This document shows positions 1 through 40,754 of a stretch of 40,754 nt of DNA, in pieces; the first letter of the stretch is position 1, and the number at the start of each line of letters is the position of its first letter. A program made the position numbers and the translations under genes. The notes beneath the pieces were generated by a model that saw nothing but the letters and a program-made list of their open reading frames with translations, made no database searches and was not told the DNA's origin. Source of the DNA: Beggiatoa sp. (GTDB taxonomy: Bacteria > Pseudomonadota > Gammaproteobacteria > Beggiatoales > Beggiatoaceae); the NCBI GenBank assembly GCA_003245895.1, contig QKBZ01000014.1, positions 1 to 40,754 of the forward strand, written 5' to 3'.

Positions 1-979
1 AGCACGTCGGGCATTAGAACAGATTACGCAAGAGCAGATTAAGAAAATCAAGGATACTGCAAATTCTACTAACTCAGGTGATGAGCATAATATCGAAGGT
101 TATGTGTTGAGTACGCATATTCGTTCGTTTAAAGATATTCCTGCCAGTATTGACACAGAAATTAAGCGAATTCAGGAAAGTATCCGTTTGTTAATTCGTG
201 AAATTGCTGTGGATATTGAGGTAAATGGTGGTAATAGTGGGGCGTTATCGATAGCAGAGGATGGATCGATCCGTTATCAAGCCAATCCAAATTTACCACG
301 GGCTTTAAATGAGAAGCGAGAAGCTTTGTTAAAGGCAAATTTGAAAAGTAGTGTTTCTGTGCGTAGTGCTGCCTTGGCAGTGGAAATGTTGGCAAATATC
401 AATAATAACCTTAAAGCTCAGGCAAAAACGGCGACTACACGTCAACAGAAGCAAGCAGTCTATATGACGCAAGCAATTTATGTGTATGAAATGGCAGATA
501 TTACTTTAGAGTTGTTGAATAATCTGAAGCTAGAAGGTAAGGAAACCTTGGAACAGATGCAACAGGAGACGAACTTACGAGTAAAAACACGAGTGGCAGA
601 GATTGAGCAACAAATGCGTGAAGCAGATGCCTTGCAACGTAAAGGATTGCTGGAACCAGAGCAGGTAAAGAAAGAGAAGGACAGTCTCCAGTTAATGCGC
701 AGTGCGAATGAGCAAAGTTTACAAGCGTGGGATGAGTTAATGCAGAAAATGGGGAGTCGTGAGACTTTTTTGAATAATTTAAAAACAAAAGCTGATCTTA
801 TTAGCTACAAGCGGAATAAAGCGAAAATCCAAATTGAGACTTTACGGGATTTACAGCAAGTTGCTGAGTTGCACGATACAATTGGCAGTTTAGATACTTT
901 GTTAGCAGCCGTGTCAGATTTAGATTTGTTGGTGTTAGATGAGCAAACGGTAAGTTTGTTGTTAGGTTATAAAGAGTAA
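1..979 (+). CDS. Hypothetical coiled-coil protein, 5' end outside window
   Basis: The reading frame is open from base 2 to the TAA at 977-979. A GTG at 104 could start a 291-residue product, but 34 further codons upstream are also open and no ribosome binding site precedes 104, so the gene very probably begins before the window. The product is soluble, without a signal peptide or membrane segment. It is rich in Lys, Glu, Gln and Leu, with long heptad-like stretches (about residues 140-250 counted from the GTG) that suggest an extended helical coiled coil. I recognise no catalytic motif or family. The next gene on the same strand starts 128 bp downstream, and a weak inverted repeat (AGGATAT/ATATCCT, 1005-1030) lies between them. 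A scaffold or structural protein is possible; the function is unknown. Confidence 0.8.
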   Translation, partial: ARRALEQITQEQIKKIKDTANSTNSGDEHNIEGYVLSTHIRSFKDIPASIDTEIKRIQESIRLLIREIAVDIEVNGGNSGALSIAEDGSIRYQANPNLPRALNEKREALLKANLKSSVSVRSAALAVEMLANINNNLKAQAKTATTRQQKQAVYMTQAIYVYEMADITLELLNNLKLEGKETLEQMQQETNLRVKTRVAEIEQQMREADALQRKGLLEPEQVKKEKDSLQLMRSANEQSLQAWDELMQKMGSRETFLNNLKTKADLISYKRNKAKIQIETLRDLQQVAELHDTIGSLDTLLAAVSDLDLLVLDEQTVSLLLGYKE

Positions 980-1107
980 ATATTTAGAGCAAGATAATGT
1001 ATGTAGGATATGCTGAAGAAAGTATATCCTATATATTTATTATTGATCTGCGCATTAATTTTGCGTTCTCTATTAGAATAGTTATTTTTGAATGAGGCTT
1101 TAAAATA

Positions 1108-2385
1108 ATGCTGAATAAATGCACTTATTTTTTGATATGTTTTTTATATTTTTTTACTTCAGTTGTTCAAGCAGAAAATTTATATGATAAATATAGGGGG
1201 ATAATGGGCAATAATGATACTCCGGCTCCTGTATCTAATTCTAAGGGTTGGCAAAGTATCGCTAGTGAATTACAAGCAATTGCAGTGATGGAAAGAGGCT
1301 TTTTTGAAAAGACGCCAGAATTTCAGGCGCGCAGGGATAAAGCAATTCAAACATTAGAAATGCGAATCAAAAATGCAGCCAAAAAAGTTGATAAAACACT
1401 TCAAGCTGGAACTGTGACCATGACTCAATATGACCCCGATAAGGAGTTATTAAGTGTTGATGTTAGTTGGGAACCAGAAGTTGAAAAAGTATTGAAGGAT
1501 ATTACAAAAATTAAGCAAGGTTCGATTCAAATAGGGACAGGCGTAGCTAAGTCTATTTTTGGTCAACAAGCTACTCAGCCATTATTTGTAACTGTTATGT
1601 GGGATGAAAATTCACTGAGTTTGCAAAAAGCTTCAGTATTTGTTGATGGAAAATTTTTTCCATTGTTAGGCAGTTCGTTTCGAGATTGTAATCATTGCCC
1701 TGAAATGGTTTGGATACCGGCAATGGACAATTTTACGATAGGTAGTCCATCGAATGAGAAAGGGCGAGGTAGTAATGAGACTCAAAAATCGGGGATACAG
1801 ATGATGCGGTTTGCGATAGGTAAGTATGAAGTGACCTTTGCTGAATATGACCGATTTGCAGAAGCAACAGGACTTGCAAAGCCCAATGATCAAGGTTGGG
1901 GGCGAGATAATCGACCAGTGATAAATGTTAGTTGGTTAGATGCAGGTGCGTATGCCAAGTGGCTAAGTGAGCAAACGGGATATACTTATCGTTTACCAAC
2001 AGAAGCAGAATGGGAATATGCAGCACGAGGTCGAACACAGACTGTTTATTGGTGGGGTAATAAAGTTAAACAGAATAATGCAAATTGTGACGGTTGTGGT
2101 AGTCGATGGGATAAGAAACAGACTGGGTCAGTAGGTTCTTTTTCGGCAAATGTATACGGATTATACGATGTACATGGTAATGTATGGGAATGGACATGTT
2201 CGGCTTATACAGAGCGTTACAATGGTGCTGAGAGCCATTGTGATGGGAGTAATGAGGGACGTCGAGTGTTGCGGGGCGGCTCTTGGTACGATCTCCCTAC
2301 TATCCTTCGCGCTGCCTCCCGTGGCAGAAAAAGCTTAGATAGCACATTCAGCAATTATGGTTTCCGTTTAGTTCGATTGCCTTAA
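1108..2385 (+). CDS. Exported SUMF1/FGE-domain protein, probable DGR target
   Basis: 425 residues. The N-terminus (about 1-22) is a signal peptide ending VVQA, so the protein is exported. Residues ~60-185 form an unrecognised region. A CxxCPEMVWIP lead-in at ~194 opens a formylglycine-generating-enzyme-like (SUMF1, C-type-lectin fold) domain to the C-terminus, with the family motifs RLPTEAEWEYAARG, GNVWEW, RVLRGGSW and YGFRLV. The two catalytic cysteines of true FGE, which follow the GGS motif, are absent, so it is unlikely to modify sulfatases and more likely acts as a binding domain. Codons 391-415 differ sharply in composition from the rest of the gene: 12 of 25 end in C, against 3 of the preceding 25. 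Nine positions where paralogous templates typically carry AAC read NNC here (TAC, CTC, ATC, TCC, GGC, AGC, AGC, TTC, AGC). That pattern is expected of an adenine-mutagenised DGR variable region. The start ATG is the one that gives the signal peptide. Confidence 0.9.
   Translation: MLNKCTYFLICFLYFFTSVVQAENLYDKYRGIMGNNDTPAPVSNSKGWQSIASELQAIAVMERGFFEKTPEFQARRDKAIQTLEMRIKNAAKKVDKTLQAGTVTMTQYDPDKELLSVDVSWEPEVEKVLKDITKIKQGSIQIGTGVAKSIFGQQATQPLFVTVMWDENSLSLQKASVFVDGKFFPLLGSSFRDCNHCPEMVWIPAMDNFTIGSPSNEKGRGSNETQKSGIQMMRFAIGKYEVTFAEYDRFAEATGLAKPNDQGWGRDNRPVINVSWLDAGAYAKWLSEQTGYTYRLPTEAEWEYAARGRTQTVYWWGNKVKQNNANCDGCGSRWDKKQTGSVGSFSANVYGLYDVHGNVWEWTCSAYTERYNGAESHCDGSNEGRRVLRGGSWYDLPTILRAASRGRKSLDSTFSNYGFRLVRLP
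2271..2373 (+). other. Putative DGR variable region (VR)
   Basis: This is the last third of the SUMF1 domain, from the RGGSW motif to GFRLV. It is C-rich where the gene body is A/T- and G-rich, and the unusual codons sit at surface positions of the C-type-lectin fold that are diversified in known DGR targets. A template repeat with adenines at the varied sites and a reverse transcriptase would be required; neither is visible in the window. The assignment rests on the codon pattern alone. Confidence 0.55.
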
Positions 2386-2587
2386 AAGCTGTCTAGTAAA
2401 TCAATACTTTGAATAGTTTTTTAAAGCATCTGGAAAAATCAATGAGCCACAGGATTTTATTGTAAGTTATTGAAATTTATGTTTTTTATCAAAAACTGTC
2501 CGAACCATTGAGCTAAATCACGCCGTATCTTTTGATTCCTCCCCTCCCCTGAATCACAAAGAAATTCGTAATAACCAGAAAGAGATT

Positions 2588-3364
2588 GTGTGGTTTCAAG
2601 CAGAGCAGCCTGCTAAAACACCGCTTGCGTTAATTTACCTACACGGCTTTTCTGGCTCTCGTGGTGAAATGATGCCAGTGGGAAACATTGTGGCAAAGGC
2701 ATTACATGCGAATATTTTTTACACCCGCTTTACTGGGCATGGTCGAGATGGAAATGCACTCGCGGCGGCAACGGTCAATGATTTCGTTAATGACACAGTG
2801 GAAGCTTTGACTATAGGCCGTCAGATTGGGGAAAAACTGATTGTGATTGGCGTTTCAACTGGCGGAACCTTTGCTACTTGGCTAGCGACTTATGAGCAAT
2901 CTCCCGATATTGCAGCGTTTATTCTTATTTCTCCCAATTTTGGATTACAAGATCAAAGAAGTGAAGTGTTAACGTGGCCGTGGGCTGAATATTACGCGCC
3001 ATTATTAGCCGGAGAAGTGCTTTCGTGGCCACCTGCAAACGCATTACATGCGCAATATTGGACATTGAGTTATCCAGTGATCTCTTTGATACCGATGATG
3101 GGACTGGTAAAAACGGTTCGGGATGCTGATTTTAATACGCTGACTCAACCCTTTTTATTCGTTTTTTCAGCACACGATAAGCTGATCGATGTCCAACGCA
3201 CGGAAAATATATTTAACCAGCTAGCCTCATCCTATAAGCAAAAAATTGTTTTTGAACACTCGCAAGATGCAGATAACCATATACTTGCTGGAGATGCTTT
3301 ATCGCCAGACAGTACAGAATTGCTTGCGCAACAGATTATCCAGTATATTAAAAGCCTTCCCTAA
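2588..3364 (+). CDS. Alpha/beta hydrolase, N-terminus uncertain
   Basis: 258 residues from a GTG start. An alpha/beta-hydrolase fold is indicated by the oxyanion-hole motif YLHGFSGSRGE (~residues 17-27), the nucleophile elbow GVSTGG (Gly-x-Ser-x-Gly, ~residue 97), a late acidic residue in FSAHDKLID, and a histidine in DADNHIL as the charge relay. The substrate is unknown; a carboxylesterase or lysophospholipase-like role is possible. The frame is open upstream of the GTG back to a TGA at 2471. The upstream translation (ending EIRNNQKEIVWFQ) reads like real protein sequence leading into the domain, but contains no ATG. No good ribosome binding site precedes 2588. The gene may be 5'-truncated, or may use a rare start. 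It stands alone between the SUMF1 gene and ntrB. Confidence 0.75.
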   Translation: MWFQAEQPAKTPLALIYLHGFSGSRGEMMPVGNIVAKALHANIFYTRFTGHGRDGNALAAATVNDFVNDTVEALTIGRQIGEKLIVIGVSTGGTFATWLATYEQSPDIAAFILISPNFGLQDQRSEVLTWPWAEYYAPLLAGEVLSWPPANALHAQYWTLSYPVISLIPMMGLVKTVRDADFNTLTQPFLFVFSAHDKLIDVQRTENIFNQLASSYKQKIVFEHSQDADNHILAGDALSPDSTELLAQQIIQYIKSLP

Positions 3365-3471
3365 TGCCCTCTCAAGCGAAGGCATACCGCTACGGATGCC
3401 CACGCAAGGCGCATGTGAACTAGAAAATCCACGCTTTAATCCAATCCCCACCCTTGTCACCCTCCCCAACA

Positions 3472-3488
3472 TGCACCATGATAGGGCA
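3472..3488 (+). promoter_or_regulatory. Putative NtrC binding site (enhancer)
   Basis: TGCACCATGATAGGGCA matches the NtrC consensus TGCACYA-N3-TRGTGCA at 13 of 14 specified positions. It is centred about 120 bp upstream of the inferred start of the sigma-54 transcript for ntrBC, a normal enhancer distance. Confidence 0.6.
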
Positions 3489-3573
3489 TGCTGACGCGAT
3501 AAAATCCCCCCGTTTTACCGCCTTGTATTGCAAATACAATGAAAAATCAGCTTATTAACCTTAAAAACTAGAG

Positions 3574-3589
3574 CGGTATAGATATTGCT
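3574..3589 (+). promoter_or_regulatory. Putative sigma-54 promoter of ntrBC
   Basis: CGGTATAGATATTGCT has the invariant GG and GC doublets exactly 10 bp apart and a full TTGC -12 element followed by T. The -24 element (CGGTAT) is a weaker match to TGGCAC. The start of transcription would fall near 3600, just before the ntrB ATG at 3620. Confidence 0.5.
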
Positions 3590-3619
3590 CAAGGCCAATA
3601 CACTCGTGAGAGACGCAAC

Positions 3620-4684
3620 ATGATTGACTCTAGGCAGGCTGCATTGATTCTGGATAATCTCGCAGCGGCGGTTTTGTGGTTTAACGTCAACTTGAAATTA
3701 CGGACGCTGAATCCAGCAGCCGAAGCTTTATTAGAAATCAGTGCTAAACAAGCCTGTGGTATGCGAGCAGAACAATTGTTTCCGCATACAGGGAGCTGTC
3801 ATGAGGCGTTAAGCCGTGCTTTAGACAATCGTTATTGTGTCACCGAGCGCGGTTTACGTTTGCACTTATTTAGTGCGCGTATTATTACCGTTGACTGCAC
3901 AATTACGCCTGTCGTTCAAGAACACCGTTTGCGCGGTATTTTGGTTGAGTTAACGCAGATCGACCAGCATTTGCGAGTAACACGAGAAGAAAACTTATTA
4001 TTACAACAACAAGCAGCACGTAGCGTGATTCGCGGCCTTGCGCATGAGATTAAAAATCCCTTGGGTGGCTTACGCGGTGCGGCGCAGTTGTTAGAACGCG
4101 AACTGCCCGATCCCAGTTTGCGCGAATATACCGACATTATTATTGGTGAAGCGGATCGGCTACAGAACTTATTAAACCGGATGTTGTTGCCACAAGGCAC
4201 TTCGCATAAAAAACGCGCCAACATTCATCAAATTATTGTTCGCGTGAGTCAAATTATCAGCTCAGAACCTGAATTTGGGGTCAATATTGAATACGACTTT
4301 GATCCCAGTATTCCTGAACTGTGGTTAGACCCAGATCAAATTATTCAAGCCTTGTTAAACATCATGCGCAATGCGGCGCAGGCTTTAAACGGGCTGGGCA
4401 AAATTCAACTTTGCACCCGCATTCAGCGACATATGACCTTAGGCGGCCGCCATCATCGATTATTAGTGCGGATTGACGTGCGTGATAATGGGCCAGGGGT
4501 TCCGGCACATTTAATCGATCAAATTTTTTACCCACTAGTGACCAGTCGCGCCGAAGGAACAGGCTTGGGATTATCAATTGCACAATCATTAGTCAATCAG
4601 CATGGCGGCTTGATTGAATGCAGCAGTCAGCCGGGTGATACCGTTTTTACTATCTGGCTGCCAATGGAGCTTGAACGAGCATGA
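3620..4684 (+). CDS. glnL: Nitrogen regulation sensor histidine kinase NtrB
   Basis: 354 residues, normal length for NtrB/NRII. The protein is soluble, with no membrane segments. An N-terminal PAS domain (~5-115) is followed by the HisKA domain with the H box GLAHEIKNPLGG (phospho-acceptor His142) and the HATPase domain with the N box (NIMRNAAQAL), DNGPGVP and GTGLGLS. In the known pathway it phosphorylates NtrC when nitrogen is limiting and acts as a phosphatase when bound by PII. The 3' end overlaps ntrC by 4 bp (ATGA), implying translational coupling. Upstream are an NtrC-type enhancer and a sigma-54 promoter, suggesting autoactivation. No glnA or other nitrogen gene lies next to it here. 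Confidence 0.95.
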   Translation: MIDSRQAALILDNLAAAVLWFNVNLKLRTLNPAAEALLEISAKQACGMRAEQLFPHTGSCHEALSRALDNRYCVTERGLRLHLFSARIITVDCTITPVVQEHRLRGILVELTQIDQHLRVTREENLLLQQQAARSVIRGLAHEIKNPLGGLRGAAQLLERELPDPSLREYTDIIIGEADRLQNLLNRMLLPQGTSHKKRANIHQIIVRVSQIISSEPEFGVNIEYDFDPSIPELWLDPDQIIQALLNIMRNAAQALNGLGKIQLCTRIQRHMTLGGRHHRLLVRIDVRDNGPGVPAHLIDQIFYPLVTSRAEGTGLGLSIAQSLVNQHGGLIECSSQPGDTVFTIWLPMELERA

Positions 4685-6105
4685 GCAAACGCGGAGAAGT
4701 TTGGGTTATTGATGACGATAAATCCATTCGCTGGGTGTTAGAAAAAGCCTTAAATCAAACTGAAGTCAATGTGACCTGTTTTGATAATGCTAATGGCATT
4801 TTGACCCGCTTAGGGCAGCAAGGAACGCCGCCTGATGTGATTTTGTCTGATATTCGCATGCCCGGTTTAGATGGCTTAACCTTATTAGAAAAGATTAATA
4901 ATTTATATCCGAATTTACCTGTGATTATTATGACGGCGTTTTCTGACTTGGAAAGCGCAGTGTCTGCGTATCAAGGCGGCGCGTTTGAGTATCTGCCTAA
5001 GCCGTTTGATGTCGATGAGGCGGTGGATTTGGTGCAGCGAGCGTTGCAACGCAGTGCGGAGAATAATCGGCAGTCGCCAGAGGTTGAAGAAACGCCGATT
5101 CAAGCCAGCGAAATCATTGGCTCTGCCCCTGCAATGCAAGAGGTTTTCCGCGCCATCGGTCGCTTGTCGCGCTCGAATATCACGGTATTAATTACCGGCG
5201 AATCAGGTACGGGTAAAGAATTGGTTGCACGCGCTTTGCACCGTCATAGCCCGCGTGCGGATCATCCGTTTATTGCCTTGAATACTGCTGCGATTCCGCG
5301 TGAGTTGTTAGAGTCTGAGTTATTCGGGCATGAACGTGGCGCGTTTACCGGTGCGCTAAGCCAGCGACATGGGCGCTTTGAACAAGCCGACGGCGGCACC
5401 TTATTTTTAGATGAAATTGGCGACATGCCTGCCGAGTTGCAGACCCGCCTGCTGCGCGTGTTAGCCGATGGCACGTTTTTCCGTGTTGGTGGTCATACTG
5501 CGATTAAGGTGGATGTGCGCATTATCGCGGCAACACATCAGAATTTAGAAGCGCGAGTGCAAGAAGGTGTGTTTCGTGAAGATTTATTTCACCGTTTAAA
5601 TGTAATTCGCATTCATATCCCGCCCTTGCGCAAACGGCGCGAGGATATTCCGTCCTTAATGCGGCATTTCTTGCTGGCAGCGGCGAAAGAGTTAAAAGTC
5701 GAGCCGAAAAATTTAGTCAGTGAAACCGAGCGTTATTTAACCCAGTTGGAATGGCCGGGTAATGTGCGTCAGTTAGAAAATGCCTGTCGTTGGCTGACGG
5801 TGATGGCTTCAGGGCAAGATATTTTATTAGATGATTTGCCGCCAGAGTTGCGCCAGAAATTAGCCGAAACAGAGACAGCATTGGACTGGGAGCAAGCCTT
5901 ACAACAGTGGACAGAACAGCGTTTAATTTCGGGGCGACGTTCTTTGTTAGATGAGGCGTTACCGCGTTTTGAGTCGGTGATGATTCAGGCTGCGTTAAAA
6001 TATACTGGCGGGCGGCGACAAGAGGCAGCGCGTTTATTGGGCTGGGGACGCAATACGCTGACACGCAAGATTAAAGAATTGGGGATGGAAGATACAGACG
6101 ATTAA
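4681..6105 (+). CDS. glnG: Nitrogen regulator NtrC, sigma-54 activator
   Basis: 474 residues, full length. A receiver domain (1-~125) carries the phospho-acceptor Asp57 in VILSDIRMPGLDG. The central AAA+ sigma-54 interaction domain (~145-375) has Walker A GESGTGKE (Lys179), the sigma-54-contacting GAFTGA loop (220-225), Walker B GGTLFLDEIGD and the arginine-finger region. The C-terminal Fis-type helix-turn-helix (QEAARLLGWGRNTLTRKIKEL) binds DNA. When phosphorylated by NtrB it would oligomerise and open sigma-54 promoters of nitrogen-assimilation genes. It is the second gene of the ntrBC operon. A hairpin at 6119-6143 follows the stop codon. Confidence 0.97.
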   Translation: MSKRGEVWVIDDDKSIRWVLEKALNQTEVNVTCFDNANGILTRLGQQGTPPDVILSDIRMPGLDGLTLLEKINNLYPNLPVIIMTAFSDLESAVSAYQGGAFEYLPKPFDVDEAVDLVQRALQRSAENNRQSPEVEETPIQASEIIGSAPAMQEVFRAIGRLSRSNITVLITGESGTGKELVARALHRHSPRADHPFIALNTAAIPRELLESELFGHERGAFTGALSQRHGRFEQADGGTLFLDEIGDMPAELQTRLLRVLADGTFFRVGGHTAIKVDVRIIAATHQNLEARVQEGVFREDLFHRLNVIRIHIPPLRKRREDIPSLMRHFLLAAAKELKVEPKNLVSETERYLTQLEWPGNVRQLENACRWLTVMASGQDILLDDLPPELRQKLAETETALDWEQALQQWTEQRLISGRRSLLDEALPRFESVMIQAALKYTGGRRQEAARLLGWGRNTLTRKIKELGMEDTDD

Positions 6106-6118
6106 TTGGATTTTTCTA

Positions 6119-6143
6119 GCTCCCACGCGCTTTGCGTGGGAGC
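6119..6143 (+). repeat. Hairpin after ntrC, core of repeat family D
   Basis: A perfect 10-bp stem, GCTCCCACGC and GCGTGGGAGC, encloses a 5-base loop (GCTTT). No T-run follows, so it is not a classical intrinsic terminator, although it sits where ntrBC transcription should end. The same CCCACGCGCTTTGCGTGGG core occurs at the right edge of the window (40577 onward). Confidence 0.7.
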
Positions 6144-6183
6144 AAGTCTTGACGCGCCTGCGTCACGCGTTCATCACGATCAG

Positions 6184-6390
6184 CTATGCCTGATCTGTCG
6201 GTGCTGATTTAGTTTTACAAGTCGAAATCCCCAACGGCAAATACGCAGGACAAAAACCGATTGCACCTGTGGCAATAGGCACAATACCAATTAAGCCCCA
6301 CCAACTTTGAAAATACGCGCCCACGGCTAAAATCGCGACACCTGCCACTACACGAATAATCCGTTCTACACTACCGACATTAGGTTTCAT
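6184..6390 (-). CDS. Small DUF2892-type inner membrane protein
   Basis: 68 residues with a GSVERIIRVVAG N-terminal helix and two hydrophobic segments (~12-28 and ~32-48), the second followed by GFCPAYLPLGISTCKT. This is the layout of the DUF2892 family (YgaP C-terminal-like, two transmembrane helices, conserved CPxYxxxGxxTC). Some relatives are joined to rhodanese domains and linked to sulfur metabolism; this one stands alone. It is transcribed convergently to ntrC. An AGGAG motif (reading on the minus strand) lies about 7 bases before the ATG at 6390. Its role is not established. Confidence 0.8.
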   Translation of the reverse strand: MKPNVGSVERIIRVVAGVAILAVGAYFQSWWGLIGIVPIATGAIGFCPAYLPLGISTCKTKSAPTDQA

Positions 6391-6440
6391 TCCTTAATTC
6401 TCCTGCTATTCATCCAAAGTATTGTCAAAAAATATGCTTG

Positions 6441-6504
6441 TAGGTCGCATAAGCGAAACGTCATGCGACATTTACGGCGGATGATGCTCCGCTTATCCGC
6501 CCTA
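6441..6504. repeat. Palindromic repeat, family A
   Basis: TAGGTCGCATAAGCG...CGTCATGCGAC followed by GGCGGATGATG...CTTATCCGCCCTA. Two imperfect arms begin with TAGG and end with CCTA. The element belongs to the same family as 12863-12894, 17655-17683, 39056-39153 and 40450-40481. Confidence 0.65.
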
Positions 6505-6793
6505 CGAAAATCTTTTACTTTTTTAAGTGCTGTTGCTGTATTTAAGAAAATGCTAATACTGTGTTAAGTGTGGTCAGTATGAACAAACTCAAGCATGTGT
6601 TGCTCAGAATCCGAGCAAAACCACCGTCTATACCGCTTGAGACAAACCTCTGGCGCGAATGGCGTATAAGCTGCATAAGCTTGTTTAATGTACTGCCCTT
6701 GTAGTCTGAGTATTTATCGTCACATATACGATTTTTGAAAATTTAGTTAAACTGAAGACAATAATTTAATTTTTTTCTGAAGGGAGCAATTTC
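6505..6793. other. Intergenic region before gspG
   Basis: About 290 bp, AT-rich, without an open frame that I can support. It must hold the gspG promoter; I could not identify one with confidence. A good Shine-Dalgarno sequence (GAAGGGAGC) lies just before the gspG ATG. Confidence 0.4.
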
Positions 6794-7201
6794 ATGCTAC
6801 GCAACCAAACCCGTAAACAATACGGTTTTACTTTGATTGAGTTATTGATTGTAATGGCCATTTTAGGCATGTTGGCTGCTATCGTAGGCCCTACTGTCAT
6901 CAATCGTTTTGGTGAATCACAAGTCTCTGCGGCACGTAACCAGTTAAAAGCGTTTGAAACCGCATTAGATACCCACCGCTTAGATACCGGCAAATACCCC
7001 AGTGCTTTAGATGGCTTGTTGAAAAACACCACCAATAGCCCTCGCTGGCGCGGGCCTTATATTAAGGCTGAAAATATGCCTAAAGACCCTTGGGGGAGTG
7101 ATTACAAATACAAACCTTCTGGACAGACTTATCAAATCTGTTCTTTAGGCGCGAATGCTGCGGAAGGTGGCGACGGCGATGATGCGGATATTTGCTTATA
7201 A
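6794..7201 (+). CDS. gspG: Type II secretion major pseudopilin GspG
   Basis: 135 residues. The short basic leader ends in Gly, followed by FTLIELLIVMAILGMLAAIVGP, the prepilin peptidase site and hydrophobic alpha1-N helix with the conserved Glu at +5. The C-terminal half contains the GspG signatures (GKYPSALDGL, WRGPYIK, PKDPWGSDYKYKPSG) and an Asp-rich tail (GGDGDDADI) matching the calcium-binding loop. It is the main subunit of the type II secretion pseudopilus, processed by the GspO/PilD peptidase at the inner membrane. The SD sequence GAAGGGAGC supports the ATG at 6794. gspH follows after a repeat element. Confidence 0.95.
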   Translation: MLRNQTRKQYGFTLIELLIVMAILGMLAAIVGPTVINRFGESQVSAARNQLKAFETALDTHRLDTGKYPSALDGLLKNTTNSPRWRGPYIKAENMPKDPWGSDYKYKPSGQTYQICSLGANAAEGGDGDDADICL

Positions 7202-7240
7202 GTTTTAAGCGTCGGCTCGAATATGCCTGCTGTCACATTG

Positions 7241-7344
7241 TAGGGTGGAATAGCGTAGCGTATTCCACCATAACACTCTGCAAGTAACTTAGTAAAAGCA
7301 GGTAATAAGCCTCATGGTGGAATACGCTGCGCTATTCCACCCTA
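7241..7344. repeat. Palindromic repeat element, family B (copy 1)
   Basis: About 104 bp. Terminal inverted repeats TAGGGTGGAATAGCG and CGCTATTCCACCCTA each form part of a smaller hairpin (TGGAATAnGC...GCGTATTCCA). The centre is AT-rich. Copies 2 and 3 are at 12910-13016 and 33592-33698. The element resembles a non-autonomous MITE or large REP. Here it sits between gspG and gspH, within what would be one operon. Confidence 0.85.
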
Positions 7345-7362
7345 CATCCCAAAAATAAAGCT

Positions 7363-7857
7363 ATGAATAACGCACCACGCCTACGCTCACAACGCGGCTT
7401 TACCCTGATCGAACTGGTGGTCGTAATGGCCATTATTGCCACTGCCGTCGCGCTAGTCGTACCACAATTAAGCAGTGGCGAAGGGGTAAAACTAGAAGCG
7501 CAAGTGCGTGATTTAATGGCGGTGTTAAACCATGCCCGTCGCACCTCAATTATTAAAAGCAGAACCATAACCATTTTGTTACAACGTGGTCGCGAGGCGA
7601 ATGAACCCTCGTTAACCCGATTACCGGATCGCTGGGAAAGCCGAGGCGCGAAACTAAAATGGGCAAAAGATAACGAATTTTTAGGTTCTTTAAAGGTCAC
7701 GTTTTATCCCACAGGTGGCTGCTCTGGCGGCACATTGTTAATGATTCAATACGGCATTCAAGCTCGCGTTGAAATAAACAGCATGACCTGCAAAATGCAA
7801 GTGGACTATGAAGCAGCAGACCCTGATGACGACATGGACAGCGAAGAACGTGAATAA
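7363..7857 (+). CDS. gspH: Type II secretion minor pseudopilin GspH
   Basis: 164 residues. Leader MNNAPRLRSQRG, then FTLIELVVVMAIIATAVALVVP, the type IV pilin-like cleavage site and helix with Glu+5. The following EAQVRDLMAVLNHARRTSIIKSR matches the GspH/FimT core. The C-terminal part has two cysteines (GGCSGG and MTCKM). GspH is one of the minor pseudopilins of the type II secretion pseudopilus tip. The gene overlaps the likely start of gspI by 8 bp. Confidence 0.92.
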   Translation: MNNAPRLRSQRGFTLIELVVVMAIIATAVALVVPQLSSGEGVKLEAQVRDLMAVLNHARRTSIIKSRTITILLQRGREANEPSLTRLPDRWESRGAKLKWAKDNEFLGSLKVTFYPTGGCSGGTLLMIQYGIQARVEINSMTCKMQVDYEAADPDDDMDSEERE

Positions 7858-8233
7858 TACACGCACACAGCAAGGCTTTACCTTGTTAGAAATCATGCTG
7901 GCCTTAGTCATCGTCGGTTTAGCCTTAGGCACTACTTTTAGTTTATTAGCCGCCAGTAAACGGTTGGCCTTTAGTGCCTCCGCTGCCATGCAAGAAAGCT
8001 TATTTCTACGCGCAGCGGTCAATATTGGGCAAATTGAAGACGAACCGGACTATCCTGAATACCCTGACCAATTTGCCTTAGAAATCAAAAAAGAACCTGA
8101 AGACGTTTTAGAAGCACCTGACCGGCAAACACAGAAAATTCAACTGGGCTTAGAACCCTTTGTCATTGTTGACCCTGCAACCGGTTTACGTTTAGAAACC
8201 CTACGTTGGAAAAAATTAGACGTTGCGCAATGA
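7850..8233 (+). CDS. gspI: Type II secretion minor pseudopilin GspI
   Basis: Product of ~127 residues from the GTG at 7850: MNNTRTQQG, then FTLLEIMLALVIVGLALGTTFSLLAA, a prepilin leader and helix with Glu+5. In-frame ATGs at 7808 and 7826 lie inside gspH and would give longer leaders. The GTG at 7850 overlaps the gspH stop, has GAAG a few bases upstream and gives a normal leader length, so I prefer it. The remainder (residues ~45-127) fits the GspI domain. The stop overlaps the gspJ start as ATGA. Confidence 0.88.
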   Translation: MNNTRTQQGFTLLEIMLALVIVGLALGTTFSLLAASKRLAFSASAAMQESLFLRAAVNIGQIEDEPDYPEYPDQFALEIKKEPEDVLEAPDRQTQKIQLGLEPFVIVDPATGLRLETLRWKKLDVAQ

Positions 8234-8883
8234 TCCGCATTAACTCCCCTGCTCGCACTCGTGGCTTCACATTACTAGAATTACTCATCGCCTTAGCCTT
8301 ATCAACCATGGTGATGGTGACACTGGCGGCGGGCATGTATGTGGTCACGCAAGACTGGCAACGCACTGGCAACCGATTAGAAACCATGTTAGACGATGGC
8401 TTGATCATGTTGCAGTTAGAACGCGCTTTAGAAGGCACATTTCCTTACACCTACCTCAACCGCGACGACAATAAACGTCTGATTTTCTTTGAAGGTGATG
8501 ATCAAAGTTTAACTTGGGTCTCTACCGTCTCCCTAGGCGAAGGCAGTCATTTAAATGTCTGGTCATTAAGTGAAGGCAGGGATGGCGGCTTAAATTTAAA
8601 AGTGATTCCTGCTTATGCAGGCGATCCCACAGAACGACTAGAAGAAACAGAAGGCACTGATATTCTGACTGATTACCGTGTCCGTTTTGAATACGTGTAT
8701 ATCGAAAATAATGTGGGTGAAGATCAAACCAAGTGGGTAGAAGATTGGTCGATTGCAGACTGGGAAGCCAGTCGTGGGCAAGCACGTTTGCCGAATGGCG
8801 TGCGTCTTGTATTTGAAAATCAAGAAGAATCAGACTTATCTGCGGAAGTCATCGTGCCGATTTTTGCAGCGGCTGACCAATAA
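8230..8883 (+). CDS. gspJ: Type II secretion minor pseudopilin GspJ
   Basis: 217 residues from the ATG at 8230, which overlaps the gspI stop (ATGA). A longer frame beginning at 8206 is possible but less natural. The leader MIRINSPARTRG is followed by FTLLELLIALALSTMVMVTLAAG with Glu+5. The length and the WQRTGNRLE...LQLERALEG region match GspJ. It is a minor pseudopilin of the tip complex with GspI and GspK. The cluster stops here: gspK does not follow, and the next gene is on the opposite strand. Confidence 0.9.
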   Translation: MIRINSPARTRGFTLLELLIALALSTMVMVTLAAGMYVVTQDWQRTGNRLETMLDDGLIMLQLERALEGTFPYTYLNRDDNKRLIFFEGDDQSLTWVSTVSLGEGSHLNVWSLSEGRDGGLNLKVIPAYAGDPTERLEETEGTDILTDYRVRFEYVYIENNVGEDQTKWVEDWSIADWEASRGQARLPNGVRLVFENQEESDLSAEVIVPIFAAADQ

Positions 8884-8888
8884 TAGAT

Positions 8889-9359
8889 TTAAGTTGAAAA
8901 CGATAAGGCGGGAAAAAAGGCGGCATAGCGACTAATCCACTCTTGCGCCGCTTCGTCGCTGCTCAGCTCTCGACCTTGAATAAGCTGTTCCGAGCGATAC
9001 TGCTCAATACGACACATTTGCTCCACCATGCGAGCTTCAAACGCATCATTTTGATCTAAAAACTCAACACCAATATCAAAACACGGATGACGAGGCCGAC
9101 ACCAACTGACACGGGCTTGTAATTCAAAGGGTTGCCCCGCCAGCACAATGCGTAAGCCGACGAAGCTGCGTAGCGGATAAGCAGTGCAGCTTTCAAAGGC
9201 TAAGCCTCCTAAACTGACATTTTGCATTTTCTGCCGTTTTGCTTCTCGCGCGCTGACAGGCCAAACTTCAATATCGATGTCAGAGGGATGACGAAAATAC
9301 TGCCGCTTTTCCACCCATGTCTGTCCCGTGGTTTGTGTTGAGTCGTTGTTGTCACCCAT
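8889..9359 (-). CDS. PilZ-domain protein
   Basis: 156 residues, soluble. The PilZ cyclic-di-GMP-binding signature is complete: RQYFR (RxxxR, ~residues 19-23) and NVSLGG ([D/N]xSxxG, ~residues 48-53), followed by a beta-rich stretch ending DIGVEFLD. The ~45 C-terminal residues are helical. It probably changes conformation on c-di-GMP binding and acts on a partner in motility, exopolysaccharide or secretion; the partner is not evident. It lies 17 bp downstream of a 60-residue gene on the same strand, so the two are probably co-transcribed. Its 3' end meets gspJ tail to tail. Confidence 0.88.
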   Translation of the reverse strand: MGDNNDSTQTTGQTWVEKRQYFRHPSDIDIEVWPVSAREAKRQKMQNVSLGGLAFESCTAYPLRSFVGLRIVLAGQPFELQARVSWCRPRHPCFDIGVEFLDQNDAFEARMVEQMCRIEQYRSEQLIQGRELSSDEAAQEWISRYAAFFPALSFST

Positions 9360-9376
9360 GCCCTCGGTTCTCTAAC

Positions 9377-9559
9377 TTAAGTCAACAAAGTATCACGATC
9401 TACCGTTTTGCCATTTTTGCGATATTCCAAACGCACAAAGCCACTGAATAAACTTGAAATCACTTCAACACGATTGTCATTCACAATGGCCACGCATGGA
9501 ACGCCGATAATACGCTTAGCACGTTTTTCTAATGCTGAGATGGTGGTTTCTGTAGACAT
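9377..9559 (-). CDS. Small conserved-looking protein upstream of PilZ gene
   Basis: 60 residues, no signal peptide or membrane segment. A clear Shine-Dalgarno sequence (AGGAGC) sits about 10 bases before the ATG, and the gene is immediately followed by the PilZ gene, so it is likely real. An N-terminal helix (ISALEKRAKRIIG) precedes beta-like segments (CVAIVNDNRVEVISSLFSGFVRLEYRKNG). I recognise no family. Confidence 0.65.
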   Translation of the reverse strand: MSTETTISALEKRAKRIIGVPCVAIVNDNRVEVISSLFSGFVRLEYRKNGKTVDRDTLLT

Positions 9560-9750
9560 GATTGCAGGGTGCTCCTATACCAGTATATGTTAAAGAGAGA
9601 ATGTTGCCCGAATGCGACAATTTATTTGATCATTTAGGCATTACACAGGCAGGTGTAATTGTAATCATGTAATAAGGTTAGCAGGGAATAAATTCAAATG
9701 ACGTGCAGCGGTTTTTATTTGCGATGCACAAAAGGCGGGGGGAGAATTTC

Positions 9751-10138
9751 AGGAGAGTGAGTCTATAAGCCGGGTTCTGTGCCAATGCCTAGGGCACTGG
9801 TAGCAGCCATTCATCTGGGATTATTGTTACCAATAACCTCTAGCGACCTACCCGGAAACGCATGCGGACCACATGATACTGATCAAAGTCAGAGAGTTTC
9901 CCTATTTGGTCTTGCTTTGGATGGGGTTTACCCTGCCACTTCTGTTGCCAAAAGCGCGGTGCGCTCTTACCGCACCATTTCACCCTTACCGCTCACCGAG
10001 GCAAACGGCGGTATATTTTCTGTGGCACTTTCCGTAGGCTCACACCTCCCAGGCGTTACCTGGCATCCCGTCCTATAAAGCCCGGACTTTCCTCTATATC
10101 GCTCAAGGCAATACAGCGACTGCTCAACCGACTCTCCT
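9751..10138 (-). ncRNA. rnpB: RNase P RNA (type A)
   Basis: Read on the minus strand, the molecule begins near 10138 (AGGAGAGTCGG). It contains the universal GAGGAAAGTCCGGGCT block at ~10079-10094, the ACAGAAAATATACCGCC block near 10010-10025 and the 3' block GAACCCGGCTTATAGAC at 9761-9777. Its 5' and 3' ends are complementary (AGGAGAGTC and GACTCACTCTCCT region, helix P1/P2). The ~388-nt length fits bacterial type A RNase P RNA, the catalytic subunit that removes 5' leaders from pre-tRNAs. An open frame on the other strand across it is accidental. Confidence 0.97.
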
Positions 10139-10139
10139 G

Positions 10140-10501
10140 AAGCAGGTAAGTGTAGTGGGGTTGAGTGGGGTTGGCAAGGGAGAGAGGGAGGATAAACTGA
10201 ATATATTTGTATTATAAAGTGTAAGCATTAGCGCTCGTAGGCTAAAAGAAAACACGCCTAGACAATTGTTTAATAAAGAATTAGTTTCCACTAAAGTACT
10301 AATCAACTCTGGCTTTTTTTTTGCTTGTTTTTTCACCTAAAGTCTCATACAGTTAACAAACTAACTACAGTATATTGCTCTGATACAGCCTATTACTATC
10401 CGTTTTTAATATTTAAGTTACTAATGATAGTCAAAAAACTGCTGTAAAAGAAAAAAAGCTAATTGTCATTATCATATTAGCCTATAAACATCACTAAAAA
10501 A
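10140..10501. other. AT-rich intergenic region between rnpB and the IDO-like gene
   Basis: About 360 bp. It must hold the divergent promoters for rnpB (minus) and the IDO-like operon (plus), but I cannot assign -35/-10 pairs with confidence. A pyrimidine-rich tract lies near 10310-10335. No supported gene. Confidence 0.5.
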
Positions 10502-10526
10502 TGAATATTGTAATGCACAATATTCA
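10502..10526. promoter_or_regulatory. Perfect 10-bp dyad, candidate operator of the IDO-like/UbiA operon
   Basis: TGAATATTGT and ACAATATTCA are exact inverted repeats separated by 5 bp, ending 23 bp before the ATG at 10550. Such a dyad fits a dimeric repressor or activator site; an RNA hairpin in the leader is the alternative. No regulator gene lies beside it. Confidence 0.55.
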
Positions 10527-10549
10527 GCAGCAAAAGGCGGAAAAATAAA

Positions 10550-11890
10550 ATGGAAAACGTCGTTTTTTCTTGGCAGTTATTAGAAGAAGGGATGAACCCT
10601 ATAAAAGGGCCAGTTTCTAGCGAATTTGGTTTTATGTTTAACCCTTGGAAGATGAAGCAAGCAAAAGTGCTGCTTCCTGATAATTGGCTGAATTTTTGGA
10701 AAAATCTGCCGCATTATTTTGCCAATAAAACCGTTCGCCAAATGTTTGAGTCTGAACTCACGCCCTTAGATGTTGATCTGATTTATCAACAGGCGGACGG
10801 CGATAGCTTTGCCTTTATGAAAACAAAAAGCATTGTGTTCTGCATCGCGCAAGCTTGCGTTGACGTGGATCGGGAAATTGCGGTTGAAATGCCAGAGCCA
10901 GAGCCTTTACCGGCCTTTCTGCAAAAGATCATGGATGATTTTGCGCGGTATTGTGAATGCCCAGATTATTGCGCGTTAGCGGATATGAGTTTAACCGCTT
11001 CCATCGTGCAACACGATGAACTGGATTTACTGGAATGTACCTTTGATGATTTCTTACTGATTTGCCCAGTAAATAACACTGCCAGTAATGAAGAAATCGC
11101 CGCAGGAGATCAGCAATCTTTTATGGTACGCGCCAATGCTGAAAACCGTTTTCACAATACGCCAACCATGATGGAATTCCGCGTCAGTGATATTGCGGGA
11201 GTTGTTGCCGAGATACAAAAAAATGTATTTGATTATCAGCAAATTGCTAAAACAGAAGCGCAAGAAACCGCGCAACAACGCGAAATAGTTGACACGCTTT
11301 TGGCTTTATTGGCGAAGGTAAAACACAGTTTTCGCCGCCTTCACATAGGGTTTGCCTTGCTGTCGAAAAAAACGGTAGACCCCATTGTATGGCATCGAGA
11401 TATTGTTAAATACACCTCAGGTTATGGCGGTCATTTAGGACTGTCAGGCCCGCAAGCACCCTCTATTCACTTGATTGATGCGTTTCTGGGTAGAAAATCC
11501 TTTAACACAGAACTGGGTAACACCTCGCTGAAAGCCTTCCAACAAATCCAACACAATCACCAACAGTTTATTAAAGCAGTCGCGGCAGGGCCTAGCGTAC
11601 ATAGTTTGGCGCAACAACTGGCGGAAAAAGACCCAGAGCATCCGTTAGTATTGGCCTATAACAACATCATTGATACTTACACCAAAGGCTTTTTAAGTGT
11701 GCATAAAAGCAGAGCGGTTGAGTTTGCAGAAATGGGTTTTGAAAAAGCGGGGCCACGCGAGTTCACCGCTGAGACAGAGTACACTTGGCCTGCCACAAAT
11801 AATGTTGTGGAAAAACTTCAAGGCTTTTTTGAAGACGCTAAAAGAGAGCGCAGTGAATTAAAAATCAACCTGAACTCAACTAAAGAATAA
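10550..11890 (+). CDS. Indoleamine 2,3-dioxygenase-like haem protein
   Basis: 446 residues, soluble. The C-terminal half follows the indoleamine-dioxygenase layout: VDPIVWHRDIVKYTSGYGG, then GLSGPQAPSIHLIDAFLG (compare the GGSAxQSSxxQxxDxxLG region of IDO), then NHQQFIKAVAAGPSV and a helix with His385 in FLSVHKSRAVEF, which aligns with the proximal haem ligand of human IDO1 (SYHLQIVTKYI). By eye the substrate-carboxylate arginine of IDO (R231) is replaced by Val and the neighbouring aromatic pair reads Trp-His, so tryptophan is an unlikely substrate. It belongs to the haem-dependent aromatic oxygenase group (IDO/TDO/PrnB) by inference. SD AGGCGG precedes the ATG. The stop overlaps the UbiA gene by one base (TAATG). 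Confidence 0.7.
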   Translation: MENVVFSWQLLEEGMNPIKGPVSSEFGFMFNPWKMKQAKVLLPDNWLNFWKNLPHYFANKTVRQMFESELTPLDVDLIYQQADGDSFAFMKTKSIVFCIAQACVDVDREIAVEMPEPEPLPAFLQKIMDDFARYCECPDYCALADMSLTASIVQHDELDLLECTFDDFLLICPVNNTASNEEIAAGDQQSFMVRANAENRFHNTPTMMEFRVSDIAGVVAEIQKNVFDYQQIAKTEAQETAQQREIVDTLLALLAKVKHSFRRLHIGFALLSKKTVDPIVWHRDIVKYTSGYGGHLGLSGPQAPSIHLIDAFLGRKSFNTELGNTSLKAFQQIQHNHQQFIKAVAAGPSVHSLAQQLAEKDPEHPLVLAYNNIIDTYTKGFLSVHKSRAVEFAEMGFEKAGPREFTAETEYTWPATNNVVEKLQGFFEDAKRERSELKINLNSTKE

Positions 11891-12840
11891 TGACAATGAT
11901 AGAGTTTATTTTAAACAATATACGCATCCGTCGGATTGAATTTTTTCCTTCCGAAATTCCCATTGTGAGTATTCCTTTTTTGCTCACCATGAGTCACTAT
12001 TCTGAGTTTAATAACCTTTATGTATTAGAAGGTATTTTACTCTTTTTCCTCTCATTCAATTTTGGCGATATGATTAATTGCCTTGCGGATCGTGACTTAG
12101 ATGCGACTTATAAAAGTCGTCTATCTAAAGCCGTTTATGCAATAGGCCCACGCTTTGTAGCTTGGCAAATCATCATTACCGCGATTCTAACGCTGATTAT
12201 TGCCTTTCATTTATCTTGGGTATTAGATCAGTGGTGGATTTTAGGATTGCAGATTATAGGGTTGTTCTTTGCCGCCCAATACTCGATCCCGCCGCTGCAT
12301 TTAAAATCGGGTGGCATTTGGCAAGTCCCTTGTTTAATGTCTATTTTGTTTTTTATCCCTATGAGTTACTTAGCCTTGATTATTACCCCTGCACTAAGTA
12401 GTTCTCTGGTGATCTTTCTGCTGGGTTATTCTGCTATGCAAACAGGGCTTGTATTGCTGAATAGCGCAGAAGATTACACTGAAGATTTAGAAATGAATTT
12501 AAACACCAGCATTATTGCCTTAGGCATTCCTAAGAGCATGTTGTTAGCCAATATAGTATTTTTTGTTGGCACTGGCACAGTTGCTGGCACACTTGCTGTC
12601 TGGTTTTACCAGAATGATCTCACACTCTGGCGTTACATAAGCTTAGCCGTCTTTTCCACTGCATGGCTTTTGATTCAATATCATTTTTGGCAAGTTTACA
12701 AAGCCACTATCAATGCCAATTTAGAAGACACGATGCTGGCAGTACGCAAAAAGGCCAAATTTGTCCCCTTATGGTTAACTTTTATGGGCTGGGCATGTCT
12801 TGTTTGTGCGCTTATGTTGCTGCTGCATAAGTCGTCTTAG
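11890..12840 (+). CDS. UbiA-family prenyltransferase
   Basis: 316 residues with about eight or nine membrane helices. The first prenyl-diphosphate-binding motif NxxxDxxxD is present as NCLADRDLD (Asn63, Asp67, Asp71) and the second as NSAEDYTED (Asp195, Asp199), the Mg2+ sites of the UbiA superfamily. It should transfer an isoprenoid chain to an aromatic or other acceptor in the inner membrane. It does not look like UbiA, CyoE or a chlorophyll synthase at a glance, and it is coupled to the preceding IDO-like gene by a one-base stop/start overlap. The pair suggests a dedicated pathway in which a haem oxygenase product is prenylated, or the reverse. The acceptor is unknown. Confidence 0.85.
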   Translation: MTMIEFILNNIRIRRIEFFPSEIPIVSIPFLLTMSHYSEFNNLYVLEGILLFFLSFNFGDMINCLADRDLDATYKSRLSKAVYAIGPRFVAWQIIITAILTLIIAFHLSWVLDQWWILGLQIIGLFFAAQYSIPPLHLKSGGIWQVPCLMSILFFIPMSYLALIITPALSSSLVIFLLGYSAMQTGLVLLNSAEDYTEDLEMNLNTSIIALGIPKSMLLANIVFFVGTGTVAGTLAVWFYQNDLTLWRYISLAVFSTAWLLIQYHFWQVYKATINANLEDTMLAVRKKAKFVPLWLTFMGWACLVCALMLLLHKSS

Positions 12841-12862
12841 TTGATGTGCATACCATGTTGAC

Positions 12863-12894
12863 GGCGGATGACGGCTGTCGCCTTATCCGCCCTA
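12863..12894. repeat. Palindromic repeat, family A
   Basis: GGCGGATGACGGCTGTCGCC...TTATCCGCCCTA: a hairpin of the GGCGGAT/ATCCGCC type, immediately followed by a family B element. Confidence 0.7.
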
Positions 12895-12909
12895 CAATAT
12901 CCACACCTG

Positions 12910-13016
12910 TAGGGTGGAATAGCGCAGCGTATTCCACCATAGAATTCTGCAACAAGTTAAGCAAAAACAGATAACAAGCGACATGGTGGAATACGGCTTA
13001 CGCCTATTCCACCCTA
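12910..13016. repeat. Palindromic repeat element, family B (copy 2)
   Basis: 107 bp, with terminal arms TAGGGTGGAATAGCG and CGCCTATTCCACCCTA. The centre (AATTCTGCAACAAGTTAAGC) closely resembles copy 3 at 33592-33698. Confidence 0.85.
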
Positions 13017-13024
13017 CGTCCCAC

Positions 13025-13061
13025 AAAAAAAGCCCTATTTTTTACAAAATAGAGCTTTTTT
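13025..13061. terminator. Bidirectional intrinsic terminator
   Basis: AAAAAAGC-C-CTATTTT, loop TTAC, AAAATAG-A-GCTTTTTT: a strong hairpin with an A-run before it and a T-run after it. It can end ssb transcription (minus) and the IDO-like/UbiA operon (plus). Confidence 0.8.
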
Positions 13062-13087
13062 CATACTAACCGCTTAAACCGCGTCTT

Positions 13088-13636
13088 TTAAAACGGAATG
13101 TCGTCATCAAAATCTGCTGGCGGTGGGGTATTTCCCGCAGGTGCTGGGCTTGCCGGTGCAGGACGTGCTGGCGGCGGTGAATAACTACCACCACCGGCAG
13201 GCGCATTAGATGCAGGCGGTGGCGCGTATTGATTGCCCGCAGCAGGTGCAGGGCGTGCGTTGCCGCCGCCATAACCTGCGTTAGCATTGGCCTCACCGCC
13301 GCGACCGCCTAACATTTGCATCTCATTGACCACGATTTCAGTAGTGTAGCGATCTGCACCGTTTTGGTCTTGCCATTTACGGGTTTGCAAACGGCCTTCC
13401 ACATAAATCTGTGAGCCTTTGCGTAAATATTCGCCCGCGACTTCTGCTGTGCGTGCAAACATCACTAAGCGATGCCACTCAGTGCGCTCTTGCCATTGGT
13501 TGGTTTGCTTATCCATCCAGCTTTCTGCGGTCGCAAGATTGACAGTCGCCATCGCTGTACCGCTTGCACTGTAACGGACTTCAGGATCAGCACCTAAATT
13601 GCCAATTAAAATAACTTTGTTTACGCCTCGTGCCAT
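13088..13636 (-). CDS. ssb: Single-stranded DNA-binding protein SSB
   Basis: 182 residues. The OB-fold domain (1-~112) begins [21 protein letters not shown] and contains the expected aromatic and basic residues ([33 protein letters not shown]). A Gly/Ala/Pro-rich linker follows, and the acidic tip DFDDDIPF recruits replication and repair partners. It would bind ssDNA as a homotetramer. SD AGGAGC lies before the ATG. It is preceded on the same strand by the MFS gene with a 22-bp gap, an arrangement also found in other gammaproteobacteria (MFS next to ssb), although uvrA is not here. Confidence 0.97.
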
Positions 13637-13658
13637 TAGCTTATCTGCTCCTCTTGTC

Positions 13659-15047
13659 TTAACAGTGGACTTTATCAGCGACTAATAATTCGTCTAATGC
13701 AGCGGAATCTATGGTTTTGCGATCTATTTTTAAATAGGCAACCTGATCTTCAATAATCACTACTGCTTCTACCACACCAGGGATTTGCAATAAACGCTGA
13801 TTTAATGCTCCCGCTTCTTCTTGTGATAACTCGCCTACATTTAACAAATGATTGCTTAAATACGGTGGGTGGCGCATGGTCGCTGCCAAACCAAACCAGA
13901 TTAAAATTAAACCTGCGCAAACTAAAAATAAACTAGAGGCACTGTAATAATGGTGTAACCAACCACCGAGTAAGCCCCCTAAAAACGCGCCAAAAAACTG
14001 CGAGCTAGAATACACACCCATTGCTGTGCCTTTACTGCCTGCATGTGCGGTTTTGCTAATTAAAGACGGCAGCAAAGATTCTAATAAATTAAAGGCAAAG
14101 AAATAGAGTAATAAACAAATAAAAATGCCGATTAAACTGTGATGCACATAAGCTAATAAACACAAAGCAATGCCTAAAATTGCCACTGAAGCGACAAAGA
14201 TTTGTTTCATCAAATGCCGTTTTTCTGCAATGATAATAAAGGGCAGTGCAAAGATAATAGAGGCCAGCATCACGAATAAATACACTTTCCAATGCTCAGG
14301 CGGTAACAACACTTCTTTTAACGATAAAGGCAACACAACGAAAGTCGCCGTTAAGGTCATATGCAGAATTAAAATGCCAATATCTAAACGCAATAACTGC
14401 ATATCCGCGAGTACGCGCCCAAATTGTGCAGGCACAGGCTCGGTATCGCGGTGAAAGCGAGAATTCGGTGGATTTGGAATAATTAAATGTAGCAGAGCAA
14501 TCGCAACCAAGGCTAATACAGCGGTTAACCAGAAAATGCCTTGCACGCCAATCCAGCTATTTAACACAGGGCCTAAGGCCAACGCGATAATAAACGCGAA
14601 GCCAATATTCATGCCCAATACTGCCATCGCTTTGGTGCGGTTTTCTTCATGGGTTAAATCGGCTGTTAAGGCCAAAATAGCCGCCGCCACCGCACCCATA
14701 CCTTGTAAAGCACGCCCAATAATCACGCCCATGATGCTGTCAGAACTGGCAGCAACCACACTGCCAACAGCAAAAATGAGCAAGCCAACCGTGATCACGG
14801 GTTTGCGCCCGAAACGGTCGGACATCATACCAAACGGAATTTGAAAACCGGCTTGGGTTAAGCCATAAATCCCAATGGCTAAACCGACTAGCGTGGGGGT
14901 GACACCTTGCAAGTGTTCGGCGTATAAGGCAAACACCGGCAAAATCATAAAAAGACCTAACATGCGCAAGGCCATAATACTGGCAAGGCCAAAGGTTGCG
15001 CGTTTTTCGAGGGCACTCATTTGATGAGTAGGGCGGACTGCATTCAT
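13659..15047 (-). CDS. YajR-like MFS transporter with C-terminal YAM domain
   Basis: 462 residues. Twelve predicted membrane helices carry the MFS motif A ([12 protein letters not shown]) between helices 2 and 3 and a motif-C-like segment later. After the last helix, residues ~395-462 form a soluble ferredoxin-like domain ([38 protein letters not shown]) like the YAM domain of E. coli YajR. It is probably a proton-driven drug/metabolite efflux carrier; the substrate is unknown. An internal ATG at residue 10 ([12 protein letters not shown]) is an equally plausible start. Together with ssb it forms a minus-strand unit. Confidence 0.88.
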
Positions 15048-15253
15048 ACCACTTTAAGTCATTTCCAAATCAATTGTACAGGATCAGTGAGAAGCGGGGA
15101 CAGTGTCAAGCCTTTTGTGTCCTCGCCATAAGATGGCTAGAGGTGCGCCAGAGTGTCTGTTTTAACGGCAACATTATCTCGCGCTGAACTCCATCAAGTC
15201 ATGCTGCAAAATGATGGGTTTCGCGCTGCTCTACCCATCCTACTTTCTTAAAT
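15048..15253. other. Intergenic region with a small hairpin
   Basis: About 200 bp between the MFS gene and pgsA without a supported gene. A hairpin GATGGGT (15213-15219) / ACCCATC (15233-15239), followed by CTAC, resembles the outer arms of the family C repeat at 29008-29090 and may be a decayed copy. Confidence 0.45.
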
Positions 15254-15814
15254 TTAATCATCATTGCGTAACAAAATCGGCAAGGCAGCTTTTAAATACA
15301 CGAACATAGACCACAATGTGAGGGCTGCCGCGACATATAATAATGACATACCGATGGCGTGGATTGGGAGTCCAAATAAAGGATAGTGATATAACAACAT
15401 GAGCAAAGCGGTCATTTGCGCCGTGGTTTTGATTTTACCCACTTGTGATACCGCGACGTGAGCGCGTTCGCCTAATTCTGCCATCCATTCGCGTAAGGCC
15501 GAAATGGTGATTTCTCGACCAATAATGACGACGGCGGGAATCGATAACCATGCGCTGGGGTTGGCTTCGACTAAAATCACTAAGGCCACTGCGACAATTA
15601 ATTTATCTGCCACTGGGTCTAGGAATGCGCCGAATTTAGAGGTTTGTTGCCAACGGCGGGCTAAGTAGCCGTCAAACCAGTCGGTGATCGCCGCAAGGGC
15701 AAAAATGGCAGTGCTGAAAAAATTAGCCCAATAACCAATCGGTAAATAAAAGACGGTGACAAGGACGGGAATTAAGGCAATGCGCAACAGCGTTAAAAGA
15801 ATTGGAATATTCAT
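15254..15814 (-). CDS. pgsA: CDP-diacylglycerol-glycerol-3-phosphate 3-phosphatidyltransferase
   Basis: 186 residues, membrane protein with about five or six helices. The CDP-alcohol phosphotransferase signature D-x2-D-G-x2-A-R-x8-G-x3-D-x3-D is complete (DWFDGYLARR...GAFLDPVAD, ~residues 45-70). It makes phosphatidylglycerol phosphate from CDP-diacylglycerol and glycerol-3-phosphate, the committed step to phosphatidylglycerol and cardiolipin. The start overlaps the end of uvrC by 4 bp; the uvrC-pgsA pair is a common gammaproteobacterial arrangement. Confidence 0.95.
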   Translation of the reverse strand: MNIPILLTLLRIALIPVLVTVFYLPIGYWANFFSTAIFALAAITDWFDGYLARRWQQTSKFGAFLDPVADKLIVAVALVILVEANPSAWLSIPAVVIIGREITISALREWMAELGERAHVAVSQVGKIKTTAQMTALLMLLYHYPLFGLPIHAIGMSLLYVAAALTLWSMFVYLKAALPILLRNDD

Positions 15815-17634
15815 GTTGTTAGAAAGAAATCGTAAATTTTTTGTGCGAGTTGCCGACTAATCCCCGGCACTTTGGCTAAATCGTCTACCCCTGCCCGCGC
15901 TACGCCTTGTAAGCCACCAAAATGGCGTAACAATTGTTGGCGGCGTTTGCTGCCAATGCCTTCAATTTGCTCAAGTGAAGACTGCCGCCGGATGGCTGTG
16001 CGCCGTTGTCGGTGGGAGCTGAGTGCAAATCGATGGGCTTCATCTCGAATGTGTTGCAGTAAATGTAGCGCAGGTGAGTCTGCTGGCAATATTAACGGCT
16101 TCTCATCTTCAGGTAAAATTAAGCTTTCTAATCCTGCCTTACGTCCCGTCCCCTTGGCAACGCCTAATAAGCGAATACTGTTGATATTTAAAGCGTGTAA
16201 AACTTGTTGTGCCACTTGCACTTGCGAACGTCCGCCGTCAATCACCAGCAAATCCGGCAAGGCCGCCGCTTCTTTTTGCAGCCGCTGATAACGACGGCGT
16301 ACCGCTTGTTCCATCGCGGCATAATCATCGCCTGCGGTGATGCCCTCGATATTAAAACGGCGGTAATGATTGGTGCTAGGGCCATCTTGATTAAACACCA
16401 CGCAGGAAGCCACAGTGGCTTCGCCTTGTAAATGGCTAATATCAAAACATTCCATACGCTCCGGCAAGCTGTCCAATTGCAAAGCAATGCTCAAGGCTGC
16501 CAGCCGCTCGCGGTGTTGGCTGGGGCGGCGTTGCGCCAAACTGGTGCGCGCATTTTCCTCCGCCATGCTGACCCAACGGCTGCGCGTGCCGCGTACATGG
16601 GCATGAATGTGAATCTGGCGGCCTAGCTGTTGGCTTAAGGTTTCTGCCAACAAGGGCAAGTCGTCGCTGTCATATTGGCAAACAATTTCGCTCGGCACTT
16701 CGCGCTGTTCTGCCAAATAATATTGGGTTAAAAACGCGCTTAACACCTCGGCAGGCGTTTGGTCGCGGGTATGTTTGGGGAAATAAGCGCGGCTGCCTAA
16801 ATGTCGGCCTGAGCGCACGGTTAACAATTGCACGCAAGCGTGTTGCGCCTCGCTGACACAGGCGACAATATCGGTGTCACCGCCTTGGGTGCTAACATAT
16901 TGTTGCTCTTGCACGCTGTGCAAAGCACTGATTTGATCCCGAATTTTCGCCGCTTTTTCATATTCTAACGCCGCCGCCGCCGTGTTCATCTGAGCGACCA
17001 AATTTTCAATAATACTTTGGCTGCGACCTTGTAAAAACATCACCGCATGTTTGACTTGCGCTTGATAGCTGTCCTCATCGATTAAACCGACACAGGGCGC
17101 GCTACAGCGTTCAATTTGGTATTGCAAACAAGGGCGAGAGCGGTTGCGGTAAAAACTGTCTTCGCATTGGCGGATGGGAAATAATTTTTGTAATAAGTGC
17201 AAACTTTCATGCACGGCGCGGGCGTGTGGATAAGGGCCAAAATAACGACCTTTAACCCGTTTTGAACCACGATGTAGGCTTAAACGTGGAAATTTATCGT
17301 TAGACAAATAAATATAAGGATAACTTTTATCGTCGCGTAACAACACGTTATAACGCGGCTGATACTGCTTGATTAAAGTGCTTTCGAGGATTAAGGCTTC
17401 ATTTTCGGTGTGGGTGACGGTGATTTCAATGGCGGCAATTTGCGCCACTAAACTGCGCGTTTTCGGCACTTGTTGCGCCGCTTTAGTAAAATAGCTGGAA
17501 ACCCGTTTTTTTAAATTTTTCGCTTTGCCGACATAAATCACCGTTTGGCTTTGGTCTAGCATCCGATAAACACCGGATCGTTGTGGCAAAGTAGCTAAAA
17601 ATGCTTTTGCATCAAAAGCGGGGGCAGTATTCAT
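15811..17634 (-). CDS. uvrC: Excinuclease ABC subunit C
   Basis: 607 residues from the ATG at 17634 (MNTAPAFDAKAFLATLPQRSGVYRM). The GIY-YIG nuclease domain (~12-95, GVYRMLDQSQTVIYVGKAKNLKKR) makes the 3' incision. A UVR motif (~200-235, AAAALEYEKAAKIRDQI) contacts UvrB. The UvrC RNase H-like domain (~375-535, FDISHLQGEATVAS, LLVIDGGRSQV) makes the 5' incision. Two HhH motifs close the C-terminus (IEGIGSKRRQQLL, VPGISRQLAQKI). A longer frame starting at 17688 is spurious: its first 18 residues (TADDGLRPIRP...) are the translation of a family A palindromic repeat. pgsA follows with an ATGA overlap. Confidence 0.96.
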   Translation of the reverse strand: MNTAPAFDAKAFLATLPQRSGVYRMLDQSQTVIYVGKAKNLKKRVSSYFTKAAQQVPKTRSLVAQIAAIEITVTHTENEALILESTLIKQYQPRYNVLLRDDKSYPYIYLSNDKFPRLSLHRGSKRVKGRYFGPYPHARAVHESLHLLQKLFPIRQCEDSFYRNRSRPCLQYQIERCSAPCVGLIDEDSYQAQVKHAVMFLQGRSQSIIENLVAQMNTAAAALEYEKAAKIRDQISALHSVQEQQYVSTQGGDTDIVACVSEAQHACVQLLTVRSGRHLGSRAYFPKHTRDQTPAEVLSAFLTQYYLAEQREVPSEIVCQYDSDDLPLLAETLSQQLGRQIHIHAHVRGTRSRWVSMAEENARTSLAQRRPSQHRERLAALSIALQLDSLPERMECFDISHLQGEATVASCVVFNQDGPSTNHYRRFNIEGITAGDDYAAMEQAVRRRYQRLQKEAAALPDLLVIDGGRSQVQVAQQVLHALNINSIRLLGVAKGTGRKAGLESLILPEDEKPLILPADSPALHLLQHIRDEAHRFALSSHRQRRTAIRRQSSLEQIEGIGSKRRQQLLRHFGGLQGVARAGVDDLAKVPGISRQLAQKIYDFFLTT

Positions 17635-17654
17635 ATAGTTATGGCGTTTCGTGG

Positions 17655-17683
17655 GGCGGATAGGGCGTAAGCCGTCATCCGCC
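17655..17683. repeat. Palindromic repeat, family A
   Basis: GGCGGATAGGGCGTAAGCC followed by GTCATCCGCC, a hairpin just upstream of uvrC. It creates a false in-frame extension of uvrC. Confidence 0.7.
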
Positions 17684-17729
17684 GTCAATGCTGTATGAGG
17701 CTGCGCTTATCAACTGACAAGCGTTTTTA

Positions 17730-18413
17730 TTAACGACGCAACACCGCCAGCCAGCGGCTTAAATTCAGCAAACTGAGCAAAGTAGCGGCGACATAAGTAT
17801 AGGCGCAGGCGCGTAAAATTTTGCGGGCGGCGGGTAAATCTTCCGGTGATAAATAACCGCCTTCGCTCAAAATGGGTAAGGCTCGCTGGAAACTGGCATC
17901 GAATTCGACCGGCAAAGTGATGAGATGTACCACGCTAGCAGCACTTAAGCTCAGCAAACCGCCGATTAACATCATCTCGCTAGCGGCGGGTATGCGTAAA
18001 AATAAGGTGATGACAGGTAAACTTAACATCATCCCCGCGCCGATTTTTTCTAAGGTTTGCGCGTTTTTCACCATACGGGTGCGGTTTTGCAAAGGTTGAT
18101 AGCCGATTTTATCTTGCAAAGCGTGCCCGACTTCATGGGCAGCAACCACAATAGCGGTTAAGGAGCAACCTTCGTGATAGCGTTTACCTAAATACACTAC
18201 TTTAGCTTCAGGATCATAGGCATTCAGTGCGGCATGACATTCTACGGCGACATATTGCATATCCATGTGATCTAACAGATGGCGCGCCAGTTCTCCGCCC
18301 GTACCGGGAAAATCTTCGCGTGGCGAGTCATAACGCCGCAGCACGCGCTTCACCCACCACGCAGGTAAAAAGGTCAGTCCTAGCAGCAGTAAGAACAGTA
18401 ACAATAATGGCAT
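17730..18413 (-). CDS. YugP-type membrane zinc metallopeptidase
   Basis: 227 residues. An N-terminal membrane helix (~3-22) and two or three more after residue 120 flank a zinc site HEVGH (His93, Glu94, His97) within AIVVAAHEVGHALQDKIGYQPL. This matches the neutral zinc metallopeptidase family of B. subtilis YugP in length and order. It probably cleaves membrane or envelope proteins; no substrate is known. It lies upstream of uvrC on the same strand, separated by a family A repeat. Confidence 0.88.
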   Translation of the reverse strand: MPLLLLFLLLLGLTFLPAWWVKRVLRRYDSPREDFPGTGGELARHLLDHMDMQYVAVECHAALNAYDPEAKVVYLGKRYHEGCSLTAIVVAAHEVGHALQDKIGYQPLQNRTRMVKNAQTLEKIGAGMMLSLPVITLFLRIPAASEMMLIGGLLSLSAASVVHLITLPVEFDASFQRALPILSEGGYLSPEDLPAARKILRACAYTYVAATLLSLLNLSRWLAVLRR

Positions 18414-18577
18414 GTTTAAGCCCTAGTTGCGTAGCCTCGTAGTGTTTAAGTATGAAGCATTGGGGCTGTAGTTTAAAGTCTATTGCTGTTTATTCGCATT
18501 AAAAACCAATTTAATACAATGACTTATGGTTTTTGTCGGTTTGACAGACAAAATTTTGTCAAAAAGCGCTTTACAAT

Positions 18578-18596
18578 ACTAATGAGAATCATTATC
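18578..18596 (+). promoter_or_regulatory. Fur box
   Basis: ACTAATGAGAATCATTATC matches the 19-bp Fur consensus at 16 of 19 positions, with a further overlapping hexamer (CATTAT) downstream. A possible promoter (TTTGTC at 18555-18560, TACTAA at 18577-18582, 16-bp spacer) would be covered by Fur. Confidence 0.75.
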
Positions 18597-18742
18597 ATTA
18601 TCAACCAGTGGCGGGTGTTTCAGCTTGCTTCATCCTCCTCACCGACCCTGTCAGGGTTTTGTCCCGCCACTATTTCCTTTCTGCCATAGACATCTCACTT
18701 TTTTGAACTCACGATAGCCAGCAACTGTTGTGAGTTTTTTTC
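18597..18742 (+). ncRNA. Candidate Fur-repressed small RNA
   Basis: No supported gene lies between 18442 and 18781, but the plus strand shows an ordered set of RNA signals: the Fur box/promoter; an 8-bp stem GTGGCGGG (18608-18615) / CCCGCCAC (18663-18670), with an inner hairpin ACCCTG-TC-AGGGT; a C/T-rich single-stranded segment (CTTCATCCTCCTCACC, ~18628-18643) complementary to Shine-Dalgarno-like sequences; and a strong intrinsic terminator (18706-18742). The size of ~140-150 nt fits a regulatory sRNA analogous in logic to RyhB/PrrF. I do not recognise its sequence. The 5' end is inferred. Confidence 0.6.
18706..18742 (+). terminator. Intrinsic terminator of the candidate sRNA
   Basis: AACTCACGATAG and CTGTTGTGAGTT pair over about 12 positions with two G-U wobbles around a short loop, followed by a run of seven T then CTTTTTT. 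Confidence 0.8.
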
Positions 18743-18781
18743 TTTTTTCTGCATAAGGCAGGTGTGAACTAGCAATTAACC

Positions 18782-19375
18782 CTATTCTTCAAGTAATTTT
18801 GCTGAAAGTTTCCGCCATTTATTGAGTATGTCTCCGCGCTTATGAAAATCATGCTCATGCTGTAACGCACTGTAAGCCGCTATGTATCCATTTCTTAGAT
18901 CAAGAAATTGCTGACTGTCATAGCTTTGCTTAATCCATAATCGTTCTGCCTCTGTTGGCTCTTTTAAAAACGCTTCTGCTTCGTAGAGATAACTTAAATG
19001 CTCAACAGTTGAGGAATGCCAAATATCTAACTGTTCAATAGGCTCATGGAATAGAAATGGCAGCATGTACATATTACTAATCATTGTAATTTTTAATTTG
19101 TACTCCGCCTCTTTAATATGATCGGCTCTAAATTCTGCGAGTGCCCAATATAAATTAAAAATTGGTTCTCCTACATCATCAGGAAATTCAGACTCATACC
19201 ATGAATAGAAATCTAAGGCTTTGTCATTAGCACCTGCTAAAACATAATAGATAGGAACATTGTATCGTTTACCTGCTCCGTCACTAATATAGCCATGTTG
19301 TTCTTTTTCCGTTAATAAAGCGCGTCGCCCTCTATTTGCACGATCTCTATATCGCTTTTTGTCCTCTGGAGTCAT
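18782..19375 (-). CDS. Hypothetical TPR-like protein
   Basis: 197 residues, soluble. The N-terminus has RGRRALLTEKEQHGYISDGAGKRY, then LAGANDKALDFYSWYESEFPDDVGEPIFNLYWALAEFR, a helical arrangement like one or two tetratricopeptide repeats. I recall this as a widely scattered bacterial family of unknown function with a conserved ISDGAGKRY motif. SD AGGAAC lies before the ATG. The gene is downstream of the broken toxin-antitoxin locus on the same strand and ends close to the terminator of the convergent candidate sRNA. Confidence 0.8.
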   Translation of the reverse strand: MTPEDKKRYRDRANRGRRALLTEKEQHGYISDGAGKRYNVPIYYVLAGANDKALDFYSWYESEFPDDVGEPIFNLYWALAEFRADHIKEAEYKLKITMISNMYMLPFLFHEPIEQLDIWHSSTVEHLSYLYEAEAFLKEPTEAERLWIKQSYDSQQFLDLRNGYIAAYSALQHEHDFHKRGDILNKWRKLSAKLLEE

Positions 19376-19429
19376 TTTTTAAGTTCCTAATGCTGGAGGT
19401 TGTTAAAGATGAATAATATCTGAAAATTA

Positions 19430-19558
19430 TTAGATTCTATAAATTTTGATAAGAAGTTCTTTGGAAATTTCACGATTTTGGTATGTTTTCAAAATGGTTC
19501 GAGCAATATATCACCTAATATGGTACAAAATAATATTGGTATCCAAAACCCAATTCAT
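19430..19558 (-). pseudogene. Remnant of a VapC-like PIN-domain toxin gene
   Basis: From an ATG overlapping the antitoxin stop (ATGA) the frame reads MNWVLDTNIILYHIR and then meets TGA at 19511-19513. The LDTNIILY motif, with its Asp, is the N-terminal signature of PIN-domain RNases. The frame continues after the TGA for 26 codons to a TAA, but the remaining ~100 residues with the other catalytic acidic residues are missing. The toxin is therefore broken by a stop and truncation. Confidence 0.6.
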
Positions 19559-19737
19559 GACCATTCCCCTCGAATCCGTTGCTGAAATGCAAGCGGGTCT
19601 TCAGTCAGTTTTAGCTTCGGTGCAGGTGTAATGGGTTGCGGATATTCTACTTTTGATAAGTAAGGTTTTAATTGTGCAAGGATTTTTTCGATGTATTGAA
19701 TGTCATCACTTGCTTCGATTTCTAAAATTAAGCGCAT
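19555..19737 (-). CDS. Antitoxin-like small protein
   Basis: 60 residues: MRLILEIEASDDIQYIEKILAQLKPYL, then a Pro-rich middle (YPQPITPAPKLKLTEDPLAF) and RIRGEWS. This resembles small unclassified antitoxins that precede PIN-domain toxins, with a beta-alpha N-terminus and a flexible toxin-binding C-terminus. SD AAGGAAA lies before the ATG. The overlap with the broken PIN gene supports the assignment. With its toxin inactive it is an orphan. Confidence 0.6.
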   Translation of the reverse strand: MRLILEIEASDDIQYIEKILAQLKPYLSKVEYPQPITPAPKLKLTEDPLAFQQRIRGEWS

Positions 19738-19817
19738 CGTCGTTTCCTTAAAAGCCAGTGTAAGGTGTTCTTAACTCATTATAAGCCTGAAATCCCTTAA
19801 ATTCTGCAACCACAAAA

Positions 19818-19857
19818 AAAGCCCTGAAAAATAAGCAAAACTTATCAATCAAGGCTT
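19818..19857 (-). terminator. Intrinsic terminator of the nqr operon
   Basis: On the minus strand, AGCCTTGA pairs with TCAGGGCT around an inner ATAAG-TTTTG-CTTAT hairpin, followed by seven T. It lies about 36 bp after the nqrF stop. Confidence 0.85.
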
Positions 19858-19892
19858 CTTCTTGGAGAAAAGGCGTTAATATTTAATTAACC

Positions 19893-21116
19893 CTAACCCC
19901 CAAAGTCATCAAGCATAATATTATCACGCTCAACACCAAGGCTTTCTAACATATTGATCACCGCCGCATTCATCACTGGCGGGCCACACATATAGAACTC
20001 ACAATCTTCTGGTGCTGGATGATCTTTCAAATAGTTTTCATACAACACATTGTGAATAAAGCCGGTGTAACCGTCCCAATTATCTTCGGGTTGTGGTTCA
20101 GATAAGGCCACATGCCATGTGAAATTCTCATTTTCACGCGCCAGCATGTCGAAATCTTCCACATAGAACATTTCGCGCTTACTCCGCGCACCATACCAGA
20201 ACGTCATTTTACGTTTGCTGTTTAAGCGACGTAATTGATCAAAGATATGAGAACGCATCGGCGCCATACCGGCACCACCGCCAATGAACACCATTTCATT
20301 TTCGGTTTCACGGGCGAAGAATTCACCAAATGGCCCTGAAATGGTCACTTTATCGCCAGCCTTTAAGCTGAAGATATAAGACGACATTTGACCCGGTGGC
20401 ACGTCTTCCGCTGCACGCGGTGGCGGTGTCGCAATCCGCACGTTCAACATGATCAAACCTTTCTCTTCAGGGTAGTTCGCCATTGAGTAGGCACGCAACA
20501 CAGGCTCAGTCACTTTTGACTCATAACGCCATAAGTTAAAGCGATCCCAGTCTGCGCGGAAGCGTTCTTCAATGTCGTAATCCTGATAGCGCACATGATG
20601 CGCTGGGGCTTCAATTTGGATGTAACCACCGGCACGGAAATCAACGTGTTCACCCGCAGGCAGTTCTAATACCAATTCTTTAATGAAAGTCGCCACGTTG
20701 TTGTTTGAGCGCACGGTACATTGCCATTTTTTCACCCCAAACACTTCTTCTGGCACTTGAATGCGCATATCTTGCTTTACAGACACTTGGCAAGATAAGC
20801 GATCCCCGCCTTTAGCTTCACGTTTGGTGATATGGCTTTGTTCAGTCGGTAAAATCGCGCCGCCGCCTTCAAACACTTTTACGCGACATTGGGCGCAAGT
20901 ACCGCCGCCGCCGCAGGCAGAAGACACATATAAATGCGACTCTGCTAAGGCGCCTAATAATTTAGAACCGACTCGCGCCTTAATGGTTTTTTCACCATTG
21001 ACCACGATTTCAACATGACCGCTTGCCACTAAACGCGCTTTAGCCGCTAAAATCACGAATACTAAGGCGATCACAATACCAGTGAATAAGGCAACGCCTA
21101 AAATAATGTCTAGCAT
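19893..21116 (-). CDS. nqrF: Na+-NADH:quinone reductase subunit F
   Basis: 407 residues. One N-terminal membrane helix (~4-26) is followed by a plant-type 2Fe-2S domain with the ligand pattern [11 protein letters not shown]...LSCQ, a FAD-binding domain (RAYSMANYP), and a C-terminal NADH domain ([22 protein letters not shown]). This is the electron entry subunit: it takes hydride from NADH to FAD and passes electrons to the Fe-S centre. It is the last gene of nqrABCDEF, followed by a terminator. nqrM, which often follows nqrF and helps Fe-site maturation, is not here. Confidence 0.98.
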
Positions 21117-21125
21117 GAGTCTCTC

Positions 21126-21734
21126 CTACAACTGAATGCCAGAAAAGGCCATGAAGCCTAATGACATTAAACCGGCAGTGATAAAGGTAATGCCTAAACC
21201 TTGCAGCGCAGGTGGGACATCACTGTATTTCAGTTTTTCCCGAATGCCCGCTAAGGAGATGATGGCTAACGCCCAGCTTACGCCGCTACCTAAGCCATAC
21301 ACCGCACTTTCTGCAAAGTTATAATCCCGCTCTACCATGAACAAAGTACCGCCTAAAATCGCGCAGTTCACGGTAATTAACGGTAAGAAAATACCTAAAG
21401 CGTGATATAACGCAGGAAAGTATTTATCTAATAACATTTCCAGAATTTGCACTACCGCCGCGATAACACCGATGTAACTGATTAAGCCTAAAAAGCTTAA
21501 ATTCACTTCGGGGAAACCTGCCCATGCTAAGGCGCCATCTTTTAACAAAAATTGGAATAATAAGTTATTCAACGGCACAGTAATCACTTGCACCGCCGCA
21601 ACCGCGATGCCTAAGCCAATCGCTGTTTCGATCTTTTTAGAAATCGCCAAAAACGTACACATGCCCAAGAAAAAGGCCAGTGCTAAGTTTTCGATAAAAA
21701 TCGATTTCACTAATAAACTTAGATAATGTTCCAT
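21126..21734 (-). CDS. nqrE: Na+-NADH:quinone reductase subunit E
   Basis: 202 residues, six predicted membrane helices, beginning [30 protein letters not shown]. NqrE is paralogous to NqrD and to RnfA. The two subunits form an inverted pair that holds an intramembrane iron site with conserved cysteines: here Cys26 in GMCTF and a Cys in VNCAILGG (~residue 120). It sits in order between nqrD and nqrF, 9 bp before nqrF. Confidence 0.97.
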
Positions 21735-21761
21735 TGCAACAATGCTCCTATAAACGCCTAA

Positions 21762-22418
21762 TTAGGTGTTCTCTGTGCGCTCTAAGATGCTATAAGACGG
21801 GGCTTCTTGCTGTGAAGGTTTCCACGTCCGTAACGCCCAGATTAATAAACCGATAATAAAGAATGCACTTGGCGGTAATAACATAATGCCAATCGGTTGA
21901 TACCAACCGCCGTCTTTAATTAACGGTAAAATTTGAATGCCTAATAAAGAACCAGAGCCAAATAACTCACGAATTGTTCCAACAGAAACCAAGATTAAGC
22001 TGTAGCCTAAACCATTACCGATACCGTCTAAGAAACTGGCAACCGGTGGGTTTTGCATCGCAAACGCTTCTGCACGGCCTAATACAATACAGTTGGTGAT
22101 AATCAAGCCGACAAACACCGATAATTGCTTACTAGTGCTATAGGCAAATGCTTGTAATAACTGATCCACCACGATTACCAAAGAGGCAATCACGATCATT
22201 TGCACAATAATCCGAATATTGCTCGGGATTTGATTGCGTAATAAGCTGATGAAAAAGTTAGAAAACGCCGTAACCACGGTGAGCGATAAACTCATAATTA
22301 ATGCAGTGGTTAAAGTGGTCGTTACCGCTAAAGCCGAACAAATCCCCAATACTTGAAACGCAATCGGGTTATTGTTGACCAACGGATCAGTTAAAGTACC
22401 TTTAATTTCATGTGACAT
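21762..22418 (-). CDS. nqrD: Na+-NADH:quinone reductase subunit D
   Basis: 218 residues, six predicted membrane helices, similar to RnfE. It contains the cysteines expected for the intramembrane Fe site shared with NqrE: Cys27 in LGICSALAV and a Cys in [15 protein letters not shown] (~residue 110). The C-terminal tail is soluble and short. It contributes to Na+ translocation in the inner membrane. Position and order are canonical. Confidence 0.97.
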
Positions 22419-22447
22419 AACACAGAATCCTCGTGCCTTGGGCAGCC

Positions 22448-23293
22448 TTAGCCAGCCGTGCTGAAGTGTTTATGCAAAAACGTGCCAAAGCCGCTTTCAC
22501 CTAACCAAAATTGCAGCAAGTTCGTTACGCCGCGACTGGTTAAGGTCGCACCGGATAAGGCATCTACTTGATAAACCGCCGCTGCGTTATTGGGGTCTAC
22601 ACCACCTTTAACTAAGCTTAAACGTGGCTTGCCTTGCTCGTCATAGGCTAATTTGCCTTTAAACGTGGCTTGCCATGTTGGGTTTTCCACTTCACCGCCT
22701 AAGCCGGGGGTTTCTTTTTGGTCGTAAAAGCTAATACCTTGCACGGTTAATTCACCAGAACGCAGCGATAAAAAGCCATACAGGGTTGACCATAAGCCTT
22801 TGCCATAAATTGGAATCACGACATCACGCACTTGCTCGCCATCTTTCACTAAGTAGACAGGCGCATAGTGAGGACGGCGACCAATACCGGCGCGGTCTTT
22901 ATCTCTATCTAACACTGCACTCAGTTGTGGATCACGCGCGGCTTGACGTAAATCAAAGCTTTCTGCGTCGATGTCGTCGGCATATTCACCCGTGCGCAAG
23001 TCTACAATACGGGTTTCAATAAACTTGAACTTGTCGGCAATCGACATTTGCTCGTAGTTTTGCCCTGCTTTTGCCACGATGTCTTGTAAACCAGCGACTG
23101 ATAAAATGTTGTTTTTTAAGTCGCGGGCTTTATTGGCTTCTTGCAACGGTTTTAAAATTACTGCTGCCGCTGAGACAAATACCGAACACACTAAGCACAA
23201 CACTAAGGCGACAATTAAAGTCTTCGCCGTGCTGTCGTTAGACATTTGCAACACACGTTGAATCATAGAGTTAGAACTGGTTTCAGATTGCAT
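22448..23293 (-). CDS. nqrC: Na+-NADH:quinone reductase subunit C
   Basis: 281 residues. One N-terminal membrane helix (~22-45) is followed by a periplasmic FMN-binding domain with [13 protein letters not shown], whose Thr in the SGAT motif carries covalent FMN through a phosphoester bond (attached by ApbE in known systems). The N-terminal ~16 residues are slightly longer than usual. The start overlaps the end of nqrB by 11 bp. It transfers electrons between the Fe-S/Fe centres and NqrB. Confidence 0.97.
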
Positions 23294-24493
23294 TACGACG
23301 TAATCTCCGACGGATGTTAGCTTTCATCACCCCATAGTCGATCAATGGCGCGAATAAGTTGCCAAATAAGATCGCCAGCATGATGCCCTCAGGATAAGCA
23401 GGGTTGACGACACGAATTAACACGGTCATGAAACCGATTAATAAGCCGAAAATCCAGCGCCCTTGCTCCGTCATCGCAGCAGAGACCGGATCGGTCGCCA
23501 TGAAAATCATACCGAAGGCAAAACCACCTAACACAAAATGCCAATACCACGACATGCCGAACATTGGGTTGGTATCACTGCCGATTAAGTTAAATAACAA
23601 GGAAGTGGTAACCATGCCGAGGAAGATGCCCGCCATAATGCGCCATGAAGCGACACGGGTATATAACAAGAAAGCCGCGCCTAATAAGCACGCTAAGGCC
23701 GAGGTTTCACCGATAGAGCCTTGCTCAACCCCGATGAAAGATTGCATCCAAGAGAAACCGCTATTGGTTACTGCTTCAATGCCACCTAAAGCCGCTAAAC
23801 CTAAAGGGGTTGCACCGCTAAAACCATCGACTGCTGTCCATACCACGTCGCCTGACATTTGCGCAGGGAAAGCAAAGTATAAAAAGGCACGACCGGTTAA
23901 GGCAGGGTTTAAGAAGTTTTTGCCCACACCGCCGTAAACTTCTTTACCAATCACTACCCCGAAGGAAATCCCGAGTGCCACTTGCCATAACGGAATGCTT
24001 GGCGGTAAGGTCAAGGTAAATAACATCGAAGTGACTAAGAAGCCTTCGTTGACATCATGCCCGCGTATGGCTGCAAACAACACTTCCCAAATACCGCCCA
24101 CGACTAAAGTCACGAGGTATAAAGGCAGGAAGTAGGCAAAGCCATGCACCATGTTGTCCCATAAGCTGTTAGGGTTAAAACCCACGCCTAACAGACTTAA
24201 AAAGCTGCCGCGCCAGCCTTCGACCGCGCTTAAGCCTAAGCTTGTCATCGCAGTATTGGCTTGATAACCGGTGTTCCACAACGCCATTAAAATACATGGA
24301 ATGGTTGCCCATACCACATACGTCATCGCCCGTTGCAAGTTAATGCCGTCACGCACATGCGGCGCGTGTTGGGTTGGGCGGGCAGAGGTGTATAACACGC
24401 TGTCGATCATTTCATAGATCGCATAGAATTTTTCTAGCGAACCGCCTTTTAAAAACAGCGGCTCCACTTTGTCTAATAATCGTCTTAACGCCA

Positions 24494-24494
<1 letters not shown>
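23283..24494 (-). CDS. nqrB: Na+-NADH:quinone reductase subunit B
   Basis: 403 residues with about ten membrane helices. The covalent FMN site is visible as [10 protein letters not shown]. NqrB is the largest membrane subunit, related to RnfD; it also holds riboflavin and the ubiquinone site and is the main Na+ channel component. Its start overlaps the nqrA stop by 1 bp. Confidence 0.98.
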
Positions 24495-26543
<2,049 letters not shown>

Positions 26544-27881
26544 ATGAAGACAAGCATACAGTTTAAGCCTGAATTTTGTCGAAATGAACGAGAAGTTGAG
26601 AGTAAGTTTATCGTTAGCTATTTATTGCCCGCCTTGGGCTATCAAATTAATATGTGGCAGCAGGAGAAAAAAGCGAACCGTTTTCGCTTAGATTTTTTTG
26701 CCTATCCTGATCAAGTCACGGATGATTTACCCAAAATTGTCATTGAAGCAAAGCATCCTAATAGGCCGCTAAGTGATGCCTATGATCAGCTTAAAGGCTA
26801 TATGGTAACGCTTAAAATTACTTATGGCTTGTTAACCAATGGGCGAGAGATTAGGATTTATAAGCAACATATTAATCATTCCATAAAACTCGTTTTCCAA
26901 TGTTTTTTGCGCAATATTGCTGAGCATATAGAGCACATTAAAACATTAATTGGACGTGATGTTCTTTTATCAAAAAAACTGACGATAATTAACAAAGAGA
27001 TAATTAATCAAGAGGCTAAGATGAAAATTATTGCTATTTATCATAATAAAGGTGGTGTAGGAAAAACAACGACGGTGGTTAATTTAGCGGCTGCGTTGGC
27101 ATTTAGAGGTAAGCGTATTTTAGTGATTGATTTAGATAGTCAAGCAAATACGACTTTTGCTACCGGTTTAATTAATTTTGGTGATGAAGAAAAAGACAAT
27201 TTACGAGACAACTATGTAATTCATTTGTTGCGCTCTCAAGATAGCTATGCAATAGCGGATGTTGCAAGAGATTCACGTTATAGCAGTCATCCAGTAAAGG
27301 TGATCCCTGCCCATATTCGCTTAATGTATCATGAAGATGAATTAAACCGTCTTGATTATACCCGCCATATTTTATGGAAAAAACTGAATGCGGTTAAAGA
27401 TCAATATGATGTTGTCTTGATTGATACGCCCCCATCATTAAATTTATATGCGCGTATTGGCTTAAATACGGCTGAATATTTATTAATTCCCTCTGATTTA
27501 AAACCCTTCGCAAACGAAGGCTTGGAAAATGTTAAAAGCTTTATCAACGAAATTAATGGATTTAAGGAAATGGTTAGTTTGCCAAAACTGCAAGTGTTAG
27601 GCATTTTACCAAATAAGGTTTCAACTAACCCTCGTTTTTTAAATAAAACCTTTAAAGAACGTGTGCAAAATATAGAGCAGCGTTATCAAATTCCTGTGCT
27701 GAGTGAATGCACGATTTATGATCGGGATGATTTGGCTAAATGCTTAGACCAATCGGTTGAGTTAGGTGAATTAGATGTTGCTGATCCTCGTTCAATTTTT
27801 GATTTTAAGGCGAACTCTAAATCTGCTGAGGAATTTTTTAAATTAGCGGATGTTGTAATGTCTAAAGTAGGTTTGGTGTAA
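26544..27881 (+). CDS. PD-(D/E)XK nuclease domain fused to ParA ATPase
   Basis: 445 residues. Residues 1-~120 match the type I restriction enzyme HsdR N-terminal nuclease domain: Glu17/Glu19 in EREVES, GYQINMWQQEKK, Asp50 in FRLDFFAY, the EAK motif (Glu68-Lys70) in IVIEAKHP, the RecB/HsdR-type QxxxY motif (Gln82-Tyr86) and GLLTNGREIRIYKQ. All metal-binding positions appear intact. After a helical linker, Met160 begins a complete ParA/MinD ATPase: deviant Walker A NKGGVGKTTT (169-178), VIDLDSQANTT and VVLIDTPPSLN. An internal ATG at 27021 (Met160) has a good SD (AAGAGG, 5-base spacing), whereas the ATG at 26544 has none obvious, so a shorter ParA-only product is possible. The stop overlaps the next gene by one base (TAATG). 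Confidence 0.85.
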   Translation: MKTSIQFKPEFCRNEREVESKFIVSYLLPALGYQINMWQQEKKANRFRLDFFAYPDQVTDDLPKIVIEAKHPNRPLSDAYDQLKGYMVTLKITYGLLTNGREIRIYKQHINHSIKLVFQCFLRNIAEHIEHIKTLIGRDVLLSKKLTIINKEIINQEAKMKIIAIYHNKGGVGKTTTVVNLAAALAFRGKRILVIDLDSQANTTFATGLINFGDEEKDNLRDNYVIHLLRSQDSYAIADVARDSRYSSHPVKVIPAHIRLMYHEDELNRLDYTRHILWKKLNAVKDQYDVVLIDTPPSLNLYARIGLNTAEYLLIPSDLKPFANEGLENVKSFINEINGFKEMVSLPKLQVLGILPNKVSTNPRFLNKTFKERVQNIEQRYQIPVLSECTIYDRDDLAKCLDQSVELGELDVADPRSIFDFKANSKSAEEFFKLADVVMSKVGLV

Positions 27882-28993
27882 TGAGCAAAATAGCCCCTTT
27901 AATTGTGTTGGTGAAAAGCATTCATCATCAACGTACACAAGCTACCTATTCAGAAGCAGAATTAGTGCGAGCAGCCGAGGCTATTTTAGAAGGTGGTGGC
28001 GTGTTAAAACCACTGGTATTAAAGCGGCGCGGCTTTGAAGAATATGATTTAGTCGATGGTGAGTTTGAATACCTTGCAGCACTAAAAGCCCAAATGCTAG
28101 ACCCTATTAAGGGAGAAACCATAGATGCTTATGTGATGGATGACAGTAATCAAGAGATTGTCATGCAGCAATTGCAAATTTTTAGACAGCGTGAAGTTAC
28201 AGAACCGGCAACCGCTGAACTTCCTGCTGGGCTAAGTGCGGCACAACTTTTATCGTGTTTACAGCCGCTGTTTAGTCAATTAGAAAACCGTTTAGATCAG
28301 CGTTTTCACATGATTGAGCAACAGTTGCAACACTTAACAACGGGGGCAGTTTCGAGTAGTGATACCACGCCTGCAACTGTAATAGAACCGGTTGTTAAAC
28401 AAGCAGAGCCTGAAGTCATCCCTGAACCAGTAGCTACACAAGTAACTGAATCACCTGCAATACCGGAAACAAATGACACACCAGCAGTGGCCTTGCCTAC
28501 ATTACCTGAATGGATCACATGGCTTAACCAAGTGTCTGCCCAACAATTAGCCGCTACCGTTAAGCAAATGAAACTGGGCTTAAGCAGTAAAGTGCAAGCT
28601 AATTTAATGCAAGCAAGACCTTTTCAGTCAGCGCAGGCTGTTAAACAAGTAAAAGGTATTGGAGATAAAAGTTTTGCGGCTTTACAACAGGTTGTTCTAC
28701 AGACAACTAGCTCAGATATTGCAGCTACTGAAGCAGAAATTGTTAAACCAGTTTCAGCAGCGAAAACAGATAGCGTTGCGACATCAAGCGCAGTGATTGC
28801 AGACCCGTGGTTACAAACCTTGAATACGGAAGATGCAAAAGACTTATTGTTTAAACTCAGCCGCGCAAAATTGAGTAGTGAAGCCATTAATTTAATTCTA
28901 AATAACCGCCCTTTTGAGTCTTTAGAAGTCTTGCAAAAACTTAAAGGTGTTGGCAAAGCAAAAGTAACGCTTTTGAAAAAGCTTTTGGGTTAG
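27881..28993 (+). CDS. ParB-like protein with two helix-hairpin-helix modules
   Basis: 370 residues. Residues ~5-95 resemble the ParB/Spo0J N-terminal domain (LVKSIHHQR...EAELVRAAEAILEGGGVLKPLVLKRRG, then YDLVDGEFEYLAALKA, the counterpart of the GERRxRA box with the arginines replaced). The ParB DNA-binding HTH is missing. A predicted coiled coil (~128-150, LENRLDQRFHMIEQQLQHL) and a Pro/Glu/Thr-rich linker follow. Two tandem ~58-residue modules (~209-268 and ~309-369) share the pattern WL...LSS...RPFxS...V/L-K-G-I/V-G-K, each ending in a HhH hairpin (VKGIGDKSF, LKGVGKAKV), probably for non-specific DNA binding. It is translationally coupled to the nuclease-ParA gene and should be its partner. 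Confidence 0.8.
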   Translation: MSKIAPLIVLVKSIHHQRTQATYSEAELVRAAEAILEGGGVLKPLVLKRRGFEEYDLVDGEFEYLAALKAQMLDPIKGETIDAYVMDDSNQEIVMQQLQIFRQREVTEPATAELPAGLSAAQLLSCLQPLFSQLENRLDQRFHMIEQQLQHLTTGAVSSSDTTPATVIEPVVKQAEPEVIPEPVATQVTESPAIPETNDTPAVALPTLPEWITWLNQVSAQQLAATVKQMKLGLSSKVQANLMQARPFQSAQAVKQVKGIGDKSFAALQQVVLQTTSSDIAATEAEIVKPVSAAKTDSVATSSAVIADPWLQTLNTEDAKDLLFKLSRAKLSSEAINLILNNRPFESLEVLQKLKGVGKAKVTLLKKLLG

Positions 28994-29007
28994 TAGTTGC
29001 ATTCTTG

Positions 29008-29090
29008 TAGGATGGGCTGACGCAGGAAGCCCATCAATCGTGCCGACCAAATCGCGGTAAACGACGGGCTTCCTGCGTCAGCCCATCCTA
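29008..29090. repeat. Perfect 25-bp inverted repeat, family C
   Basis: The left arm 29008-29032 (begins TAGGATGGGCTGACG) and the right arm 29066-29090 (ends CGTCAGCCCATCCTA) are exact reverse complements around a 33-bp centre. It is a MITE- or REP-like element directly after the ParB-like gene and might also act as a terminator. Confidence 0.9.
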
Positions 29091-29187
29091 ACTCCCTTGC
29101 CTTTCAGCACACCATGCCCATTAGAAACAAGGAAGCGGCGAGAAGTCGCTGGCAAATCAAGCTCAAGCTGAACAGGAACACAAGCTG

Positions 29188-29715
29188 ATGAAACATCTCA
29201 AATTTGCATTAATGCTGACAGTTGCAGTCTCTAGCAGTGTGGTTTTATGGGTCGCACATGCCGAAGATACAAAACCCGCACCCGCGCCAAATGGCATCAC
29301 CTTACCCTCAGGTTATCAAGACTGGCGATTAATCGCCGTCTCTCATCGCACAGATAACGAAAGCTTACGCGCCATTTTAGGCAATGACATTGCGATTGCG
29401 GCTGCGCGTGAAGGCAAAACAAACCCGTGGCCCGATGGCAGTATTTTAGGCAAATTAGTATGGAAAGATGGCACACATGAAACGTGGCCTGCGGCGACGG
29501 TGCCGGATAAATTCGTACATGCTGAATTTATGGTGAAAGATGCGACCCGCTTTGCCGATACCGGTGGCTGGGGCTTTGCACGTTGGTTAGGCAATGAGCA
29601 AACGCCTTATGGAGAAGATGCGAACTTTGTGCAAGAGTGCTTCGGCTGTCATGTGCCAGTGAAAGACAATGATTATGTGTTTACCAAGCCAGTGATGATA
29701 CCGCCAGCACCTTAA
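29188..29715 (+). CDS. Cytochrome P460 family protein
   Basis: 175 residues. The signal peptide (~1-25, cut after AHA) sends it to the periplasm. The body matches cytochrome P460: PNGITLPSGYQDWRLIAVSHRTDNESLRAILGND, NPWPDGSILGKLVWK, FVHAEFMVKDATRFADTGGWGFARW, and a c-type haem motif CFGCH (151-155) near the C-terminus, then VPVKDNDYVFTKP. In ammonia and methane oxidisers P460 oxidises hydroxylamine to NO/N2O; relatives elsewhere may detoxify NO or hydroxylamine. I cannot confirm the haem-crosslinking lysine by eye. It is monocistronic; a hairpin follows. Confidence 0.92.
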   Translation: MKHLKFALMLTVAVSSSVVLWVAHAEDTKPAPAPNGITLPSGYQDWRLIAVSHRTDNESLRAILGNDIAIAAAREGKTNPWPDGSILGKLVWKDGTHETWPAATVPDKFVHAEFMVKDATRFADTGGWGFARWLGNEQTPYGEDANFVQECFGCHVPVKDNDYVFTKPVMIPPAP

Positions 29716-29737
29716 ATTATCGCCTTTTTAGTGCTTG

Positions 29738-29765
29738 AAGGTGGAATAAGCGTATATTCCACCTT
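29738..29765. repeat. Short hairpin related to family B arm
   Basis: AAGGTGGAATA...TATTCCACCTT forms an almost perfect stem. It lies between the convergent P460 and histidine kinase genes and may work as a terminator for either. Confidence 0.6.
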
Positions 29766-29778
29766 GCAACTCCCACTT

Positions 29779-32688
29779 TTACGAAGACCGCTCGACATCG
29801 ACATCTACAGGCCGATACGGCTCTAACACCTCGCAAATTTGCCGACTTTGGAACAATTTAGCCAATTGCCGTAAATTTTTCAAAAAGGCGGCTAAATTGG
29901 GCAATTCTTTTTCTAACACATCTAACTCGGCTAAAATCCGTTTTACCTTGCCGACAGAAGCCAATTGATACAGCGTTTCTACAATTTCAGGCGGCACTTC
30001 TTCGCGCAGTGGTAAACGATCCTCGTCTCCTGCTTCTCGTTTTAGCAAGCTATAACGCTCTGCTTTCACCACGCCATAAATCCAGCGCAGTTTCAAATGT
30101 TGCCGCAATAATTCCAACAATTGGTCTAAATACACCGGCTTGGCTAAAAAGGCATCGCAACCGATGGCTAAGCTGCGTTCTTGCGTGGTACCAAAGGCAC
30201 TGGCAGAAATCGCGATAATAAAAGTATGCTCAAACTCAGGTAATTGACGTATTTGCTGCACCATTTCAAAGCCGTCTAATTCTGGCATCACTAAATCGAC
30301 TAAAATCGCATCAGGTGGCGCGGCTTGCGCACTGATTAAACCTTGTTTGCCGTCCACTGCCTCCCGAATTAAAAAGCCCAGCGGCGATAACATATTGGCC
30401 AATACTTGGCGGTTTTCCTGTTTATCATCAACTAGCAAAATGCTGCGTGGCGCGCCACTATAGCCAATCACCGTGCGTTCAGCTTCTGGCATTTGTGTTA
30501 CTACATCGGCCACCGCAGGCAAGCTGACTTCAAACCAGAACACACTGCCTTGCCCTACCGTGCTGCGTACATGCAGCTTACCGCCCATCATGTCTACTAA
30601 AGTATTGCTGATGGATAAACCTAAGCCTGTGCCATCGCTGTTTTGCACATGATTATGGTGGCTGTTAATCACTTGGCGGAATGGTTGAAAAATCTCGCCT
30701 AAATGTGCTTCAGGAATGCCAATACCGGTATCTTGAATGGTGAAACAGACGCGGTTTTGCTGATAACGTACTTTGAATAACACTTCTCCACTTTGGGTGA
30801 ATTTAATTGCATTACCCAATAAGTTAATCAAAATTTGCCGCAAGCGTTTTTCATCACCTTGCACCACTTCAGGCAAAGGGGATAAAGCTTGATAACGGAA
30901 TTGAATGCGCTTTTGCTCTGCCCGCATGTTAAATAAATCAATCAAATCATTGATAAATTGGGTAAAGCGCATGTCATCAATTTGCAGCTCAATTTTGCCT
31001 GCTTCGATCTTGGCTAAATCTAAAATGTCATTGATTAAAGTCAGCAAATGCTCACCACTGCGGCGAATAATATTCACCCCTTCGCGTTGACGTGCGGACA
31101 GTTCAGGATACTGCCCTAACACTTGGGCATAGCCCAAAATGCCGTTTAACGGTGTACGCAATTCGTGACTCATGCTGGCTAAAAACTGGCTTTTCGCATG
31201 GTTGGCAGATTCAGCGACTTCTTTAGCTTGGCGTAAGGCTAATTCCGCTTGTTTGCGCTGCGTAATATCTTCCATCGTGGTCAAAATGCCGATCACGTTA
31301 CCGTGTACATCATGCAGCGGAATGCGGTTATTTTCCGTCCAAATCTCCTGACCGTCCGGCAAGCGAACTGGGCGCACCAAATGGTAATGTGCCACATTGC
31401 TATTAATTACATTGCGATCTGCTTCATAAAACAGCTTTAAATTGCGCTCGGTTAAGCCAATTTGATGTTCACTTTTGCCCACCACTTGTTCCACCGAGTT
31501 AGCACCTGCTAAGCGGGCGAAATTTTGACTACAGCCCATAAATTGACCGTTGACATCTTTCCACGCGATATATTGTGGAATGCTGTCTATCACTAAGCGC
31601 AATAATTTTTCTTGTGCAAACAAACGGGTTTCTAAACGGCGGAAAATCTGTGCCACTGATACAGTACGCACCACGATGACTAACACGGTGATAAAAATCA
31701 CCGCTAACACGATTTTTTCCATTTCTCGAATCGGTGCCATCGCTTGACGTTCTGGCAAAGTATTCATTAACAGCCAATAGCGTTCAGAACGGTTATTGTC
31801 AAAATACAAGCGGTTTAAGCCGACAATCATTTGTTGTGCTTCGCTAAAATCCAGCACGGTATGATTAGGACTGTTCTCCATTTGCTGATTGATGTCGGGA
31901 AAGTCACGGGCAAAAGGCGCTCTGGCTTGTCCCCGCTCAAAGCCAAAACTCATCATATTGCTGTTGCGAGGATGTGATAAGTAATAACCCTCTTGGTTGA
32001 TTAAATAAAACTGTGAGCCGTCCACTGGGCGTAAGGACAATAATTCACTGGCATCAATTTCTGCAATCAAAGCACCTCGAAATGCGCCTTGTGTGGTGTA
32101 TAAGGGCAAACTGGCTTCCAATACGGGCGTATACGGCACGACTAAGTGGTTATTTTTGCGTTTTAAGCGTATATCGGAAACGCTCATTTGCCCGACGTTT
32201 TCGTCCCGTGTCTCTTGGAAAATGGCAGAGTTTTGTAAATTTTGTAATAAATCGGTCGGCGTGCGCTGCGCGTGGTTTTGCTGATATTCCACCCGCAACA
32301 TTTCCAAACCTTCGCTATCGACATAAAACAAGGCTTGGTAAAACTTTTTGCTTTCTAAGGTGGTGGAAAAAATATGCTCAAGTTGTTGCAGCCATTGTTG
32401 ATGCGTTGCTGAACCCACAGGCATTTCAGGATTGGTGATTAAGCTTTGCAGGGGCGCGGTATAACTTAAGGTGGATAAGTCACTGAAGTAATGCGCTAGG
32501 TTACTGTGCAACTCATGGCTAAGATGCGACACGTTGCCATTCACTTGTGCTAAGGCCGCATTGACTAAGCTCTCGCGGGCGTTTTGATAGCTGATATACA
32601 TTGCCATACCCAGTGGCAACAGTGCTAATGGCAAGAGCAGGGTAAATAAGCGGTTGTTCGTTAAGAGTTTATAAAATGCAGATAACAT
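29779..32688 (-). CDS. Hybrid sensor histidine kinase/response regulator
   Basis: 969 residues. Membrane helix ~14-32, periplasmic dCache-like sensor ~33-322 ([28 protein letters not shown]), second helix ~325-345, PAS domain ~362-480 ([16 protein letters not shown]), coiled linker, HisKA with His508 in [12 protein letters not shown], HATPase ~610-725 ([24 protein letters not shown]), and a receiver domain ~748-865 with phospho-acceptor Asp798 ([13 protein letters not shown]) and Lys in AKPVY. A ~100-residue helical tail follows. All catalytic residues are present. The signal is unknown. No output regulator is adjacent; the only neighbour on its upstream side is a small secreted sensor-like protein. 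Confidence 0.95.
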
Positions 32689-33082
32689 GGCCTGTATCCC
32701 CAGAAAATGACGGTGCTCAGCCCTGTGCTCGCCATTTGTGCGCGTCTATGAAAAACGCTTGGCCTAGCCTAATGGGTTGACGCTTCCCTTTCTAGTTTAA
32801 TAATTTGCGGTCATTGCAAGGTGTTCACTAGTAGTGTCATGTGGGAAAATGAACTGCATTCCGCTTTTTAGCGGTGATTTGCGCTGCAATTGTGGTAGGT
32901 GTTTCGGTTGTAGCAGCGACAGCGTGCGTATTTTTGTTAAGTAATTGATTATATTTATTCTTCAAAGCCTAGACTTCAGCTTCATAAAATAGCAAGTTTT
33001 GTCAGACTAAATGTACCTTGCAGGTGGTAAACGTCGTATCTCGTAACCTTATATATTACACCAAGTCTTAGGAGGATTAACT
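32689..33082. other. Divergent intergenic region
   Basis: About 390 bp between the hybrid kinase (minus) and the small secreted protein (plus). A strong SD (AGGAGG) lies at its right end. A short hydrophobic frame near 32850-32950 has no ATG and no SD. No gene supported. Confidence 0.5.
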
Positions 33083-33520
33083 ATGGCAATTCGCTATCAA
33101 TCGGTGTTGAGCATTATCAGTTTGTGTTTAAGTTTATTCACAGGTTCTGTTTATGCAGAGAACACAGACACTTCATGTACTAAGGCTGTGCAACGAGAAA
33201 CAGTATCTGCGTTGGCAAGTTTTGCAGAACAGAGCATAACAGCCTCTTTAGTCTACGTGGATGTGGAAACAGCCACCACTGGCATGCAACACTTTTCAAA
33301 AGTGCCTTGGATACGCTTCGCTTATTTATTTGATAATGAAAAACAACTCTTTGCCCATTATGTTGCAGAAGGTGAAGCAGCAGAACAGGCAGAACAAACC
33401 GCATTAAACGCTTTTTCTTCAGTAGAAGCTGTTGAGCTGACTTTTAAGCATGTTATTGAATTAAAGCGCGAGGATGGGTCAATGGCTACCCTTGGTACGT
33501 TGATTTTAGGGTATCGTTAG
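33083..33520 (+). CDS. Secreted CHASE8-like sensor-domain protein
   Basis: 145 residues with a signal peptide (1-~25, cut after VYA). SD TAGGAGGATTAACT precedes the ATG. The mature part (SALASFAEQSITASLVYVDVETATTGMQHFSKVPWIRFAYLFDNEKQLFAHYV) resembles the CHASE8 periplasmic sensor domain normally found at the N-terminus of transmembrane kinases and cyclases (ASxxxxNxxxALxFxDxxxAxxxLxxLxxxPxIxxAxLYDxxGxLxAxY). Here there is no membrane anchor or effector. It may bind a ligand or metal and act on a membrane sensor. Assigning CHASE8 by eye is tentative. It stands alone; a family B repeat follows. Confidence 0.7.
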   Translation: MAIRYQSVLSIISLCLSLFTGSVYAENTDTSCTKAVQRETVSALASFAEQSITASLVYVDVETATTGMQHFSKVPWIRFAYLFDNEKQLFAHYVAEGEAAEQAEQTALNAFSSVEAVELTFKHVIELKREDGSMATLGTLILGYR

Positions 33521-33591
33521 TAGAATTGGCTTATCGAAGTTTAAATAAGCTATAAAAAAACAATATCTTAAAGTTAAGACATGCACGGTTG

Positions 33592-33698
33592 TAGGGTGGA
33601 ATAGCGTAGCGTATTCCACCATAAAACTCTGCAAAAAGTTTAGCAAAAACAGATAATAAGCCGCATGGTGGAATACGGCTTGCGCCTATTCCACCCTA
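33592..33698. repeat. Palindromic repeat element, family B (copy 3)
   Basis: 107 bp, with arms TAGGGTGGAATAGCG and CGCCTATTCCACCCTA and the same AT-rich core as copy 2 (CTCTGCAAAAAGTTTAGC). It lies between the convergent sensor-like gene and the O-antigen ligase gene. Confidence 0.85.
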
Positions 33699-33711
33699 CA
33701 AAAATACAAGC

Positions 33712-34923
33712 CTACACAGCCTTTTCAGACACATCTCTCGGCAAACTAAAAAACAATGCCGCCAAATACGCCAACAAATGCCCTTCCGTAGTATCCAATA
33801 ACAGCGAATTCACCAGCGAACCGACAACGATTGCCATTACCAAACCTTGAGCTTGCCAACGCCATAAACCCGAATATTGGTAAGTGGCGCGCCACATATA
33901 CACTAATAAACTCAACCACAACACTAAGCCAATGCCGCCCCATTGGATGGCGATCATTAAATATTCATTGTGTGGATTATCAGAAAAATGATGATGCTGG
34001 GCGTGGTGCACGACATAATCGCGGTAAGTTTGCGCAAAACTGCCGGTGCCATGTCCAAAGATAGGGGCTTCTGTGGCAACCCATACGCTATTGCGCAAAA
34101 AGTCATAGCGTAAAGAGTTAGAATTGGCGCGTAAGCCTGCCTCATAATCATTAATGTCTTGCGTAACCCCTTGTATTTGCTGCTGCACAGTGCTGGAACT
34201 GACTAACAATAAACCACCTAAACACAAGACTGCCACACTGAAGATGATGAAGCCACGTAAACGGCAAATTTGATAAACCAGCAATAACAACAAGCAAGCA
34301 AATACTAAATAACCACTGCGGCCTTCGGTCATAAATAACAGATTGATACTCGCCAAAGCGGCTGCACCAAAGCCTAACCAACGCCATCGCTGACAAAACC
34401 ATGCTTGGGTAAACAGAAAATAAGCGGCTAAGGCCATTAAAATGCCTTGCGTGATGTGATTTTTAAACACAAAAGGATTATCAGCGGTGCCTTTGCCTAA
34501 ACTTTCCCAGCCGAAACTCATTAACAGCGAACACAGCAAGGTTAATAACATGGCAATAACAAATGCCGATACACCTTGTCTATGGCTACGTGTTTGTTGA
34601 AAAAACACCATAAAGATGGGTAGCAATAACAATTCGCGATACTTCGCCACCATGTCGATGGATTCGAGCAACGAGGTGGGGCTGTAACTGATACCGAGCA
34701 ATACCACGCCGAATAAAACTAAGGCAATCGTGGCAATGCGGTTATCACATGCTTGTGACCACAGCAAAGGCCACTCTTTACCTACGACAAAGGAAGCCAG
34801 CAGCAGCACCAGTAAAATATTGGTTAAGGCATTAGAGACGGGGATGGAAAACCCAATGGCGAGTAATAATCCGTAATTGAGTTGAGTTTTAACCGTGGCG
34901 AATTTGGCAAGCAAGGCAGACAT
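33712..34923 (-). CDS. O-antigen ligase (WaaL/Wzy_C) family membrane protein
   Basis: 403 residues with about ten to twelve membrane helices. A large periplasmic loop before the last helices contains the family signature GHGTGSFAQTYRDYV...HHHFSDNPHNEYLMIAIQWGGIGL, with the conserved histidine in NPHNEYL. Such proteins transfer undecaprenyl-linked glycans to lipid A core, or polymerise them, or attach glycans to pilins (PilO/TfpO-like). The position 77 bp downstream of three pilus ATPase genes on the same strand leaves pilin glycosylation open as an inference. Confidence 0.88.
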   Translation of the reverse strand: MSALLAKFATVKTQLNYGLLLAIGFSIPVSNALTNILLVLLLASFVVGKEWPLLWSQACDNRIATIALVLFGVVLLGISYSPTSLLESIDMVAKYRELLLLPIFMVFFQQTRSHRQGVSAFVIAMLLTLLCSLLMSFGWESLGKGTADNPFVFKNHITQGILMALAAYFLFTQAWFCQRWRWLGFGAAALASINLLFMTEGRSGYLVFACLLLLLVYQICRLRGFIIFSVAVLCLGGLLLVSSSTVQQQIQGVTQDINDYEAGLRANSNSLRYDFLRNSVWVATEAPIFGHGTGSFAQTYRDYVVHHAQHHHFSDNPHNEYLMIAIQWGGIGLVLWLSLLVYMWRATYQYSGLWRWQAQGLVMAIVVGSLVNSLLLDTTEGHLLAYLAALFFSLPRDVSEKAV

Positions 34924-35000
34924 GACGGTGCTTCTGGATAAACAGCAAGTAAAAACCGTCGGTCAGCGTGGGCTGCCGACGGTCGCTAAGGCAAGACATT

Positions 35001-36464
35001 TTAACCAAAATTGATTTTGGCTTCTAAGTCATTGCGAGAGTCTGCATTCTTCAATGCTTCTTCTAAGCTAATTTTACCGTCACGATACAAGTCAAATAAG
35101 GCATCGTCAAAGGTTTTCATGCCTTTTGTACCACTGGACTGCATGGCTTCTTTGACTTCGTTTAATTGACCTTTCATAACTAAGTTGGCAATGTGTGGTG
35201 TGTTCACCATGACTTCAATCGCCGCACAGCGTTTGCCGCGCACGTCAGGAATTAAACGCTGGGAGATAACCGCTTGTAAGTTAGAGGAAATATCCATTAA
35301 CAACTGTTTGTGCATTTCATTAGGGAACATATTAATAATCCGTTCCATCGCTTGGTTCGCGTTGTTCGCGTGCATGGTCGAAATACACAAGTGACCGGTA
35401 TTGGCTAATTCTAACGCCGCTTCCATGGTTTCCCGATCCCGAATCTCACCGATTAAAATCACGTCTGGTGCTTCCCGCAGTGAGGCTTTTAACGCCCGTG
35501 CATAAGAGGCAGTATCCACACCCACTTCGCGCTGATTCACGATGGACATTTGATTAGGGTGCGAGAACTCTACAGGGTCTTCAATGGTCAGAATATGGCC
35601 GGGGGAATTGGCATTACGGTGATTAATCATCGAGGCCAAAGTTGTCGATTTACCAGAACCGGTACCGCCTACCATCAGCAGCAGACCCCGTTTCGCCATG
35701 ATTAAATCTAATAATACTTCTGGCGTGCCAAGGTCTTTTGCCGTCGGGATTTTAGACGGAATCAAACGCATAACTAAGCCAACAGTTTTGCGCTGAAAAA
35801 AGGCGTTGGCGCGGAAACGGGCACTACCGTCCGGCATTTCAATCGCAAAGTCTAAGTCTTTGGTGCGCTCAAATTCTTCAATTTGCTCATCGGTCATAAT
35901 GCCGAAGGTCGCCGATTTAGTCATATCCGGTGTTAGCAAAAACTTATCAAAAGCAATGGCTTTACCAGAGATTTTTACCTTAACGGGCGAGTCAACGGTT
36001 AAGAATAAATCCGAACCGTCACGAGTAATCACTTCACGCAGATAAGGTAATATATCTAATTGACCTTTAGGCGGTGCGCCTAAGACTTGAATCCCGTCAT
36101 CGTCATTATCTTCCGATTTTGCTGCGGGGACAGCTTCAACCGTTTTACTTTGTTTTTCAGTGACCGGACGCACGATCATCATCAAATGCTTACCTTCGTA
36201 AGAGATGATAATGTGAAACTGCTTCTTGTCGTCTTCTGGCAGTTTAAAAACAAAGTCTATGCTTTTTTTTTCCGCAAACTGCTTTTTCTGTGCGGCACTC
36301 ATGAGCGATAAGGCAGCTAACTTGCTCATTTCCGGTGTAATAACATTATTCCCTACAGGCTTATCCTTACCCGACAATCGAATTTTAACGGGTGCGCCGG
36401 GAATGATAAACATGTCTGAACCCTGTTTGTCATACATCAGTTTCAGATAAGGCATTAAGTCCAT
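35001..36464 (-). CDS. PilT/PilU-family ATPase with duplicated N-terminal domain
   Basis: 487 residues, against ~345-380 for PilT or PilU. Residues 4-~100 and 137-~238 are two copies of the PilT N-terminal PAS-like domain (GSDMFIIPGAPVKIRLSGK and GSDLFLTVDSPVKVKISGK), joined by an acidic linker (~103-133). The second copy leads into a complete ATPase: Walker A GGTGSGKST (266-274), Asp box TIEDPVEF, Walker B VILIGEIRD and His box STMHANNANQA. Its C-terminus is shorter than PilU's. It is closest to PilU-type retraction ATPases. As the third gene of a pilT-pilU-pilU-like series, it may form mixed or accessory rings that power pilus retraction. Confidence 0.93.
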   Translation of the reverse strand: MDLMPYLKLMYDKQGSDMFIIPGAPVKIRLSGKDKPVGNNVITPEMSKLAALSLMSAAQKKQFAEKKSIDFVFKLPEDDKKQFHIIISYEGKHLMMIVRPVTEKQSKTVEAVPAAKSEDNDDDGIQVLGAPPKGQLDILPYLREVITRDGSDLFLTVDSPVKVKISGKAIAFDKFLLTPDMTKSATFGIMTDEQIEEFERTKDLDFAIEMPDGSARFRANAFFQRKTVGLVMRLIPSKIPTAKDLGTPEVLLDLIMAKRGLLLMVGGTGSGKSTTLASMINHRNANSPGHILTIEDPVEFSHPNQMSIVNQREVGVDTASYARALKASLREAPDVILIGEIRDRETMEAALELANTGHLCISTMHANNANQAMERIINMFPNEMHKQLLMDISSNLQAVISQRLIPDVRGKRCAAIEVMVNTPHIANLVMKGQLNEVKEAMQSSGTKGMKTFDDALFDLYRDGKISLEEALKNADSRNDLEAKINFG

Positions 36465-36586
36465 AATGAATATCGCCTGTTAGAATGTGGCAAATCTAAG
36501 GGAAAGATGACGCACATCATGCAAATGAATGGGGGTAGTTAGCATCTTAGTATACTGGGCAACATCGTATGTTTGATGACGTGCCG

Positions 36587-37732
36587 CTAATCTTCCTCGA
36601 TTTCCTGCATGCTGATGGAAACCCCATCCAATAAATCCTTGCCTTTGTTCGCTTTACCTTCCAATTTAATTTTCAATCGTAATTCGTTGGCAGAATCCGC
36701 ATTGCGCAAGGCTTCTTCCATAGAGATACGACCATCTTCATATAAGTTAAACAAGGCTTGGTCAAAGGTCTGCATGCCTAATTCGCGCGATTTCGCCATA
36801 ATCGGCTTAATCCCACCAATATCACCTGCTGCAATTAACTCTGCAATTAATGGCGAGTTAATGAGAATCTCAATCGCTGCACAACGTCCACCATCAACGG
36901 TTTTAATTAAGCGTTGAGAAATAATGGCGCGTAAGTTTAAGGCAACGTCTTGGCGCAGTTTCTTTTGTTGCTCAATAGAGAAGAAACCTAAAACGCGGTC
37001 AACTGCTTGGTTAGCGTTATTTGCGTGCAAAGTAGCTAAGGCTAAGTGACCCGTTTGGGCGAATTCTAAGGCGAAAGTCATAATCGCCGCGTCTCGAATC
37101 TCCCCTAACAGAATCATGTCTGGTGCTTGACGCAAGGTATTATGTAAGGCTGCTTCCCAGCTTTGGGTATCCACGCCAACTTCGCGTTGCATGATAACTG
37201 AGTTTTTGTGCGGGTGCACAAATTCAATCGGGTCTTCTAAGGTAATGATATGACCGTAAGAGTTTGCATTCCGGTGGTCAATCATTGCCGCCATACTGGT
37301 GGATTTACCCGAACCAGTCCCCCCTACCATGATAATAATACCGTTTTTTGCCAAGATGATTTCTTTTAAAATCTCTGGCAATTTTAATTTCTCCATGGTC
37401 GGCACGTCGGTCGGAATGGTTCGCATTACCATGCCCTGACAGCCTTGTTGCACATAGGCATTACAACGGAAACGGCCTACCCCTGGTGGCGCAATCGCAA
37501 AGTTACATTCTTTGGTGGCTTCAAATTCTTTTAATTGGCGGTCGTTCATGACGCACTGCGTTAACGACTTAGAGTCATTTGCCGATAACGGTTGCTTCAT
37601 CATGGGGGTCATTTTGCCCTTGGCTTTCATCGCAGGCGGAAAACCAGCCGTGATAAATAAATCCGAGCCACCTTCTTTTAACATGAGCTTGAGTAATTTA
37701 ATCATCAAGCTCATGGCCTCTTGTCTATCCAT
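36587..37732 (-). CDS. pilU: Twitching motility ATPase PilU
   Basis: 381 residues. PAS-like N-domain (GGSDLFITAGFPPAMKAKGKM) and RecA-like ATPase with Walker A GGTGSGKST, TLEDPIEF, Walker B ILLGEIRD and TLHANNANQAVDR. The extended C-terminal tail (~350-381, DLLDGVSISMQEIEED) is typical of PilU. PilU works with PilT as a PilT-dependent retraction motor of type IV pili. SD AGAGGT lies before the ATG. It follows pilT by 38 bp. Confidence 0.95.
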   Translation of the reverse strand: MDRQEAMSLMIKLLKLMLKEGGSDLFITAGFPPAMKAKGKMTPMMKQPLSANDSKSLTQCVMNDRQLKEFEATKECNFAIAPPGVGRFRCNAYVQQGCQGMVMRTIPTDVPTMEKLKLPEILKEIILAKNGIIIMVGGTGSGKSTSMAAMIDHRNANSYGHIITLEDPIEFVHPHKNSVIMQREVGVDTQSWEAALHNTLRQAPDMILLGEIRDAAIMTFALEFAQTGHLALATLHANNANQAVDRVLGFFSIEQQKKLRQDVALNLRAIISQRLIKTVDGGRCAAIEILINSPLIAELIAAGDIGGIKPIMAKSRELGMQTFDQALFNLYEDGRISMEEALRNADSANELRLKIKLEGKANKGKDLLDGVSISMQEIEED

Positions 37733-37770
37733 GCGCTATACCTCTTGCGGTGTATGCCTTCAGTACGGCA

Positions 37771-38808
37771 TTAGTTAAATGCGTCTTTATGGTTTGCTTT
37801 CTCACGCGCAGATTCGCGAGTGATTAAATTCTTTTGCAGCAGTTGTTGTAAGTTTTGTTCTAAGGTCTGCATGCCGAATTTTTGACCGGTCTGGATCGCA
37901 GAGTACATTTGTGCAATTTTATTTTCGCGGATTAAGTTTTTCATCGCAGGGGTGCCGATTAAAATTTCATGCGCCGCCACACGACCACCGCCGACTTTTT
38001 TTAGCAGGGTTTGAGAAATAACCGCTTTTAAGGATTCAGATAACATGGCGCGCACCATGTCTTTTTCGGCTGCGGGGAATACGTCAACCAAACGGTCAAT
38101 GGTTTTTGCCGCAGAACTGGTATGCAAAGTACCGAACACGGCGTGACCGGTTTCCGCTGCGGATAAGGCTAAGGAAATGGTTTCTAAGTCCCGCATCTCA
38201 CCGACTAGAATTACGTCAGGGTCTTGACGTAAAGCAGAGCGCAACGCTTCGTTAAAGCCTAAAGTATCGCGGTGAACTTCCCGTTGCGTAATCAAACAAC
38301 GCTTACTTTCATGCACGAATTCAATCGGGTCTTCAATGGTTAAGATGTGACCATATTCAGATTCATTACGATAATTGATCATCCCCGCTAAGGTTGTGGA
38401 CTTACCAGAACCCGTTGGCCCTGTCACCAAACATAAACCGCGCGGAAGCTCAGCTAATTGTTTAAAAATAGCCGGTGCGTTTAATTGTTCTAAAGAAAGA
38501 ATCGTGGATGGAATGGTACGAAATACTGCGCCTGCCCCACGGTTGTGGTTATAAGCATTCACACGAAACCGTGCTAAACCTGGGATTTCAAATGAAAAGT
38601 CACATTCCCAGTATTTTTCATAATCTTTACGCTGTTTATCATTCATGATGTCATACATCATGTCACGTACCTGACTATGATCTAATTCTGGTATGTTGAT
38701 GCGGCGCATATCGCCACTGACCCGAATCATCGGCGGCATGCGTGCCGATAAGTGCAAGTCTGACGCGCCGTTTTTTACGCCGAATGCAAGCAATTCACCA
38801 ATATCCAC
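37771..38808 (-). CDS. pilT: Type IV pilus retraction ATPase PilT
   Basis: 345 residues, exact family length. N-domain NGASDLHLSARMPPMIRVSGDMRRI, ATPase with Walker A GPTGSGKST, TIEDPIEFVH, Walker B VILVGEMRD, the His box GTLHTSSAAKTIDR, and the PilT-specific AIRENLR-like sequence near the C-terminus (here LIRENKIAQMYSAIQTG). The start codon is GTG, preceded by AAGGGGATTAAAC. It powers depolymerisation of type IV pili and twitching. First of three tandem retraction-type ATPase genes. Confidence 0.97.
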   Translation of the reverse strand: MDIGELLAFGVKNGASDLHLSARMPPMIRVSGDMRRINIPELDHSQVRDMMYDIMNDKQRKDYEKYWECDFSFEIPGLARFRVNAYNHNRGAGAVFRTIPSTILSLEQLNAPAIFKQLAELPRGLCLVTGPTGSGKSTTLAGMINYRNESEYGHILTIEDPIEFVHESKRCLITQREVHRDTLGFNEALRSALRQDPDVILVGEMRDLETISLALSAAETGHAVFGTLHTSSAAKTIDRLVDVFPAAEKDMVRAMLSESLKAVISQTLLKKVGGGRVAAHEILIGTPAMKNLIRENKIAQMYSAIQTGQKFGMQTLEQNLQQLLQKNLITRESAREKANHKDAFN

Positions 38809-38952
38809 GTTTAATCCCCTTTATAGGTTCGAGACGTTATCAGAGAGCGTCATTATACAATGTTCTATTCAGGCAAAACGGCTATCGGTCTAAAAACCAC
38901 TACCGTTAACGCCATCAGACACCGCGTTTAAGTTAAGCGAGCTGAACATTGT

Positions 38953-39003
38953 AGGGTTTGCGCCGCGTTTTTTTGCGGTGCGAACGCGGAAAAGTCTAAC
39001 CCT
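38953..39003. repeat. Imperfect palindrome with TAGGGTT/AACCCT ends
   Basis: AGGGTT (38953-38958) and AACCCT (38998-39003) flank a CGCCGCG...CGAACGCGG core. It is a further short repeat type in the pilT upstream region. Confidence 0.5.
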
Positions 39004-39055
39004 CGTTAGCACTTTATCCGCCACTGCCATTAAGTTAAGTGTTGTCATTGTCTTG

Positions 39056-39153
39056 TAGGGCGGATAAGGCGTTAGCCGTCATCCGCCGTAAGTCGCTTGG
39101 TTCAAGCTTCAACCGCGTTGTGTCGGATGACGGCTGTCGCCTTATCCGACCTA
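39056..39153. repeat. Full-length palindromic repeat, family A
   Basis: About 98 bp. The left arm starts TAGGGCGGATAAGGCG and the right arm ends CGCCTTATCCGACCTA. Each arm is itself a hairpin (GGATAAGGC/GCCGTCATCC). This is the most complete copy of family A. An apparent minus-strand reading frame here is only the repeat. The 38809-39266 gap holds nothing else recognisable. Confidence 0.8.
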
Positions 39154-39266
39154 CAAAATCGCTTAACTGAATGGCAGTGACTTTATCCGCGTGCGCGAAA
39201 TGCCGAGAAACTGTCTTGCTACACGCAAACTCAGTGGTGGCATTACGCACACCCTACATAGCTTAT

Positions 39267-39572
39267 TTAAACCACCACAACAGAATTTGACTCACCATAC
39301 GGTGAAGGCACATATTTATCTGCCGCGTTATCGTTTTTCCATTGCGCATCATCCACTAAATAGCGAAATTGATACTCTTGCTCGGTGGCTAACTCTAAAG
39401 TAATTTTAAAGTCACCGCCTTTTTGTTTTTTCATTGGTGAAGCAGTGGTTTGCCAATCATTAAATTCACCAACGATATAAACATTGTTTGCCGCTTCTGC
39501 TTCCAGTTTTGGTAAGGCAAAAGTCACTTTACAAACAGGCTTACTTTTTAAATATTTTTTGATAATGCTCAT
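39267..39572 (-). CDS. Small CBM48/AMPK-like glycogen-binding protein
   Basis: 101 residues from the ATG at 39572, which has a strong SD (AAGGAGGT) about 9 bases upstream; a longer frame from 39656 lacks one. The sequence VCKVTFALPKLEAEAANNVYIVGEFNDWQTTASPMKKQKGGDFKITLELATEQEYQFRYLVDDAQWKNDNAADKYVPS follows the early-set/CBM48 fold of AMPK beta and isoamylase N-termini (GxFNDWxxxxxPM...YxFRYLVDG). The conserved Trp and Phe-Asn-Asp-Trp indicate a carbohydrate-binding surface. Here the domain stands alone without an enzyme. It probably binds glycogen or a related glucan; the partner is unknown. Confidence 0.85.
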   Translation of the reverse strand: MSIIKKYLKSKPVCKVTFALPKLEAEAANNVYIVGEFNDWQTTASPMKKQKGGDFKITLELATEQEYQFRYLVDDAQWKNDNAADKYVPSPYGESNSVVVV

Positions 39573-39727
39573 ACGAATGCAACCTCCTTCAGAAATGAAA
39601 ATGGCATTCCTGCACAAGCCATAAGCTTTGGCAGTCTGCTGCACGGTAGTTAGCAAGCACTACTACTTGCTGAAATAACCCTAGGCGTTAACTTCATTGA
39701 TACAAAGGTTTTAGATTTGTGACAAAG

Positions 39728-39746
39728 CACCTATTAAAAATAGGTG
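39728..39746. promoter_or_regulatory. 8-bp inverted repeat between divergent genes
   Basis: CACCTATT and AATAGGTG with an AAA centre, in the 279-bp space between the CBM48-like and NTAQ1-like genes. It is a possible operator or small hairpin. Confidence 0.35.
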
Positions 39747-39851
39747 ATAAAACGGATTAGCAATAGTATATGTTTTACGCTAAATACGTTCACTCGTTAG
39801 CCTAATGACTAAAACTTGTCATTTCAAGAATCGTCACTATCATAGATCAGT

Positions 39852-40436
39852 ATGATTACACAAGATAGCGCGTATTATACCCCGTACTTTTGTGAAGAAA
39901 ATATTTGGCAACTGGGGCGATATTTAATTGCTCAACAACAGTCTGTTGAAGATTTTTCTGTCCTATTATTGTCTAATCACGCTCGGCAAATTCCACTCTA
40001 TCAACAGGGCTTAGCACCAACGGGTCAAGCCGTGATTTGGGATTACCACGTGATTTTATATCAACACGCCCCAACGCCCCGCATTTATGACTTAGACACG
40101 CGCTTGCCTTGCCCTGTGCCCTTTAATATTTACTATCAACACACTTTTCCAGCACCTACACAAATACCGCAGCATCTTTTTATTCAAGTGCGCGTTATTC
40201 CGTTAGCAGCCTATCTCACACACTTCCACTCCAACCGGCATCACATGCGTAATGCTGCGGGTGAACCGTTAGTCCCCTTCCCTACATGGCCTTGTATTTT
40301 AACACCCAACTCACGCCGTATAGACTTATTCGATTATATGGATATGACACGTAAATTAAATGACGGTAGTCAAGTCTGTAGCTATACCGAATTGCGTCCT
40401 GTGTTAAATCAACAAGCAGTCGCTTGCTGCGCTTAA
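39852..40436 (+). CDS. Protein N-terminal glutamine amidohydrolase (NTAQ1-like)
   Basis: 194 residues, full length for the family. The catalytic triad of NTAQ1 is in place: Cys14 in YFCEENIW, His66 in VIWDYHVIL and Asp82 in YDLDTRLPCP. Further matches are LLLSNHARQIPLYQQ, VRVIPLAAYLTHFHSNRHHMRN and the C-terminal DFxxM-like segment FDYMDM. In eukaryotes this enzyme deamidates N-terminal Gln to Glu, feeding the Arg/N-degron pathway. It is uncommon in bacteria, where it could feed an ATE/Bpt-type leucyltransferase and ClpS route or act on another target. It is divergent from the CBM48-like gene. No SD is obvious. Confidence 0.9.
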   Translation: MITQDSAYYTPYFCEENIWQLGRYLIAQQQSVEDFSVLLLSNHARQIPLYQQGLAPTGQAVIWDYHVILYQHAPTPRIYDLDTRLPCPVPFNIYYQHTFPAPTQIPQHLFIQVRVIPLAAYLTHFHSNRHHMRNAAGEPLVPFPTWPCILTPNSRRIDLFDYMDMTRKLNDGSQVCSYTELRPVLNQQAVACCA

Positions 40437-40449
40437 TCTATTGTTATTG

Positions 40450-40481
40450 TAGGTCGGATAAGGCGCAAGCCGTCATCCGAC
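40450..40481. repeat. Palindromic repeat, family A (half element)
   Basis: TAGGTCGGATAAGGCG...CGTCATCCGAC, a single arm with a hairpin just after the NTAQ1-like gene. Confidence 0.7.
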
Positions 40482-40569
40482 ATTGCTAGCATTTGGCAAA
40501 CTGCCTGCTTCAAAGTCCTCGCCCTGTGGGTAAAGCTATCTACACAAGTTAGATAAAAACAACCGTTAA

Positions 40570-40708
40570 CTCGTTCCCACGCGCTTTGCGTGGGAATGCA
40601 TGCTGTGCCGCTCCTGCGGCACGTATAGTCGTATAAGCTGTCGTTGGGGCTTGACTCGCGCCGCAGGAGCGACGCAGCATGCATTCCCATCGAGACGATG
40701 GGAACGAG
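40570..40708. repeat. 139-bp nested palindromic element, family D
   Basis: Terminal inverted repeats CTCGTTCCCA and TGGGAACGAG enclose a second pair (TGGGAATGCATGCTG / CAGCATGCATTCCCA) and a third (CCGCTCCTGCGGC / GCCGCAGGAGCG). The left end carries the CCCACGCGCTTTGCGTGGG hairpin also found after ntrC. It is a MITE-like element with no coding capacity; the apparent 85-codon minus-strand frame is spurious. Confidence 0.85.
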
Positions 40709-40754
40709 AAACTGATTGTTTTTACTAATATATTTTGACTTGTGTAGATACCTT

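Follow-up and report, generated by a model that had tools for sequence, protein, structure and literature searches.

An intergenic stretch at 18414-18781 of the window (the whole 40,754-nucleotide stretch of Beggiatoa sp. DNA analysed here) lies between two minus-strand genes and holds a gene for a small RNA (sRNA) on the plus strand. The segment 18570-18743, which runs from promoter through terminator, is a real gene, and its sequence makes it very probably that of a Fur-repressed trans-acting sRNA. The product most likely spares iron in the manner of RyhB, while its architecture, with two anti-Shine-Dalgarno (anti-SD) sites, recalls that of NmsR in Neisseria. The full reading, in which a free-standing sRNA repressed by Fur-Fe(II) would spare iron by pairing with the ribosome-binding site (RBS) of mRNAs such as sdhC, is judged to be probable.

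When 95 related genomes were searched at the DNA level, one true homologue was found beyond the window (G018:C5:397401-397543; 80% identity, E 2.6e-30); its genome belongs to the same family but to a different genus. Some match at E <=1 is found in 81 of the 95 genomes, nearly all of them short stretches and many the Fur box. The features of the locus are as follows.

17730-18413, minus strand: flanking gene for a Pfam Zn_peptidase_2 protein.
18552-18564, plus strand: conserved upstream element ATTTTGTCAAAAA, part of the palindrome GACAAAATTTTGTC.
18570-18598, plus strand: sigma-70-like promoter, TTTACA, 17-bp spacer and TATCAT (10/12 matches; both hexamers kept in G018).
18578-18602, plus strand: two overlapping Fur boxes, by consensus match, over the spacer, the -10 and the start region.
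About 18605-18743, plus strand: predicted sRNA transcript of about 137-139 nt, its start placed from the position of the -10.
18607-18671, plus strand: hairpin 1, predicted by folding, with a closing stem of 9 pairs between the arms AGTGGCGGG (18607-18615) and CCCGCCACT (18663-18671).
18624-18644, plus strand: CU-rich seed 1, CTTGCTTCATCCTCCTCACCG, predicted to be unpaired and exposed (21/21 identical in G018), with the CU-rich core CTTCATCCTCCTCACC at 18628-18643.
18645-18657, plus strand: small inner hairpin ACCCTGTCAGGGT, from the fold and the comparison with G018.
18688-18701, plus strand: seed 2, AGACATCTCACTTT, the single-stranded linker between the hairpins (14/14 identical in G018).
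18705-18743, plus strand: intrinsic terminator, a stem of 13 pairs at 18705-18737 and a T-run, with the helix kept with changes in G018.
18782-19375, minus strand: flanking ORF of 197 aa, without Pfam match.

The first-pass annotation had placed the sRNA at 18555-18745, which begins in the upstream region; a covariance model built from the two homologues matches the window at 18605-18743, the span of the predicted transcript. The elements that it had named are all present, the Fur box of 16/19 as two overlapping 19-mers at 18578-18602, and the stem, the C/T-rich loop segment and the strong terminator at 18607-18671, 18628-18643 and 18705-18737, respectively. The sigma-70-like promoter is absent from its list. 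Its general picture of a structured, Fur-controlled, free-standing sRNA with an exposed CU segment, now seen to be conserved, stands, but its choice of TCCTCC as the sole seed is incomplete, as it had missed the equally conserved AGACAUCUCACUUU between the hairpins. The seeds carry CCUCAC and UCUCAC, in two conserved single-stranded segments rather than one TCCTCC alone. The folding energy of 18600-18745 is -37.5 kcal/mol against -27.0 +/- 3.5 for shuffled sequences (z -2.97), 2 of 200 of which fold as well. In the predicted structures from the two genomes, the mean unpaired probability is 0.77 and 0.75 for seed 1 and 0.86 and 0.77 for seed 2. Upstream of the promoter, the palindrome GACAAAATTTTGTC occupies 18547-18564, and the G018 homologue retains its TTTTGTCAAAAA; the palindrome may act as an UP element or as another operator.

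Alignment of the two sequences leaves three kept blocks, the promoter with the Fur site, the 21-nt CU segment and the 14-nt linker. The CU segment and the linker are identical at 35/35 positions, compared with 61/87 plus 19 gap columns, all outside both blocks, in the rest of the transcript; these segments were outlined after the alignment had been viewed, except for the 16-nt core named in the first-pass annotation, and the linker block was chosen afterwards, which inflates any p-value for this contrast. In the closing stem of hairpin 1, 8 of the 9 pairs are unchanged, one is changed on both sides (G-C / A-U) and none is broken, and one pair of the terminator helix is likewise changed on both sides. 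Taken together, the two helices are paired in 44/44 cells with 2/22 pairs changed on both sides, whereas slid controls are paired in 36-49%. The compensated stem of the G018 homologue provides the conservation in relatives on which the first-pass annotation had staked its proposal. Shuffles reach the observed level of covariation in 129 of 500 cases, and its weight is limited because only two sequences are compared, so that helix covariation is support, not proof, for the predicted structure.

The 19-mers at 18578-18596 and 18584-18602 each match GATAATGATAATCATTATC at 16/19 positions on the plus strand, and the second matches at 17/19 on the minus strand. The window has three matches with <=3 mismatches, where shuffled sequence would give 0.02, and an equally good Fur box occurs nowhere else in it. 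Fur boxes of the same shape recur in the Beggiatoa genome (G000), with 14 match lines at 11 places against one in a reversed control, whereas they are not enriched in G018 (4 matches against 3). Three proteins were scanned at the flanks of G000 Fur boxes; one is IucA/IucC (siderophore synthesis), one is a Peripla_BP_2 binding protein and the third is without a Pfam match. Upstream of a small uncharacterised protein of G018 there is also a Fur box, and the gene for a ferritin-domain protein follows. Similar-looking proteins of ~110 aa, without Pfam match, are encoded directly behind Fur boxes in both genomes (L158:1527-1862 and L150:1536-1862); with the ferritin-domain gene next in G018, they are possibly an uncharacterised iron protein. 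In another family member, G028, a Fur box of 17/19 stands directly ahead of a short ORF (L003:1510-1900). Genes of the Fur family number three in G000 and two in G018, counted at the family level, at which Fur, Zur and PerR are not told apart, and each genome has two Hfq genes (L143/L211 on G018:C22, and L144, L145 and L146). One of those in G018 is located some 450 bases before sdhC, and the second G018 copy has one TAA within a read-through frame.

Classic targets of Fur-controlled sRNAs include sdhC and bfr. As a usual target, sdhC was the single one named beforehand; it was ranked among gene starts that a simple script, rather than a trained gene finder, had assigned, 242 of them from the window and 310 kb of G000 and 589 from 800 kb of G018. 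Both seeds are predicted to pair over the sdhC RBS in both genomes. At the G000 site, loop pairing spans about -13 to +7 at -17.3 kcal/mol, a value that none of the 242 other starts reaches, and the linker pairs at -9.2 kcal/mol; at the G018 site, linker pairing spans about -14 to -5 at -12.0 kcal/mol, a value reached by 3 of 589 starts, and the loop pairs at -13.6 kcal/mol. When the two seeds are summed, one other start is as good or better in each genome (1/242 and 1/589), against 12 (of 242) and 13 (of 589) with the seeds reversed; the two sites are orthologous and hence not independent. Among 2000 trials with shuffled seeds, 69 equal the joint score for sdhC, and the reversed loop pairs with G000 sdhC at -17.8 as against -17.3 kcal/mol for the true loop; since these controls come moderately close, part of the sdhC signal is pyrimidine content. 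The proposed pairing of TCCTCC with ribosome-binding sites is only partly upheld: the sdhC RBS does pair with the seeds in prediction, but the best pairing relies on CCUCA(C)/UCUCAC more than on UCCUCC, and the extended complement of the CU segment is not enriched genome-wide over the reversed pattern (38 vs 32 and 58 vs 49). The bfr gene of G018, examined because of a Fur box in its neighbourhood, pairs with the linker at a level beaten or equalled by 1 of 589 starts and by 20 of 2000 shuffles; its pairing with the loop is not notable. Loop pairing is not stronger at starts than inside genes (-8.06 vs -8.29), although only 3 of 40 shuffled loops are as start-biased. The top-ranked predicted targets show no excess of genes with Fe-S/heme-like motifs (1 gene in the first 20; shift p 0.13), nor does pairing stand out at the six nqr starts in the window. 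A NarI-like top match of G018 was rejected; its G000 counterpart is weak and partial (33% identity, 70 residues). The pairing predictions give no more than suggestive support for a translation block at sdhC, and a block of iron-using genes appears the best reading.

Several of these results would also suit a Fur-controlled sRNA whose main job is other than anti-SD iron sparing, with CU segments that, for instance, bind a protein or another RNA, or repress parts of central metabolism that do not depend on iron, as in the case of NmsR. Iron-protein motifs are not enriched among predicted targets, nor are extended complements enriched in either genome, and the same two-site anatomy is described in Neisseria meningitidis, where NmsRA and NmsRB each have a UC-rich single-stranded anti-SD segment in a loop and a second one between the stem-loops, aim at TCA-cycle mRNAs including sdhC, and are sibling copies tied to the stringent response (PMC5362039). 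Control by Fur points to iron instead, and sdhC and bfr score high, which leaves such a role unlikely. It is very improbable that the unit is a cis-acting leader, an attenuator or a gene for a short peptide of 35 codons, read from an ATG at 18582 through hairpin 1. The frame is open in the window from 18582 to a TAG, and the His_leader model scores weakly, at 19.7 bits where its cut-off is 49; in G018, however, ATA replaces ATG and the frame stops after 9 codons, and the leader-peptide reading was rejected on the loss of start codon and frame. The gene neighbours also differ, a zinc peptidase and an uncharacterised ORF in the window as against an OmpA/Pal-like and a thioredoxin-like protein in G018, both encoded on the minus strand and named by eye from sequence rather than by family search. 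No plus-strand gene lies directly downstream of the sRNA in either genome, which together with the different neighbours argues against a cis leader, and with its unrelated neighbours in G018 the sRNA unit behaves as its own gene. Also in G018, a transposase-like ORF of 343 aa, so named by eye, occurs twice within L120:15214-18175, the copies looking identical and starting ~1.9 kb apart. A chance Fur box, or one serving the minus-strand gene 17730-18413, beside an unrelated hairpin and terminator is scarcely credible, for although a minus-strand promoter-like site does overlap the Fur box at 18578-18602, the unit recurs in full at another place in G018, a genome in which that gene has no homologue that the search could find, and 19 other loci of the zinc-peptidase family lack such an RNA.

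The distribution of the Fur-controlled sRNA is narrow. The covariance model (R1), built from the window and G018 sequences, finds strong matches in 2 of 42 family genomes (25 genera), at 166.8 and 145.5 bits. Each carrier has one strong match, and so no sibling copies; 14 of the 42 genomes give a match at E <=10, the next-best score being 20.1 bits. In a draw of 369 genomes of the class, six have a match at E <=0.5, G000 itself and five weak ones, the best of them at 24.1 bits (E 0.0067, G277). These searches used stricter filters, by which weak members may be missed, and the other members of the family may have lost the gene, have diverged too far or have been filtered out. The 25 weak loci from both model searches were rejected as members and called chance, having no convincing Fur box upstream; the best such box, 14/19, is within an apparent coding frame of G000. 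The core CTTCATCCTCCTCACC with <=1 mismatch occurs in 5 of the 42 genomes and is sRNA-like only in G000 and in one of two G018 matches, the remaining ones being rejected as they sit in apparent coding stretches. Homologues of the zinc peptidase are present in 20 of the 42 genomes, and across 20 of 22 such loci (two overlapping fragments omitted) the model matches at the sRNA's own locus only. A search of genome_contigs with GCTTCATCCTCCTCACCG, from which records near the window may be missing, returned 27 stretches, none above 16.6 bits in model score, and TTGCTTCATCCTCCTCACC has no match in viral_contigs. The Fur-box loci L001-L030, scanned for a downstream CU motif and T-run, gave no second candidate of this type.

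At the gathering cut-offs of Rfam 15, only the bacterial RNase P class A RNA at 9750-10135 (minus strand, 336.6 bits) passes in the window. The sRNA matches no family, RyhB included, in agreement with the earlier expectation of a sequence different from RyhB and PrrF. Membership of PrrF (RF00444) was rejected at 17.8 bits in the window and 13.6 bits in G018 against a cut-off of 90, the faint score at a permissive threshold stemming mainly from the Fur box and terminator, and that of the Betaproteobacteria toxic sRNA (RF02278) at 14.2 bits, in G018 only, against 50. The gene has three traits of the Fur-regulated iron-sparing class, namely its own promoter overlapped by Fur boxes, a free-standing unit with a terminator, and Fur-family genes in the genome. 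It resembles RyhB of enterobacteria, PrrF of Pseudomonas and NrrF of Neisseria in its Fur box at the promoter, intergenic position, terminator, Hfq in the genome and likely sdhC target, but shares with them no sequence or covariance-model match. In predicted structure it is like NmsR in having two UC-rich single-stranded segments, loop and inter-hairpin, and unlike it in being a single copy with a Fur box. FsrA of Bacillus and IsrR of Staphylococcus belong to Firmicutes and differ from it in sequence, and FsrA works with Fbp proteins, not Hfq. Both are Fur-controlled and iron-sparing, with C-rich regions proposed to pair with the RBS, although at gltAB the pairing confirmed for FsrA does not involve those regions (PMC8464778, PMC11257911). 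For BrrF / ncS63 of Burkholderia, a RyhB-like role under Fur control with iron-protein targets has been proposed; BrrF is expressed with hemP and lacks its own Fur box, and the SD is for the most part not its target (PMC5688073, PMC7377471). The present sRNA carries its own Fur box and has predicted SD pairing. A literature search found no Fur sRNA described for the host lineage. As far as Rfam and the sequence and literature searches show, the sequence family thus appears to be new, while the kind of regulator is well established.

What can be read directly is the gene anatomy, the Fur-box match, the seeds and helices kept in a second genus, and the Fur and Hfq genes. In the mechanism proposed, Fur-Fe(II) would bind and repress the sRNA promoter as long as iron is present. 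When iron is short, Fur would leave the promoter and transcription would run to the intrinsic terminator, giving an RNA of ~137 nt. Its two exposed seeds, both rich in pyrimidines, with CAUCCUCCUCACC open in hairpin 1 and CAUCUCAC between the hairpins, would base-pair, probably with the help of Hfq, with mRNAs whose ribosome-binding sites are rich in purines and whose products use iron but can be dispensed with, sdhC being an example; their translation would be blocked and iron spared. A bolder and more tentative view is that the new sRNA family, confined to part of one gammaproteobacterial family, has independently joined direct Fur control of the RyhB/NrrF type to a double anti-SD grip of the NmsR type. 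The CUCAC core of both seeds could take the same sdhC SD, so that maybe one target is bound by either seed, or two at once.

It appears that iron-sparing sRNAs have originated many times over, from sequences unrelated to one another. With its Fur control and the two CU seeds unchanged between two genera, the present RNA would be a concrete case of regulator origin and of convergence on sdhC, and the new family offers a handle on iron control in the host lineage.

Follow-up and report, generated by a model that had tools for sequence, protein, structure and literature searches.

A two-gene nuclease-ParA and ParB-like machine common to giant sulfur bacteria and many cyanobacteria, probably policing or managing DNA in cells with many genome copies

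A nuclease-ParA fusion and its ParB-like partner

The window, i.e. the whole stretch of 40,754 nucleotides analysed here, is an entire contig from a 4.9-Mb Beggiatoa sp. genome. Two genes follow each other on its forward strand with a one-base overlap: ORF1 (26544..27881, 445 aa), coding for a PD-(D/E)XK nuclease-ParA ATPase fusion, and ORF2 (27881..28993, 370 aa), coding for a partner composed of a ParB fold, a coiled coil and HhH modules. These coordinates, the overlap and the domain make-up, all given by an earlier reading made from the letters only (hereafter the sequence-only reading), agree with the ORF list and Pfam. The pair had also been placed in an AT-rich island, next to a perfect inverted repeat. 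The AT-richness is real, the GC content of the pair being in the lowest 4% among equal windows, but it is confined mainly to ORF1 (35% GC) and to the gap upstream of it (33%), vs. 44%. As for the inverted repeat (29008-29090, 25-bp arms, arm TAGGATGGGCTGACGCAGGAAGCCC), it does exist, but not as a part of the pair: it is a dispersed palindromic repeat, with 174 half-sites genome-wide, often in facing pairs ca. 60 bp apart. Because of this dispersal, its candidacy as a parS site or as the end of an element was rejected.

Structure prediction of both proteins, a check proposed by the sequence-only reading, gave for ORF1 (AF2, mean pLDDT 89.4) two ordered domains, nuclease and ParA, separated by a linker of poor confidence. 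The first is an HsdR_N_2-type nuclease domain (residues 7-141; 26562..26966, + strand), to which Pfam HSDR_N_2 matches over residues 22-109 with 36.6 bits (cut-off 25) and whose mean column conservation reaches 66% in the family alignment. Its predicted catalytic residues, D50 and E68-A69-K70 (26691..26753, + strand), are conserved in 45/46 and 46/46 aligned homologues, respectively, the D and ExK being kept also in the divergent type II genes described below, and Y86 is equally invariant (46/46). The PD-(D/E)XK site, first described as intact, is to this extent conserved, but QxxxY is no fixed motif, Q82 being replaced by K or R in half of the aligned relatives. A PDB profile search with the domain returned chance-level matches only and no PDB nuclease; its membership of the PD-(D/E)XK group is based on the D...ExK active site, conserved in type I and type II genes. 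In ten close pairs, the dN/dS of the nuclease domain ranges from 0.09 to 0.30, near or somewhat above that of ParA. Together with the motif conservation, these values indicate a domain under purifying selection, and not a relic.

The second domain is a Soj-type ParA ATPase (27021..27863, + strand), complete as had been proposed: AAA_31/ParA matches residues 160-338 with 175 bits, and Foldseek retrieves Soj/ParA with an E-value of about 1e-18. With its Walker A KGGVGKTT (27048-27071, + strand), ORF1 has the ParA ATPase with deviant Walker A expected of ParABS systems. The first residue of the domain is mostly Met, the Val or Leu of the remaining homologues being encoded by GTG or TTG, and the preceding linker is poorly conserved; a start codon is found at this position in 81/81 distinct genes (73 ATG, 4 GTG and 4 TTG). 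In the window, the internal ATG (27021-27023, M160, + strand) is preceded by a predicted ribosome-binding site, AGAGG (27011-27015), the stretch 27012-27023 reading GAGG-CTAAG-ATG. A Shine-Dalgarno, scored as a stretch of at least four bases at the proper distance from the codon, precedes 32/81 (40%) of these internal starts vs. 14/504 (3%) of other internal Met codons (Fisher p = 4e-20) and 3.7% of nearby codons. Relatedness inflates this p-value, but the same pattern is met with in several phyla. In four of the five type II genes, too, an ATG with a Shine-Dalgarno-like stretch lies at the ParA boundary. This conserved start codon and its Shine-Dalgarno predict that the ORF1 mRNA also yields a second product, ParA without nuclease, for which the short form of McrB, likewise initiated internally, provides a known precedent. 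The internal start at residue 160 is a new observation, absent from the sequence-only reading.

Concerning ORF2, residues 1-103 (27881..28189, + strand) have a ParB-CTPase-like fold. ParB_N scores 20.7 bits in the window's protein, below the Pfam cut-off of 26.3; the assignment is secured by the agreement between the ParB_N matches of 37/39 relatives, the family profile run against the PDB (Spo0J and Noc at about 1e-6, the Spo0J match being at 2e-6) and Foldseek, where the AF2 model (mean pLDDT 80.7, N-domain mostly >90) matches Noc/ParB CTPase domains (E-value 4.5e-5). The P motif of this domain is G60-x-x-E63, not GxxR. Among the 74 loci, GxxR was found in none and G-x-x-[E/Q]-[Y/F] in 69; ParB-fold proteins need the arginine of GxxR to bind nucleotides (PMC12704722). 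The LG[RK]GL ParA-binding motif is likewise present in 0/74 loci, and neither the Pfam scan nor the AF2 model revealed an HTH in ORF2. The earlier description of a ParB-like N-terminus without arginine box or HTH is borne out, the loss of the arginine box being a trait of the family.

The rest of ORF2 consists of a long helix, probably a coiled coil (residues 120-155; 28238..28345, AF2), and of two HhH modules, at residues 210-272 (28508..28696; HHH_3 29.3 bits, AF2 helices with pLDDT >90) and 309-369 (28805..28987; AF2, 11% occupancy in the family alignment), all on the + strand. The duplication of the HhH holds for the window's ORF2, but is peculiar to it and to a few relatives, the C-terminus of the others carrying one HhH, or Rho_N, SAP or HeH. 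As all of these are small nucleic-acid-binding folds, general nucleic-acid binding seems to be kept by ORF2, in a form that varies. The window's genome also has an orphan protein (L077:7848-9218), with a zinc-finger-like N-terminus and two tandem ParB-like domains resembling ORF2.

Distribution, pairing and history

A search for the pair in other genomes, which the sequence-only reading had called for, found it in Beggiatoaceae, cyanobacteria, Thiorhodospira and Desulfobacterota. Within the window's family, ORF1 is present in 25/43 genomes, mostly with 48-63% identity and directly followed by ORF2; two further genomes have ORF2 at a contig edge, which brings the carriers to 27/43. Named ones include Thiomargarita, Parabeggiatoa and Marithrix. 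Outside the family, the fusion occurs in Thiorhodospira, Desulfonema, Desulfobacter and many cyanobacteria, among which Microcoleus, Planktothrix, Trichodesmium, Okeania, Lyngbya, Hormoscilla and Crocosphaera. A close match was found in 1/297 Desulfobacterota genomes.

The nuclease domain was found in 64 of the 386 sampled cyanobacteria, with one strong copy each: 48 copies are close (type I) and 16 divergent (type II), and the two types never occur together in this sample. Five type II genes, with 27-29% identity to the window, retain D, ExK, Y and GLLTNG, and each is a ParA fusion; in the three type II loci inspected manually, a ParB-like gene, or one of similar build, comes next. Type II nuclease-ParA loci (L267-L270 and L273) come from other cyanobacteria, including some with genomes of 2.5-2.6 Mb. 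A second ParB_N + Rho_N protein, resembling the type II partner, lies just downstream of a Microcoleus pair (L160:12789-13886). Cell size is no strict correlate of the pair, since its cyanobacterial hosts include unicellular, small-genome species. A comparable spread was reported for Bbp, the actin-like protein of large bacteria (PMC10580974).

In 72 of the 74 loci with both genes, these overlap, most often by 1 or 4 bases, or are separated by no more than 11 bp, and the three fusions without ORF2 in the pairing set stop at contig edges. The pair is single copy in almost every genome, and its presence is uniform within the genera of the window's family (one discordant pair in 22; permutation p = 0.0008). 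As judged from these comparisons, the pair is real and old, and the pairing obligate. In the ORF1 tree, most sulfur-bacteria sequences form a single clade with Thiorhodospira (support 100/100), whose copy adjoins that of the window and points to at least one cross-family transfer. Horizontal transfer of ORF1 is also shown by a few divergent sulfur-bacteria copies, which fall among cyanobacterial or desulfobacterial ones.

The pair lies in megabase contigs and complete chromosomes. No relative with the nuclease-ParA architecture was found by tblastn in plasmids and phages or by a scan of IMG/VR; plasmids yielded neither an ORF2 nor a record with the fusion, and the only phage matches were to HsdR_N domains of halovirus type IIG enzymes. 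A plasmid or phage origin was rejected because the architecture is absent from these collections.

Neighbouring genes and the missing ParB

In 36 cyanobacterial loci, mostly of Microcoleaceae (Oscillatoriales), the pair is immediately preceded by the same fatty-acid desaturase gene, which shows the Oscillatoriales locus to be fixed. In the window's family, the neighbours differ by genus, and no conserved operon partner is common across the family. AAA_21 ATPases account for 9 of the 125 flanking genes in this family vs. about 0.8 expected, as derived from 3-93 copies per genome; the p-value of this enrichment is 2e-7, or 0.009 if the associations are counted as four, and independent associations may number only three, since the five AbiLi neighbours are related and may stem from one event. 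A large expansion of AAA_21 (OLD/AbiEii-like) genes was observed in some giant sulfur bacteria, namely in genomes G017, G040, G036 and G001 (40-93 per genome), with 3 in G029.

Since PADLOC neighbour scans over-call AAA ATPases, only specific high-scoring pairs were used. The nine flanking AAA_21 ATPases are of several kinds. An AbiLi-like gene (AbiLi 253 bits) lies upstream of the pair in five loci; of these, G034 and G008 have RloB/AbiLii and ORF1 joined into one reading frame, and in G018 the RloB part contains a stop. No AbiLi-like gene was found in the cyanobacterial loci searched. The AbiLi to AbiLii/RloB-nuclease-ParA arrangement spans L096:6960-10212, L073:6246-9544 and L068:6818-10206, RloB being stop-interrupted in the latter. 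In a plasmid abortive-infection system, AbiLii acts as the toxic TOPRIM effector (PMC10440598). HEC-01A/B is located upstream of the pair in G039, and PDC-M07A/B downstream in G001 and, by homology, in G040, with an ATPase fragment in G036. No defence gene is directly beside the window's own copy. The scoring of neighbourhoods, another check proposed at the outset, gave a divided picture: AbiL, HEC-01 and PDC-M07 stand beside the pair in part of the family, but a desaturase does so in the Oscillatoriales.

When PF02195 was run over the 43 family genomes, a single canonical-looking ParB was detected (G014, 65 bits), vs. 114-137 bits in related families. Canonical ParB is absent from the other 42, including the complete genomes G029 and G010, and also from Microcoleus G314; chromosome partition in these 42 family genomes must therefore run without ParABS. 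That the pair would be a strict replacement of ParB was rejected, because 15-16 of the 16 family genomes without the pair lack ParB too and because some hosts, Desulfonema and Thiorhodospira, carry both.

Candidate roles of the pair

Compared with ParABS (Soj-Spo0J/ParB), the pair shares a Soj-type ParA with KGGVGKTT and a partner directly downstream, of ParB-CTPase-like fold, but its ParA carries a fused nuclease and an internal start for a nuclease-free ParA, and its partner has no parS-reading HTH, no GxxR and no LG[RK]GL and ends in HhH or Rho_N/SAP. McdAB and other ParA/MinD cargo-positioning pairs similarly associate a ParA ATPase with an adjacent dedicated adaptor, the nucleoid being the expected track; here, however, there is no nearby cargo operon, the adaptor is a ParB fold with a DNA-binding module and the ATPase bears a nuclease. 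The N-terminal nuclease of type I restriction HsdR is of the same PD-(D/E)XK subtype as that of ORF1 (HSDR_N_2, with D, ExK and Y), but ORF1 has no SF2 helicase/translocase, ParA taking the motor's place, and neither HsdM nor HsdS is among the most frequent neighbour families. AbiL (AbiLi AAA + AbiLii RloB/TOPRIM), HEC-01 and PDC-M07 adjoin the pair in several relatives, up to the AbiLii/RloB-ORF1 fusions, but the pair exists without them, as beside the window's copy. In the ParB-CTPase-fold fusions surveyed in PMC12704722, other domains are likewise attached to an N-terminal ParB fold; the survey text names no fusion with HhH or Rho_N, and gives only the DUF3850 fusion as consistently beside parA. 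PADLOC 2023 gave no specific model match, ORF1 matching only the generic ParA part of PDC-M28B (38 bits) and ORF2 nothing. The pair belongs to neither ParABS, type I restriction nor any PADLOC system, and should work like a ParA/ParB pair. The statement that no described system has this architecture agrees with the open-access papers searched, none of which describes it; this two-gene nuclease-ParA/ParB-like machine is previously unnoticed.

The sequence-only reading saw in it a device distinct from ordinary parS-based partition, and the conserved nuclease, the lack of a parS-reading domain and that of a ParA-binding motif all speak for this view, as do the absence of any plasmid link and of consistent origin neighbours. 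Of the two findings named beforehand as counter-evidence, a pair always located at plasmid or chromosome origins with parS sites and a nuclease motif lost in homologues, neither was observed. Our preferred explanation, held tentatively and at a little under an even chance, is that of a partition-type ATPase machine turned into an ATP-controlled DNA-surveillance nuclease. Several observations are consistent with it: catalytic residues near-invariant over three phyla and kept in type II, purifying selection on the nuclease, the obligate pairing, the conserved internal start, an ORF2 retaining the ParB fold with a swappable DNA-binding C-terminus and no GxxR, and the AAA_21 excess with its AbiL, HEC-01 and PDC-M07 neighbours. 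The main counter-argument is the fixed synteny behind the desaturase gene; in addition, a genus-uniform, mostly single-copy presence resembles that of a housekeeping gene and not of mobile defence, the window's copy has no adjoining defence gene and the independent defence associations are few. Anti-invader defence, as first suggested, is to that extent only partly upheld: the immune-type neighbours and the AbiLii/RloB fusion support it, but, given its synteny and inheritance, the pair is unlike a typical mobile defence system.

The architecture, the pairing, the motif conservation and the start codon are read directly from the genomes, and from them we infer nuclease activity, a contact between ORF2 and ParA, and a trigger. 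The full-length nuclease-ParA and ORF2 are encoded by one operon, which also has conserved signals for a nuclease-free ParA made from the internal start. ParA-ATP dimers would bind DNA non-specifically, as Soj does, while ORF2 would anchor to DNA by its HhH (or Rho_N/SAP) module, dimerise by its coiled coil, and contact ParA through its ParB-like domain, triggering the ATP cycle. Use of the nuclease would be limited by this cycle, by ORF2 and by the amount of long ParA relative to the short form; with only part of the ParA pool bearing a nuclease, cutting would occur only where ORF2 gathers enough nuclease-bearing molecules. As ORF2 lacks an HTH to read a site, the machine would be triggered not by a sequence but by the state of the DNA, such as ends, branches, or its being foreign or unpackaged. 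The likeliest role would be to protect the genomes of large or polyploid bacteria from invading or aberrant DNA, with abortive-infection proteins wired directly to the pair in some relatives.

The main rival to surveillance is the management of genome copies, i.e. a non-canonical positioning, spacing or segregation of genome copies or chromosome-bound cargo in polyploid bacteria without ParABS, where the nuclease would process concatemers or tangled copies and ORF2 would be a general nucleoid-bound ParA activator. The Beggiatoa and Thiomargarita family, to which the window belongs, is known for large polyploid cells, and the ParA domain is closest to chromosomal Soj; ParB is missing from nearly all family genomes and from Microcoleus G314 but present in related families, and vertical, genus-uniform inheritance with fixed Oscillatoriales synteny would suit such a function. 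Yet ORF2 has neither HTH nor LG[RK]GL, 16/43 family genomes do without the pair and, with one exception, without ParB, and Desulfonema and Thiorhodospira have both; an invariant nuclease is unexpected in a partition protein, and the abortive-infection neighbours stay unexplained. The invariant active site and these immune-type neighbours are the reasons for favouring surveillance, and genome-copy management, a serious contender, is on balance unlikely.

A nuclease for DNA repair, recombination or genome turnover (trimming extra copies or taken-up DNA), with ParA as an ATP-driven DNA-loading platform, would fit the conserved nuclease, the ComEA-like HhH of ORF2, the core-like inheritance and an internal start allowing an adjustable nuclease dose; it is decidedly less probable, no conserved repair, recombination or competence neighbours being seen among the flanking genes and the AbiL/HEC-01/PDC-M07 association being left unaccounted for. 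That the nuclease fold would bind DNA without cutting, which would make the pair an ordinary ParA positioning system with one more domain for DNA binding, is suggested by the lack of a PDB nuclease match and the varying Q of QxxxY, but is improbable, because at least one catalytic residue should then have been lost, and D50, E68, K70 and Y86 are near-invariant in type I and conserved in type II. Maintenance of a mobile element (plasmid, integrative element or prophage), put forward by the sequence-only reading, could draw on the low GC, on neighbours differing in nearly every genus of the window's family and on the Thiorhodospira transfer, but is contradicted by the absence from plasmid and viral collections, the chromosomal locations and the fixed cyanobacterial synteny, and is very improbable, being already refuted for the most part.

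The surveillance nuclease may take a more specific form, proposed with still greater reserve: a ParA gradient, or the cooperative assembly of the two products with and without nuclease, would set the place of cutting, with ORF2 reading the DNA state, and the pair would belong to the core equipment of polyploid cyanobacteria and giant sulfur bacteria, guarding their genomes and offering abortive-infection effectors a place to dock.

The known task of ParA ATPases is the positioning of DNA and protein cargo, and the window's family includes the largest known bacteria. An old, conserved ParA with its own nuclease, and seemingly a nuclease-free form as well, would unite DNA positioning and cleavage; to judge from the AbiLii fusion, immune effectors may be connected to this nuclease-ParA machine. 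As its hosts include culturable cyanobacteria, the way polyploid cells handle genome copies or foreign DNA becomes directly testable. Giant sulfur bacteria and many cyanobacteria share here a common two-gene machine, which probably polices or manages DNA in cells with many genome copies.
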